Below, in pieces: positions 1-39,972 of a stretch of DNA of 39,972 nt. The stretch spans positions 1 through 39,972 of the forward strand of contig NZ_JACJRV010000066.1 of NCBI RefSeq assembly GCF_014697475.1. Direction: 5' to 3'. The notes under the pieces were generated by a model, which ran no database searches, was not told the DNA's origin, and saw only the letters and a program-made list of their open reading frames with translations. A program made the position numbers and the translations under genes. The stretch comes from Nostoc sp. FACHB-152 (GTDB taxonomy: Bacteria > Cyanobacteriota > Cyanobacteriia > Cyanobacteriales > Nostocaceae). The first letter of the stretch is position 1; each line of letters begins with the position of its first letter.

Positions 1-86
1 TTAAATAGAGCTTATTGCGAATAAATGCTCTTTTTCTTTTACCACAAATTGCTACACTCTTTGTAAGATAAGCATTCTAGACCATT

Positions 87-911
87 TTGTCCCCCCGCAA
101 GCAACTAGATCCACCCCAACAACAAGCAGATACAGGCTTAAAATTTCAGCTAGAAACCTTTAACTCTCAAGCTATGGGTACAGTCCGCCAATATGGTGTG
201 ATTTTACCCCCTAACTATCAGAAAAATCTCCAAACTCGCTATCCTGTTATTTTTTTATTACACGGCGGTCATGATGATGCTCGTGCCTATGCTGATAAAT
301 ATGCCATCATGAGCGTATTAAATGAATTATATAAAAGTGGCAAATTACCGCCATCAATTATAATTACACCGGATGGCAATGATAATCGCGGTTCTAGCCC
401 TTTATACGATCCCGATTATTATGATGGGCCTAATGGCAAAATTGGGACTTTGATTGGTTCAGAATTAGTCCAAGTTGTTAAGTCACGCTACCGGACTTTA
501 GACCAACCTAAATTTTGGGCGTTAGGCGGTCTATCTTCTGGTGGATGGGGAGCATTTAATATTGGGTTACGCTATCTCAACAACTTCAATATATTATTTA
601 GTCATAGCGGTTACTTTACCGATGACAGTGGGGCGAAAAATAGTCCACTACAAATAGTAAAACAGCTATCAATTGCTGATAAAAAGCGACTGCGTGTATA
701 TCTTGATGCAGGCTTGAATGATTCTAATTTGTTAGGTTCTACTAAAGCTTTTCATCAAGTTTTAGAGGAGCTAAATATAGCTAATGTATTCTATGCTTTT
801 CCTGGAGGTCATGGTTTATCTGGTGCAGATATTGGCTGGAATTATTTTCATAAGCATTTAAAAGATTCACTTTCTTATGTAGGAGAACAGTTTAAAACAT
901 CTCAGAAATAA
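87..911 (+). CDS. Alpha/beta-hydrolase esterase (putative esterase, enterochelin-esterase/esterase D-like)
   Basis: Serine hydrolase of the PF00756-type esterase family. Visible are the oxyanion segment FLLHGG (about residues 56-61), the nucleophile elbow GLSSG with Ser at about 150, Asp candidates at 207 and 212 in the YLDAGLND stretch, and the His at about 242 in FPGGHG, so the catalytic set looks complete. Family members act on ester bonds of lipids, siderophores or xylan side chains; the substrate here is unknown. The start is uncertain. The only initiator near the 5' end is TTG at 87, just after an in-frame TAG at 78, with no clear Shine-Dalgarno. Relatives usually carry an N-terminal signal peptide that is absent here, so the 5' end may be truncated or decayed. 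The next gene, 139 bp downstream on the same strand, is a lysyl-phosphatidylglycerol-synthase-like protein. Confidence 0.8.
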   Translation: MSPRKQLDPPQQQADTGLKFQLETFNSQAMGTVRQYGVILPPNYQKNLQTRYPVIFLLHGGHDDARAYADKYAIMSVLNELYKSGKLPPSIIITPDGNDNRGSSPLYDPDYYDGPNGKIGTLIGSELVQVVKSRYRTLDQPKFWALGGLSSGGWGAFNIGLRYLNNFNILFSHSGYFTDDSGAKNSPLQIVKQLSIADKKRLRVYLDAGLNDSNLLGSTKAFHQVLEELNIANVFYAFPGGHGLSGADIGWNYFHKHLKDSLSYVGEQFKTSQK

Positions 912-952
912 TTAAATGCAGATTTATGCCGATAAAACATCCTAATTTAGGA

Positions 953-1046
953 TATAGCAACCCTAAACAATATCCAAACAAATCTATTGCCTATTTCTTC
1001 TTGCCTGACCCCACAAGTAATTTGTAAATTAAATAGGATTGCTATA
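953..1046. repeat. MITE-like element, family 2 (94 bp), abutting a start codon
   Basis: The left end TATAGCAACCCTA and the reverse complement of the right end, TATAGCAATCCTA, form a 13-bp terminal inverted repeat with one mismatch. The interior contains the short motif ATTGCCTATT shared with other spacer repeats of this window. A second, partial copy sharing the core ACAAATCTATTGCCTATT and the end TTTGTAAATTAAATAGGATT lies at about 16583-16656. The right end stops 4 nt before the ATG of the next gene, so its AGGA (about 1035-1038) is the only visible ribosome-binding candidate for that gene. Confidence 0.65.
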
Positions 1047-1050
1047 ACTG

Positions 1051-2721
1051 ATGAATCACAACTTAAAAACTCGAATTAGACTTTGGAGCGTAACTGTCCT
1101 GACAGGGTTAGTCGGAATAGTAAATGTTTTATCCGCAGTAACACCAAACCTCTATGGACGTAATCATTGGTTAAAAGAATTTTTACCCTTTGAAATTCGC
1201 GCCAGTGGTCATATATTCGCCGCATTAACAGGCTTTGTCTTGTTGACATTAGCTACAAACTTATTACGCCGCAAGCGCGTTGCTTGGTTATTAACTATTA
1301 GTTTATTAATTATTTCTATTGTTAGCCATCTACTCAAAGGATGGGATTATGAAGAAAGTATATTATCTGGCATTTTACTAGTACAACTGATTCTGATGCG
1401 CGATGTTTTTACAGCTAAGTCAGACAGACCTTCAATTGCTAGAGGTGTGCGAGTATTGATTGGAGCGTTGCTGTTTACATTGGCATATGGAACAGTTGGA
1501 TTTTATTTATTAGATGGCAAATTTACAGAAAATTTTAATTGGAAAGATGCCATACTTCAGACTTTAGCAATGTTTTTTACTGAAGATAATTGGGGGTTAC
1601 AACCTACAACTAAATTTGGTGATTTTTTTGCTGATTCTATATATATTATTGCTGCCAGCACGATTACTTATGCAATGGTAATGCTGTTACAGCCTGTATT
1701 TTTGCAAAATTCGGCAACTTCTATTGAGCGACAAAAAGCTAAAGAAATTGTTGAACAGTATGGTTGCTCTTCTTTAGCAGCATTTACACTGTTAAGTGAT
1801 AAAAGTTATTTTTTTAGTCCTTCAGGGAAGAGTGTAATTGCTTATGTGCCGAAAGGACGGGGTGCGATCGCGCTTGGAGATCCCATCGGGCCAATTGAAG
1901 ACCGCAAAGAAGTAATTGTAAGTTTTCAGCAGTTTTGTCAACGCAATGATTGGTATCCTGCCTTTTATCAAACTTTACCCGATGATATTGACCTCTACAT
2001 TTCTCTAGGATTTAGGGTAATGAAGATTGGTGAAGAGGCGATCGTGGACTTAAAAAACTTTACCCTACAAGGTAAAGCAGGTAAAAACTTTCGCCCATCG
2101 ATTAATCGTTTAACAAAACTTGGCTATCAAGTCAGTTTTTATCAACCACCAATATCGAATAACTTATTACATCAACTCAAACCTGTCAGTGATGAATGGC
2201 TAAGGATGGCGCAAGGTTCAGAAAAACGCTTTTCTTTAGGATGGTTTGACGAAGCTTATCTGCGTAATTGCGAAATTGCTGTTGTGCATACTCCTGATGA
2301 TGGTATTGCTGCTTTTACCAACGTTTTACCAGAGTATCAGCTAAACGAAATTACGATTGACATGATGCGTCATCGTTCCTCCATCGAAAATGGGATGATG
2401 GACTTTCTATTTACTTCCCTACTGCAACATTATAAAGAACAGGGTTATGACACCTTTAATTTTGGACTCTCAGCCTTGGCTGGAGTTGGTGATCATGCAG
2501 AGTCACGCCGCCTAGAGAAAGTGCTGCACTATCTTTACGAACATTTAAACCGCTTTTACAACTTTCAAGGCTTACACGCCTACAAAGACAAGTTTCACCC
2601 CAATTGGGAACCCCGTTATTTGGTATACCCTAGTTTCACTGCCTTACCTGATGTAGTTGTAGCATTGATTCGCGCCGATTCAGGCGATCGCCTCCTTGAT
2701 TATTTCAAACCAGGTGCCTAA
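1051..2721 (+). CDS. Membrane protein with phosphatidylglycerol lysyltransferase (MprF/LpiA C-terminal, DUF2156) domain
   Basis: N-terminal half (about residues 10-220) is hydrophobic with several membrane segments; the C-terminal half (about 230-545) matches the LPG_synthase_C/DUF2156 domain, a GNAT-like fold that transfers an aminoacyl group from charged tRNA to phosphatidylglycerol. Typical blocks are present: GAIALGDPIG (about 273), FTNVLPEYQLNE followed by TIDMMRHR and MMDFLF, and FGLSALAGVG near the end. At 556 aa it is much shorter than full MprF (about 840 aa), with only a reduced membrane part, so a complete flippase module is doubtful. In the known family the product changes membrane charge and gives resistance to cationic peptides; the amino acid used cannot be read from sequence. 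Translation signals appear to come from the repeat just upstream. The esterase gene upstream could be a functional partner (inference). Confidence 0.8.
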   Translation: MNHNLKTRIRLWSVTVLTGLVGIVNVLSAVTPNLYGRNHWLKEFLPFEIRASGHIFAALTGFVLLTLATNLLRRKRVAWLLTISLLIISIVSHLLKGWDYEESILSGILLVQLILMRDVFTAKSDRPSIARGVRVLIGALLFTLAYGTVGFYLLDGKFTENFNWKDAILQTLAMFFTEDNWGLQPTTKFGDFFADSIYIIAASTITYAMVMLLQPVFLQNSATSIERQKAKEIVEQYGCSSLAAFTLLSDKSYFFSPSGKSVIAYVPKGRGAIALGDPIGPIEDRKEVIVSFQQFCQRNDWYPAFYQTLPDDIDLYISLGFRVMKIGEEAIVDLKNFTLQGKAGKNFRPSINRLTKLGYQVSFYQPPISNNLLHQLKPVSDEWLRMAQGSEKRFSLGWFDEAYLRNCEIAVVHTPDDGIAAFTNVLPEYQLNEITIDMMRHRSSIENGMMDFLFTSLLQHYKEQGYDTFNFGLSALAGVGDHAESRRLEKVLHYLYEHLNRFYNFQGLHAYKDKFHPNWEPRYLVYPSFTALPDVVVALIRADSGDRLLDYFKPGA

Positions 2722-2812
2722 TCCCGGTTAAAAAAACTAAAAGTCTGAAGATAGATAAAGGTAAGCGCTAAATTCGTTACTGTTGGTTAGAAATTACAGT
2801 TAAGTAGGTTTG

Positions 2813-3724
2813 ATGAGTAGTCAAACGGCACGCTCTTACGCTTTTTTATCGATCGCCGCAGCGATTATAACTATTGCGTTGAAGTTTGGAGCTTACTTAT
2901 TAACAAGCTCAGTCGGGTTACTTTCTGATGCAATTGAATCTTGTGTAAATCTTGTGGCTGCACTAGTGGCACTGTGGGCCTTAACCTATGCTGCCAAACC
3001 AGCAGATGCAGAACATACCTTTGGGCATTCTAAAGCCGAGTATTTTTCTAGTGGGGCAGAAGGTGCGTTAATTGTAGTGGCATCTATTAGTATTACACTA
3101 GAAGCTTGGGGAAGGTTGCTACATCCAGAACCACTAGCTCAACTGGGATTGGGGCTATTGTTGTCATTATTGGCAACCGCAGTTAACGGTGCAGTCGCTT
3201 TTGTCTTACTCCGCGCCGGAAGACGCTTACGTTCCATTACGTTACGAGCAGACGCTCACCACCTATTAACTGATGTATGGACTTCAGGTGGAGTCATACT
3301 GGGAATTTTGTTGGTTAAGATAACGGGCTGGCTAATACTTGACCCCATCATCGCGTTATTAGTAGCAGTAAATATCCTTTGGGCAGGATTTAGTTTGCTG
3401 CGAGAAACCTTTTTTGGACTACTGGATACTGCTTTACCAAAAGAAGAAATTGCGCTCATTCAGCGTATCTTTAGCGAATACGAACATCAAGGTATCCAAT
3501 TCCATGCAATGCGTTCTCGAATTGCTGGAACACGTCGCTTTATTTCCTTCCACGTTTTAGTACCAGGAGCTTGGACAGTGCAACAAGGGCATGATTTATG
3601 TGAAGCGATTGAGTTCAAAATCATTCAAGCACTGCCAGGAAGCAGCATCATCACCCACCTCGAACCGATAGAAGACCCTGCATCTTGGAATGACCTAGAG
3701 TTAGAGCGTCGAATTAACCAGTAA
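2813..3724 (+). CDS. Cation diffusion facilitator (CDF) family metal/H+ antiporter
   Basis: About 303 aa with the CDF layout: six membrane helices and a C-terminal cytoplasmic domain. The TM2 signature SVGLLSDAIES (about residues 33-43) and the TM5 pair HxxxD (HLLTD, about 150-154) are the expected metal-site segments, and HTFGHSKAEYFSS is the typical loop after TM2. Family members export Zn, Fe, Mn, Co or Cd by proton exchange; the metal cannot be assigned. ATG 2813 is preferred over the TTG at 2810, with AGTAGG a few bases upstream as a modest ribosome binding site. The C-terminal domain (about 210-290) is complete and the stop is followed after about 10 nt by an oriented 3'-end repeat. No metal regulator is adjacent. 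Confidence 0.9.
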   Translation: MSSQTARSYAFLSIAAAIITIALKFGAYLLTSSVGLLSDAIESCVNLVAALVALWALTYAAKPADAEHTFGHSKAEYFSSGAEGALIVVASISITLEAWGRLLHPEPLAQLGLGLLLSLLATAVNGAVAFVLLRAGRRLRSITLRADAHHLLTDVWTSGGVILGILLVKITGWLILDPIIALLVAVNILWAGFSLLRETFFGLLDTALPKEEIALIQRIFSEYEHQGIQFHAMRSRIAGTRRFISFHVLVPGAWTVQQGHDLCEAIEFKIIQALPGSSIITHLEPIEDPASWNDLELERRINQ

Positions 3725-3734
3725 CATCAATAAC

Positions 3735-3790
3735 TAATATCGTTTCCGGTTAAAGACTTATAATAAAAGCCGCAGGGGAGCAGAGGAGAA
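3735..3790 (+). repeat. Oriented 3'-end repeat, copy A
   Basis: Begins TAATATCGT, then the invariant core TCCGGTTAAAGACTTA, a spacer of about 10 nt, then CGCAGGGGAGCAGAGGAG. It starts about 10 nt after the stop of the CDF gene, in the same direction as that gene. Copies B and C are at 17729-17791 and 25661-25721. Confidence 0.75.
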
Positions 3791-3844
3791 GTTTTTGGGT
3801 CTTCTGCATAGATTTGGCAATTACAACTAATTAGCCGGACATAA

Positions 3845-3965
3845 TATGGGATTCATATTTGATTTCTGAAAAAAACTCACTATACCTTTATTCCTTCTTT
3901 CCTGTCCCCTATTGCCTATTGCCTCTCTACACAAGTATTTTCAGTAATCAAACCGGACTTCTATA
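3845..3965. repeat. MITE-like element, family 1, copy A
   Basis: About 121 bp bounded by TATGGGATTC... and ...GGACTTCTATA. The interior carries TTTGATTTCTGAA, TGCCTATTGCC and CACAAGTATTTTCAGTAATC, all shared with the copies at 7093-7202 (opposite orientation) and 39482-39603. The ends are imperfect inverted repeats. Confidence 0.7.
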
Positions 3966-4261
3966 AGCGATCGCTTTACACCCAAGAATAATAATTAATT
4001 TAAATTCTCCATTGGTGTGGCTATTTTTAGGAAAGCTCAGTTTTCTGTTTCAACTTTATGCGATGTCAGGATAGCGATCGCCCTCCGCACATCTACTTAG
4101 GGCTTGCTTTTAACGATTTTTGCCACAACTGACTAGCCCTTCTGGTTTCTCCGCAATTTCACTGTATTATAAATTGATTTTTGAAAAATATCAAAAAAGT
4201 TTCGTACTTCTACTATGTCGTTCTTAATGGAAAATTGTAATTGTATAAGAGCAATAGCTTG

Positions 4262-4564
4262 ATGGAAATTTTATTTATGAACTTATCACCTAATGCTCAA
4301 TTGAATAACAGCTTATTAAGTCAGCTAAGATATCAGCTTGATGCCATAGAAATACATGATGATAAAATTGCTAGACTCTTTTGCAGAATCATTCCATCTC
4401 AGTGTCCATTTGAAAGAACTGTAAAAATTTTAGGACGTACACTTTTTCACATTCCACCTTTGTGTAAGTTCAATCCTTTTTATGAACAAGTAGTTGGTCT
4501 TCGGTTTAAGTGTTTGATGTATTTAGCAGATGAATGTGGTGAAGATGTGAGAAAGTATTGCTAA
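4262..4564 (+). CDS. Mo-dependent nitrogenase family small protein (PF06967-type)
   Basis: About 100 aa. The central and C-terminal region matches the cyanobacterial family named after a Mo-dependent nitrogenase C-terminus: RLFCRIIPSQCPFER, then GRTLFHIPPLCKFNPFYEQ, then LADECGEDV near the end. Conserved cysteines in IPSQCPFER and IPPLCK are present. Despite its name, the family has no established role in nitrogen fixation and is found in several copies in many cyanobacteria. The start is uncertain: TTG 4241, ATG 4262 and ATG 4277 are all in frame and none has a strong Shine-Dalgarno; 4262 was chosen. The gene stands alone between repeat-rich spacers, with no nif gene nearby. Confidence 0.8.
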   Translation: MEILFMNLSPNAQLNNSLLSQLRYQLDAIEIHDDKIARLFCRIIPSQCPFERTVKILGRTLFHIPPLCKFNPFYEQVVGLRFKCLMYLADECGEDVRKYC

Positions 4565-4565
4565 T

Positions 4566-4692
4566 TCGATTTTATTACTGAACCAACGTGTGTAGTGCGC
4601 GAAGCCCAGCGCAAAAGCGATAGGCAGGTAACAGGCAATAGCAAAAAAGACATATATAAATCTATTGGGTTTGAAAAAAATCAAATATTATT
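4566..4692. repeat. Decayed family-1 MITE-like copy (copy D)
   Basis: Shares TTATTACTGAACC, GTGTGTAGT, a GGCAATAG block and a closing AAAAAATCAAATA with the family-1 copy at 7093-7202, in the same orientation. An extra GC-rich segment (cgcgaagcccagcgc) is inserted in the middle. The terminal repeats are eroded. Confidence 0.45.
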
Positions 4693-4875
4693 CATATATA
4701 TGTTTCATAAATAAAAATAAAATTCTGCTCATCTCTTTAATAAAAAAAGTAGAGTATTTCTCATCGTTTAGCGATGTCTGCGTCAAGTATAGTGAGTGAG
4801 CGGCACATTATTTATTCAACCTCATAACATTGCGTTGCTTGCAGTGATGATAGTATTTATCATTGAGTTTTGTAT

Positions 4876-5205
4876 TTAAGTAAAAGGCTCAGGCTAAATA
4901 TTAGGGACAAATGAGAAATTGATAAATAGCTCAACCTAAAAAAATATAAAATGTAGGGGAGCCAGTTGCGTGGGCGGAAGCACCAGTCGCTACAATGCAG
5001 AGGCAGTTCGTTGGGCGGCTCTGCCGACTTGAAGGAACTGCCGTGGGAACCGCCGCAAAGTGCTGGCTTGACTTGAGCAAACGGGCATTGTGTAGTCGCA
5101 CAGCGCACCGCACCATTATGATATCCCAAGCAGTGCGTTAGCCTATGGTATAACACACCCAACTGGACTTAAGTAAAAGGCTCAGGCTCAATATTAAGGA
5201 CAAAT
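4876..5205. repeat. 37-bp direct repeat pair flanking a 256-bp insert
   Basis: Two 37-bp copies (4876-4912, 5169-5205) begin TTAAGTAAAAGGCTCAGGCT and differ at only two positions. The enclosed block is clearly richer in GC than both flanks. This could be a local duplication or the footprint of an inserted element; neither can be proved from the sequence. Confidence 0.6.
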
Positions 5206-5320
5206 TGTTAAATTCATACTTCAGATTTCATACTTCATGTTTTTTTGATTAGCTAGGAAGATGTCAGTATTTAAGGTAATCATCTAGCTTGGAAAAGTCA
5301 GCTAATTTAACTAAAGTGCC

Positions 5321-5530
5321 ATGATGGATATTCAAGCTATTTCGATTCCTGATCCTCAAATTCCTACACCTCAACCCAACCCACTACCCACTCCTGAACC
5401 GACACCAGGGCCAGCAATTCCTGAACCTGTACCAGAAACCGTACCTACACCAATTCCTCAAACAGTCCCCGCGCCAATACCCCAAACAGTTCCCGGTACA
5501 ATTCCCCAAACCATACCTGAACCTGTTTGA
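5321..5530 (+). CDS. Small proline-rich protein, possible
   Basis: 69 codons from ATG 5321 (a second ATG follows at once). The product is almost wholly Pro, Thr, Glu, Gln and Val, with repeats of PIPQTVP and PEPVPE type, no signal peptide and no membrane segment. Prolines are spaced, without PPP runs. No strong Shine-Dalgarno is visible. The gene ends 38 bp before ychF on the same strand. Low complexity makes this weak evidence for a gene, but the repeated codons keep one frame throughout, which favours translation. Function unknown. Confidence 0.4.
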   Translation: MMDIQAISIPDPQIPTPQPNPLPTPEPTPGPAIPEPVPETVPTPIPQTVPAPIPQTVPGTIPQTIPEPV

Positions 5531-5568
5531 ATTATCTTAGTAGTTTGAGCTAAAATCCAAAATCCAAA

Positions 5569-6660
5569 ATGCTAAGAGCCGGAATTGTCGGACTTCCCAA
5601 CGTCGGAAAATCTACTTTGTTTAATGCCGTAGTAGCCAATGCTAAAGCGGAGGCTGCTAACTTTCCCTTCTGCACGATTGAACCGAATGTCGGTGTTGTC
5701 GCAGTACCGGATGAGCGGTTAAATGTGCTTTCGCAAATTTCTGGTTCTGCACAAATTATCCCAGCCCGTGTTGAGTTTGTGGATATTGCTGGGTTGGTAA
5801 AAGGTGCAAGTCAGGGTGAGGGACTGGGTAATCAGTTTTTATCACACATTCGAGAAGTTGATGCGATCGTTCATGTGGTGCGCTGTTTCGAGAATGATGA
5901 TATTATCCACGTTGCTGGTTCTGTTGATCCAGCACGGGATATTGAAATCATTAATTTAGAACTCGGTTTAGCAGACTTAGCACAAATCGAGCGCCGCATT
6001 GAACGTAGCCGTAAACAAGCGCGCACCAGCAAAGAAGCTCAGTTTGAAATTACAGTTCTCGAAAAATTAATTGCGGCTTTAAATGAAGGTCAATCTGTCC
6101 GCCAAGTCAGTTTAAATGAAGAGGAAGCAGCAGTTATTAAAGGACTAGGACTGCTCACCAATAAACCAATTATCTACGCTGCTAATGTTTCGGAAGATGA
6201 GTTGGCAACAGGTAATGATTTTGTCGAAAAAGTCCGGCAAATTGCATCGCCAGAAAATGCTCAAGTCGTTGTTGTTTCTGCTCAGGTAGAAGCAGAATTA
6301 GTGGAATTAGCGGAAGAAGAAAAAGCTGATTTCTTAGAATCTTTAGGTGTGAAAGAAGGCGGTTTAAAATCTTTGATTCGCGCAACTTACACCCTATTAG
6401 GTTTACGCACATATTTCACCAGCGGACCTAAAGAAACTCGTGCTTGGACAATTCACGCGGGTATGTCTGCACCCCAAGCCGCAGGTGTAATTCACTCTGA
6501 TTTTGAACGGGGATTTATTCGTGCCGAAACCGTTGCTTACGATGATTTAGTTGCCAATGGTTCGATGAATGGTGCTAAAGAAAAAGGCTTAGTCAGAAGT
6601 GAAGGCAAAGAGTACATTGTCCAAGAAGGAGATGTAATGTTATTCCGGTTTAATGTGTAG
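5569..6660 (+). CDS. ychF: Redox-regulated ribosome-associated ATPase/GTPase YchF (OLA1 family)
   Basis: 363 aa, full family length. The Obg-related P-loop protein shows G1 GLPNVGKST (8-16), G3 DIAG (72-75), the YchF-specific NVSE in place of NKxD (206-209), which gives ATP preference in the family, a central coiled-coil-like helical region (about 125-200), and a C-terminal TGS domain (about 280-363) ending in the usual GDVMLFRFNV. The family binds ribosomes and affects translation and oxidative stress responses. The ATG lies inside a run of AAAATCC heptamers (aaaatccaaaatccaaaatg), a short tandem repeat typical of filamentous cyanobacteria, so there is no classical Shine-Dalgarno. It may be co-transcribed with the small proline-rich frame upstream. 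Confidence 0.97.
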   Translation: MLRAGIVGLPNVGKSTLFNAVVANAKAEAANFPFCTIEPNVGVVAVPDERLNVLSQISGSAQIIPARVEFVDIAGLVKGASQGEGLGNQFLSHIREVDAIVHVVRCFENDDIIHVAGSVDPARDIEIINLELGLADLAQIERRIERSRKQARTSKEAQFEITVLEKLIAALNEGQSVRQVSLNEEEAAVIKGLGLLTNKPIIYAANVSEDELATGNDFVEKVRQIASPENAQVVVVSAQVEAELVELAEEEKADFLESLGVKEGGLKSLIRATYTLLGLRTYFTSGPKETRAWTIHAGMSAPQAAGVIHSDFERGFIRAETVAYDDLVANGSMNGAKEKGLVRSEGKEYIVQEGDVMLFRFNV

Positions 6661-6860
6661 GTTATGAGGGTTTAGGGGTGAATGGGCGTAGGTGAAAAAC
6701 TAGAAGTATATATAGCAGGGTGCAGGGAACAGGTGAGCCACTGCGGTGGACAGGTTTCCCGGCATAAAGGAGACAGTTCCGTGGTGTTAGCGTAGTGTTA
6801 GCGACATAGGAGCGTCAGCAGTCCTATCTTGGGGTATTCCCCTAGGAGGAAATGCTGAAA

Positions 6861-6901
6861 GGGTTTCCCGACTCCCTCACTGTCGTCAAGTCGGGAAACC
6901 C
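6861..6901. repeat. Perfect 13-bp stem-loop
   Basis: Arms GGGTTTCCCGACT (6861-6873) and AGTCGGGAAACCC (6889-6901) pair perfectly around a 15-nt loop. No T-run follows on either strand, so it is not a classical terminator. GTTTCCCG motifs also occur at about 6750, which suggests a dispersed palindromic repeat. Confidence 0.7.
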
Positions 6902-7092
6902 CCTGTGTACCTGTCGCTGCCGTACTGTATCAAGGTAGAGTGCGTCATCCCACAGGACTGTTGTGCTTTCGCCCCATTCTACACATATATGGAATCGTTG
7001 CGTAAGGGACTGAATCACCAGAAGAGAAAGCAGCAGAAAAAGACCGAACAAAATCAAGAAAAGGTAGAAGTTTTGTGAGATTCGCTAAATCA

Positions 7093-7202
7093 TATAGGAA
7101 TCCGGTTTGATTACTGAACATACTTGTGTAGTCAGGCAATAGGCAACCTAAAAGAAGGGAACAATGTACTGATTTTTTCAGAAATTAAATACTAGTCCTA
7201 TA
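7093..7202. repeat. MITE-like element, family 1, copy B
   Basis: About 110 bp in the opposite orientation to copies A and C. The ends TATAGGAATCCGGTTTGATT and (reverse complement) TATAGGACTAGTATTTAATT form an imperfect 20-bp terminal inverted repeat. The interior shares CACAAGTATGTTCAGTAATC and TGCCTATTGCC (complement) with the other copies. Confidence 0.75.
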
Positions 7203-7304
7203 GCATTGCCTGATTTAAAAATGGGTGTAAGGATTTGAATCTTGCTTCATCCCTCGCAGAGTATGTCATAATAAGCCGACGCATACCCTAGTCAGTTATC
7301 CACC

Positions 7305-8336
7305 GTGCAAGATACCGACGCTATTAATGACCTTGCTGCTGCCCTACAACAGCCAACTGATCTGAGTTTTGAACTGCCAGACCCAGAAGATGAGCAGATT
7401 CCTGAGTCTGATTTTTTACAACAGTTAGATGTAGCTTGGCAAGTATGCGATCGCTTCGACTTACAAACAGAAATTTGGCGGGGGCGAATTTTAAGGGCTG
7501 TGCGCGACAGGGAGAAAAAAGGCGGTGATGGACGGGGTACAGGCTTTCTCAAATGGTTGAAGGAACGCGAAATTAGCAAGAGTCAAGCTTACTCTTGGAT
7601 TCAACTAGCTAATAGTGCTGATACGCTTGTAGAAGAAGGCAGGCTAGAACCCGCCGCAGTCAATAATTTTAGCAAACGCGCCTTTGTCGAAACTGCTAAA
7701 TCTTCCCCAGAAGTACAACAAATGGTGAGTGAAGCCGCCCAAAAAGGCGATCGCATCACGCGGCGCGAAGTTCGTCAACTCACCGATGAATGGATGGCGA
7801 TGTCTTCCGATTTAATCCCGGAACCAGTGAAGGTAAAAGCCGCAGATAATTCCTTACCACCACGCTACATTGCGCCATTGGTCAAGGAAATGGAAAAATT
7901 ACCAGAACAGCACCAAAAATTTATTCAAAAAGAAATTATTGCTAACCCTGACGTAGACACTATCAAGCAGGCAACGACAGAAGCGCGTCAGTTAGCCAAA
8001 TATCTCAAGTCTGCGGCGCAAGTTCAAGCACTGACTAAAGAAGATGTAGATATAGAAACAGCTTTAGAAGAAGCCCACAGAGTCGGCTGTTTAAGCGTTG
8101 CAGCTGATTTAGTCAATCAAGCTTCGCAAATGGAACAGCTGATTGGCAAGTTATACATGACTTGGAAACGCATCGGTAGTTTAGCTGATAGGTTGTATGT
8201 TGATACTGGTGCAAGTACACCAAACTTGCGATCGCTCCTCAGTTCCATTGAACCCCTCGGTACAGAAATTATGGAACTGCAACTCAGTGGCACAACAGAT
8301 CACACTATCCGCTTGCAAATACAAGAAACGAATTAG
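7305..8336 (+). CDS. Conserved cyanobacterial protein of unknown function
   Basis: 343 aa from GTG 7305; alternatives further in would remove conserved-looking acidic sequence. The N-terminus is acidic (about 1-45). A Lys/Arg/Gly-rich segment (about 65-85) is followed by a helical region with FLKWLKEREISKSQAYSWI, a possible helix-turn-helix-like element, and a second candidate around RITRREVRQLTDEWM (about 149-163). The rest is predicted all-helical with no membrane or signal segment. The lysine/arginine-rich patches and paired helices would suit a DNA- or chromosome-associated protein, but this is inference and no family could be named with confidence. It stands alone; the next gene is convergent, with heptamer-like repeats (TTGTCATT/GGTCAATAG) in the 66-bp gap. 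Confidence 0.7.
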   Translation: MQDTDAINDLAAALQQPTDLSFELPDPEDEQIPESDFLQQLDVAWQVCDRFDLQTEIWRGRILRAVRDREKKGGDGRGTGFLKWLKEREISKSQAYSWIQLANSADTLVEEGRLEPAAVNNFSKRAFVETAKSSPEVQQMVSEAAQKGDRITRREVRQLTDEWMAMSSDLIPEPVKVKAADNSLPPRYIAPLVKEMEKLPEQHQKFIQKEIIANPDVDTIKQATTEARQLAKYLKSAAQVQALTKEDVDIETALEEAHRVGCLSVAADLVNQASQMEQLIGKLYMTWKRIGSLADRLYVDTGASTPNLRSLLSSIEPLGTEIMELQLSGTTDHTIRLQIQETN

Positions 8337-8402
8337 TCATTTGTTATTTGTCATTGGTCAATAGTCCATAGTCAAAAGATATTCTCCCTTGTTTCCCCGC
8401 AA

Positions 8403-10718
8403 CTAGTTAGAAGCAGCACAAGCCGCAGCATTAAGCACCGGGCTATGGGGTGTGACAGTGGGTGCTTGAGCAACTAGAGTCACATTCCCTTTGCCATCGA
8501 TTACCCAACCTTCGGCAGGTATGACTTGAGTGACTTTATTGACATAATCAATTTTTTGTGTATTTGCGTGATGCTGAGGCTTAACACTAGTTGCACTGTC
8601 AGAATCTAGATTTATCCAACCTGCCAAGACTGCATCATTCATCAACGGTTCTATGGGGCTAGTGGCGATTCCGCCGCGGCCTGTAGCGACCAGAGAACCT
8701 TGGTTAAGTTTACCGCCTGGTCTACAACCAGTAGCAATTTGCCGAGAAGCATCAACTGGGTCTGTGGGTAATTCTAATAATCCTTTACTAGGGTCAGCAT
8801 CTGGCGTGTTGATTTCGATAATCCCGTTCAATGAAGGGTTTTGTTGAGAAAATGCTGTAATGTCGTTAGTTGGTAGCTTGTTGGGGTTTAGTTGTGCTGG
8901 ATCTTCAGTACCTAAGAGGCTAATTAATTCGGAGCGATCGCGCTGCACAAATCCAAATATACTTTTAGCGTTGATTGTAATCTTACCCCCAGCACCAGAG
9001 AAGGCATTGGCTGTAATGTCGTTATTTTCTTGAGAAGTGGCGACAAGAAAACCATTAGGTGCATTGATAGTAATATTGCCACCGTTCCCTGGAGCGTTAG
9101 CTGTACCTGCATTAGTGGAGATTTGACTGTTCCGACGCAATGATAAGGCATCCCGTGCCTGTAGAGAAATATCTCCACCTCTACCAGATTTAGTAATAGA
9201 TGTAATTGTTGCCTGATTATCCAGTGAAATGGAGTTTGCACTGATATTTATTACTCCTGGCGTACCTGAGCCACTTGTATTTGCTAAACCTTCAACATTT
9301 GTTGCTATTGCCGCACCTTCGCTAATATTTAATTTATTGGTATTAACTGTTATTATTCCCGCATTTCCAAAATTAGTTTCAGTAGATAAGCCACTCCGCA
9401 GAGTGACAATTCGTGTTAGCGAAGGTAACTCTACAAACCCAATTAGCTCTACAGAATCTGAAGCGTTCACTGTCAAGTTACCTCCTCTTCCTTCAGCTAA
9501 AGTCAATGCTGAATTCGATGATATGATTGCAGTGGATTCTGCTGTTATTTGCGCCCCATTTAGAACACGTAATCTCCTGGTGCTAATCATAATGTCGCCT
9601 GCATTTCCTTCATTAAAGGTGTTACTTATGAGCGCAGTAATACTATTATCGCTACCAATTAGCTCTACAGATTCAGAAGCATTTACAATCACATTTCCTG
9701 AGCTTCCCTTGCCTGTAGTAGAAGTAAATATTTGCGCCCCATCTCGAACAATTAACTTCTGAGATGTAATCTTTATGTCTTCACCATTTTCGACACCCCT
9801 GGTCTGACTGGCTAACAGCACACCATCCCCAACCAGTTCTATAATCCTGCCTTGTAACTGGATAGTACCACCGCTATTTGGGCTACTAGCATTTACTACA
9901 GAGCTAATCGCAGTACCATTATCGTTTCGCTGGGTTAGTTTAATATTTCCGAAATTTTGAACACCTTCATACGTTAAAAGCCAGCCATTAACCGTTGGGT
10001 TAAGCTTGACTAGACTACCACTAGCTACACTTCCCAATTCAATTCGTCCCGACTCTGCCGTTAAGTTTCCACCTTCTAGGTTGATATCACCACCCACAAG
10101 TGCTAAGGTTTTACCTGCCTGCACTTGTAGACCAACAGGTTGACGGAAGATGCTCCTCGGCCCATCCGGTCTGCCTTGAGAGAGATTGCTAATAGCAGCC
10201 GCAGTTGAGCCAAATTGTAAGCCCACAGGAAAACTTACTGACAGCAGAGGTGTGCTGTTGGTATCTACGGCACTAAAGTTTCTACCATCATCAAAGTTAA
10301 GACTACTGGCTGTAGTTGCCAGAAATGAACCGCCTATATTTAAAGCAGCTTTGGGGCCAAATACAATTCCGTTGGGATTAATTAAAAAGATGTTGGCACC
10401 TTGAGCTTTTAGGATGCCATCGATTTGAGAAATAGAGTTACCTGTAACCCGACTAATAATATTTTGAACACCATCAGTATTTGTAAATTCAGCCGTGGTG
10501 TTCTCACCTATAGAAAACTGCCTAAAACTATGGAATAAATTGCTTTGTACCCGCGTTCCACCTTCAATAAATATAGTATTGCCGTCTGGTCTGACAACAG
10601 AATTATTAGGTAAAGTTTCATCTGGTGAGATTTGAGCAATAGCAGAACTTGCAGAGACAGCTATTACACCAACTATGGAAACCGCTTGACTTTTAACCCA
10701 GATACAAGAAGTATTCAT
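8403..10718 (-). CDS. Filamentous-haemagglutinin N-terminal (TPS) domain exoprotein
   Basis: 771 aa secreted protein of the two-partner-secretion type. A signal peptide ends around AIA-Q (residue 29). The TPS domain (about 30-170) shows the hallmark NPNGIVFGP (114-122) and the following LNIGGSFLATTA. The central part (about 200-640) is a repetitive beta-helix with recurring GGNLTVNASDSVELIG and GNAGxIxI-type turns. The C-terminal region ATGCRPGG (about 660) to the end is typical of cyanobacterial members. Such proteins are exported by a TpsB/Omp85-type pore and serve in adhesion or cell-surface contact. No TpsB partner lies in this window. A perfect 41-bp palindrome lies 45 bp upstream of the start. 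The long plus-strand frame inside it (9229-9762) is a shadow of the repeats. Confidence 0.9.
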   Translation of the reverse strand: MNTSCIWVKSQAVSIVGVIAVSASSAIAQISPDETLPNNSVVRPDGNTIFIEGGTRVQSNLFHSFRQFSIGENTTAEFTNTDGVQNIISRVTGNSISQIDGILKAQGANIFLINPNGIVFGPKAALNIGGSFLATTASSLNFDDGRNFSAVDTNSTPLLSVSFPVGLQFGSTAAAISNLSQGRPDGPRSIFRQPVGLQVQAGKTLALVGGDINLEGGNLTAESGRIELGSVASGSLVKLNPTVNGWLLTYEGVQNFGNIKLTQRNDNGTAISSVVNASSPNSGGTIQLQGRIIELVGDGVLLASQTRGVENGEDIKITSQKLIVRDGAQIFTSTTGKGSSGNVIVNASESVELIGSDNSITALISNTFNEGNAGDIMISTRRLRVLNGAQITAESTAIISSNSALTLAEGRGGNLTVNASDSVELIGFVELPSLTRIVTLRSGLSTETNFGNAGIITVNTNKLNISEGAAIATNVEGLANTSGSGTPGVINISANSISLDNQATITSITKSGRGGDISLQARDALSLRRNSQISTNAGTANAPGNGGNITINAPNGFLVATSQENNDITANAFSGAGGKITINAKSIFGFVQRDRSELISLLGTEDPAQLNPNKLPTNDITAFSQQNPSLNGIIEINTPDADPSKGLLELPTDPVDASRQIATGCRPGGKLNQGSLVATGRGGIATSPIEPLMNDAVLAGWINLDSDSATSVKPQHHANTQKIDYVNKVTQVIPAEGWVIDGKGNVTLVAQAPTVTPHSPVLNAAACAASN

Positions 10719-11015
10719 ATAGCCATCCTAAATGATATATGAAAAATTTTAATTAAAATAGAGTGGTCAAGGTATTACTAAAATTTAGTAATACCTTGAC
10801 CACCCTAATTGTATTTCAAAAATCAATTCGGATTTCTATAATAAAATCGCCAATCAATCCACTATACAGAATTCAGAACCAATCAATAAGGGGTATGAAT
10901 CCCCTCGTGATTGTAGACTAAGCAATATTCAATTTGGTGTGGTGTTTCACAGTTTATTAATCTACCAGTCGCACTCAGGTAAATTCTGAATGTAAGAATA
11001 TCGTTAGGAACTTTA
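10719..11015. other. Intergenic region upstream of the haemagglutinin-type gene
   Basis: 297 bp without a gene. It contains the 41-bp palindrome described separately; the rest is AT-rich. It separates the haemagglutinin-type gene from the acidic small-protein gene, both on the minus strand. Confidence 0.5.
10763..10803. repeat. Perfect 41-bp palindrome (20-bp arms, 1-nt centre)
   Basis: The left arm GTGGTCAAGGTATTACTAAA is followed by a single A and the exact complement. Such a short centre is too tight for a normal hairpin loop, although the AT-rich centre could open. It lies 45 bp upstream of the haemagglutinin-type start codon, so it may sit in the promoter or leader. No T-run follows. 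Confidence 0.85.
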
Positions 11016-11279
11016 CTAACATGGAACCATTTTTTGTAGAGGCTCAGACCAGCAAAGACCTTTTTTGGTTCGCTTGCTGGGAAGTTCTACATCTTGTTGC
11101 TCAACCGTAGTATCATTAATCTGATTAAGACTTGTCTCAAGGCTGCTGTGCGAGTCCAAGGAATTGTTTTCTGTTGTGTCGTGATTTTCGTTCACAGCAA
11201 TAGCTTCAGATAAATTCAAGTTTTCACTCAGCTCATTACGATTATCCAGTGTTAATTGCTCTGGGTTTTGAGATTCCAT
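11016..11279 (-). CDS. Small acidic protein of unknown function
   Basis: 87 aa starting at ATG 11279, chosen because AAGGAG lies 6 nt upstream; the open frame extends 28 codons further 5' but without translation signals. The product is rich in Asn, Glu, Asp and Ser (about 1-68) and ends in a short basic-then-Cys tail, KRTKKGLCWSEPLQKMVPC. No signal peptide, membrane segment or known domain. The low-complexity acidic body with a conserved-looking tail suggests a disordered protein with a binding motif at its end (inference). It lies about 220 bp downstream of the larger minus-strand unknown gene, with a terminator between them, so it is probably transcribed separately. Confidence 0.7.
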   Translation of the reverse strand: MESQNPEQLTLDNRNELSENLNLSEAIAVNENHDTTENNSLDSHSSLETSLNQINDTTVEQQDVELPSKRTKKGLCWSEPLQKMVPC

Positions 11280-11404
11280 AATTACTCCTTGTTTTGTTGA
11301 TGGTACACATTGTTTTGTTGTGTTAATAAGGACTTCAACATGGCTCCCAAGAATTACGCACAAGCTTACGAAAATTTTGTTTTTTCTCGGTTAAATTACT
11401 CAAA

Positions 11405-11424
11405 AACCCGCAAAATAGCGGGTT
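11405..11424 (-). terminator. Rho-independent terminator of the 444-aa gene
   Basis: On the minus strand AACCCGC-TATTTT-GCGGGTT is followed by TTTGAG: a 7-bp GC-rich stem with a U-run. It lies about 80 bp after the stop at 11503. Confidence 0.7.
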
Positions 11425-11502
11425 CCTACGACTTCTATAAAGATGCAAGGTTGCATACAGGGATAGTTTCTGGCTTTTGAGTTTGGTTTTTCAAACCATA
11501 GC

Positions 11503-12837
11503 CTAACCTCGTTGAAAACCTTTCGATACTTGTTTTTGTACCTTACCTTTGGGTTTAGATTTATTCACTTCTGTAATTGCTTCTTGAAATAAGTTATGCA
11601 GATGTAAAGGAACACTAGCAATTTCTGGTAATTCAGGTTCTAGAGGTTTACCAGACTGTTGCAAGAGATTATCTAAGTCAGTACTAAGGTTAAACTCAGG
11701 GCTTTCCAAGATGTCTTGCAATACTTTTTCTAGTTGAGCGGGATACTGTTTTGCTAACCGATGCCAAATATAAGCATTAATACTTTGATTTTCTAGATAG
11801 TGACGAATTAGTTTTTCTGCACCTTCAATACTTCGCCAGTCATCAGCTAACAAAATATTGGTGAATTTAGTATATGTTGGTAGAAATATCATGCCCCAAC
11901 GTGAATGAGAAATTGCTGTTACTTGTTCTGCTTTTTTCAACTCAGCAGGTAAATCAACTTTGGGCGCAACCATTTTTTGCTTGCTGCTTTTACTATTCAG
12001 CATTTGGGAAACGGCATTAGAGTCAACGCCAACTTCTTTAGCAGCTGCTTGAATCTCATCTTCTCCAATACCTGCTTCTGCTGCCATCTCATCCAAAGAT
12101 TTGGAAGTATCAAGTCCTGCTGCTTTTAGATACTTCTCACTGATGATTTCTTGGAATTGAGCTATTTTCTTATTAAGTTGGTATCCTGGCAAAGTGATTT
12201 CATCACCACCAAAAAACTCAACAAACTGCTGATGATATTGCTCTACTGACTGCCATGCTTCTTCTAGCAAGTCTGGAGCATCGCTGTAAAGATGATTTTT
12301 ATAATTATCTTTAAAATTTCCAATGGCGACGGCGATTTTTGGCTTACCAAGTTTACCCAAAAATGTAGATGGGCCAGAAAATATCCATTCGCTGTCGGTC
12401 AGGGGAGAAATGCGTGTAAGTAAAATATCTCCTAGCTTGAAACGAGATACTTCTTTTTGTTTTTCATTACTGTTAGGCTTGACAATGTAATTTTTAGCTG
12501 TCAGCCAGTTCATAAGTTCTAAGCCATCAGGTAGAATTTGTGTAATGCTAAATAAGCCGATAAAACTGCGATGCCAGCTATTAAGTAAGTTACGATCGCT
12601 TGCTGATAAATCTGCATTACTGGCAATAAATAAGTCTATTGGTGATTTCTCGCCAACTTTCCCCTCTGTAATAAAGCTATCAATAATTAAATCTTGTTGC
12701 GTGCTATCTCCATTACCACGACGCAACTGTGCAGCTGCATAAACTTCTAATGCTTTTGCTAGTTCACCTTCAGCATCTAAGACAAAATCAACCAAGGCTT
12801 GTTTGAGTGTCTGCGATCGTTTTACTATAACATCCAC
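11503..12837 (-). CDS. Conserved protein of unknown function (444 aa)
   Basis: Starts with GTG at 12837. No signal peptide or membrane segments. An N-terminal helical region (about 1-120) is followed by a mixed region containing EVSRFKLGDILLTRISPLTDSEWIFSGP, which looks like a compact beta module, then helical segments including EMAAEAGIGEDEIQAAAKEVGVD (about 251-273), a possible helix-turn-helix-like stretch. The C-terminus is a basic tail, SKPKGKVQKQVSKGFQRG. I do not recognise the family. A soluble cytoplasmic protein with possible nucleic-acid contacts at its tail is all that can be inferred. Flanked by its own terminator downstream and a 400-bp spacer upstream. Confidence 0.7.
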   Translation of the reverse strand: MDVIVKRSQTLKQALVDFVLDAEGELAKALEVYAAAQLRRGNGDSTQQDLIIDSFITEGKVGEKSPIDLFIASNADLSASDRNLLNSWHRSFIGLFSITQILPDGLELMNWLTAKNYIVKPNSNEKQKEVSRFKLGDILLTRISPLTDSEWIFSGPSTFLGKLGKPKIAVAIGNFKDNYKNHLYSDAPDLLEEAWQSVEQYHQQFVEFFGGDEITLPGYQLNKKIAQFQEIISEKYLKAAGLDTSKSLDEMAAEAGIGEDEIQAAAKEVGVDSNAVSQMLNSKSSKQKMVAPKVDLPAELKKAEQVTAISHSRWGMIFLPTYTKFTNILLADDWRSIEGAEKLIRHYLENQSINAYIWHRLAKQYPAQLEKVLQDILESPEFNLSTDLDNLLQQSGKPLEPELPEIASVPLHLHNLFQEAITEVNKSKPKGKVQKQVSKGFQRG

Positions 12838-13237
12838 AAGCGAATCTCTCTGACCAACAGTTGTAGCCTATAGCGTTTTTGGAGATGACTGCATCTGGCA
12901 ATAGCTAGATTTTGCGATGGCGGCGGCGGGCTACGCCAACGCATTAATTATAACGGGAGTCGCTGATATAGTTTTGGCGATCGCATTTGTGATCAAAGGA
13001 GTCGTATAAATAGATTTTATAATTACGTTTACTATTTTGGCGATCGCCTCAAAGTTTGAGCAGAAAATCACCTTACTACGAAACCCCTAATGTTTTTATG
13101 CTCTTTTTTTAGCAAAGATATTGCTGAAAACCAAAATTATATAACAATATAAAGCCTCAAAAAATCAGCAAAATAGTAGATTACATCACACAATACTTAA
13201 ATTAGTATGCTTTAGTCCAATACAAAAAGTTAATATT
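12838..13237. other. Intergenic region between divergent genes
   Basis: 400 bp separating the minus-strand unknown gene from the plus-strand pyruvyl transferase, so it should hold two promoters. Two GGCGATCGC sites (about 12977 and 13039) are visible and the last 150 bp is very AT-rich. No gene or clear terminator was found. Confidence 0.5.
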
Positions 13238-14413
13238 ATGCTACAAAAAAACATAAAAATAGGAATTTTAACTTTTCATCATGTAGACAATTATGGAGCA
13301 ACACTTCAAGCTGTTGCTTTATGGAAATTTCTGAATAGCCAGGGTTTTGATGTTGAGATCATAGACTATCGACCTTACAAAGTTGCGCTGCATTATTGTA
13401 AGACTTTGAAGCCGATCCGAAAGCGCAAAGGGATGAAAGAAAATGAGAAGATTCGCATTACTGACATCCGTATTAATGAAAATGCCCCAGCAAATCTTCG
13501 CAGAGCTTGGAGAATGAGGCGTTTCTTACTTTCTCATGTAAAGTTAAGCGATAAAAAAGTATATTTACAACAAAAGTTAGAGTATTTTCGTAGTAAATAT
13601 GATGTAGTAGTATCTGGTAGTGATCAAATATGGTGTGTAGATACTTTTTTTAGAGGTTTCGATTCCTCTTTCTTTTTAGATTTTATTGATAATACTTCTA
13701 CTCGCAAAGTAAGTTATGCAGCTAGTTTAGGTAACTCTAAAAGTTTCGGTAAGTATCAAAAAGAAATTTGCAACTACTTAAATCAATATCAAACTATTCT
13801 AGTTCGAGACTCTAATAGCGCGCAGGTAATTGCTAATGAATGTTCCTTGCAAGCAACAAAAGTATTAGATCCCACTTTTTTAATCAATTATGATCAGATT
13901 CAAAAATCTCTAAAAATTCAAGATAAATATATCTTACTTTATACTCAAGATATATTAGAGCCAACAGAAGAAGATTTCGCTAAATTAGTGGCAGAAACTT
14001 ATAACCTGAAAATAGTTTCTATTGGTAAATACAATCGAATTGCCGACATAAATATAACAGATGCTAGTCCCAGTGAATGGGTTGGGGCGCATTGGCAAGC
14101 ATCTTATATTATGACCAACACTTTTCATGGAACTGTATTTTCTCTAATGTATCAAAAACCTTTTACTGTATTTGTTCCTCCTCATAAATTAACTAAAGTA
14201 AAAGACTTACTTGGAGATTTAGGTTTAGAAAATCGCTTGTTTTCATATCAGAAGAATCAGCAATTAGAAAATGAAGATATATTTAATGTTGATTACAGCC
14301 CAGTTTCTAAAATTTTAGAATCAAAAATTTTAGAATCAAAAAAATATTTAGTCGAAGCAATTTTACAAGGTACAGCCGATATAAAAACCAAAGTTGAATT
14401 TAATCTGGTGTAA
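13238..14413 (+). CDS. Polysaccharide pyruvyl transferase family protein
   Basis: 391 aa, PF04230-type. Diagnostic features are the N-terminal GILTFHHVDNYGATLQA with IIDYRP shortly after, VVVSGSDQIWC (about 122-132), and a C-terminal block TNTFHGTVFSLMYQKPFTVF (about 299-318). The family has a GT-B-like fold and transfers pyruvate from phosphoenolpyruvate to sugars as ketals in exopolysaccharides; other members have been recruited to different surface modifications. No signal peptide. The ATG at 13238 lacks a strong Shine-Dalgarno. A short in-frame duplication, KILESKILESKK, occurs near the C-terminus. It is followed by a MurB-like gene 10 nt downstream and probably shares its transcript. The gene is AT-rich compared with its neighbours, which hints at transfer. 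Confidence 0.88.
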   Translation: MLQKNIKIGILTFHHVDNYGATLQAVALWKFLNSQGFDVEIIDYRPYKVALHYCKTLKPIRKRKGMKENEKIRITDIRINENAPANLRRAWRMRRFLLSHVKLSDKKVYLQQKLEYFRSKYDVVVSGSDQIWCVDTFFRGFDSSFFLDFIDNTSTRKVSYAASLGNSKSFGKYQKEICNYLNQYQTILVRDSNSAQVIANECSLQATKVLDPTFLINYDQIQKSLKIQDKYILLYTQDILEPTEEDFAKLVAETYNLKIVSIGKYNRIADINITDASPSEWVGAHWQASYIMTNTFHGTVFSLMYQKPFTVFVPPHKLTKVKDLLGDLGLENRLFSYQKNQQLENEDIFNVDYSPVSKILESKILESKKYLVEAILQGTADIKTKVEFNLV

Positions 14414-14423
14414 AGTAGCCAAT

Positions 14424-15269
14424 ATGTCCAATTTAAAAATTGAGTCTTTAACATCTAATAGTCTGTCACACTACAGAACTCGCCACAATTTTCAGCGAGT
14501 TGGTGAGATTACTGATATAAATGACCTCCAAGATTACTGTAATTGGGCAAAAGAAAACAAGGTTAACATTTTCATCATTGGTAATGGTTCTAACACACTA
14601 TTTGTGAGAAAAAATGTTCAATCATTAATACTTAAAAACAAACTACCTAAATACATCACTCATCTAAACGATGATAGGGTAGAAGTATCCTCGTCGGTTT
14701 CAATTATGGAGGTGTTAAAGTACTGTTACCAAAATTCCAGAAATTCTTTTTATTATCTTGCGTCTGTACCTGCGACTATTGGAGGCGCATTAGCAATGAA
14801 TGCAGGCCGAGGACGACAACATAAACAGACAATATACGACTTCGTTGAAAGTGTAACTTTTTTTGAAGATGGAAGTATCAAAACCCTTGATCAAAGTCAA
14901 ATTGTCCGAGATTATCGACAAACGATATTTACTGGGATGCACTCAAAACTCATATTAAGTGCAATATTTAAGTTTGAAAGCAATGAATTTGATGAAAATC
15001 CTATCACTTCAAGACAAGCTTGGGCAAAAGAACATCAAGATAACACAGCACCTAATTGTGGCTCGGTATTCAAAACTGCCAATTATAGAATACTTAGTAA
15101 ACTCAAAGGTATTTTAATTGGTAGAGCCATGTTTTCTGCGAAAACTGATAATTGGATACTTAATAAGTCCGATAGTGCTTATCCAATAATCCTCCTAATC
15201 ATAATTGCTAAGTTTTTGCATTTCATAACTATGCAAAAGATTTCTCTTGAAGTAATAGAAATTGATTAA
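14424..15269 (+). CDS. MurB-like FAD-binding oxidoreductase (UDP-N-acetylenolpyruvoylglucosamine reductase family)
   Basis: 281 aa from ATG 14424; the frame is open further upstream, overlapping the previous gene. The FAD-binding part shows IIGNGSNTLF (about 49-58), the LASVPATIGGALAMNAG segment (about 112-128) and RDYR (about 160). The substrate domain has PNCGSVFK (about 208-215), which contains the serine equivalent to the MurB proton donor, and a C-terminal LEVIE that could supply the final glutamate. MurB reduces UDP-GlcNAc-enolpyruvate to UDP-MurNAc in peptidoglycan synthesis. The C-terminal region (about 225-275) is diverged and unusually hydrophobic compared with housekeeping MurB. 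Its position directly after a pyruvyl transferase and its AT-rich composition suggest a paralogue serving surface-polysaccharide chemistry instead of the essential cell-wall enzyme (inference). Confidence 0.8.
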   Translation: MSNLKIESLTSNSLSHYRTRHNFQRVGEITDINDLQDYCNWAKENKVNIFIIGNGSNTLFVRKNVQSLILKNKLPKYITHLNDDRVEVSSSVSIMEVLKYCYQNSRNSFYYLASVPATIGGALAMNAGRGRQHKQTIYDFVESVTFFEDGSIKTLDQSQIVRDYRQTIFTGMHSKLILSAIFKFESNEFDENPITSRQAWAKEHQDNTAPNCGSVFKTANYRILSKLKGILIGRAMFSAKTDNWILNKSDSAYPIILLIIIAKFLHFITMQKISLEVIEID

Positions 15270-15288
15270 CTCTGTACTTGAATGCTAA

Positions 15289-15436
15289 GGAGTTGTTTTA
15301 AAAGGGCTTTTTTTCTCTCATGGTAAACACAGCGAAGCATATGATCTACATACCTAAAAACTTGATTATTCGTTGTAATTACCAATGTTAGAGCGGTAGG
15401 GAAAATTCTACCTGATGGCACTTTTAAAACAACCTC
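15289..15436. mobile_element. MITE-like element with 19-bp terminal inverted repeats (148 bp)
   Basis: The left end GGAGTTGTTTTAAAAGGGC and the reverse complement of the right end, GAGGTTGTTTTAAAAGTGC, agree at 16 of 19 positions. TAA flanks both sides, consistent with a 3-bp target duplication of TNA type as seen for some IS5-family elements. There is no transposase inside, so it would need an enzyme encoded elsewhere. It lies 19 bp after the MurB-like stop codon. Confidence 0.7.
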
Positions 15437-15555
15437 TAAAAGCTTTATTAGGTTGGGTTTTACTTCGTAGACTCAACCTATATTTAATTATGGCGAAGAA
15501 CTAAAAGACGCAATCTACCAGGAACTTAAGGCGGGGGTTAGTCTACAAAATAATC

Positions 15556-15582
15556 AAGCCAAGGCAAAAAATGCCCTGGCTT
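15556..15582 (-). terminator. Stem-loop terminator of the small basic/acidic protein gene
   Basis: On the minus strand AAGCCAGGGCA-TTTTT-TGCCTTGGCTT forms an 11-bp stem with one G-U pair, about 35 bp after the stop at 15617. The U-run is in the loop instead of after the stem, so termination strength is uncertain. Confidence 0.55.
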
Positions 15583-15616
15583 CAATGTAAATCCTTGATG
15601 TAACCAACTAAAAGAG

Positions 15617-15907
15617 TTATGACTCTTGAGAATCTTCAGCTATTGGTTCTGAAGAAGTTTCGGCTTCTGGTTCTGGTTCTGATTTGACAATGACTGGAGG
15701 TTTAGCAGGTTTTGGGGGACGCGCTAGTGCAGGATTAACAGGTGGGGCTTCATCTTTAAAAGATTCTTTTTTTCTTTTACCCGATGAGCGATCGCGACTC
15801 GATCTTTCTCGTTTAGGATTAGATTCAAAAGCAGGTTGAGAATCTGAATTGTTGTCAGTACTTGCTTGGGACTGACGTTCTGATTTTTTGATTGGGCGTT
15901 CTACCAT
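15617..15907 (-). CDS. Small highly charged, probably disordered protein
   Basis: 96 aa. The N-terminal two thirds is basic and serine-rich (KRERSSRDRSSGKRKK around 32-47), then comes a proline-rich stretch (PPVNPALARPPKPAKPP), then an acidic tail rich in Glu, Pro and Ser. No hydrophobic core, signal peptide or known domain, so it should be disordered in isolation. The arrangement of a basic part plus an acidic tail is compatible with RNA or protein binding, but no function is claimed. Start ATG 15907 has only a weak upstream GGCTT. A stem-loop follows the stop. Confidence 0.65.
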   Translation of the reverse strand: MVERPIKKSERQSQASTDNNSDSQPAFESNPKRERSSRDRSSGKRKKESFKDEAPPVNPALARPPKPAKPPVIVKSEPEPEAETSSEPIAEDSQES

Positions 15908-16194
15908 TGTTTAAGCCTAAAATTTATTTGTGTAGTACATCGGTTCGATAGTTATCAAACTGATGAGTCCCCAGCAAGTAAGTATGAATACGCAAACCTT
16001 ACTGCTTGTTCAATATACTACCCAATATTAGCGCATCATTCACGGCATCCAAAATTTTAAAGGATAGGGTTAAGAATGTCAGGCACTCAGGGTTTTAACC
16101 ACTTACACCTAGACATTCTCTTGCCATATCCTTGATTTTTCGTTTGATCTTCAGTTTTAAAATCTCCGCACCTACACTTCAATAGCTGATGATT

Positions 16195-16506
16195 TTACTG
16201 CTTCTGCACATCACGAGCCATATTGAGGTAGTAATCGTCAACTTTTTTCTGAGAGCGACGACGAATAGCAGTAGGAGTTTCAGATGTAGTATTTTGATTT
16301 GTCTTCACTGGTTGTTCTTCAGCAGCTCGCTTGATAGATTCCGCCGCATCAGATTCCAAGTAGTATTGAGAGCTAGTAAATCCAAACAAGGTGGCAAAAA
16401 AGCCAAAAATGTTTCTGATAAAACTTACAAACCCTTTGAAAATAACCGAGAACAAACCTTCAAACCGAATAAAAAAGTTTCTAACAATTTGAGTTAGACG
16501 ATCCAT
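16195..16506 (-). CDS. Small cyanobacterial protein with hydrophobic N-terminus
   Basis: 103 aa starting at ATG 16506, with GGGGGCTGCT just upstream as the ribosome-binding region. Residues about 5-45 are rich in Phe and Ile (VRNFFIRFEGLFSVIF, then FGFFATLFGF) and could form amphipathic or membrane-dipping helices; the remainder is polar and charged, ending in a basic IRRRSQKKVDDYY stretch. Comparable short proteins recur in cyanobacteria without a proven function. A plus-strand frame nearly coextensive with it (16189-16497) is judged a shadow. Confidence 0.7.
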   Translation of the reverse strand: MDRLTQIVRNFFIRFEGLFSVIFKGFVSFIRNIFGFFATLFGFTSSQYYLESDAAESIKRAAEEQPVKTNQNTTSETPTAIRRRSQKKVDDYYLNMARDVQKQ

Positions 16507-16582
16507 AGCAGCCCCCTCTATGATTGCCTAATATTATTGTGACTTAATTTATCCCGGATATAACAAACATAAATGACATGAA

Positions 16583-16656
16583 AACAAATCTATTGCCTAT
16601 TGCCTATTCCCTATTCCCTGCCCACATAATTAGTTTGTAAATTAAATAGGATTACT
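16583..16656. repeat. Partial family-2 MITE-like copy
   Basis: Shares ACAAATCTATTGCCTATT and the end TTTGTAAATTAAATAGGATT with the element at 953-1046, but the terminal TATAGC is changed to TACTCA and the left end is missing or eroded. It ends about 10 bp after the stop of the last permease gene (minus strand). Confidence 0.6.
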
Positions 16657-16665
16657 CATGTTAAA

Positions 16666-17646
16666 TTACTTCCTCTGGGCGATGCGCTGCTGGAAGATTA
16701 CAACCAGAAGTAGAAAGCCACCGCGCAGTACAAGCTGCCACCAGGGAGTAATGGTTCCCTCAAGATTTAAAAGGTTGTACATCATTCCCAGCAATAGTAC
16801 ACCAATAAGTGTTGGAAACACGCTTCCCTGACCACCGGCGAGAAACGTTCCTCCCATAACAGTTGCAGCGATCGCATCTGTTTCCCAGCCAAAGGCCGCC
16901 ACAGGTTGACCTGCCCCTAACCGACCCGCTAGCACTACACCAGCCAGCCCTGAAAGCATCCCACTAAAGGTGTAGACTGCAAGCTTAACTTGGTTGGGAT
17001 TCACACCCATGAGCCGGGAAGCTTCTTCGTTGTTACCAATAGCGTATATGTGCAAACCTAACCTGCTTCTTTGCAGTATCAACCAAGCTGCAAAATATAA
17101 CAATGCAACTATCAAGACCGGAACAGGAACAAAACCAATAAACCCCCTACCTAACCAAACCAGCCCTGATGCTGTCGAAGGTACGGCAATCGACCTTTCT
17201 TGAGTGATACTCAAAGCCAGACCCCTTGCAGCACTAGCAGTGAATAAGGTCACAACAAACGGCTGAAGCCGGGCGCGCGATACGAGAAGACCGTTGACCG
17301 CACCGAGTAACGTAGTACTGATAATGCCACAGGCGATCGCAATAAAGCTTCCTTGTCCAACCAGCATTGCGGCAACAACGCCACCTAACGCCACCAGCGA
17401 ACCCACAGATAAATCGATTCCTCCACTCAAAATCACAACAGTCATACCCAACGCCACAATCGCCAGCATACTGTTCTGCCGCATGACGTTCATGATATTC
17501 AGGGGTGTAAGAAAAGTTTGATAACGAAACGATGCAAAAACAGCCAAGCTCAACAGCATCAGCAGCACACCCTGGGAGGTGAGGAGCTTGCCCAGACGTT
17601 TCGAGAGGCGTAAACCAGCAAGCGCAATAGATCTTGTAGCAGCCAT
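16666..17646 (-). CDS. Sugar ABC transporter permease (RbsC/YjfF-type)
   Basis: 326 aa inner-membrane permease of the BPD_transp_2 family. It is strongly hydrophobic, with 8-10 predicted helices. Signature segments are MLAIVALGMTVVILSGGIDLSVGSLVALGG (starting near residue 60) and, near the end, DAIAATVMGGTFLAGGQGSV (about 257-276). It would form a heterodimer with the second permease (17789-18736). As the distal gene of the minus-strand cluster it corresponds in position to YjfF of the E. coli galactofuranose importer. No clear Shine-Dalgarno precedes ATG 17646. The gap to the upstream permease contains an oriented 3'-end repeat, so its expression may be lower than or separate from the rest. 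Confidence 0.9.
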   Translation of the reverse strand: MAATRSIALAGLRLSKRLGKLLTSQGVLLMLLSLAVFASFRYQTFLTPLNIMNVMRQNSMLAIVALGMTVVILSGGIDLSVGSLVALGGVVAAMLVGQGSFIAIACGIISTTLLGAVNGLLVSRARLQPFVVTLFTASAARGLALSITQERSIAVPSTASGLVWLGRGFIGFVPVPVLIVALLYFAAWLILQRSRLGLHIYAIGNNEEASRLMGVNPNQVKLAVYTFSGMLSGLAGVVLAGRLGAGQPVAAFGWETDAIAATVMGGTFLAGGQGSVFPTLIGVLLLGMMYNLLNLEGTITPWWQLVLRGGFLLLVVIFQQRIAQRK

Positions 17647-17728
17647 AACTATTGATATTAAATTGGGATATGTAGTCTTATTTCAAAGATTTCAAAAGTC
17701 TGGGATAGTCCTAGAAACAACAAAACCC

Positions 17729-17791
17729 TCTCCCCTGCTCCTCTGCTCCCCTGCGGTCTTGATGGTAAGTCTTTAACCGGATACGGTATTA
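17729..17791 (-). repeat. Oriented 3'-end repeat, copy B
   Basis: Read on the minus strand it begins TAATACCGTATCCGG, includes the invariant core TCCGGTTAAAGACTTA, a 10-nt spacer and CGCAGGGGAGCAGAGGAG. The first TAA is itself the stop codon of the permease gene ending at 17789, so the repeat lies directly at that gene's 3' end and in its direction, between two genes of one cluster. Confidence 0.75.
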
Positions 17792-18736
17792 CACTTCCCT
17801 GGGACGCTGCAAAAAAATGGCGAACAGAATGATGACAGATTTCAAAACCAATGACCAAGTAAACGGAATCAGCAGCATATTGAAACTAGTAGAAATCACC
17901 TGCATCAGCAAGGCTCCGACAACCGTACCGAGGACATTGGCACGACCACCAGAAAAAGGCGTACCACCGACAACCACAGCTGCGATCGCATCAAATTCCG
18001 CGTTGACACCCACCTTGCTAGGATCGCCCATCCCCAGCCGCGCTGTTTCGACCAGTCCGGCCAACCCAGCCAGCAGCGCGCTAATCAAATAGACTGTATA
18101 TTTCACACGTTCCGCCCGAATACCCGCCAGCCTTGCAGCCTGCTCATTGCCACCGACTGCAATAATTTGATGCCCGAAAAGCGTAGAACGGATACAGAAG
18201 AAAGCTCCCACAATCACGACTGCCGCAATCACAACCTGAACTGGGATAGAACCGATAAATCCCTTTCCAAGTGCTTCAAACGTGGGATTAGTGAAGGGAA
18301 CCAGCTTCCCATCACCAATAACCTGAGCAATTCCACGCCACAAAATTAGAGCCGCTAAGGTGGTGATTAAGGCATCAAGTTTCAGGCGGGAGATGAGAAA
18401 GCCATTGAGAAGACCAACTAACAGCGCACATATCAAAGCGAAAGTGATAGCAACAACTATTCCATAATTAATCAGCAATGCCACAATTACTGAAACCAAT
18501 GCCATAGTCGAGCCAACTGTTAGGTCAATGCCACGGGAGGCAATCACAAAGGTCATCCCAATAGCAACTAACATTGTTGTGGATACTTGCAGCAACATAT
18601 TCAATGTGTTGCTAACTGTAGCAAAACGTGGCGTAAAGATGGCGTTTGCAACATAGAAAATTAATAGTGCCGCAAATGCACCGAAATTAGGGTGCCATAG
18701 AATTCGCCAATCCACATTATGCTTCTTGATCTTCAT
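17789..18736 (-). CDS. Sugar ABC transporter permease (RbsC/YtfT-type)
   Basis: 315 aa permease of the BPD_transp_2 family with about 8-10 helices. Key segments are MLVAIGMTFVIASRGIDLTVGSTMALVS (starting near residue 55) and DAIAAVVVGGTPFSGGRANVLGTVVGALL (starting near 244). It corresponds to the first permease of the YtfQRT-YjfF arrangement and lies 73 bp downstream of the ATPase gene. ATG 18736 has a weak GGACAG upstream. Its stop codon coincides with the edge of an oriented repeat. Confidence 0.9.
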   Translation of the reverse strand: MKIKKHNVDWRILWHPNFGAFAALLIFYVANAIFTPRFATVSNTLNMLLQVSTTMLVAIGMTFVIASRGIDLTVGSTMALVSVIVALLINYGIVVAITFALICALLVGLLNGFLISRLKLDALITTLAALILWRGIAQVIGDGKLVPFTNPTFEALGKGFIGSIPVQVVIAAVVIVGAFFCIRSTLFGHQIIAVGGNEQAARLAGIRAERVKYTVYLISALLAGLAGLVETARLGMGDPSKVGVNAEFDAIAAVVVGGTPFSGGRANVLGTVVGALLMQVISTSFNMLLIPFTWSLVLKSVIILFAIFLQRPREV

Positions 18737-18809
18737 TATCTGTCCGGCTCTGTTTTAAACTGTAGCAATAGCCAAGAAAGTTAAGACATCAACAGATGAT
18801 ATAACTCTG

Positions 18810-20372
18810 TCACCTGTCACCTGTCACCTGTTCCCTGCCGTCAACTTCCTGAGTATCTGCTTCCGCCATTACGTGCAGAATTGTTTTGATGTTCTTCTGT
18901 TCGCCACTAAGTTCTGCGACTGACTGCCCATCACGCAGGACTACGACACGTTGCGAACCTTCAACGAGTTCTTCCATTTCCGAAGAAATCATCAGAACTC
19001 CCAGCCCTTGTTCTGCTAGTTCGGCAATCAGTCTTTGAATCTCGCGCTTTGCACCAACATCGATACCGCGTGTCGGCTCATCAAGGAGGAGAAGTTTGGT
19101 ATTTTTGCACAGCCATCGCGCCAGAAGCACTTTCTGCTGATTGCCTCCTGATAGTTCGTGAATTTGCTGATCTGCACTGGCAGCCTTGATGCCAAGACGC
19201 TGCATGAAACGGTTAACGAGTTCGTTCTGTCGTTTTTTGGAAACGATGCCCCATTGCGTCAGGGAAGGTAAAGCAGCGAGAGTGAGGTTTTCGCGTACCG
19301 AAAGTTCAGGGATAATGCCGTCTGCCTTGCGATCCTCAGAAAGAAAAGCCATTCCAGCAGCGATCGCATCATGAGGATCGTGCAGGGATAAAATATTACC
19401 TTCGAGTTTAACAGTTCCATCCTCAAACGGTTCCGCACCAAACAGAGCGCGCACCGTTCCACTACGACCAGAGCCAAGCAAACCTGCTATTCCAACGATT
19501 TCGCCATGCCGCAATTCTAGCGAAACGCCATTCAGCCGCTTTTTGTATTTGAGAGCTTCTGCCTGGAGTAACACTGGCTGCTCTGGTGTATTTTGTAACT
19601 TTTCTGTAAATGCTGTGACTCCTTGACGCACCTCTTCCAGCTGGCGATCTAGCATATGACAAACGAGTTCCAGACGATTAAGGCTGTCTAGGGATTGGGT
19701 AATAATGTTACGCCCATCACGTAAAACTGTGACGCGATCGCACACTGCGTAAAGTTCTTCAAAACGGTGGCTAACATAAACTATAGATGTTCCTTGCGAC
19801 TTGAGCCGCCGCATGACATCAAACAGGACAGCAACCTCAGTTTCCGTCAGCGAACTCGTTGGTTCATCAAGAATAAGTATCCGCGCCCCAAAAGATATAG
19901 CACGAGCGATCGCAACCATCTGCCTATGAGCAATATTCAGCGAATCAACCACTGAGCGCGGATCAATCTGCAACCCCAGACGCTCTAACATCTCCGCCGC
20001 GCCAGTATTCATCGCTTTTTTATCGACAAAGCCGAAGCGTTGCGGCTCTCTACCCAAAAAAATATTCTCGGCAACGGTTCTTAAACCCACCAGTTGGATT
20101 TCTTGGTAGACAGCTACAATACCTGCCGCCTGCGCTGCGGTCGGGTTCTGGAATGCAACAGTTTTTTGGTCGTACTCTATAACACCCGTATCCCGTCGAT
20201 ACGCCCCCGTCATAATCTTGATTAACGTCGATTTGCCAGCACCGTTCTCGCCAACCAGCGCATGAATTTCGCCTACTTTCAGTTCAAAATCTACCCCCCA
20301 GAGTGCTGGCACACCGGAAAAACTTTTCTTTATGCCCGTCATGCGAAGCACAGTTTGAGTACCCTGATTCAT
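18810..20372 (-). CDS. Sugar ABC transporter ATP-binding protein with two ABC domains (RbsA/MglA/YtfR-type)
   Basis: 520 aa with two fused nucleotide-binding domains. Domain 1 has Walker A GENGAGKST (41-49) and Walker B LILDEPTSSL. Domain 2 has the degenerate P-loop GLLGSGRSG, typical of the second half of RbsA/MglA-type proteins, the signature LSGGNQQKVLLARWL and Walker B LLLDEPTRGIDVGAK. It powers import by the two permeases. AGGTAAA lies a few bases upstream of ATG 20372. The C-terminus ends in a repetitive-looking EQVTGDR tail encoded by a GTCACCTGTCACCTGTCACCTG heptamer run (about 18809-18830), so the last codons lie within a tandem repeat. The gap of about 640 bp to the binding-protein gene contains 21-bp tandem repeats. 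Confidence 0.95.
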   Translation of the reverse strand: MNQGTQTVLRMTGIKKSFSGVPALWGVDFELKVGEIHALVGENGAGKSTLIKIMTGAYRRDTGVIEYDQKTVAFQNPTAAQAAGIVAVYQEIQLVGLRTVAENIFLGREPQRFGFVDKKAMNTGAAEMLERLGLQIDPRSVVDSLNIAHRQMVAIARAISFGARILILDEPTSSLTETEVAVLFDVMRRLKSQGTSIVYVSHRFEELYAVCDRVTVLRDGRNIITQSLDSLNRLELVCHMLDRQLEEVRQGVTAFTEKLQNTPEQPVLLQAEALKYKKRLNGVSLELRHGEIVGIAGLLGSGRSGTVRALFGAEPFEDGTVKLEGNILSLHDPHDAIAAGMAFLSEDRKADGIIPELSVRENLTLAALPSLTQWGIVSKKRQNELVNRFMQRLGIKAASADQQIHELSGGNQQKVLLARWLCKNTKLLLLDEPTRGIDVGAKREIQRLIAELAEQGLGVLMISSEMEELVEGSQRVVVLRDGQSVAELSGEQKNIKTILHVMAEADTQEVDGREQVTGDR

Positions 20373-21013
20373 CGGCTTTACCTGTTTAAATTTTGATTGC
20401 CGATAGTGGATATCCCTTGCTTTGCACCATAGTCATCTTTTTGCCTATTGTGAAGGCTCAGTATATTCCAGGTTATCTTTTTTTATTTTAGGGTGAGAAA
20501 TATTTAGAAGTTTGCTAACGCAAAAGTTTTGGTGAAGCAGGGCAGGGGATCTGAAAGTTCTGCTCAGAATCGAGAAGCGAGAATAAGTTTTAGCGTCTGG
20601 TAATTAGTAAATGAGTAGTTTGTTGATTTATATATTAGAATTTGCTTAAATTAACGGGCTTATCAACTGTGAAGCTAATATACGAGGTGCAAAAATAGGT
20701 TTACGAGTCGCAAAAATAGGTTTACGAGTCGCAAAAATAGGTTTACGAGTTGCAAAAATAGGTTTACGAGTTGCAAAAATAGGTTTACGAGTTGCAAAAA
20801 CAGGTTTACGAGTTGCAAAAATAGGTTTACGAGTCGCAAAAGTAGGTTTACGAGTCGCAAAAGCTGATTTTTAGAGATGATTTATAAAGTAAAGTTTAAA
20901 TTGTAGCGTTATAGCAACGCTTAACGCACCATATCTCTCGGTGCATTACGGCTCATCCTGATTTTCTAAAACTACCAAATCCTTACATAGCCGTAACACA
21001 CCCTACTTAATAA
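20373..21013. other. Gap inside the ABC importer cluster, holding tandem repeats
   Basis: 641 bp between the binding-protein gene and the ATPase gene, both minus strand. It contains the 21-bp tandem repeat block (20686-20862) and otherwise AT-rich sequence. No gene is supported; frames through the repeats are open on both strands only because the unit is a multiple of three. Confidence 0.6.
20686..20862. repeat. Tandem repeat: eight 21-bp units plus a partial ninth
   Basis: Unit GTCGCAAAAATAGGTTTACG plus A, with variants GTTGC/GTCGC at the start and ATAGG/ACAGG/GTAGG in the middle. Units are head to tail without spacers, so this is a minisatellite and not a CRISPR array. Being 7 codons long it can be read through in two plus-strand frames and one minus-strand frame. 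The plus-strand heptad AKIGLRV lacks an ATG; the minus-strand leucine-rich frame has only a TTG start. Confidence 0.95.
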
Positions 21014-22015
21014 TTAATACGCTTCATCTACAAAATTCTTCGCGTTGGTCACATCAAATAGTCTGTCCTTGAGAATAATTCTCGGTGGAATTTTCTTGCC
21101 AGCAAAATACTCTTCCATTGTGGCGAAAACTAGCGGGCCAAAACGCGGGTTTGACTCAACACTCACGCCAAGTTCACCACGAATAATCGCTTCAAGCGCA
21201 GTTTTCTGACCGTCGATTGAACCAACTATCACATCCTTGCCAGGTTTCATACCTGCGGATTTAAGAGCTTGGATAGCACCTAATGCCATTTCGTCATTGT
21301 GAGCATACACAGCAGTGATGCCAGAACCCTTGGCTTGGATAATGTTTTCCATGACGCGCTGGGCTGCTGCTCGTGAAAAATCTGCCGTCTGGGTGGCGAT
21401 AATCTTCATGTTAGGGTAACGTGCGATCGCATCCCGAAACCCCTTAGCCCGATCAATTGCTACCGATGAACCTGCTGTTCCAGTAAGTTCCACAATTGAT
21501 GCTTTACCGTCCGTCGCCTTAGCCAGCCATTCACCAACGCGGCGACCTTGGGTAATAAAATCCGACCCTAAAAAGCTGACAAAATGTTCGCCTGGTTTGC
21601 CTGCCGCTTCCCGGTCGATGAGAAAAACTGGTATTTTTGCATCTCTTGCTGCTTCGAGGGCGGGGGTAAGTCCCTCATACTCCCGTGGGGCAAGAAATAT
21701 AACATCAACTTGTCGGGCGATTAAATCCTCTATGTCAGAAAATTGTTTTGATGTTTGCCCTTGGGCATCCGTCATTAAAAAATCATAAGTTTTCTTACGC
21801 TTGGCGGCTTCCTCTTTGATGCTATTTGTTTCGGCAATACGCCAAGGGCCGATGTTCTCTGTTTGCGAAAATCCGACAATTTTTTTCGTTTTCTCACGCA
21901 CACAGCCAGATAGTGAGAAAGCCGCGATAGTAATAACAACGTAGGCACTAAATACCAGGAACTTTGGCATATAGGCTCGAACACCTGAGCATTGAAAACA
22001 GGTTTCATTTTTCAT
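21014..22015 (-). CDS. ytfQ: Sugar ABC transporter periplasmic binding protein, YtfQ-like (galactofuranose-type)
   Basis: 333 aa lipoprotein of the type-1 periplasmic binding protein fold. The N-terminus has a hydrophobic segment ending in a lipobox FSLSGC (about residues 33-38). Segments close to E. coli YtfQ as I remember it are KIVGFSQTENIGPWRIAETN (about 45-64), IFLAPREYEG, IPVFLIDREA, VAIDRAKGFRDAI and AVYAHNDEMALGAIQALKSAG (starting near 233), then GSIDGQ. YtfQ binds galactofuranose; ribose and other pentose binders are less similar at these points, so a furanose ligand is plausible but unproved. ATG 22015 and the internal ATG 21970 (which gives a tidier lipoprotein signal) are both possible starts. 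It is first in the minus-strand importer cluster, separated from the ATPase by tandem repeats. Confidence 0.88.
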   Translation of the reverse strand: MKNETCFQCSGVRAYMPKFLVFSAYVVITIAAFSLSGCVREKTKKIVGFSQTENIGPWRIAETNSIKEEAAKRKKTYDFLMTDAQGQTSKQFSDIEDLIARQVDVIFLAPREYEGLTPALEAARDAKIPVFLIDREAAGKPGEHFVSFLGSDFITQGRRVGEWLAKATDGKASIVELTGTAGSSVAIDRAKGFRDAIARYPNMKIIATQTADFSRAAAQRVMENIIQAKGSGITAVYAHNDEMALGAIQALKSAGMKPGKDVIVGSIDGQKTALEAIIRGELGVSVESNPRFGPLVFATMEEYFAGKKIPPRIILKDRLFDVTNAKNFVDEAY

Positions 22016-22192
22016 AAGCCAACGTGAGTTCGGGATAAGCTGTAACCATGATTCTATCGTTGGCTAAAACTCCTATTCCTTCGTATAACTAGCAGCAAAA
22101 TCGTCTTAACCCGAACTGAGGTCAACAACAGGGTGTTGGGGCTGTCTGTTTCCCCACACCCTACACCCCACACCCGCCCCAACGGGGCTTGG

Positions 22193-23728
22193 TTAGTTTA
22201 ATTTTTGACGCACAATAGCCCCATGAGGGTCACTCAAGTTTTTCGTGCTATCTCCATTCATTATCATCGTGGGCAAAACATTTGTTAATTCACCACTTTT
22301 TTTATTAGGAGATAGTGTAATAATTCCTAATCCAGGACAACTCCCTGCTGCTGCATGGGCTATGGTTAGAGGATTTGGCCCCCGTAAGGCAACATAAATC
22401 TTGTCACCATTATTGCCTAAAGATAAATCAGCTAAATCTGGGGTTGGATCATTACTTTGCTCTGCTCCCAGAGTTGTCCCACAAGCTCCAGTCTTTGTCA
22501 AACTATACGTACCTTCGTGGCGCAATTGAAGATTTTCCCACGGGGAATTCATCTTAAATACTTCTGCATTATTGCGTACCCGATCAAACTGGTGCAGGTA
22601 TTTGTCCTCTCCAGAACTTAAATTTTTGACAATGACCATCCCATGTGCATCTCGATTGTTGCCTGGTATGATTTTTCCATTGTCTGGGTCTGCCCAGACA
22701 GCAACTGGTAATGGTTGATTGGGTTGATTATAGTTCGGTGCTAGAGGATAGTCTTGTGTAAACCGATAGAGTGTAAATTCAGAAACATTGGGGGCAGAGG
22801 TTCCAGTGTTGAGCATCATAAATCCATCAGCCGACTGTCCTCCACAACCCGCAGCATGAACTACGTTCAGATCGTATTCAGCTACTATCTTCATGGGTGC
22901 GGTAGTAATGTCAACCACGAACATACCACCGCCGCCTAAAGTTACGTAAGCGTGCTGACTGTTGTCGGAAATAATCGGGCAAATTACTGTGTTAGTCGGG
23001 CGAACTCCTGTGGCTTGTTTAGGATTGCCGTTAGGGGTAGAAGAGGATTGTCCGTCTGCGACCTGTCCGGTTACAGTACAACTAATGTTATCCCCAAGAT
23101 TAACATCTACCGCAATAGGTTGATTTAATACTCGTCCCGTCCCACCAACCATGTCAACACTGCTATCCGCGTTATAGTTAAATCCGGTTACTTGTCCTGC
23201 GGTATTTTTTTGAATATCCACTCGCTCAAGCATTCGCCCATTTTGGTTAGCGATGAGGATTTTTGTGCCGTCAGGAGATACCGTAGACATATGATTTTGT
23301 CTACCTGTACTAGTTGCAGTAGAACGGAATAAGCACACAGGCTGTTTTGTCTCACCGTCTACTATCCCTAAATGCCCTGAAGCAACAAAGTTTAATGTCA
23401 TGTATTTATCATCTGGGGTGGGAATAATTCCATGAATTCTGTTGACATCAGATCCTGTTGTTAAGAGTGCATTTGGAAATAAGTCAGTTACTACATCTAA
23501 TACCAATGGATTATTTATGGGTGGGTTCTGTTCCAAGTCTGCACTATCATAAATCCTGACTTTGCCGCCATACAGTCCATTCGGCAAGCTGGCCGTAATT
23601 CCTTGACTATTTCCTTGATCTGAAAGCCATACTTCATACCCCGAATTGCGTGCATAAGTCTGTTCCGAAAACAGTATTAGACATAGTGCAATGCTCAAAC
23701 TCATTAGGCATAAAATAATTTTTTTCAT
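22193..23728 (-). CDS. Exported beta-propeller-like protein
   Basis: 511 aa from ATG 23728, chosen because it places a classic signal peptide at the N-terminus (MKKIILCLMSLSIALCLILF, cleavage near TYA-RNS). The frame is open 39 codons further upstream to a GTG, without translation signals. The mature protein has repeated short beta-rich blades with motifs like STVSPDGTKILIANQNGRMLERVD and SDNSQHAYVTLGGGGMFVVDITT, which resemble YncE/LVIVD-type propellers. Several Cys (PVCLFRS, NTVICP, HAAGCGG, GACGTT, GSCPG) could form disulfides outside the cytoplasm. Ligand or enzymatic role unknown. It stands alone. Confidence 0.7.
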   Translation of the reverse strand: MKKIILCLMSLSIALCLILFSEQTYARNSGYEVWLSDQGNSQGITASLPNGLYGGKVRIYDSADLEQNPPINNPLVLDVVTDLFPNALLTTGSDVNRIHGIIPTPDDKYMTLNFVASGHLGIVDGETKQPVCLFRSTATSTGRQNHMSTVSPDGTKILIANQNGRMLERVDIQKNTAGQVTGFNYNADSSVDMVGGTGRVLNQPIAVDVNLGDNISCTVTGQVADGQSSSTPNGNPKQATGVRPTNTVICPIISDNSQHAYVTLGGGGMFVVDITTAPMKIVAEYDLNVVHAAGCGGQSADGFMMLNTGTSAPNVSEFTLYRFTQDYPLAPNYNQPNQPLPVAVWADPDNGKIIPGNNRDAHGMVIVKNLSSGEDKYLHQFDRVRNNAEVFKMNSPWENLQLRHEGTYSLTKTGACGTTLGAEQSNDPTPDLADLSLGNNGDKIYVALRGPNPLTIAHAAAGSCPGLGIITLSPNKKSGELTNVLPTMIMNGDSTKNLSDPHGAIVRQKLN

Positions 23729-23895
23729 ATTGATTTTTGGATTTATGTTTTTATTTATAATTAATTTCACTGTTTCAGCTTCAGTATTATTTGTAAAGTC
23801 ATACAAATAAAATTTAATAGTTTTCACGGTAAAATCTGTGCGCACATAATATAAGCCGTAGTGTATAACTTGATATAAGTTTTCAGGGCAAGAAT

Positions 23896-24507
23896 ATGGC
23901 TACTCTAAATCGCGTTCTGTTTATCCAAGATACAGTTCTTAAACAAGAACCCGTACAATCAGGTCAATTACCTAGCACTAAACAACAAAATATTCCCATC
24001 GGCACGTTATTTGTGCTTAAGTTTTACGAAATACCTGCAAATTATTCCGATCACTATAAGTTCGCTTTAGAAGATCTTCAATTTAAAGGCTTTAGTAACT
24101 GGTATGCTTTTGCCAAACACGTGACAATTATCCAAGAAGCAATTAATCCTGTCACGACTATTAGTGCGATCGCTACTCAGCAACAAGCCAAGGATACTGT
24201 AAAAATTACTGTAGACCGTCAAAGTGTCGGTAATCAACAAGGTTTTCTCAAGCTGGTGTTTAATGCAGATACCATAATTAAGCGTCAACCTGTAGATTCT
24301 AAGGTGCTGAATGATCAATCCAAGCAAAAAATTCCCGCAGGTACAGAATTAATTTTATTAACTGACAAGCCGGACACTAATAATATTGTTAAATTTACTA
24401 TTCAGGACAGCCATCTAAAATTTAGCCTGAAAGATGTTGAGTTTAAAGGTTTCTCGAAAGATTGGTTTGTCTTTACGCAACACGTTGGCATTCAAGGTCT
24501 TGACTAA
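23896..24507 (+). CDS. Protein with two tandem copies of an uncharacterised beta-rich domain
   Basis: 203 aa. Residues about 4-80 and 112-201 are clearly repeats of each other: LFIQDTVLKQEPVQSGQLPS matches LVFNADTIIKRQPVDSKVLN, IPIGTLFVLKF matches IPAGTELILLT, and FALEDLQFKGFSNWYAFAKH matches FSLKDVEFKGFSKDWFVFTQ. A Thr/Ala/Gln-rich linker joins them. No signal peptide or membrane segment. The pattern of short strands around a Pro/Gly turn resembles SH3-like or cell-wall-binding modules; I do not assign a function. ATG 23896 has GGGCAAG upstream. The stop is followed at once by a stem-loop (24510-24540). Confidence 0.75.
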   Translation: MATLNRVLFIQDTVLKQEPVQSGQLPSTKQQNIPIGTLFVLKFYEIPANYSDHYKFALEDLQFKGFSNWYAFAKHVTIIQEAINPVTTISAIATQQQAKDTVKITVDRQSVGNQQGFLKLVFNADTIIKRQPVDSKVLNDQSKQKIPAGTELILLTDKPDTNNIVKFTIQDSHLKFSLKDVEFKGFSKDWFVFTQHVGIQGLD

Positions 24508-24509
24508 TT

Positions 24510-24540
24510 TGTAGAGATGTTGCAATGCAACGTCTCTACA
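24510..24540. terminator. 15-bp stem-loop of the TGTAGAGACGTTGCA type
   Basis: TGTAGAGATGTTGCA, one A, then TGCAACGTCTCTACA; the only departure from perfect pairing is a G-U-compatible position. It lies 3 nt after the stop at 24507. Palindromes of this sequence are, from general knowledge, widespread in heterocystous cyanobacterial spacers. It may act as a terminator although the following U-run is short (ATATTTTTT about 7 nt later). Confidence 0.7.
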
Positions 24541-24563
24541 AATCATATTTTTTCCGGCTTTAC

Positions 24564-24587
24564 GGCGTAGATATAGCGAAACTGTCA
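24564..24587. repeat. Left member of a 24-bp inverted repeat flanking the alpha-CTD-like gene
   Basis: Contains GGCGTAGATATAGCGAA followed by ACTGTCA. The reverse complement occurs at 25449-25472 with one mismatch. The two copies bracket 24588-25448, which holds the regulator gene and its promoter. Confidence 0.8.
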
Positions 24588-24631
24588 ACAGTGTATACAA
24601 TGTTTTATAATTACTGTGTACACTGTTGACA
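24583..24631 (+). promoter_or_regulatory. Promoter straddled by a 13-bp inverted repeat (candidate autoregulatory operator)
   Basis: TGTCAACAGTGTA (24583-24595) and TACACTGTTGACA (24619-24631) are exact inverted repeats. Between them is a perfect TATAAT (24606-24611), with CTGTCA at 24582-24587 as a possible -35 hexamer, 18 bp away. The left arm thus overlaps the -35 and the right arm the start-site region, a geometry expected for a repressor of its own gene. AAGGTGGAGAGAG and the ATG at 24644 follow. A related half-site ACAGTGTTGACAAA lies inside the gene at 24915-24928. Confidence 0.7.
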
Positions 24632-24643
24632 AGGTGGAGAGAG

Positions 24644-25273
24644 ATGGGGAAAAAAAACAAGGAATCGCCTATTGTAAGCTTCCGTGTGCCACATTCTGTT
24701 GTCGAGAAGTTAATTACAGATGGCAGATTGAAGCCTAACCATATAAAGTCAGAGTTATCCAACCTAATCAAAAATGACTGGTTAGCTTCTGTTGATGCTG
24801 GTGTAGAACCGACTGTGAGTGTAAATACTGTTTATGAGCAACTAGCAAAAATAGATAGAGTTCTAGAAATACTTGAGGACAATAAGCCGAATGGCGTTGT
24901 TGATGCAAGTGTAGACAGTGTTGACAAAATCAGCTTAAGTCAAAGCATAGACTCAATCTCGCCGGATAATCAGCTTGTAGAGGTTGCCAACAGTAATGTA
25001 CACCCCGTAGAGGAAATAAATGGGGATAATAAACCGATAAACTTTGTTGATGAAAACAGTATTGAGTCATTGAATTTGAAAAAAAATACTTATACGGCAC
25101 TTAAAGAGGCACAAGTTAACACAATAGAAGATTTAAATAAATATGGTGTCACAGGCTTGCGAACGCTGAAAAATCTGGGAAATAAATCTGTATCTCAGAT
25201 AGTTGAAGCACTTCAAAGCCGAGGGATTGAGTTACCAGAGTTAGCAGATCCGGAACACATCCCTTCTCTGTGA
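24644..25273 (+). CDS. Predicted regulator: short DNA-binding-like N-terminus fused to an RNA polymerase alpha-CTD-like domain
   Basis: 209 aa from ATG 24644, with GGTGGAGAG upstream. Residues about 9-48 (PIVSFRVPHSVVEKLI and following helices) resemble the strand-helix start of ribbon-helix-helix proteins. A coiled-coil-like helix (about 62-79) and a long polar, acidic linker (80-135) follow. Residues about 139-198 align with the C-terminal domain of bacterial RNA polymerase alpha: SIESLNLKKNTYTALKEA, then TIEDL, then LKNLGNKSVSQIVEALQSRG, matching the E. coli blocks LELTVRSANCLK and NLGKKSLTEIKDVLASRG. The Lys-Ser pair of the second helix-hairpin-helix is kept, but the key DNA-contact Arg265 is replaced by Asn and Asn268 by Thr. 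It may bind DNA and interact with the transcription machinery (inference). Its promoter has an inverted repeat, and 24-bp inverted repeats flank the unit. Confidence 0.75.
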   Translation: MGKKNKESPIVSFRVPHSVVEKLITDGRLKPNHIKSELSNLIKNDWLASVDAGVEPTVSVNTVYEQLAKIDRVLEILEDNKPNGVVDASVDSVDKISLSQSIDSISPDNQLVEVANSNVHPVEEINGDNKPINFVDENSIESLNLKKNTYTALKEAQVNTIEDLNKYGVTGLRTLKNLGNKSVSQIVEALQSRGIELPELADPEHIPSL

Positions 25274-25448
25274 GCAGTAATTCCGAAAGCTACGCGCTAG
25301 GACTTGATGAGCCGTTTTCAATATCCCAGTGTCAAAAACTTTGTAGGCTATGGGCAGTGATGTCGGGAATTATTAGTATTATTAGTTTTGAGAATCTTAT
25401 AGTCTGAAAGTCTTTTATAGCAGTACTTTCAGGCTATCTTGCCCCTAG

Positions 25449-25472
25449 TGACAGCTTCGCTATATCTACGCC
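25449..25472. repeat. Right member of the 24-bp inverted repeat
   Basis: TGACAGC followed by TTCGCTATATCTACGCC; the reverse complement matches 24564-24587 at 23 of 24 positions. It lies 175 bp after the stop of the alpha-CTD-like gene. Confidence 0.8.
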
Positions 25473-25543
25473 TTTACAGTTGTGATAAACGTGCATCTGT
25501 GCAGAAACGACAAAACCCCCTCCCGTGTAAACACAAATCCTCT

Positions 25544-25616
25544 GATCCCCCTAAATCCCCCTTTTTAAGGGGGACTTTTATTCTATTTCCCCCTTTTCAA
25601 GGGGCTAGGGGGGATC
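25544..25616. repeat. C/G-rich palindromic repeat (GATCCCCCTAAATCCCCCTT type)
   Basis: Starts GATCCCCCTAAATCCCCC and ends AAGGGGCTAGGGGGGATC, with inner arms CCCCCTTTTTAAGGGGG and CCCCCTTTTCAAGGGG. The outer ends pair as an imperfect inverted repeat. From general knowledge, sequences of this kind are common dispersed repeats in cyanobacterial genomes. Confidence 0.75.
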
Positions 25617-25660
25617 GAAACTTTACTAGGATACTTTATAAGACTTGTGTGTACACCGTA

Positions 25661-25721
25661 GCCTCTGCCCCCTTGTCCCCCTGCGATCTTAACGATAAGT
25701 CTTTAACCGGACACGATATCA
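25661..25721 (-). repeat. Oriented 3'-end repeat, copy C
   Basis: Read on the minus strand it begins TGATATCGTGTCCGG, with the core TCCGGTTAAAGACTTA, a 10-nt spacer and CGCAGGGGGACAAGGGGGCA. The leading TGA is the stop codon of the gene ending at 25719, exactly as in copy B. Confidence 0.75.
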
Positions 25722-27077
25722 TTTCTGAGTTGACACAGTTAATACTTGCGGTGGGGTAGCATCTGGTGGATAGAGAAAGTCTACTTCTACTAATCTGCGA
25801 TCGCTAGCTTTCATATTTAATACTACCAGTGGTTCTCCTGGCTGACCCCGCTTCTGTACTAAATGCACAAATTTGGTTTTTGGCATACCTTGATCATCTT
25901 TGTAACGTACCCGTACACTTCCGCGAAAGAAGGTTTGCTTGGCTGGGGTACTAAAAAAGCGCAGTCCAGGTTTAACTAACTGATCTTCTTTAATAGGGGT
26001 TTGTATGGCTACAGCCACGGTTTTTGGGGTAGAAGTATTGTTGTATAACGGCAGTTTCATACTGTATTGAATTGCATAGTTGCCATGCGCGCGATAAGCA
26101 GTATCAGGATAACGCGCTAACATCGGCGCACTCTGAATTTGATTAGTTCCTAAGGTTCCACCATGCAAGGTGCTAAGAGCGTAAGAAACAGCTTGTCCAG
26201 GGTTCGGAATGGTCAGGAATTTTGTTTTAGGATTATCTACTATTAATGCTCTCCAAAAGGAACCGCCAGCAACTCCCGCCACGCGTCCGTAAATTCTCGG
26301 CTTACCTGTATCCTCTAGGGGAGTAGGTGTTTTATCTCGTGGCGTGGACAATTCACCGTTATTGAGTAAATTTTGCCATTCTTCTAAAGTTGGCGCACGT
26401 TCACTGCCATCAGAATTAGTTTTGGCAAACATCGCTAAACTAGCTGCGTAGACTGTACCGCTACTTTGCAGCCGCATTAATGTAGACCGACCATTTAAAG
26501 GTGGCGTTAATCCCTGCACAGGAATTGGCAGATTGAGTAACATTTGACTTTGCTTAGGCGCAAGCACAATTTTGGCGGGGAATGTTGCTTGTCGCTTTCC
26601 TCTGAGGATATCAGACATAACGCGATCGCCTGGCCCAGCAAATACTTTCCCAGTCGGATCTTCTACCAAATATGGTAATTCAATAAATGGTGCATCTGGT
26701 TGGCTTAAATAACTCGCAGCTTGTAATACATTAACTGTGACTGGTCGCTTAGTTGGGTTATGTAAAATTATGCCAAGATAGAGCGATCGTAAATTTTCTG
26801 GTGGGTCGGCTTTGGCAACATGGTGAGCAAAAATATCAAATCGTCCCCGGAACAAAAAATTTAAATGTGCGCTTGGTACTTTTTTGCCATCGCCTGGAAA
26901 AGTAGACAATAAAATCCCTTCTCCTAACACCAATTCTGGACTATTGCTATTAAAAGTTGGTACTGAATCTAACTTTCCTGGTAAAGGCAGGACTTGTTGT
27001 TCTTGAAAAATTTCTTCTGGTGGAGGTGTGGGAGGTGTTGCTTGGGCAATTAGTGAACTGAGTAAAAATGACAACAT
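25719..27077 (-). CDS. DUF3370-type cyanobacterial exported protein
   Basis: 452 aa. The N-terminus MLSFLLSSLIAQATPPTPPP is a short signal peptide followed by a Pro-rich stretch, so export is likely. The body shows LDSVPTFNSNSPELVLGEG (about 36-54), LLSTFPGDGKKVPSAHLNF and GRFDIFAHH (about 78-86), blocks I associate with the cyanobacterial DUF3370 family of about 450 aa. Function is not established. The C-terminus ...PPDATPPQVLTVSTQK seems complete, although its stop codon is the first triplet of an oriented repeat. ATG 27077 has only a weak upstream signal. A pyroglutamyl-peptidase-like gene lies 41 bp upstream on the same strand, so the two may be co-transcribed. Confidence 0.8.
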   Translation of the reverse strand: MLSFLLSSLIAQATPPTPPPEEIFQEQQVLPLPGKLDSVPTFNSNSPELVLGEGILLSTFPGDGKKVPSAHLNFLFRGRFDIFAHHVAKADPPENLRSLYLGIILHNPTKRPVTVNVLQAASYLSQPDAPFIELPYLVEDPTGKVFAGPGDRVMSDILRGKRQATFPAKIVLAPKQSQMLLNLPIPVQGLTPPLNGRSTLMRLQSSGTVYAASLAMFAKTNSDGSERAPTLEEWQNLLNNGELSTPRDKTPTPLEDTGKPRIYGRVAGVAGGSFWRALIVDNPKTKFLTIPNPGQAVSYALSTLHGGTLGTNQIQSAPMLARYPDTAYRAHGNYAIQYSMKLPLYNNTSTPKTVAVAIQTPIKEDQLVKPGLRFFSTPAKQTFFRGSVRVRYKDDQGMPKTKFVHLVQKRGQPGEPLVVLNMKASDRRLVEVDFLYPPDATPPQVLTVSTQK

Positions 27078-27118
27078 ATACTTAGGTGACTATTTTTTCC
27101 TACAAGACGCACATCATT

Positions 27119-27631
27119 TTATGCGAGTGCCAGATTGTTAATAATTAATAAGAAGTCGGTAAGAATAGGCAACAAATTTTCTTGATTTAAAACGGGAACG
27201 TGAACAAAGATACAACGAGTGGTGAGTTTATATTGGTATAGATAGTTGAGAACTGCATAATAAAGACCTTCGCAAACAAATTTACCGCAGTCATTACTAA
27301 TATCAGTTGCTACTGTTCCCGAAACTAATTTTTCCAAATTCACTGCTGTCGGCAAAAAAATTTCGCCTTGGCTAGCACCCACCTCTACACTTAATTGCTG
27401 GCGACTGGCAGCCATGCCACAACAGATAATGTAATCTGGTTGCAACTGGTCGATTTTTTGAATTACCCAGGAACTAGCCAGCATCACATCTACAGGTAAC
27501 AGCCGCAGAAATTTTAAGTCATGGGGGATCGATTCAACTTTAATCAGTTCTTGTAATAAATCATCCGATGAATTTGACACTTGATCGCTTAACCAAGTGT
27601 CAAAAGAAGTTAATAGAAATCTTTTCTTCAT
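27119..27631 (-). CDS. Pyroglutamyl-peptidase I-like cysteine peptidase (C15 family)
   Basis: 170 aa, somewhat shorter than classical enzymes (about 210 aa). The N-terminus MKKRFLLTSFDTW corresponds to the family start KxLLTGFxPF. Candidate catalytic residues are all in family-like context: Glu83 in RQQLSVE, Cys120 in CGKFVCEGLYY and His144 in CIFVHVP. The family removes N-terminal pyroglutamate from peptides in the cytoplasm. Sequence around the Glu is diverged and the mid region is shortened, so substrate range may differ. It lies 41 bp upstream of the DUF3370 gene and divergent from hisH, with a 58-bp gap holding both start regions. Confidence 0.82.
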   Translation of the reverse strand: MKKRFLLTSFDTWLSDQVSNSSDDLLQELIKVESIPHDLKFLRLLPVDVMLASSWVIQKIDQLQPDYIICCGMAASRQQLSVEVGASQGEIFLPTAVNLEKLVSGTVATDISNDCGKFVCEGLYYAVLNYLYQYKLTTRCIFVHVPVLNQENLLPILTDFLLIINNLALA

Positions 27632-27689
27632 TAGAATTATTATTTAGAATAGAAAAACCCTCCATAATAAATTTACAAGGAGCAGGTCA

Positions 27690-28325
27690 ATGCCAGTTAT
27701 TGCAGTCGTAGATTACGACATGGGAAATTTGCACTCAGTCTGTAAAGGCATAGAAAAAGCTGGGGCAACTCCTAAGATTACAGATTCTGCTAAAGAGATA
27801 TCCTTAGCAGATGCAGTAGTATTGCCAGGAGTTGGAGCATTTGATCCCGCAGTGCAGCATTTACGAGAACGTGATTTAGAACAACCGATTAAAGACGCGA
27901 TCGCATCTGGTAAACCTTTTTTGGGAGTTTGTTTAGGATTGCAAATTTTGTTTGAATCAAGTGCAGAAGGAACCCAACCAGGGCTAGGAATTATCAAAGG
28001 AAAAGTCCGTCGATTTCGCCATGAACCAGGAATTACAATTCCGCACATGGGGTGGAATCAGCTGGAATTTACTCAACCAAAAAGTATTTTATGGGAGCAT
28101 TTACCAGCTAATCCTTGGGTTTATTTTGTGCATTCCTATTATGTTGACCCAACAGATCCGCAAGTTCAGGCGGCAACTGTTACCCACGGTAGTCAAAATA
28201 TTACAGCAGCAATTGCCAAAGACAATTTGATGGCAGTGCAATTTCACCCAGAAAAATCCTCTAATATAGGATTGCAAATCCTATCGAATTTTGTTTCTCA
28301 GGTTCGTGAACAAATAGCTGCATAG
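27690..28325 (+). CDS. hisH: Imidazole glycerol phosphate synthase, glutamine amidotransferase subunit HisH
   Basis: 211 aa, full length. Class-I glutamine amidotransferase: nucleophile Cys81 in GVCLGLQILFE, His186 and Glu188 in VQFHPEKS, and the opening DYDMGNLHSV and LPGVGAF are family hallmarks. It delivers ammonia from glutamine to HisF for histidine and AICAR synthesis in the cytoplasm. AAGGAGCAGG lies just upstream of ATG 27690. No other his gene is in this window, as is usual for the scattered his genes of cyanobacteria. rsmD follows 83 bp downstream, after heptamer repeats. Confidence 0.97.
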   Translation: MPVIAVVDYDMGNLHSVCKGIEKAGATPKITDSAKEISLADAVVLPGVGAFDPAVQHLRERDLEQPIKDAIASGKPFLGVCLGLQILFESSAEGTQPGLGIIKGKVRRFRHEPGITIPHMGWNQLEFTQPKSILWEHLPANPWVYFVHSYYVDPTDPQVQAATVTHGSQNITAAIAKDNLMAVQFHPEKSSNIGLQILSNFVSQVREQIAA

Positions 28326-28370
28326 GATTTGTTATTTGTCATTTGTTAGTTGTCATTTGTTTGATTACAG

Positions 28371-28404
28371 ACTAATGACTAATGACCATTGACCAATGAC
28401 TAAT
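28371..28404. repeat. Heptanucleotide short tandem repeats (STRR)
   Basis: Head-to-tail near-copies of ACTAATG/ACCAATG fill the hisH-rsmD gap right up to the rsmD start. Similar runs occur at about 8337-8375, 32585-32606 and 34410-34425. The class is typical of filamentous cyanobacteria. Confidence 0.75.
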
Positions 28405-28408
28405 TATC

Positions 28409-28993
28409 ATGAGTCTGAGAATTTACGGCAAACGTCCGATTAAAACTTTACCAGGGAAAGAAACCAGACCCACAAGCGCGCGGGTACGAGAAGCTGTTTT
28501 TAACATTTGGCAAGGCGAAATTGCAGGTTGTCGCTGGCTAGATTTGTGCGCGGGTAGTGGTTCAATGGGTGCAGAGGCTTTGTGTAGAGGAGCCAGCTTG
28601 GTAGTCGGAATTGAACAATCAAGCCGAGCCTGTGCGATTATTCAACAAAATTGGCAGCAGTTAGCTGAGAGCGCACAAAAATGGCAGCTATTGCGTGGTG
28701 ATGTGATTCAGCAGTTAAAAACTTTGTCAGGAAAACAGTTTGACAGAATTTATTTTGATCCGCCTTATGCCAGTGGATTATATCAACCTGTTTTAGAAGC
28801 GATCGCTGACTATAATTTGTTAGATACCAAGGGTGAAATCGCGGTAGAACATAATCCCCAAGGCTGGACACCACCATTGATCCCAAATTGGGAAATCAGT
28901 CGCCAAAAAGTTTACGGTAACACAGCCCTAACTTTTTATAGAGTTATTGATTCGACTATAGAGAGTGATGGAGTAGTTAGTGGGGGCGGTTAG
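28409..28993 (+). CDS. rsmD: 16S rRNA (guanine(966)-N(2))-methyltransferase RsmD
   Basis: 194 aa. Features: RIYGKRPIKTL with the TRPTSARVREAVFNI block (about 19-34), the SAM-binding WLDLCAGSGSMGAEAL (about 43-58), and the catalytic DPPY at 117-120. The family methylates G966 of 16S rRNA during 30S assembly. The C-terminal extension past about 180 (VVSGGG) is short and low in information. The start codon lies directly after a run of heptamer repeats, so no classical Shine-Dalgarno is present. It is followed by paired stem-loops (29014-29070). Confidence 0.93.
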   Translation: MSLRIYGKRPIKTLPGKETRPTSARVREAVFNIWQGEIAGCRWLDLCAGSGSMGAEALCRGASLVVGIEQSSRACAIIQQNWQQLAESAQKWQLLRGDVIQQLKTLSGKQFDRIYFDPPYASGLYQPVLEAIADYNLLDTKGEIAVEHNPQGWTPPLIPNWEISRQKVYGNTALTFYRVIDSTIESDGVVSGGG

Positions 28994-29013
28994 AAACCGC
29001 GTCTACACAGACA

Positions 29014-29070
29014 AAACCCGCGCAGACGGGTTTCAAAGCTGAATTTTCTGTTAGTCCGCGCAGGCGGACT
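29014..29070 (+). terminator. Two adjacent stem-loops downstream of rsmD
   Basis: AAACCCG-CGCAGA-CGGGTTT (29014-29033) and AGTCCGC-GCAG-GCGGACT (29053-29070) are perfect 7-bp stems. A weaker GCGAAT...ATTCGC stem follows near 29086. The sequence between rsmD and petG is rich in CGCGCAGACGGG-type motifs common in Nostoc spacers. Together they probably end rsmD transcription and, in reverse, petG transcription. Confidence 0.6.
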
Positions 29071-29192
29071 TAGTTTGTGTAGCCGCGAATTTCATTCGCC
29101 TTAATAGCTTGGGACATCAACAAAGGAGAAATCTAGGCACCACAGAGTTTTTCACCCTGTCACCTGTTCTCTGTCACCTGTCCCCTACTATA

Positions 29193-29306
29193 TCAACCGC
29201 CCAACTCGTTGGGACGTTTGTATTGCTTGTATGCAGCGTAAAACAGACCAGCGAGAGTCACGACAATTAGACCAAGCACAATACCAGAAAGTAGGGGTTC
29301 AACCAC
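29193..29306 (-). CDS. petG: Cytochrome b6-f complex subunit 5 (PetG)
   Basis: 37 aa, the normal PetG length. It starts with GTG (29306), with AGGAG about 6 nt upstream. The product begins [12 protein letters not shown], has one membrane helix (about 5-26, [15 protein letters not shown]) and ends with the typical [12 protein letters not shown]. PetG is a small single-helix subunit needed for assembly and stability of the b6-f complex in the thylakoid membrane. It is divergent from the cytM-type gene, with 201 bp between the starts that must contain both promoters. Confidence 0.96.
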
Positions 29307-29507
29307 TTTAAATCTCCTGTTTGCAATTATTAACTATTCATATCCCGTCTTTGATTTTACCAAATTACGGCGAATCCCGCTTGCCACAGCGTTTTTGAGC
29401 GATGGTCACTTGCAAAAAAACGGCCATATATGCTTGCAGTAAAAATCAAGAACTTTTAAGCTATGTGTAGGAAATGAAAAACTTTAGATACTTTTACAGC
29501 AAACCTT

Positions 29508-29882
29508 TTGGATAACCAGATTACCAAACCTGAAATTCTGATTCAGAGGATCGCCTTGTTTGTTCTAGCGATACTGCTAGCAATCCCTTTGGGCATCTTT
29601 GGTGTTCAAATGGTACAAGCCTCAGATCCCTACGTTAAAACTGTACTTTCCTTAACCGGAGACCCAGTTCAAGGAAATGCTATTTTTCAAATTAATTGCG
29701 CTGGTTGTCACGGTTGGCAAGCAGATGGACGAGTAGGCCCTAGTTTACAAGCTGTTTCTAAACGTAAATCCCGTTATAAGTTGATTCAGCAAGTTATTAG
29801 TGGTAAAACGCCACCTATGCCAAAGTTTCAGCCTAGTCCTCAAGAAATGGCCGACCTTTTGAGCTTTTTGGAAACATTATAA
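29508..29882 (+). CDS. cytM: Membrane-anchored c-type cytochrome, CytM-type
   Basis: 124 aa from a TTG start; no clear Shine-Dalgarno and no nearby ATG. A single uncleaved-looking N-terminal helix (about 16-37) is followed by a class-I cytochrome c domain with heme motif CAGCH (64-68), the expected GRVGPSL, and the axial Met in PPMPKFQP (Met104). The short domain and the block VGPSLQAVSKRKSR match cyanobacterial cytochrome cM as I know it. That protein is reported to adjust respiratory and photosynthetic electron flow under stress. It lies divergently next to petG, which fits a shared electron-transport role. A perfect 13-bp stem-loop terminator follows. Confidence 0.88.
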   Translation: MDNQITKPEILIQRIALFVLAILLAIPLGIFGVQMVQASDPYVKTVLSLTGDPVQGNAIFQINCAGCHGWQADGRVGPSLQAVSKRKSRYKLIQQVISGKTPPMPKFQPSPQEMADLLSFLETL

Positions 29883-29914
29883 AGGTTTACTTTTCTTAAA
29901 AAATATAGGTTTAG

Positions 29915-29955
29915 ATTAAAGATGTAGGAGAGAACATTCTACATCTTTAATTTTT
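29915..29955 (+). terminator. Rho-independent terminator of the CytM-type gene
   Basis: ATTAAAGATGTAG (29915-29927) and CTACATCTTTAAT (29939-29951) pair perfectly and are followed by TTTT. It lies 33 bp after the stop at 29882. Confidence 0.9.
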
Positions 29956-30042
29956 AGTAAAAATACCTAGAAATATTCCGTGCCAATGCATATAAATATG
30001 TAAAAATAAGTGCTGGATGATGCGATCGCGATTGGCAAAAAA

Positions 30043-30768
30043 ATGACAGAAGTTCTTCAAATTGGCAACCGAAAAATCCAAGCTACTGAGCTAATTCCCT
30101 TACTGGCAAGTTATCAAATGCTGCCACAGCTACTACGGGAATTAATTATTGATGAAGCGATCGCATCTATAGAATGTACTCCAGAAGAAATGACTCGCGC
30201 TCAACAGCAATTTTACGCTGAACGGCAGTTAAAAACTGATGACGACATTAAAGCCTGGATGGCATATCACAGTATAACAGTAGATCAATTAGAAGCTGTC
30301 ACGATTCGCCGGCTGAAAATAGAGAAATTTAAGCTAGAAACTTGGGGCGGCAAACTAGAATCTTACTTCTTTCAAAACAAAGGCAAGCTAGATAGAGTAA
30401 TTTATTCTCTGTTACGCACTCAAGATATAGGGCTGGTTCAAGAACTCTACTTCCGGCTGCAAGCAAAAGAACAGTCGTTTGCAGAAGTGGCAAAAGAATA
30501 CTCTCAAGGCCCAGAAGCCCAAACTGGTGGCTTAGTCGGGCCAATTGAACTACAAACGCTTCATCCAGCAATGGCGCAATTGCTGGCAAACAGTCAACCA
30601 GGCCAAGTTATGCCACCAGCCCGCATTGCCGAGTGGGTTGTGATTATACGCTTGGAAAAATTAATCCCTGCACAACTAGATGACCAAATGAAAGCACGGC
30701 TGCTGAATGAACTTTTTGAAGGTTGGATACAAGAAAAGCAAAAGCAAATTCAGCAACAGAGTCAATAG
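30043..30768 (+). CDS. Parvulin-type peptidyl-prolyl isomerase (PpiC/SurA-like)
   Basis: 241 aa from ATG 30043; an in-frame start 33 nt upstream overlaps a GCGATCGCG site and is less likely. The N-terminal part (about 1-105) is helical and SurA-like, and the parvulin domain (about 110-215) shows SFAEVAKEYSQGPEAQTGG followed by LVGPI, then LHPAMAQLL and PGQVMPPARIAEWVVIIRLEK. No signal peptide or lipobox is visible, so it appears cytoplasmic, as do similar cyanobacterial proteins. The family catalyses proline isomerisation and acts as a chaperone. The converging ABC-exporter gene ends 22 bp away. Clients are unknown. Confidence 0.85.
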   Translation: MTEVLQIGNRKIQATELIPLLASYQMLPQLLRELIIDEAIASIECTPEEMTRAQQQFYAERQLKTDDDIKAWMAYHSITVDQLEAVTIRRLKIEKFKLETWGGKLESYFFQNKGKLDRVIYSLLRTQDIGLVQELYFRLQAKEQSFAEVAKEYSQGPEAQTGGLVGPIELQTLHPAMAQLLANSQPGQVMPPARIAEWVVIIRLEKLIPAQLDDQMKARLLNELFEGWIQEKQKQIQQQSQ

Positions 30769-30789
30769 TCAAAAGTCCATAGTCCATTG

Positions 30790-32514
30790 CTAACTAAATT
30801 GCTGGGCATAAAATCTAGCATAGCGACCTTCCAGCCTTAATAATTCCTCATGACTGCCTGATTCGACAATTTGCCCTTTTTCCACAACAAGAATCCGATC
30901 GCATCTCCTAACTGTACTTAAACGATGGGCAATAATAAATACTGTCCGATGCTGCATTAATCTTTCTAAGGCTTCTTGTACCAAAGCTTCCGATTCGGAA
31001 TCTAATGCAGATGTCGCCTCATCTAAGATTAATATGCGCGGATTCAGGAGAACAGCACGGGCGATCGCAATTCTTTGTCTCTGTCCACCCGATAAATTTA
31101 CGCCACGTTCACCAACCCAAGTTTGATAACCTTCTGGTAACTGAGTAATAAATTGATGGGCGTTAGCAATTTTGGCAGATGCGATGACTGCATCCATATC
31201 AAAATTATCTTGACCAAAGGCAATATTTTGAGCTAGGGTTCCCGAAAACATCACCGTTTCTTGAGGAACAATGCCAATTTGTCGCCGCAGACTATGTAAG
31301 GTGACATCCCGAATATTAATATCATCGATTAAAACTTGACCAGATTCCGGGTCATAAAAGCGGGGGAGGAGATTAACAAACGTCGTCTTTCCTGCGCCAG
31401 AAGCACCCACTAGCGCGATCGCTTCTCCAGGTGATGCTAATAAACTGATATCTTGGAGTACAGGTTCACCGGGTTTGTAAGCAAACGAAATATGGCGATA
31501 TTCCACTTTACCTTTAACTGGGGGAAGTGCGATCGCCACTGGCTTTTCTACTACCCTAGGTTGAATTGCCATCAACTCAAACACTCGGTCTACAGATGCT
31601 TCGCCTTGTTTAAATTCGTTGTAGTTGTTGGTAGTATGACCGATAGGATCAATTAACAATGCAGCTGCGGCTAGATAACTAAAAAAATCTCCGACGGTTA
31701 AGTTGCGTTGATAAATTTGCCACGCACCCACCAATAATAAAGATAAAGCACTCAAAGCTTCTAAAAATCCCACAATTGGAATTTGAATTGCTTTCAAACG
31801 TTCTGCGGAATACTTCGCTTTTAAACTCCTTTCTGCTTCATAACCAAAACGAGCAATTTCATAATTTTCAGCCGCAAACGCTTGTACAAGCCGAATTCCA
31901 CTGAATACTTCTGTCAAAATTGCCGATAAACCCGAAACCCGATTTTGGCTTTTAAGGGAATATTTGCGTAACCGTTCCCCAAACCAACCAATGATAATGC
32001 CCATCAAAGGTGCAACAACAATTGTCGCTAAAGTCAGTTGCCAATTTAGGTAAATCATATAAATGGGTATAGCAACCAACTGCAACAGGCAAGGAACAAA
32101 GTCATGAAATAGCTTATTGACAACTTCACCAACACGGTCTATGTCTTCTGTGAGGCGGTAAGCTAAATCACCTGTTTTGGCTTTTTCAAAGTAACTCAAA
32201 TCTAATTTTTGCAGATGGCTGTATACTTGCTTGCGGAGAGTATAAGCAACTCTTAACGCCACCTTTGCCATGTAGATATCTTGCACTGACTGAAAAAAGC
32301 CGCGCACTAAAAATACTAACGCACAAATACCCGCTAGTTGAGCGATCGCTACTACATTACCTTGGCCAAAGGGTGCAGCTAATTTACCTGCCAGATTAAT
32401 TAATGTCAGTGTAGCCAGCACATAACCGACAATACCAATAAATCCTTTAGTAATATTTGGCCACTGGGGTTTGATATAGGGCAGTAGTTGCCAGTAATTA
32501 GAATGAGTTTTCAA
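30790..32514 (-). CDS. MsbA/HepA-like ABC exporter (permease-ATPase fusion)
   Basis: 574 aa half-transporter that should dimerise. The membrane domain covers about residues 20-320 with six helices. The ATPase has Walker A GASGAGKTT (370-378), signature LSGGQRQ (474-480) and Walker B LILDEATSALD (495-505), with the H-loop in IIAHRLST. The typical IGIVPQETVMFSGT Q-loop is present. The family exports lipids, lipid-linked sugars, glycolipids or peptides. In heterocystous cyanobacteria relatives take part in heterocyst envelope formation, but this one has no such neighbours. A putative upstream signal for ATG 32514 is weak. Downstream it converges with the parvulin gene. Confidence 0.93.
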   Translation of the reverse strand: MKTHSNYWQLLPYIKPQWPNITKGFIGIVGYVLATLTLINLAGKLAAPFGQGNVVAIAQLAGICALVFLVRGFFQSVQDIYMAKVALRVAYTLRKQVYSHLQKLDLSYFEKAKTGDLAYRLTEDIDRVGEVVNKLFHDFVPCLLQLVAIPIYMIYLNWQLTLATIVVAPLMGIIIGWFGERLRKYSLKSQNRVSGLSAILTEVFSGIRLVQAFAAENYEIARFGYEAERSLKAKYSAERLKAIQIPIVGFLEALSALSLLLVGAWQIYQRNLTVGDFFSYLAAAALLIDPIGHTTNNYNEFKQGEASVDRVFELMAIQPRVVEKPVAIALPPVKGKVEYRHISFAYKPGEPVLQDISLLASPGEAIALVGASGAGKTTFVNLLPRFYDPESGQVLIDDINIRDVTLHSLRRQIGIVPQETVMFSGTLAQNIAFGQDNFDMDAVIASAKIANAHQFITQLPEGYQTWVGERGVNLSGGQRQRIAIARAVLLNPRILILDEATSALDSESEALVQEALERLMQHRTVFIIAHRLSTVRRCDRILVVEKGQIVESGSHEELLRLEGRYARFYAQQFS

Positions 32515-32606
32515 GCTGTAACTTCCACAAAAATATTTCCCTTTGTTTGACGCTATCAGCTTTTGCGTAGTTTCACTCTAATAAGTTATTAGTCATTAGT
32601 CATTGG

Positions 32607-32933
32607 TCACAAGCTTTCTAAAATCGCATCTACGCGATGCTGAAAATCAGCGATCGCATCATCGTAAGTAGGGGGTAACGCTTCTCCTTCGTCATATCCC
32701 ACAGGGAAATCAACAGTGTACTTATCCCCACTGCCGCAAAGCACCCCGGCACAAGTCAGAACCGCCAACAACTTTGATTTTGCGACTATCGCCAGATGCC
32801 TCCAGGCTGGGGCAACGCCTAAAGCCTTCTGAAATCGTCGTAGTGACAAGTGGCGTTTAGTTGGTTTTTTAGAATTTCTGCCCGGTCGGATGCTGATTTC
32901 TGGTTTACCATCAGCCCCTGAAAAACCAGACAA
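32607..32933 (-). pseudogene. Small open frame, possibly a gene remnant
   Basis: About 108 codons from a TTG at 32933; the frame is open a further 12 codons upstream but contains no ATG and no ribosome binding site. The translation has a basic stretch (RPGRNSKKPTKRHLSLRRF), a hydrophobic centre (AIVAKSKLLAVLTCAGVLCG) and an acidic end (YDEGEALPPTYDDAIADF). No family recognised. The lack of an acceptable start and the neighbouring decayed frame (33129-33236) suggest a truncated relic instead of an expressed gene. Confidence 0.4.
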
Positions 32934-33336
32934 AGGATAAATTTGAGTTAATATCTTGGCTAAATGCAGTTAAGTTACGTGAGAGTTAAAGCTAAAATGC
33001 CAGGGCTTGTGAATAGCTCCCTTAGCAGACTTAATTTCTTAGATTTGATACATATCACAGATGGGCAAGTAAACGCAAGTTACCCTTGATACAGCATAAC
33101 ACTTAGTATATTAATGAAAAAAGCCAATTTATACTGCTGCCACCAGATCCGCACGGGTTTGATAGAGATGAGGATGGCGGGGGTTGTGAGCGTTGATTAG
33201 AGCTTTTAAACGAGAAGCTGGACTAAAAACTGCTTCTTATTTCAGCTGATTTAGAAAAATTATTTAGGCTTTTAAATTGGCAAAGTGGCTTGAGAAACCA
33301 GTCCACCCTTATTTTTTCTATAAAAGGAGCAGTTAT
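32934..33336. other. Intergenic region with a coding fossil
   Basis: 403 bp. Apart from the remnant at 33129-33236 it contains nothing recognisable. The last bases before 33337 hold the ribosome binding site of the WGR-domain gene. Confidence 0.5.
33129..33236 (-). pseudogene. Probable 3' remnant of a protein gene
   Basis: A 35-codon stretch ending in TAA, preceded in frame by another TAA and lacking a start. The translation (SRLKALINAHNPRHPHLYQT, then RADLVAAV) has a protein-like, soluble composition with several His/Pro/Arg residues, unlike random spacer. It appears to be the C-terminal end of a decayed gene. Family unknown. Confidence 0.3.
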
Positions 33337-34410
33337 ATGGGAACAGAAACGACATATCTGGAGCTTTCGGATGGTAAGTCGCACAAGTTCTATGAGGTCA
33401 CAATCAACGATGTAGAAGTAAAAGTACGCTATGGGCGAATTGGCGACCCAGGCAAAACAACTGTCACAGCCTATGATACTGCCCAAAAAGCGCAGGCAGA
33501 AGTAACCAAACTCGTTAATTCTAAGTTGAAGAAGGGTTACGAACGCGCAAACAAAGGTGAGCGCACTAAGCAACCAATTTCACGAGGCGATCGCCGTTTG
33601 GCTCGATTAAACCATCTCCGGCGCACTGGCTGGAAACCTTTGATTAAACCTACTCTTGATGCACCCTTCGCATCTAAATATCTGGGTAAACCTTGGCTAA
33701 GTCCTGGTACACATTATCGTCATTGTTCTCGTTGTGGAGATGCTCTAAACTTTCACTTTCAACTTAATCTCCAAGAATTACCAGAAAACTTGCAAGGTAA
33801 ATTTGGCACTGGACTATTTCAACTATTTTCCTGTTTCTCTTGCTATTTACAATTTCCCCAAATTGTGGGGCTTCCTGAATCAGCAACGCCAACACCATCA
33901 GAACCGGAAATTAGTGCAGAAGATGTTGCAAACCTCAGTACATGGACACCTTATGTAATTCAAACCAGTGGCATTGATGACTTTCATGGTCGCTATATGC
34001 TGCAAATTGTCGGATGGCAACCTTTTGATGACTATCCTTTTTATGAGGAAGCACAGGAAACTTATGGCACAGAATACACTGAATACGAAGAAATGTTAAT
34101 CTTCCATGTTGATGCACCCGATTGTGAATACTACGAGGAAGACGACCCCGATAGACCGACATTAATAGATATTCAATTAGCTTGGGATAGAACAGCAGAT
34201 AAGCTTTCGGGGTGGGGCTACTGGGGACAACAAGTGGAGCATCAGTATTGTCGGCTCTGCGGTCAACCTATGCAACTCTTCTATCAATTGGGTCATGGTA
34301 TTGAATACGAAGGCAATACTGGATTAGACTATGCGGTCGATAATCTCTTGCTGGTGTTTCAGTGTGCGGAACACAAAGATGAATTTAGCTGCTATGGCAG
34401 TGCGTTTTAG
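33337..34410 (+). CDS. WGR-domain protein with DUF1963/YwqG-like C-terminal region
   Basis: 357 aa starting at ATG 33337, chosen because AGGAG lies 7-11 nt upstream; the frame is open 20 codons further without signals. Residues about 4-75 form a WGR domain (YLELSDGKSHKFYEVTI, then VRYGRIGDPGKTTV), a small module that binds nucleic acids in PARPs and occurs alone in many bacterial proteins. A basic linker follows. The region about 115-357 resembles DUF1963 proteins (GKPWLSPGTHY, LNFHFQLNLQELP, GLFQLFSC) and carries Cys pairs HCSRCG, SCFSC, YCRLCG and QCAEHKDEFSC that could bind zinc. Function unknown. A small membrane protein and a DUF6745-like protein follow on the same strand. Confidence 0.82.
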   Translation: MGTETTYLELSDGKSHKFYEVTINDVEVKVRYGRIGDPGKTTVTAYDTAQKAQAEVTKLVNSKLKKGYERANKGERTKQPISRGDRRLARLNHLRRTGWKPLIKPTLDAPFASKYLGKPWLSPGTHYRHCSRCGDALNFHFQLNLQELPENLQGKFGTGLFQLFSCFSCYLQFPQIVGLPESATPTPSEPEISAEDVANLSTWTPYVIQTSGIDDFHGRYMLQIVGWQPFDDYPFYEEAQETYGTEYTEYEEMLIFHVDAPDCEYYEEDDPDRPTLIDIQLAWDRTADKLSGWGYWGQQVEHQYCRLCGQPMQLFYQLGHGIEYEGNTGLDYAVDNLLLVFQCAEHKDEFSCYGSAF

Positions 34411-34547
34411 TCATTGGTCATTTATCCTCTCTTACAAAGTTTTGAGCAGAGGTTTCCTTCGCTCAGACTTTGCGCTTTGTCATTAGTTATTTCCTCCTTG
34501 TCACCCCACACTCCCTTCTCCCCTCTGCCTAATTTCTTAAAATAACT

Positions 34548-34889
34548 ATGTATTTAGGTGTAATCGCTGTATTAATTCTGCTGTTCTTAGGCCCATCTTT
34601 ATGGATTGGCTATCAGACATTTATGAGCTTTGGTTGGACGTGGATGTTGCTATTACTACCGATCGCCTGGCTTGTAGGACTGTTCCTTGGCGCGATCGCG
34701 GCAATGTTCCTCACTGGAATACTCGAATGGATAAGTAATTTCAACCAGCCACCTGCTGAATCTGGTTCAATGGGTGGGGTAGCATGGCTGGGTATATGGG
34801 TGTTTCTAGCATTGATAACTAGTCCATTTTTTGCCACCATCTCTACCTGGCTAACTGCAAATGTCTTATTGCCTGCTTTTAGGAGATAG
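34548..34889 (+). CDS. Small polytopic membrane protein of unknown function
   Basis: 113 aa, very hydrophobic with about three to four helices (about 3-20, 27-60, 78-110) and a short polar loop QPPAESGSMGG. No family recognised. ATG 34548 lacks an obvious Shine-Dalgarno. The stop is 1 nt before the ATG of the next gene (34891), whose Shine-Dalgarno lies inside this gene, so the two are probably translationally coupled. The gene upstream is the WGR-domain gene, 137 bp away across a run of repeats. Confidence 0.7.
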   Translation: MYLGVIAVLILLFLGPSLWIGYQTFMSFGWTWMLLLLPIAWLVGLFLGAIAAMFLTGILEWISNFNQPPAESGSMGGVAWLGIWVFLALITSPFFATISTWLTANVLLPAFRR

Positions 34890-34890
34890 T

Positions 34891-35886
34891 ATGTCAGAAA
34901 AAGAACTCATTATCTCTCAAACGCAATCTCAGTGGCGCAATGTTTGCAGCACGCCCCTGGATTTAGAGCAAGCTACAATTGCAATTCAGGCATTGTATAA
35001 ATTGGCCGGATTGGCGCAACCAGAAGTCCAATTTTTTGAGAGTCCAGCAGCAGCAAGACAGCAGATTGAACAACAAAGTATGCAGTCTGACTGTATGTTA
35101 GCCCAGTTATGGGAAGTATTGCGCGAAGATGTGTGGCGATCTCTTTGTTGTAGTCTAGGCACATTACAAAATGAATTAACCCACAGCCTCAGAAATCCCC
35201 TGTCACAGCTATGGGAACGTTCTTTCCAACGCATTATGTTGGATAGATTAACTGAGGTTTTAGGCGATTTTTTAGGAGATTGTTTATTACCAGAATGGGG
35301 TATTTGCTGGGCAGCAATGTTTGCAGCAGCATATCAGTTAAGAGTTCCACTGGCACAAGACAAATACAATCTGTTTTGCAACTATATGCAACAGGTTGGT
35401 TGGATGTTTCCTTATGAGGGAGTAGCAATTGCAATTCAGCGTCCTCTGATTCGCCGTAATAGTGCAGGCGAAATTCATGGAGAAGGAATTCCTGCTATCG
35501 AGTTTTCTGACGGTTGTGCTGTCTATGTCTATCGGGGAATTCATCTGCCAGAGAAGTATGGTAAAGTCCACCCAACAAATTGGCGTGCCGAGTGGCTACT
35601 AGAACAAACAAATGCTGAACTGCGGCGCGTTTTGATTCAAGGCATTGGCTATGAACGGATTTGTCAAGAGTTGCAAGCGAAGGAATGCGATCACTGGCAA
35701 GAATATACCTTACTGCAAATTGAGTCTGAGGTTGACGTTGAACCCCTACACTTGCTGAAAATGACTTGTCCCAGTACAGGTTTTATTCATATGTTGCGAG
35801 TTCCACCAGATATCAGTTCTGCCCGTGAATCGATCCGTTGGGTAAATTGGGGTATCGATCCGACTGAGTTTGCTGTTCAAAGCTGA
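34891..35886 (+). CDS. DUF6745-like protein of unknown function
   Basis: 331 aa starting at ATG 34891, preceded by TTAGGAGATAGT; the frame extends 10 codons upstream without signals. The N-terminal half is helical (about 1-160). The C-terminal part contains GWMFPYEGVAIAIQRPLIRR, GIPAIEFSDGCAVYVYRGIH and NAELRRVLIQGIGYERI (starting near residue 235), which I associate with DUF6745 proteins found in cyanobacteria and actinobacteria. No enzymatic residues can be named. The coupled membrane protein gene and the WGR-domain gene upstream suggest a three-gene unit with a common, unknown role. Confidence 0.65.
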   Translation: MSEKELIISQTQSQWRNVCSTPLDLEQATIAIQALYKLAGLAQPEVQFFESPAAARQQIEQQSMQSDCMLAQLWEVLREDVWRSLCCSLGTLQNELTHSLRNPLSQLWERSFQRIMLDRLTEVLGDFLGDCLLPEWGICWAAMFAAAYQLRVPLAQDKYNLFCNYMQQVGWMFPYEGVAIAIQRPLIRRNSAGEIHGEGIPAIEFSDGCAVYVYRGIHLPEKYGKVHPTNWRAEWLLEQTNAELRRVLIQGIGYERICQELQAKECDHWQEYTLLQIESEVDVEPLHLLKMTCPSTGFIHMLRVPPDISSARESIRWVNWGIDPTEFAVQS

Positions 35887-36360
35887 TATTTATGCTCGTG
35901 CGCTCGCCAAATTTGAGATCATCTTGGTCGGTTAGCAGGACTATATCGATACAATCCCCTTGCTTATACAGCACTTCCTGCTGTTATGGGGTACAGTTAG
36001 TAAGAATAAAAATATTATCTTTTTATGAAAGCAATGGTTGATAAAGTCATCTCAGTTGCACTCAACTTAATGAATCCTCAACATTTAAAAAACTGGTTTA
36101 CTAATTGCTGTTATTGTACCTCATAACACCGGGAAGTGCTGTATTATTTCATTAAAAAAATGATCAAGATATTTAAGTAAGAAATATGAGTAGACGTTCA
36201 TGGCTGGAAGCGTTTGGAGAAATTAAACACATCAATCATTGCTTTTATTACAGGTTAGGATTTTATTCTTAATGCTTTATTTGCATCAAATTTTTCGTGA
36301 ATTTGTATCAGAATTTTTCATCAAAATCAAGATTGTGAAATTAACAGATAATACTAAGTT
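35887..36360. other. Intergenic region with MITE-like element
   Basis: 474 bp between a plus-strand and a minus-strand gene (convergent). It contains the MITE-like element at 35967-36143. The remaining sequence is AT-rich and no terminator was identified. Confidence 0.55.
35967..36143. mobile_element. MITE-like element with 29-bp terminal inverted repeats (177 bp)
   Basis: The left end TACAGCACTTCCTGCTGTTA and the reverse complement of the right end TACAGCACTTCCCGGTGTTA start 29-bp arms that differ at only three positions. Both sides are flanked by TTA, a possible 3-bp target duplication. Inside is a 33-codon frame (36025-36126) starting ATG and running into the right arm; its translation (ALNLMNPQHLKNWF) has the look of a transposase fragment, so this may be a deletion derivative of an IS element. 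The family was not identified. Confidence 0.8.
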
Positions 36361-37344
36361 TTAAATTGTGCCGAAAATAACTCCTTGTTGTTTGAGCCAT
36401 TTACGGTATGCAATAGAATAGCGATCGCTTGGCAAATGTACTTCGGCTGGCAAATCTAAAGGTAAGCGTCGCGGTCGCTGCGATTCTACAACAGTAATGT
36501 CTTGACTAATAATCTGGTCTTGCCTAGCAACAAAGGCTAGCTCTGGAATGTGATGAAGATAATTCTCCAGCAGCCAGAACCAAAGAATGCAATCTTCCTC
36601 ATCGATGGGAGTAACCATAAAAAATAGACTCATGAGACTATCATCTTGAGCGCGTCGTTGGAAATATCCAATCAGTGGATGATAGAGGTGATACTGGGTC
36701 GTAACAAATAACATCTGTGAGTCAGTTTGTCCCGACCTTTTAATCACTTCCCACACACCAAATTTGAAATTTATCCCATCTGGATGCAACTGTAAGTCAC
36801 AATGCGTTACTTCTGGATGGCTGGAGTCGGCGAACACTCCTTTATGCACAAAGGCAAAGTGGGCTGGGTCAATGAGGTTTTCAACGACACGTAGGGGGCT
36901 TGACTTGAAGTGGTAGGGGCCGCAAAAAATTTGGCGACAGGAGGAGTCTTCCCAATCGGGAAATGTTGGTACATGATATTGCGGTGTTCCAGGACAAACC
37001 CAGAGCAGATTGTAGCGTTCTTGAAGATGGTAAGTTTGGATACAAGCTCTTGCGGGGAGCGGTTGGTCTGGGCTAGCGGGAACTCGCACACATTTACCTT
37101 CACTGTTAAAGGCTAATCCGTGATAAGGACAAATCAGCATATCTTCCTCGACCCATCCTAGAGAAAGGCGCGCGCCCCGATGAGGGCAAAAGTCCTGCCA
37201 AGCCAGAATTTTGTCCCCATTGTGCCAAAGGACTAAATCTTCACCAAGTAGACGCTTTTTTAGAACAGTTCCAGGTTTCAAGTCTTGCGAGTGTGCTAAG
37301 ACGTGCCAATTATTTTGTAAAAACTGGTCTTGCACCATGAACAT
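36361..37344 (-). CDS. Rieske [2Fe-2S] aromatic-ring-hydroxylating oxygenase alpha subunit
   Basis: 327 aa. The Rieske cluster ligands are CPH (53-55) and CPYH (72-75); the mononuclear iron site shows NLIDPAHFAFVHKG with Asp159, His162 and His167, and a candidate third ligand Glu in ITVVESQRP (about 284). The arrangement resembles the PaO/Tic55-type and terminal oxygenases of plants and cyanobacteria, which act in chlorophyll and other aromatic turnover, but the substrate cannot be assigned. No reductase or ferredoxin gene is adjacent, so it probably uses general ferredoxin (inference). ATG 37344 is followed by a second Met at residue 3; no strong Shine-Dalgarno. Confidence 0.9.
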   Translation of the reverse strand: MFMVQDQFLQNNWHVLAHSQDLKPGTVLKKRLLGEDLVLWHNGDKILAWQDFCPHRGARLSLGWVEEDMLICPYHGLAFNSEGKCVRVPASPDQPLPARACIQTYHLQERYNLLWVCPGTPQYHVPTFPDWEDSSCRQIFCGPYHFKSSPLRVVENLIDPAHFAFVHKGVFADSSHPEVTHCDLQLHPDGINFKFGVWEVIKRSGQTDSQMLFVTTQYHLYHPLIGYFQRRAQDDSLMSLFFMVTPIDEEDCILWFWLLENYLHHIPELAFVARQDQIISQDITVVESQRPRRLPLDLPAEVHLPSDRYSIAYRKWLKQQGVIFGTI

Positions 37345-37872
37345 TTACCCATCGTTTGAGTAAAGATGATAGTAATTATCTCCTGTAAGTTGATATTTAG
37401 TCACTTATAAATGGAAACGGTAAGGTGACGCTAAAGGAGTTAGCATTGCAGGGTGAATGTCAATACTTTTCGGATCAAGAATTTACTCGTGTTCGCGTAG
37501 CGTCTGCTTTAGGAGAAGGTAAGCAAGGGAGCGGGAGGTGCAGGGGGATAGGGAGAATGAACTGTAATCTCTCCCTTAGTGCCTCTGCCCTCCGCCCCTA
37601 GAAGTGCCTCAACGAAGAGATCTCTTAACCGAAAGGTATTGGGGTGAACGTTACTCTACATAAATGCACTTAGCTATAAATTGCTTAGATAACTTTATAT
37701 AACGGTTTTGACAACTTTCTGATGATAATTGCTGGCTATGTCATACTAAGAGGTGAGAGTTAATTCGGCGACCGCGTTTGTTTTTAGTATTGACGGGCTT
37801 TTTCCTTTTGGTATTTACAGACTTTTCTCCGAAACCTAAATCTTTACACCCTAATGTTTTCGGAGAAAATCT
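37345..37872. other. Intergenic region upstream of the RRM gene
   Basis: 528 bp between divergent genes. It contains a degraded relative of the 3'-end repeat (about 37585-37642) and the regulatory hairpin at 37823-37869. A short frame beginning TTG 37446 after AAAGGAG has no family features. The long leader suits a post-transcriptionally controlled gene. Confidence 0.5.
37823..37869 (+). promoter_or_regulatory. 5'-leader hairpin sequestering the Shine-Dalgarno sequence (candidate RNA thermosensor)
   Basis: TTTTCTCCGAAA (37823-37834) and TTTCGGAGAAAA (37858-37869) pair perfectly over 12 bp around a 23-nt loop. The right arm contains GGAG (37862-37865), the Shine-Dalgarno of the RRM gene, whose ATG is at 37873. 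Folded, the ribosome binding site would be closed; opened, it would be free. Genes of this RRM type are known in cyanobacteria to respond to temperature. Confidence 0.75.
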
Positions 37873-38172
37873 ATGTCAGTTTATGTAGGCAATCTTTCTT
37901 ATGAAGTTACAGAAGATAGTCTGAATGCAGTTTTTGCAGAATATGGTTCTGTAAAGCGAGTTCAGCTACCTACCGACCGTGAAACAGGACGTTTACGCGG
38001 CTTTGGTTTTGTGGAAATGGGTACAGATGAAGAAGAAACATCTGCAATTGAAGCACTTGATGGTGCTGAGTGGATGGGACGTGACATGAAAGTTAATAAG
38101 GCTAAACCGAAAGAAGATAGAAGTTCTTTTGGCGGTAATCGTGGAAGCTACGGTGGACGTAGCCGCTATTAA
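37873..38172 (+). CDS. Glycine-rich RRM RNA-binding protein (cyanobacterial Rbp family)
   Basis: 99 aa with one RNA recognition motif: RNP2 VYVGNL (3-8) and RNP1 RGFGFVEM (43-50), with the usual beta-alpha-beta pattern to about residue 80. The short tail SFGGNRGSYGGRSRY is glycine- and arginine-rich, as in cold-inducible cyanobacterial Rbp proteins. These bind single-stranded RNA and many are induced by cold. The ATG at 37873 is preceded by GGAG that lies in a strong hairpin arm. Two stem-loops with terminator character follow the stop (38177-38207, 38247-38275), so it is probably monocistronic. Confidence 0.95.
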   Translation: MSVYVGNLSYEVTEDSLNAVFAEYGSVKRVQLPTDRETGRLRGFGFVEMGTDEEETSAIEALDGAEWMGRDMKVNKAKPKEDRSSFGGNRGSYGGRSRY

Positions 38173-38176
38173 TATT

Positions 38177-38207
38177 TAACGAATTAGCTCTTGAAGCTAA
38201 TTCGTTA
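38177..38207 (+). terminator. Perfect 13-bp stem-loop after the RRM gene
   Basis: TAACGAATTAGCT (38177-38189) and AGCTAATTCGTTA (38195-38207) with a 5-nt loop, 4 nt after the stop codon. It is AT-rich and lacks a strong U-run, so it may also protect the mRNA 3' end. Confidence 0.75.
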
Positions 38208-38246
38208 ATCCAGCAAGCACAACATTAATTGTATTTATTTAGTACT

Positions 38247-38275
38247 GGCTCAGGCAAAAATGCTTGAGCCTTTTT
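38247..38275 (+). terminator. Rho-independent terminator
   Basis: GGCTCAGGCA-AAAA-TGCTTGAGCC followed by TTTTT: a 10-bp GC-rich stem with one G-U pair and a U-run. A clear terminator for the RRM transcript. Confidence 0.9.
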
Positions 38276-38519
38276 CATCAAAAATCTGGACTGAGTAGCG
38301 AAAACTTCAGCTTTATGGGCCAAAACCAAATCTCTGAAGTTTTCTATGTCAAACTCAGGTCACTTACCTTTTAAGTACTTGAGCGATCGCCAAGCTTAAA
38401 CGTAACATCCTACAGAGAACCACAATCTTAACCGCGTTGAGGTTGAATCCGGGGTTAAAAAAACTTCTAAGTATTTTGTCCCAAATTACTTTTATGCTAA
38501 ATCCCAAAGGAGAAAATAC

Positions 38520-39431
38520 ATGATGAAAAACTGTATGCGCCGCTTTGGGTTGGTAAAAGCTTTAACTCTAGCTTTGTTGGTGTTGGCTTCTGCGCTCACC
38601 CCCAGTGTTTTGGCTAATCAAGGTAGGAAGCCAGCAAATAGTGATAGTACAACGACACTGCAAACCATACTTTCAAGCTCTCATCGCCAGAGTGAAAATC
38701 GCCAAAGGGACAAGTATCGTCACCCGGCACAAACTTTGTCATTTTTTGGCTTACTACCCGGCATGACGGTAGTTGAATTATGGCCAGGAAGTGGTTGGTA
38801 TACCGAGATATTAGCTCCATATCTCGCACCCAAAGGACAACTGATCGTAACTAACTTTGCACCAAACAACAGTAAGCTACCAAAGATAGTCTTCCAACAG
38901 AAGTTAGCTACAGCTTTTCAACAGAAGTTAGAAGCTAGTCCAGAAGTTTTTGGTCAGGTGAAAGTTGCCCAAATCAACCCCCCACAGGAACTAACTTTAG
39001 CTCCAGATAATTCTGTGGACATGGTTGTGACTTTCCGTAATATTCATAACTGGGTGAGTTCTGGTTATGCCGAGCAGGTTTATGCAGCAGCTTACAAAGC
39101 ACTCAAGCCAGGAGGAATTTTCGGGGTGGAAGAACATCGTGCCAAGCCAGGTATTTCTTTGGAAGAGAGTATAAAAACGGGCTATATGTCAGAAGATGGT
39201 GTAATTGCGGCGGTGGAGAAAGCTGGTTTTAAATTACTGGGCAAGTCAGAAATCAATGCTAACCCTAAAGATACTAAAGACTATCCAGCTGGTGTTTGGG
39301 CATTACCGCCAACTTTGAGGCAAGGGCAAAAAGATCGGCAACGTTTACTTGCTATTGGTGAGAGCGATCGCATGACTTTGAAGTTTATCAAGCCTGAAGC
39401 TGGCGTAAATAGCAGCAAGAACGCAAAATGA
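38520..39431 (+). CDS. Exported SAM-dependent methyltransferase-like protein
   Basis: 303 aa. The N-terminus has a signal peptide (LVKALTLALLVLASALTPSVLA, spanning about residues 11-32) with cleavage near VLA-NQ. The rest has a class-I methyltransferase core: a modified motif I VVELWPGSGWYTEIL (about 84-98), DMVVTFRNIHNW (about 169-180) and LKPGGIFGVEEHRAKPG (about 196-212). Similar exported proteins occur in proteobacteria and cyanobacteria, but SAM is cytoplasmic, so the role outside the membrane is unclear; the glycine pattern of motif I is retained. AAAGGAGAAA lies 5-14 nt before ATG 38520 (ATG 38523 is an alternative). Confidence 0.82.
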   Translation: MMKNCMRRFGLVKALTLALLVLASALTPSVLANQGRKPANSDSTTTLQTILSSSHRQSENRQRDKYRHPAQTLSFFGLLPGMTVVELWPGSGWYTEILAPYLAPKGQLIVTNFAPNNSKLPKIVFQQKLATAFQQKLEASPEVFGQVKVAQINPPQELTLAPDNSVDMVVTFRNIHNWVSSGYAEQVYAAAYKALKPGGIFGVEEHRAKPGISLEESIKTGYMSEDGVIAAVEKAGFKLLGKSEINANPKDTKDYPAGVWALPPTLRQGQKDRQRLLAIGESDRMTLKFIKPEAGVNSSKNAK

Positions 39432-39481
39432 CCTTAATATTTACTTTATAAATAGTATCTGAAGCTTCAGTTATTAACAGC

Positions 39482-39603
39482 TATAGGACTAGTATTTGAT
39501 TTTTGAAAGAAATCAGTACATTGTTACTTGCCTTGTTTTCTTTTGCCTATTGCCTATTCCCTCCCTACACAAGTATGTTCAGTAATCAAACCGGATTCCA
39601 ATA
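39482..39603. repeat. MITE-like element, family 1, copy C
   Basis: About 122 bp beginning TATAGGACTAGTATTTGATT and ending ATCAAACCGGATTCCAATA. It shares CACAAGTATGTTCAGTAATC and the TTTTGCCTATTGCCTATTCC core with copies A and B. The left end matches copy B nearly perfectly. Confidence 0.75.
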
Positions 39604-39696
39604 AGATAGGCCTTGCGATAGATAGAATTCATACTTCTACTGACAGAGGGCATGAGACACAACCATCTATTAGCTTTTAAGAAAGGAAACACACTA

Positions 39697-39780
39697 ATGT
39701 CGGAACAGCTAAAGAACCTTAGCTGTTCTAATTTCTTTAATATGGATTTTTTAAAAATCAAATACTCTTTCTATATTTAG
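39697..39780 (+). CDS. Possible 27-aa peptide, unknown
   Basis: ATG 39697 is preceded by GAAAGG 11-16 nt upstream, and the frame has 27 codons (MSEQLKNLSCSN, then FFNMDFLKIKYSFYI). It contains a perfect 9-bp stem GAACAGCTA/TAGCTGTTC (39703-39728) overlapping its first codons. Too short to be sure; could equally be a stem-loop RNA element. Confidence 0.25.
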   Translation: MSEQLKNLSCSNFFNMDFLKIKYSFYI

Positions 39781-39919
39781 GTTGGTTTTAGTAACGCAAC
39801 ACAAAATTTTTATTAACCTACGTGATTATTGATAACTCCTAACGGTTGACATTTGTTCCCGCGAATTTACTTATAGAACCCATTTGACATCTTAGGAAGA
39901 ACCTGCAAGCCTCTTAATC

Positions 39920-39972
39920 ATGAGCCTGATGAAGCAGAGGTTGAGTTTGGCAGTGGCACTAGCTAGAGTTCG
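39920..39972 (+). CDS. Possible 5' end of a gene running off the window
   Basis: ATG 39920 opens a frame to the window edge (17 codons, MSLMKQRLSLAVALARV). The start is basic then hydrophobic, which could be a membrane or signal segment, but the piece is too short to name. GGAAGAAC lies about 20 nt upstream, too far to be a good ribosome binding site. Confidence 0.35.
   Translation, partial: MSLMKQRLSLAVALARV

Follow-up and report, generated by a model that had tools for sequence, protein, structure and literature searches.

A probable autoregulated DNA-binding protein with a modified alpha-CTD-like domain, lying between Tn3-family transposon ends in Nostoc sp. FACHB-152

Two described systems each resemble part of the locus reported here. 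TrcR of Anabaena sp. PCC 7120 is presented, in the part of the source available to us, as an autorepressing ribbon-helix-helix (RHH) protein whose site overlaps its own -10 box (PMC10272220). TIMEs are described, in the accessible part of a second source, as non-autonomous derivatives of Tn3-family transposons (PMC4133298). The stretch of DNA analysed in this study, hereafter the window, is an entire contig of 39,972 bp from the 8.6-Mb genome of Nostoc sp. FACHB-152, and the named strains that it closely matches are six of Nostoc and one of Dendronalium. It carries on the forward strand (24644-25273) a gene for a 209-aa protein, in which an RHH-like N-terminal domain is joined by a linker to a domain resembling the C-terminal domain of the RNA polymerase alpha subunit (alpha-CTD). 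We propose, with a probability of roughly 0.65, that the product is an autoregulated, RHH-like DNA-binding regulator carrying a modified alpha-CTD.

Pfam identified an RNA_pol_A_CTD domain (PF03118) at residues 137-191 (25052-25216, forward strand), with an E-value of 1.8e-10 and 40.8 bits against a curated cut-off of 23.8, and the match spans positions 12-66 of the 67-position profile. The best sequence match in the PDB was the RpoA chain of 8gzg (E 5.4e-9), and that of 8syi was likewise among the best; we take both chains to be of cyanobacterial origin. The alpha-CTD-like domain claimed in a preliminary description of this DNA is therefore real. A full-length RpoA was ruled out, since the protein has only 209 aa and no alpha N-terminal domain, and the NCBIfam rpoA model TIGR02027 matched only with its tail (39.7 bits, below the cut-off of 227.8). 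All nine complete homologues have the domain, and we compared these fusion proteins with 65 distinct RpoA-type tails, using what we take to be E. coli RpoA numbering. Position 265 is Asn in 9/9 homologues and Arg in 65/65 tails, so that the replacement of Arg265 noticed earlier extends to the whole set. Position 268 is Thr (six), Arg (two) or Ile (one) against Asn in every tail. At 259, 265, 268, 269 and 302, the nine fusion proteins all differ from all 65 tails; they agree with them throughout at Gly296, Lys298 and Ser299, and position 261 falls inside the RpoA range. Arg265 and Asn268 are DNA-contact residues of alpha-CTD. Because these contacts are lost and positions 259, 269 and 302 are changed, binding to UP elements is a less likely role for the domain than contact with proteins, be it in self-assembly, with polymerase or with an activator. 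When pairwise dN/dS was pooled for the nine sequences, it was 0.19 for codons 1-51 (24644-24796, forward strand), the probable RHH domain and the most strongly constrained part of the protein, 0.22 for codons 52-80, 0.55 for the variable linker (codons 81-135) and 0.51 for codons 136-200; at about 0.5, constraint on the alpha-CTD-like domain is weak.

The statement that alpha-CTD-like domains are unusual outside rpoA holds loosely. More than one match was found in 22 of the 291 genomes of the order, but when 20 of these 22 were searched again, some extra matches were weak, one being under the cut-off, and two lay in RpoA-sized frames (367 and 424 aa). Eleven extra loci were examined and ten yielded a frame; the architectures differ, and none of the ten has the ESPIVSFRVP start. 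Four of the proteins seen, from four genomes of three families, are small and combine an MTDFEQLI or MSEFEQLI start with a C-terminal alpha-CTD-like domain, an architecture unrelated to the 209-aa protein. Three frames of 1711-1728 aa, from three genomes of one genus, have two or three RNA_pol_A_CTD matches each.

The N-terminal domain is likely of the RHH type, judging from its sequence pattern and from the operator described below. No Pfam family matched it at E-values up to 10, nor did searches of NCBIfam and of PDB sequences return a family or a match. Hhalign against a CopG-like protein from the window's own genome aligned only 20 residues, with a probability of 34%. The AF2 model of the full-length protein had a pLDDT of 39; that of the N-domain, as a monomer only, reached 66 and shows an unstructured stretch followed by helices at 17-25 and 31-51, and a fold search with it gave no significant match. 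Sequence pattern and operator thus agree with the RHH-like segment suggested at the outset; profile and fold searches brought no confirming match. Tandem short symmetric boxes at the own promoter, a feature of RHH regulators, are present here, and binding to them is predicted.

These boxes form a putative 49-bp operator (24583-24631), in which four TGTNNACA boxes at 24583, 24592, 24615 and 24624 make two inverted pairs. The 17-nt arms (24583-24599 and 24615-24631) enclose the TATAAT at 24606-24611, the -10 box of a sigma-70-like promoter predicted within the operator (24582-24611, forward strand). The arms are complementary at 16 of 17 positions and exactly so over the outer 13 nt, as the preliminary description had it. 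Against 100 first-order Markov resamples of the surrounding 1601 bp, these 16 matches (spacer up to 60) compare with a best of 15, reached in 3/100. The nearly identical 24-bp inverted repeats reported on both sides of the gene match at 23 of 24 positions, compared with a best of 19 for 24-nt arms at any distance, reached in 4/100. These inverted repeats are therefore real, beyond chance. The promoter scan is no evidence by itself, since one promoter was found and 3.4 were expected in shuffles.

Conservation between loci argues for the operator. The dyad is present at all nine loci that have the 5' end of the gene (the window and eight loci in other genomes), each with TATA between the arms, and starts 61 bp (seven loci) or 63 bp (two loci) before the ATG. 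The arms are complementary at 13 to 16 of 17 positions, and 23 of the 36 boxes fit TGTNNACA exactly, the remaining 13 being off by one edge base. In blastn comparisons (E 1e-8) of the window with the eight other loci, homology started 60 to 66 bp before the ATG in 8/8; because nothing upstream of this point is common, the operator has been retained where the flanking DNA has not. A box-pair pattern gave three matches in the 39,972-bp window, with a mean of 0.00 expected: both operator arms and an intragenic site (24910-24926), so that the related half-site seen earlier inside the gene is a real pattern match. Selection on this half-site is unsupported, since it is no better conserved than coding DNA on average: 81 of the 152 17-mers in the linker, and 459 of the 611 in the CDS, equal or exceed its conservation. 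A 17-mer search of the own genome with up to two mismatches found nine places, against seven for a reversed control. Three of the nine are at this locus and one other, on contig C125, has a single mismatch. There is thus little sign of a regulon in this search, and a lone further target may exist.

Further indication comes from a 74-aa protein of another genome (G217), which shares 48% identity with the N-domain, has no alpha-CTD, and gave one weak, unrelated Pfam match (E 0.18). Its 5' region contains CGTATACAGTGTACACG and TGTGTACAATGTATACA, paired boxes with the 9-bp pitch of the window operator; two box-pair matches occur in 14,185 bp, compared with 0.01 expected by shuffling. At the level of sequence, this pairing is an independent check of the link between operator and N-domain. 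The N-domain would accordingly be expected to bind TGTNNACA box pairs at 9-bp spacing. The two inverted pairs would extend over the -35-like element, the -10 box and the presumed start site at the gene's own promoter, so binding would most likely block RNA polymerase. Such autorepression is suggested by the position of the operator and by the TrcR precedent, as far as the available part of that source describes it (PMC10272220).

A different role for the C-terminal domain has to be weighed here. The protein could activate transcription or serve as a polymerase adaptor, with the N-domain bringing a mimic of alpha-CTD to promoters, or it could act as a decoy for sigma or for activators; adaptor and decoy were proposed in the preliminary description. 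The retention of the domain in every complete homologue, with Gly296, Lys298 and Ser299, fits this idea, but five positions, including both DNA-contact residues, depart from RpoA in all of them, no clear second target promoter was found in the own genome, and the operator straddles the core promoter instead of lying upstream of it; we consider this role unlikely. About as doubtful is an extended form of the autoregulation we favour, in which the altered alpha-CTD, placed over its own promoter, would contact polymerase, sigma or activators and both block and tether polymerase, the whole forming a minimal mobile cassette. If true, a domain of polymerase would have been detached and put to new use as the effector part of a DNA-binding protein that is mobile and regulates itself, and operator and gene would make up a self-contained regulatory unit of minimal size that moves from one Nostoc genome to another. 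The locus offers a testable case of a transcription factor with a domain of the polymerase itself whose DNA-binding residues are lost, and the operator motif predicts what the N-domain binds.

We then considered how the gene is distributed. At an E-value of 1e-15 or better, it was matched in 12 of 217 family genomes. Three of these copies lack the 5' end: in two (G001 and G091) homology begins inside the gene, and the third (G191) carries a TGA, with homology lacking ahead of codon 21-23. One complete copy is carried by pNsp_b, a conjugative plasmid of Nostoc sp. ATCC 53789, where its sole annotation is "DNA-directed RNA polymerase subunit alpha C-terminal domain-containing protein". Contigs of 6.5 and 8.5 Mb carry two other copies, which are therefore chromosomal. 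No relative was found in the phage and viral collections searched. The distribution within Nostoc-type cyanobacteria is patchy, and the surroundings of the gene mostly differ. An upstream small ORF is common to 6 of the 11 loci compared, and is DUF7219 by Pfam in L034, the one locus tested. Other neighbours common to at least three of the 11 loci were an ORF cluster including an annotated endonuclease (three loci) and overlapping-frame ORFs.

Downstream, the end of a dispersed element of about 270 bp, with inverted repeats of its own, abuts the stop codon (25269-25333). This junction occurs at 9 of 12 loci; the element is absent from L032 and L033, and no match was obtained for the truncated copy in G091. 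Its ends read GGGGTsAAATGAGCAGTGATwCCGAAAGTTACGCTAAGG, and further copies were seen in several family genomes (L063, L065-L067, L070-L075 and others). Given the likeness of its ends to a Tn3 end, it may be a Tn3-type miniature element. A count of 64 of 208 genomes mixes this element with a recombinase tail, because the search probe joined the two. In G091 (contig C266; L038, 2440-2620), the sequence after the truncated alpha-CTD gene appears, by motif, to be the tail of a tyrosine recombinase. Other genomes have this tail within frames of some 310-400 aa, which in a few contigs (G161:C257, G153:C150, G174:C6 and G174:C23) lie within some kb of the dispersed element. Of note, the window also contains at 25519-25665 a dispersed repeat with CCCCTTTTTAAGGGG hairpins, which has many copies in related genomes.

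In the own genome, no place other than the two 24-bp brackets (24564-24587 and 25449-25472) comes within two mismatches of their 19-nt core. Two related genomes contain 95% identical sequences, L261 (4823 bp) and L262 (4822 bp), that start and finish with this repeat. L261 has genes for a transposase of the Tn3 type (PF01526, E 3.5e-143), for a PF00589 tyrosine recombinase and for a protein with an HTH and a zinc ribbon. These sequences are complete 4.8-kb Tn3-family transposons and apparently represent the parent type of the 24-bp repeats. Both ends of the bracketed DNA match those of L261, over 24 bp on the left (forward strand) and 83 bp on the right (25390-25472, reverse strand), the latter at 88% identity; the right end also matches L247 (93% over 82 bp) and element ends in five genomes (G001, G004, G009, G010 and G016; 79 to 98% over 47 to 106 bp). 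Outside the brackets, TTTAC is directly repeated (24559-24563 and 25473-25477), probably as a target-site duplication. From these alignments, the brackets are Tn3-family transposon ends; they do not belong to the regulator. Neither complete transposon carries the regulator gene, and the transposon ends were at none of the 11 other gene loci in the sequence stretches compared. The idea that the flanks mark a mobile or site-specifically placed unit was thus supported as to insertion-like bracketing but not as to a bond with the gene, and the striking repeats are accounted for as ordinary transposon ends.

The insertion itself has decayed. Instead of intact repeats of about 38 bp at both ends, the left repeat is cut to the outer 24-28 bp that align to the transposon copies found. 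This repeat closes with the five bases TGTCA, which also open the operator, an overlap suggestive of a deletion with its junction at this microhomology. In two of seven relatives compared (L254 and L255), the flanking-gene matches are 4 bp and 44 bp apart respectively, which leaves no room for an insertion of this size; the other five have 173 to 1,963 bp of different DNA between the flanking genes. The intergenic DNA of the window holds other repeats, its junction with the insert-free relatives does not align base by base, and no clean empty site with a single TTTAC was found among the seven. A near-perfect 18-bp hairpin followed by T-rich DNA, at 24507-24543, is also present at the same place in L254 and L255. 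Operator and gene behave as a compact unit that would have moved between genomes and sites; in Nostoc sp. FACHB-152, this unit lies within the remains of a Tn3-family transposon, enclosed by its two ends. The case suggests how a regulator and its own operator can move intact between replicons.

The gene might instead be selfish or accessory and in decay, disseminated by elements of the Tn3 type, with no host role and with a conservation that reflects recent spread. Its patchy occurrence and truncated copies, the transposon ends here and the dispersed element adjoining most copies agree with this. It seems improbable given the purifying selection on the N-domain, an operator kept although the upstream DNA was replaced, and two complete transposons without the gene. 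Least likely is a segregation or plasmid-maintenance protein (ParG- or Omega-like), with the boxes as centromere and operator: RHH partition proteins use tandem boxes and one copy is on a conjugative plasmid, but no ATPase recurs (by ORF comparison at 11 loci, and gene by gene in the pNsp_b region), few neighbours are shared, and two copies are chromosomal.

The autoregulated DNA-binding protein that we favour can finally be set beside known systems. With TIMEs, as presented in the part of the source available (PMC4133298), and with mobile insertion cassettes, the bracketed DNA shares Tn3-type terminal inverted repeats, a 5-bp repeat at the edges and a transposase-free interior with a foreign gene in the middle. 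It differs in that the same gene occurs elsewhere without these ends, and the left repeat comprises only 24 bp of a 52-bp repeat, which makes mobility of the bracketed unit doubtful. TrcR, an RHH-type regulator from a cyanobacterium, resembles the proposed autoregulator by description in that its operator overlaps its own -10 box; its site, of the TGTAGTAT type, differs from TGTNNACA, and an alpha-CTD is not mentioned in the accessible part of that source (PMC10272220). The small MTDFEQLI/MSEFEQLI proteins (144-211 aa) and the 1711-1728-aa frames with repeated domains also carry an alpha-CTD-like domain outside rpoA, but with other N-terminal parts. Compared with the RpoA tails of PF03118, the 209-aa protein keeps the NLGxKS motif, lacks the alpha N-terminal domain and, as in all nine homologues, has Glu259, Arg265, Asn268, Cys269 and Glu302 of the RpoA type replaced.
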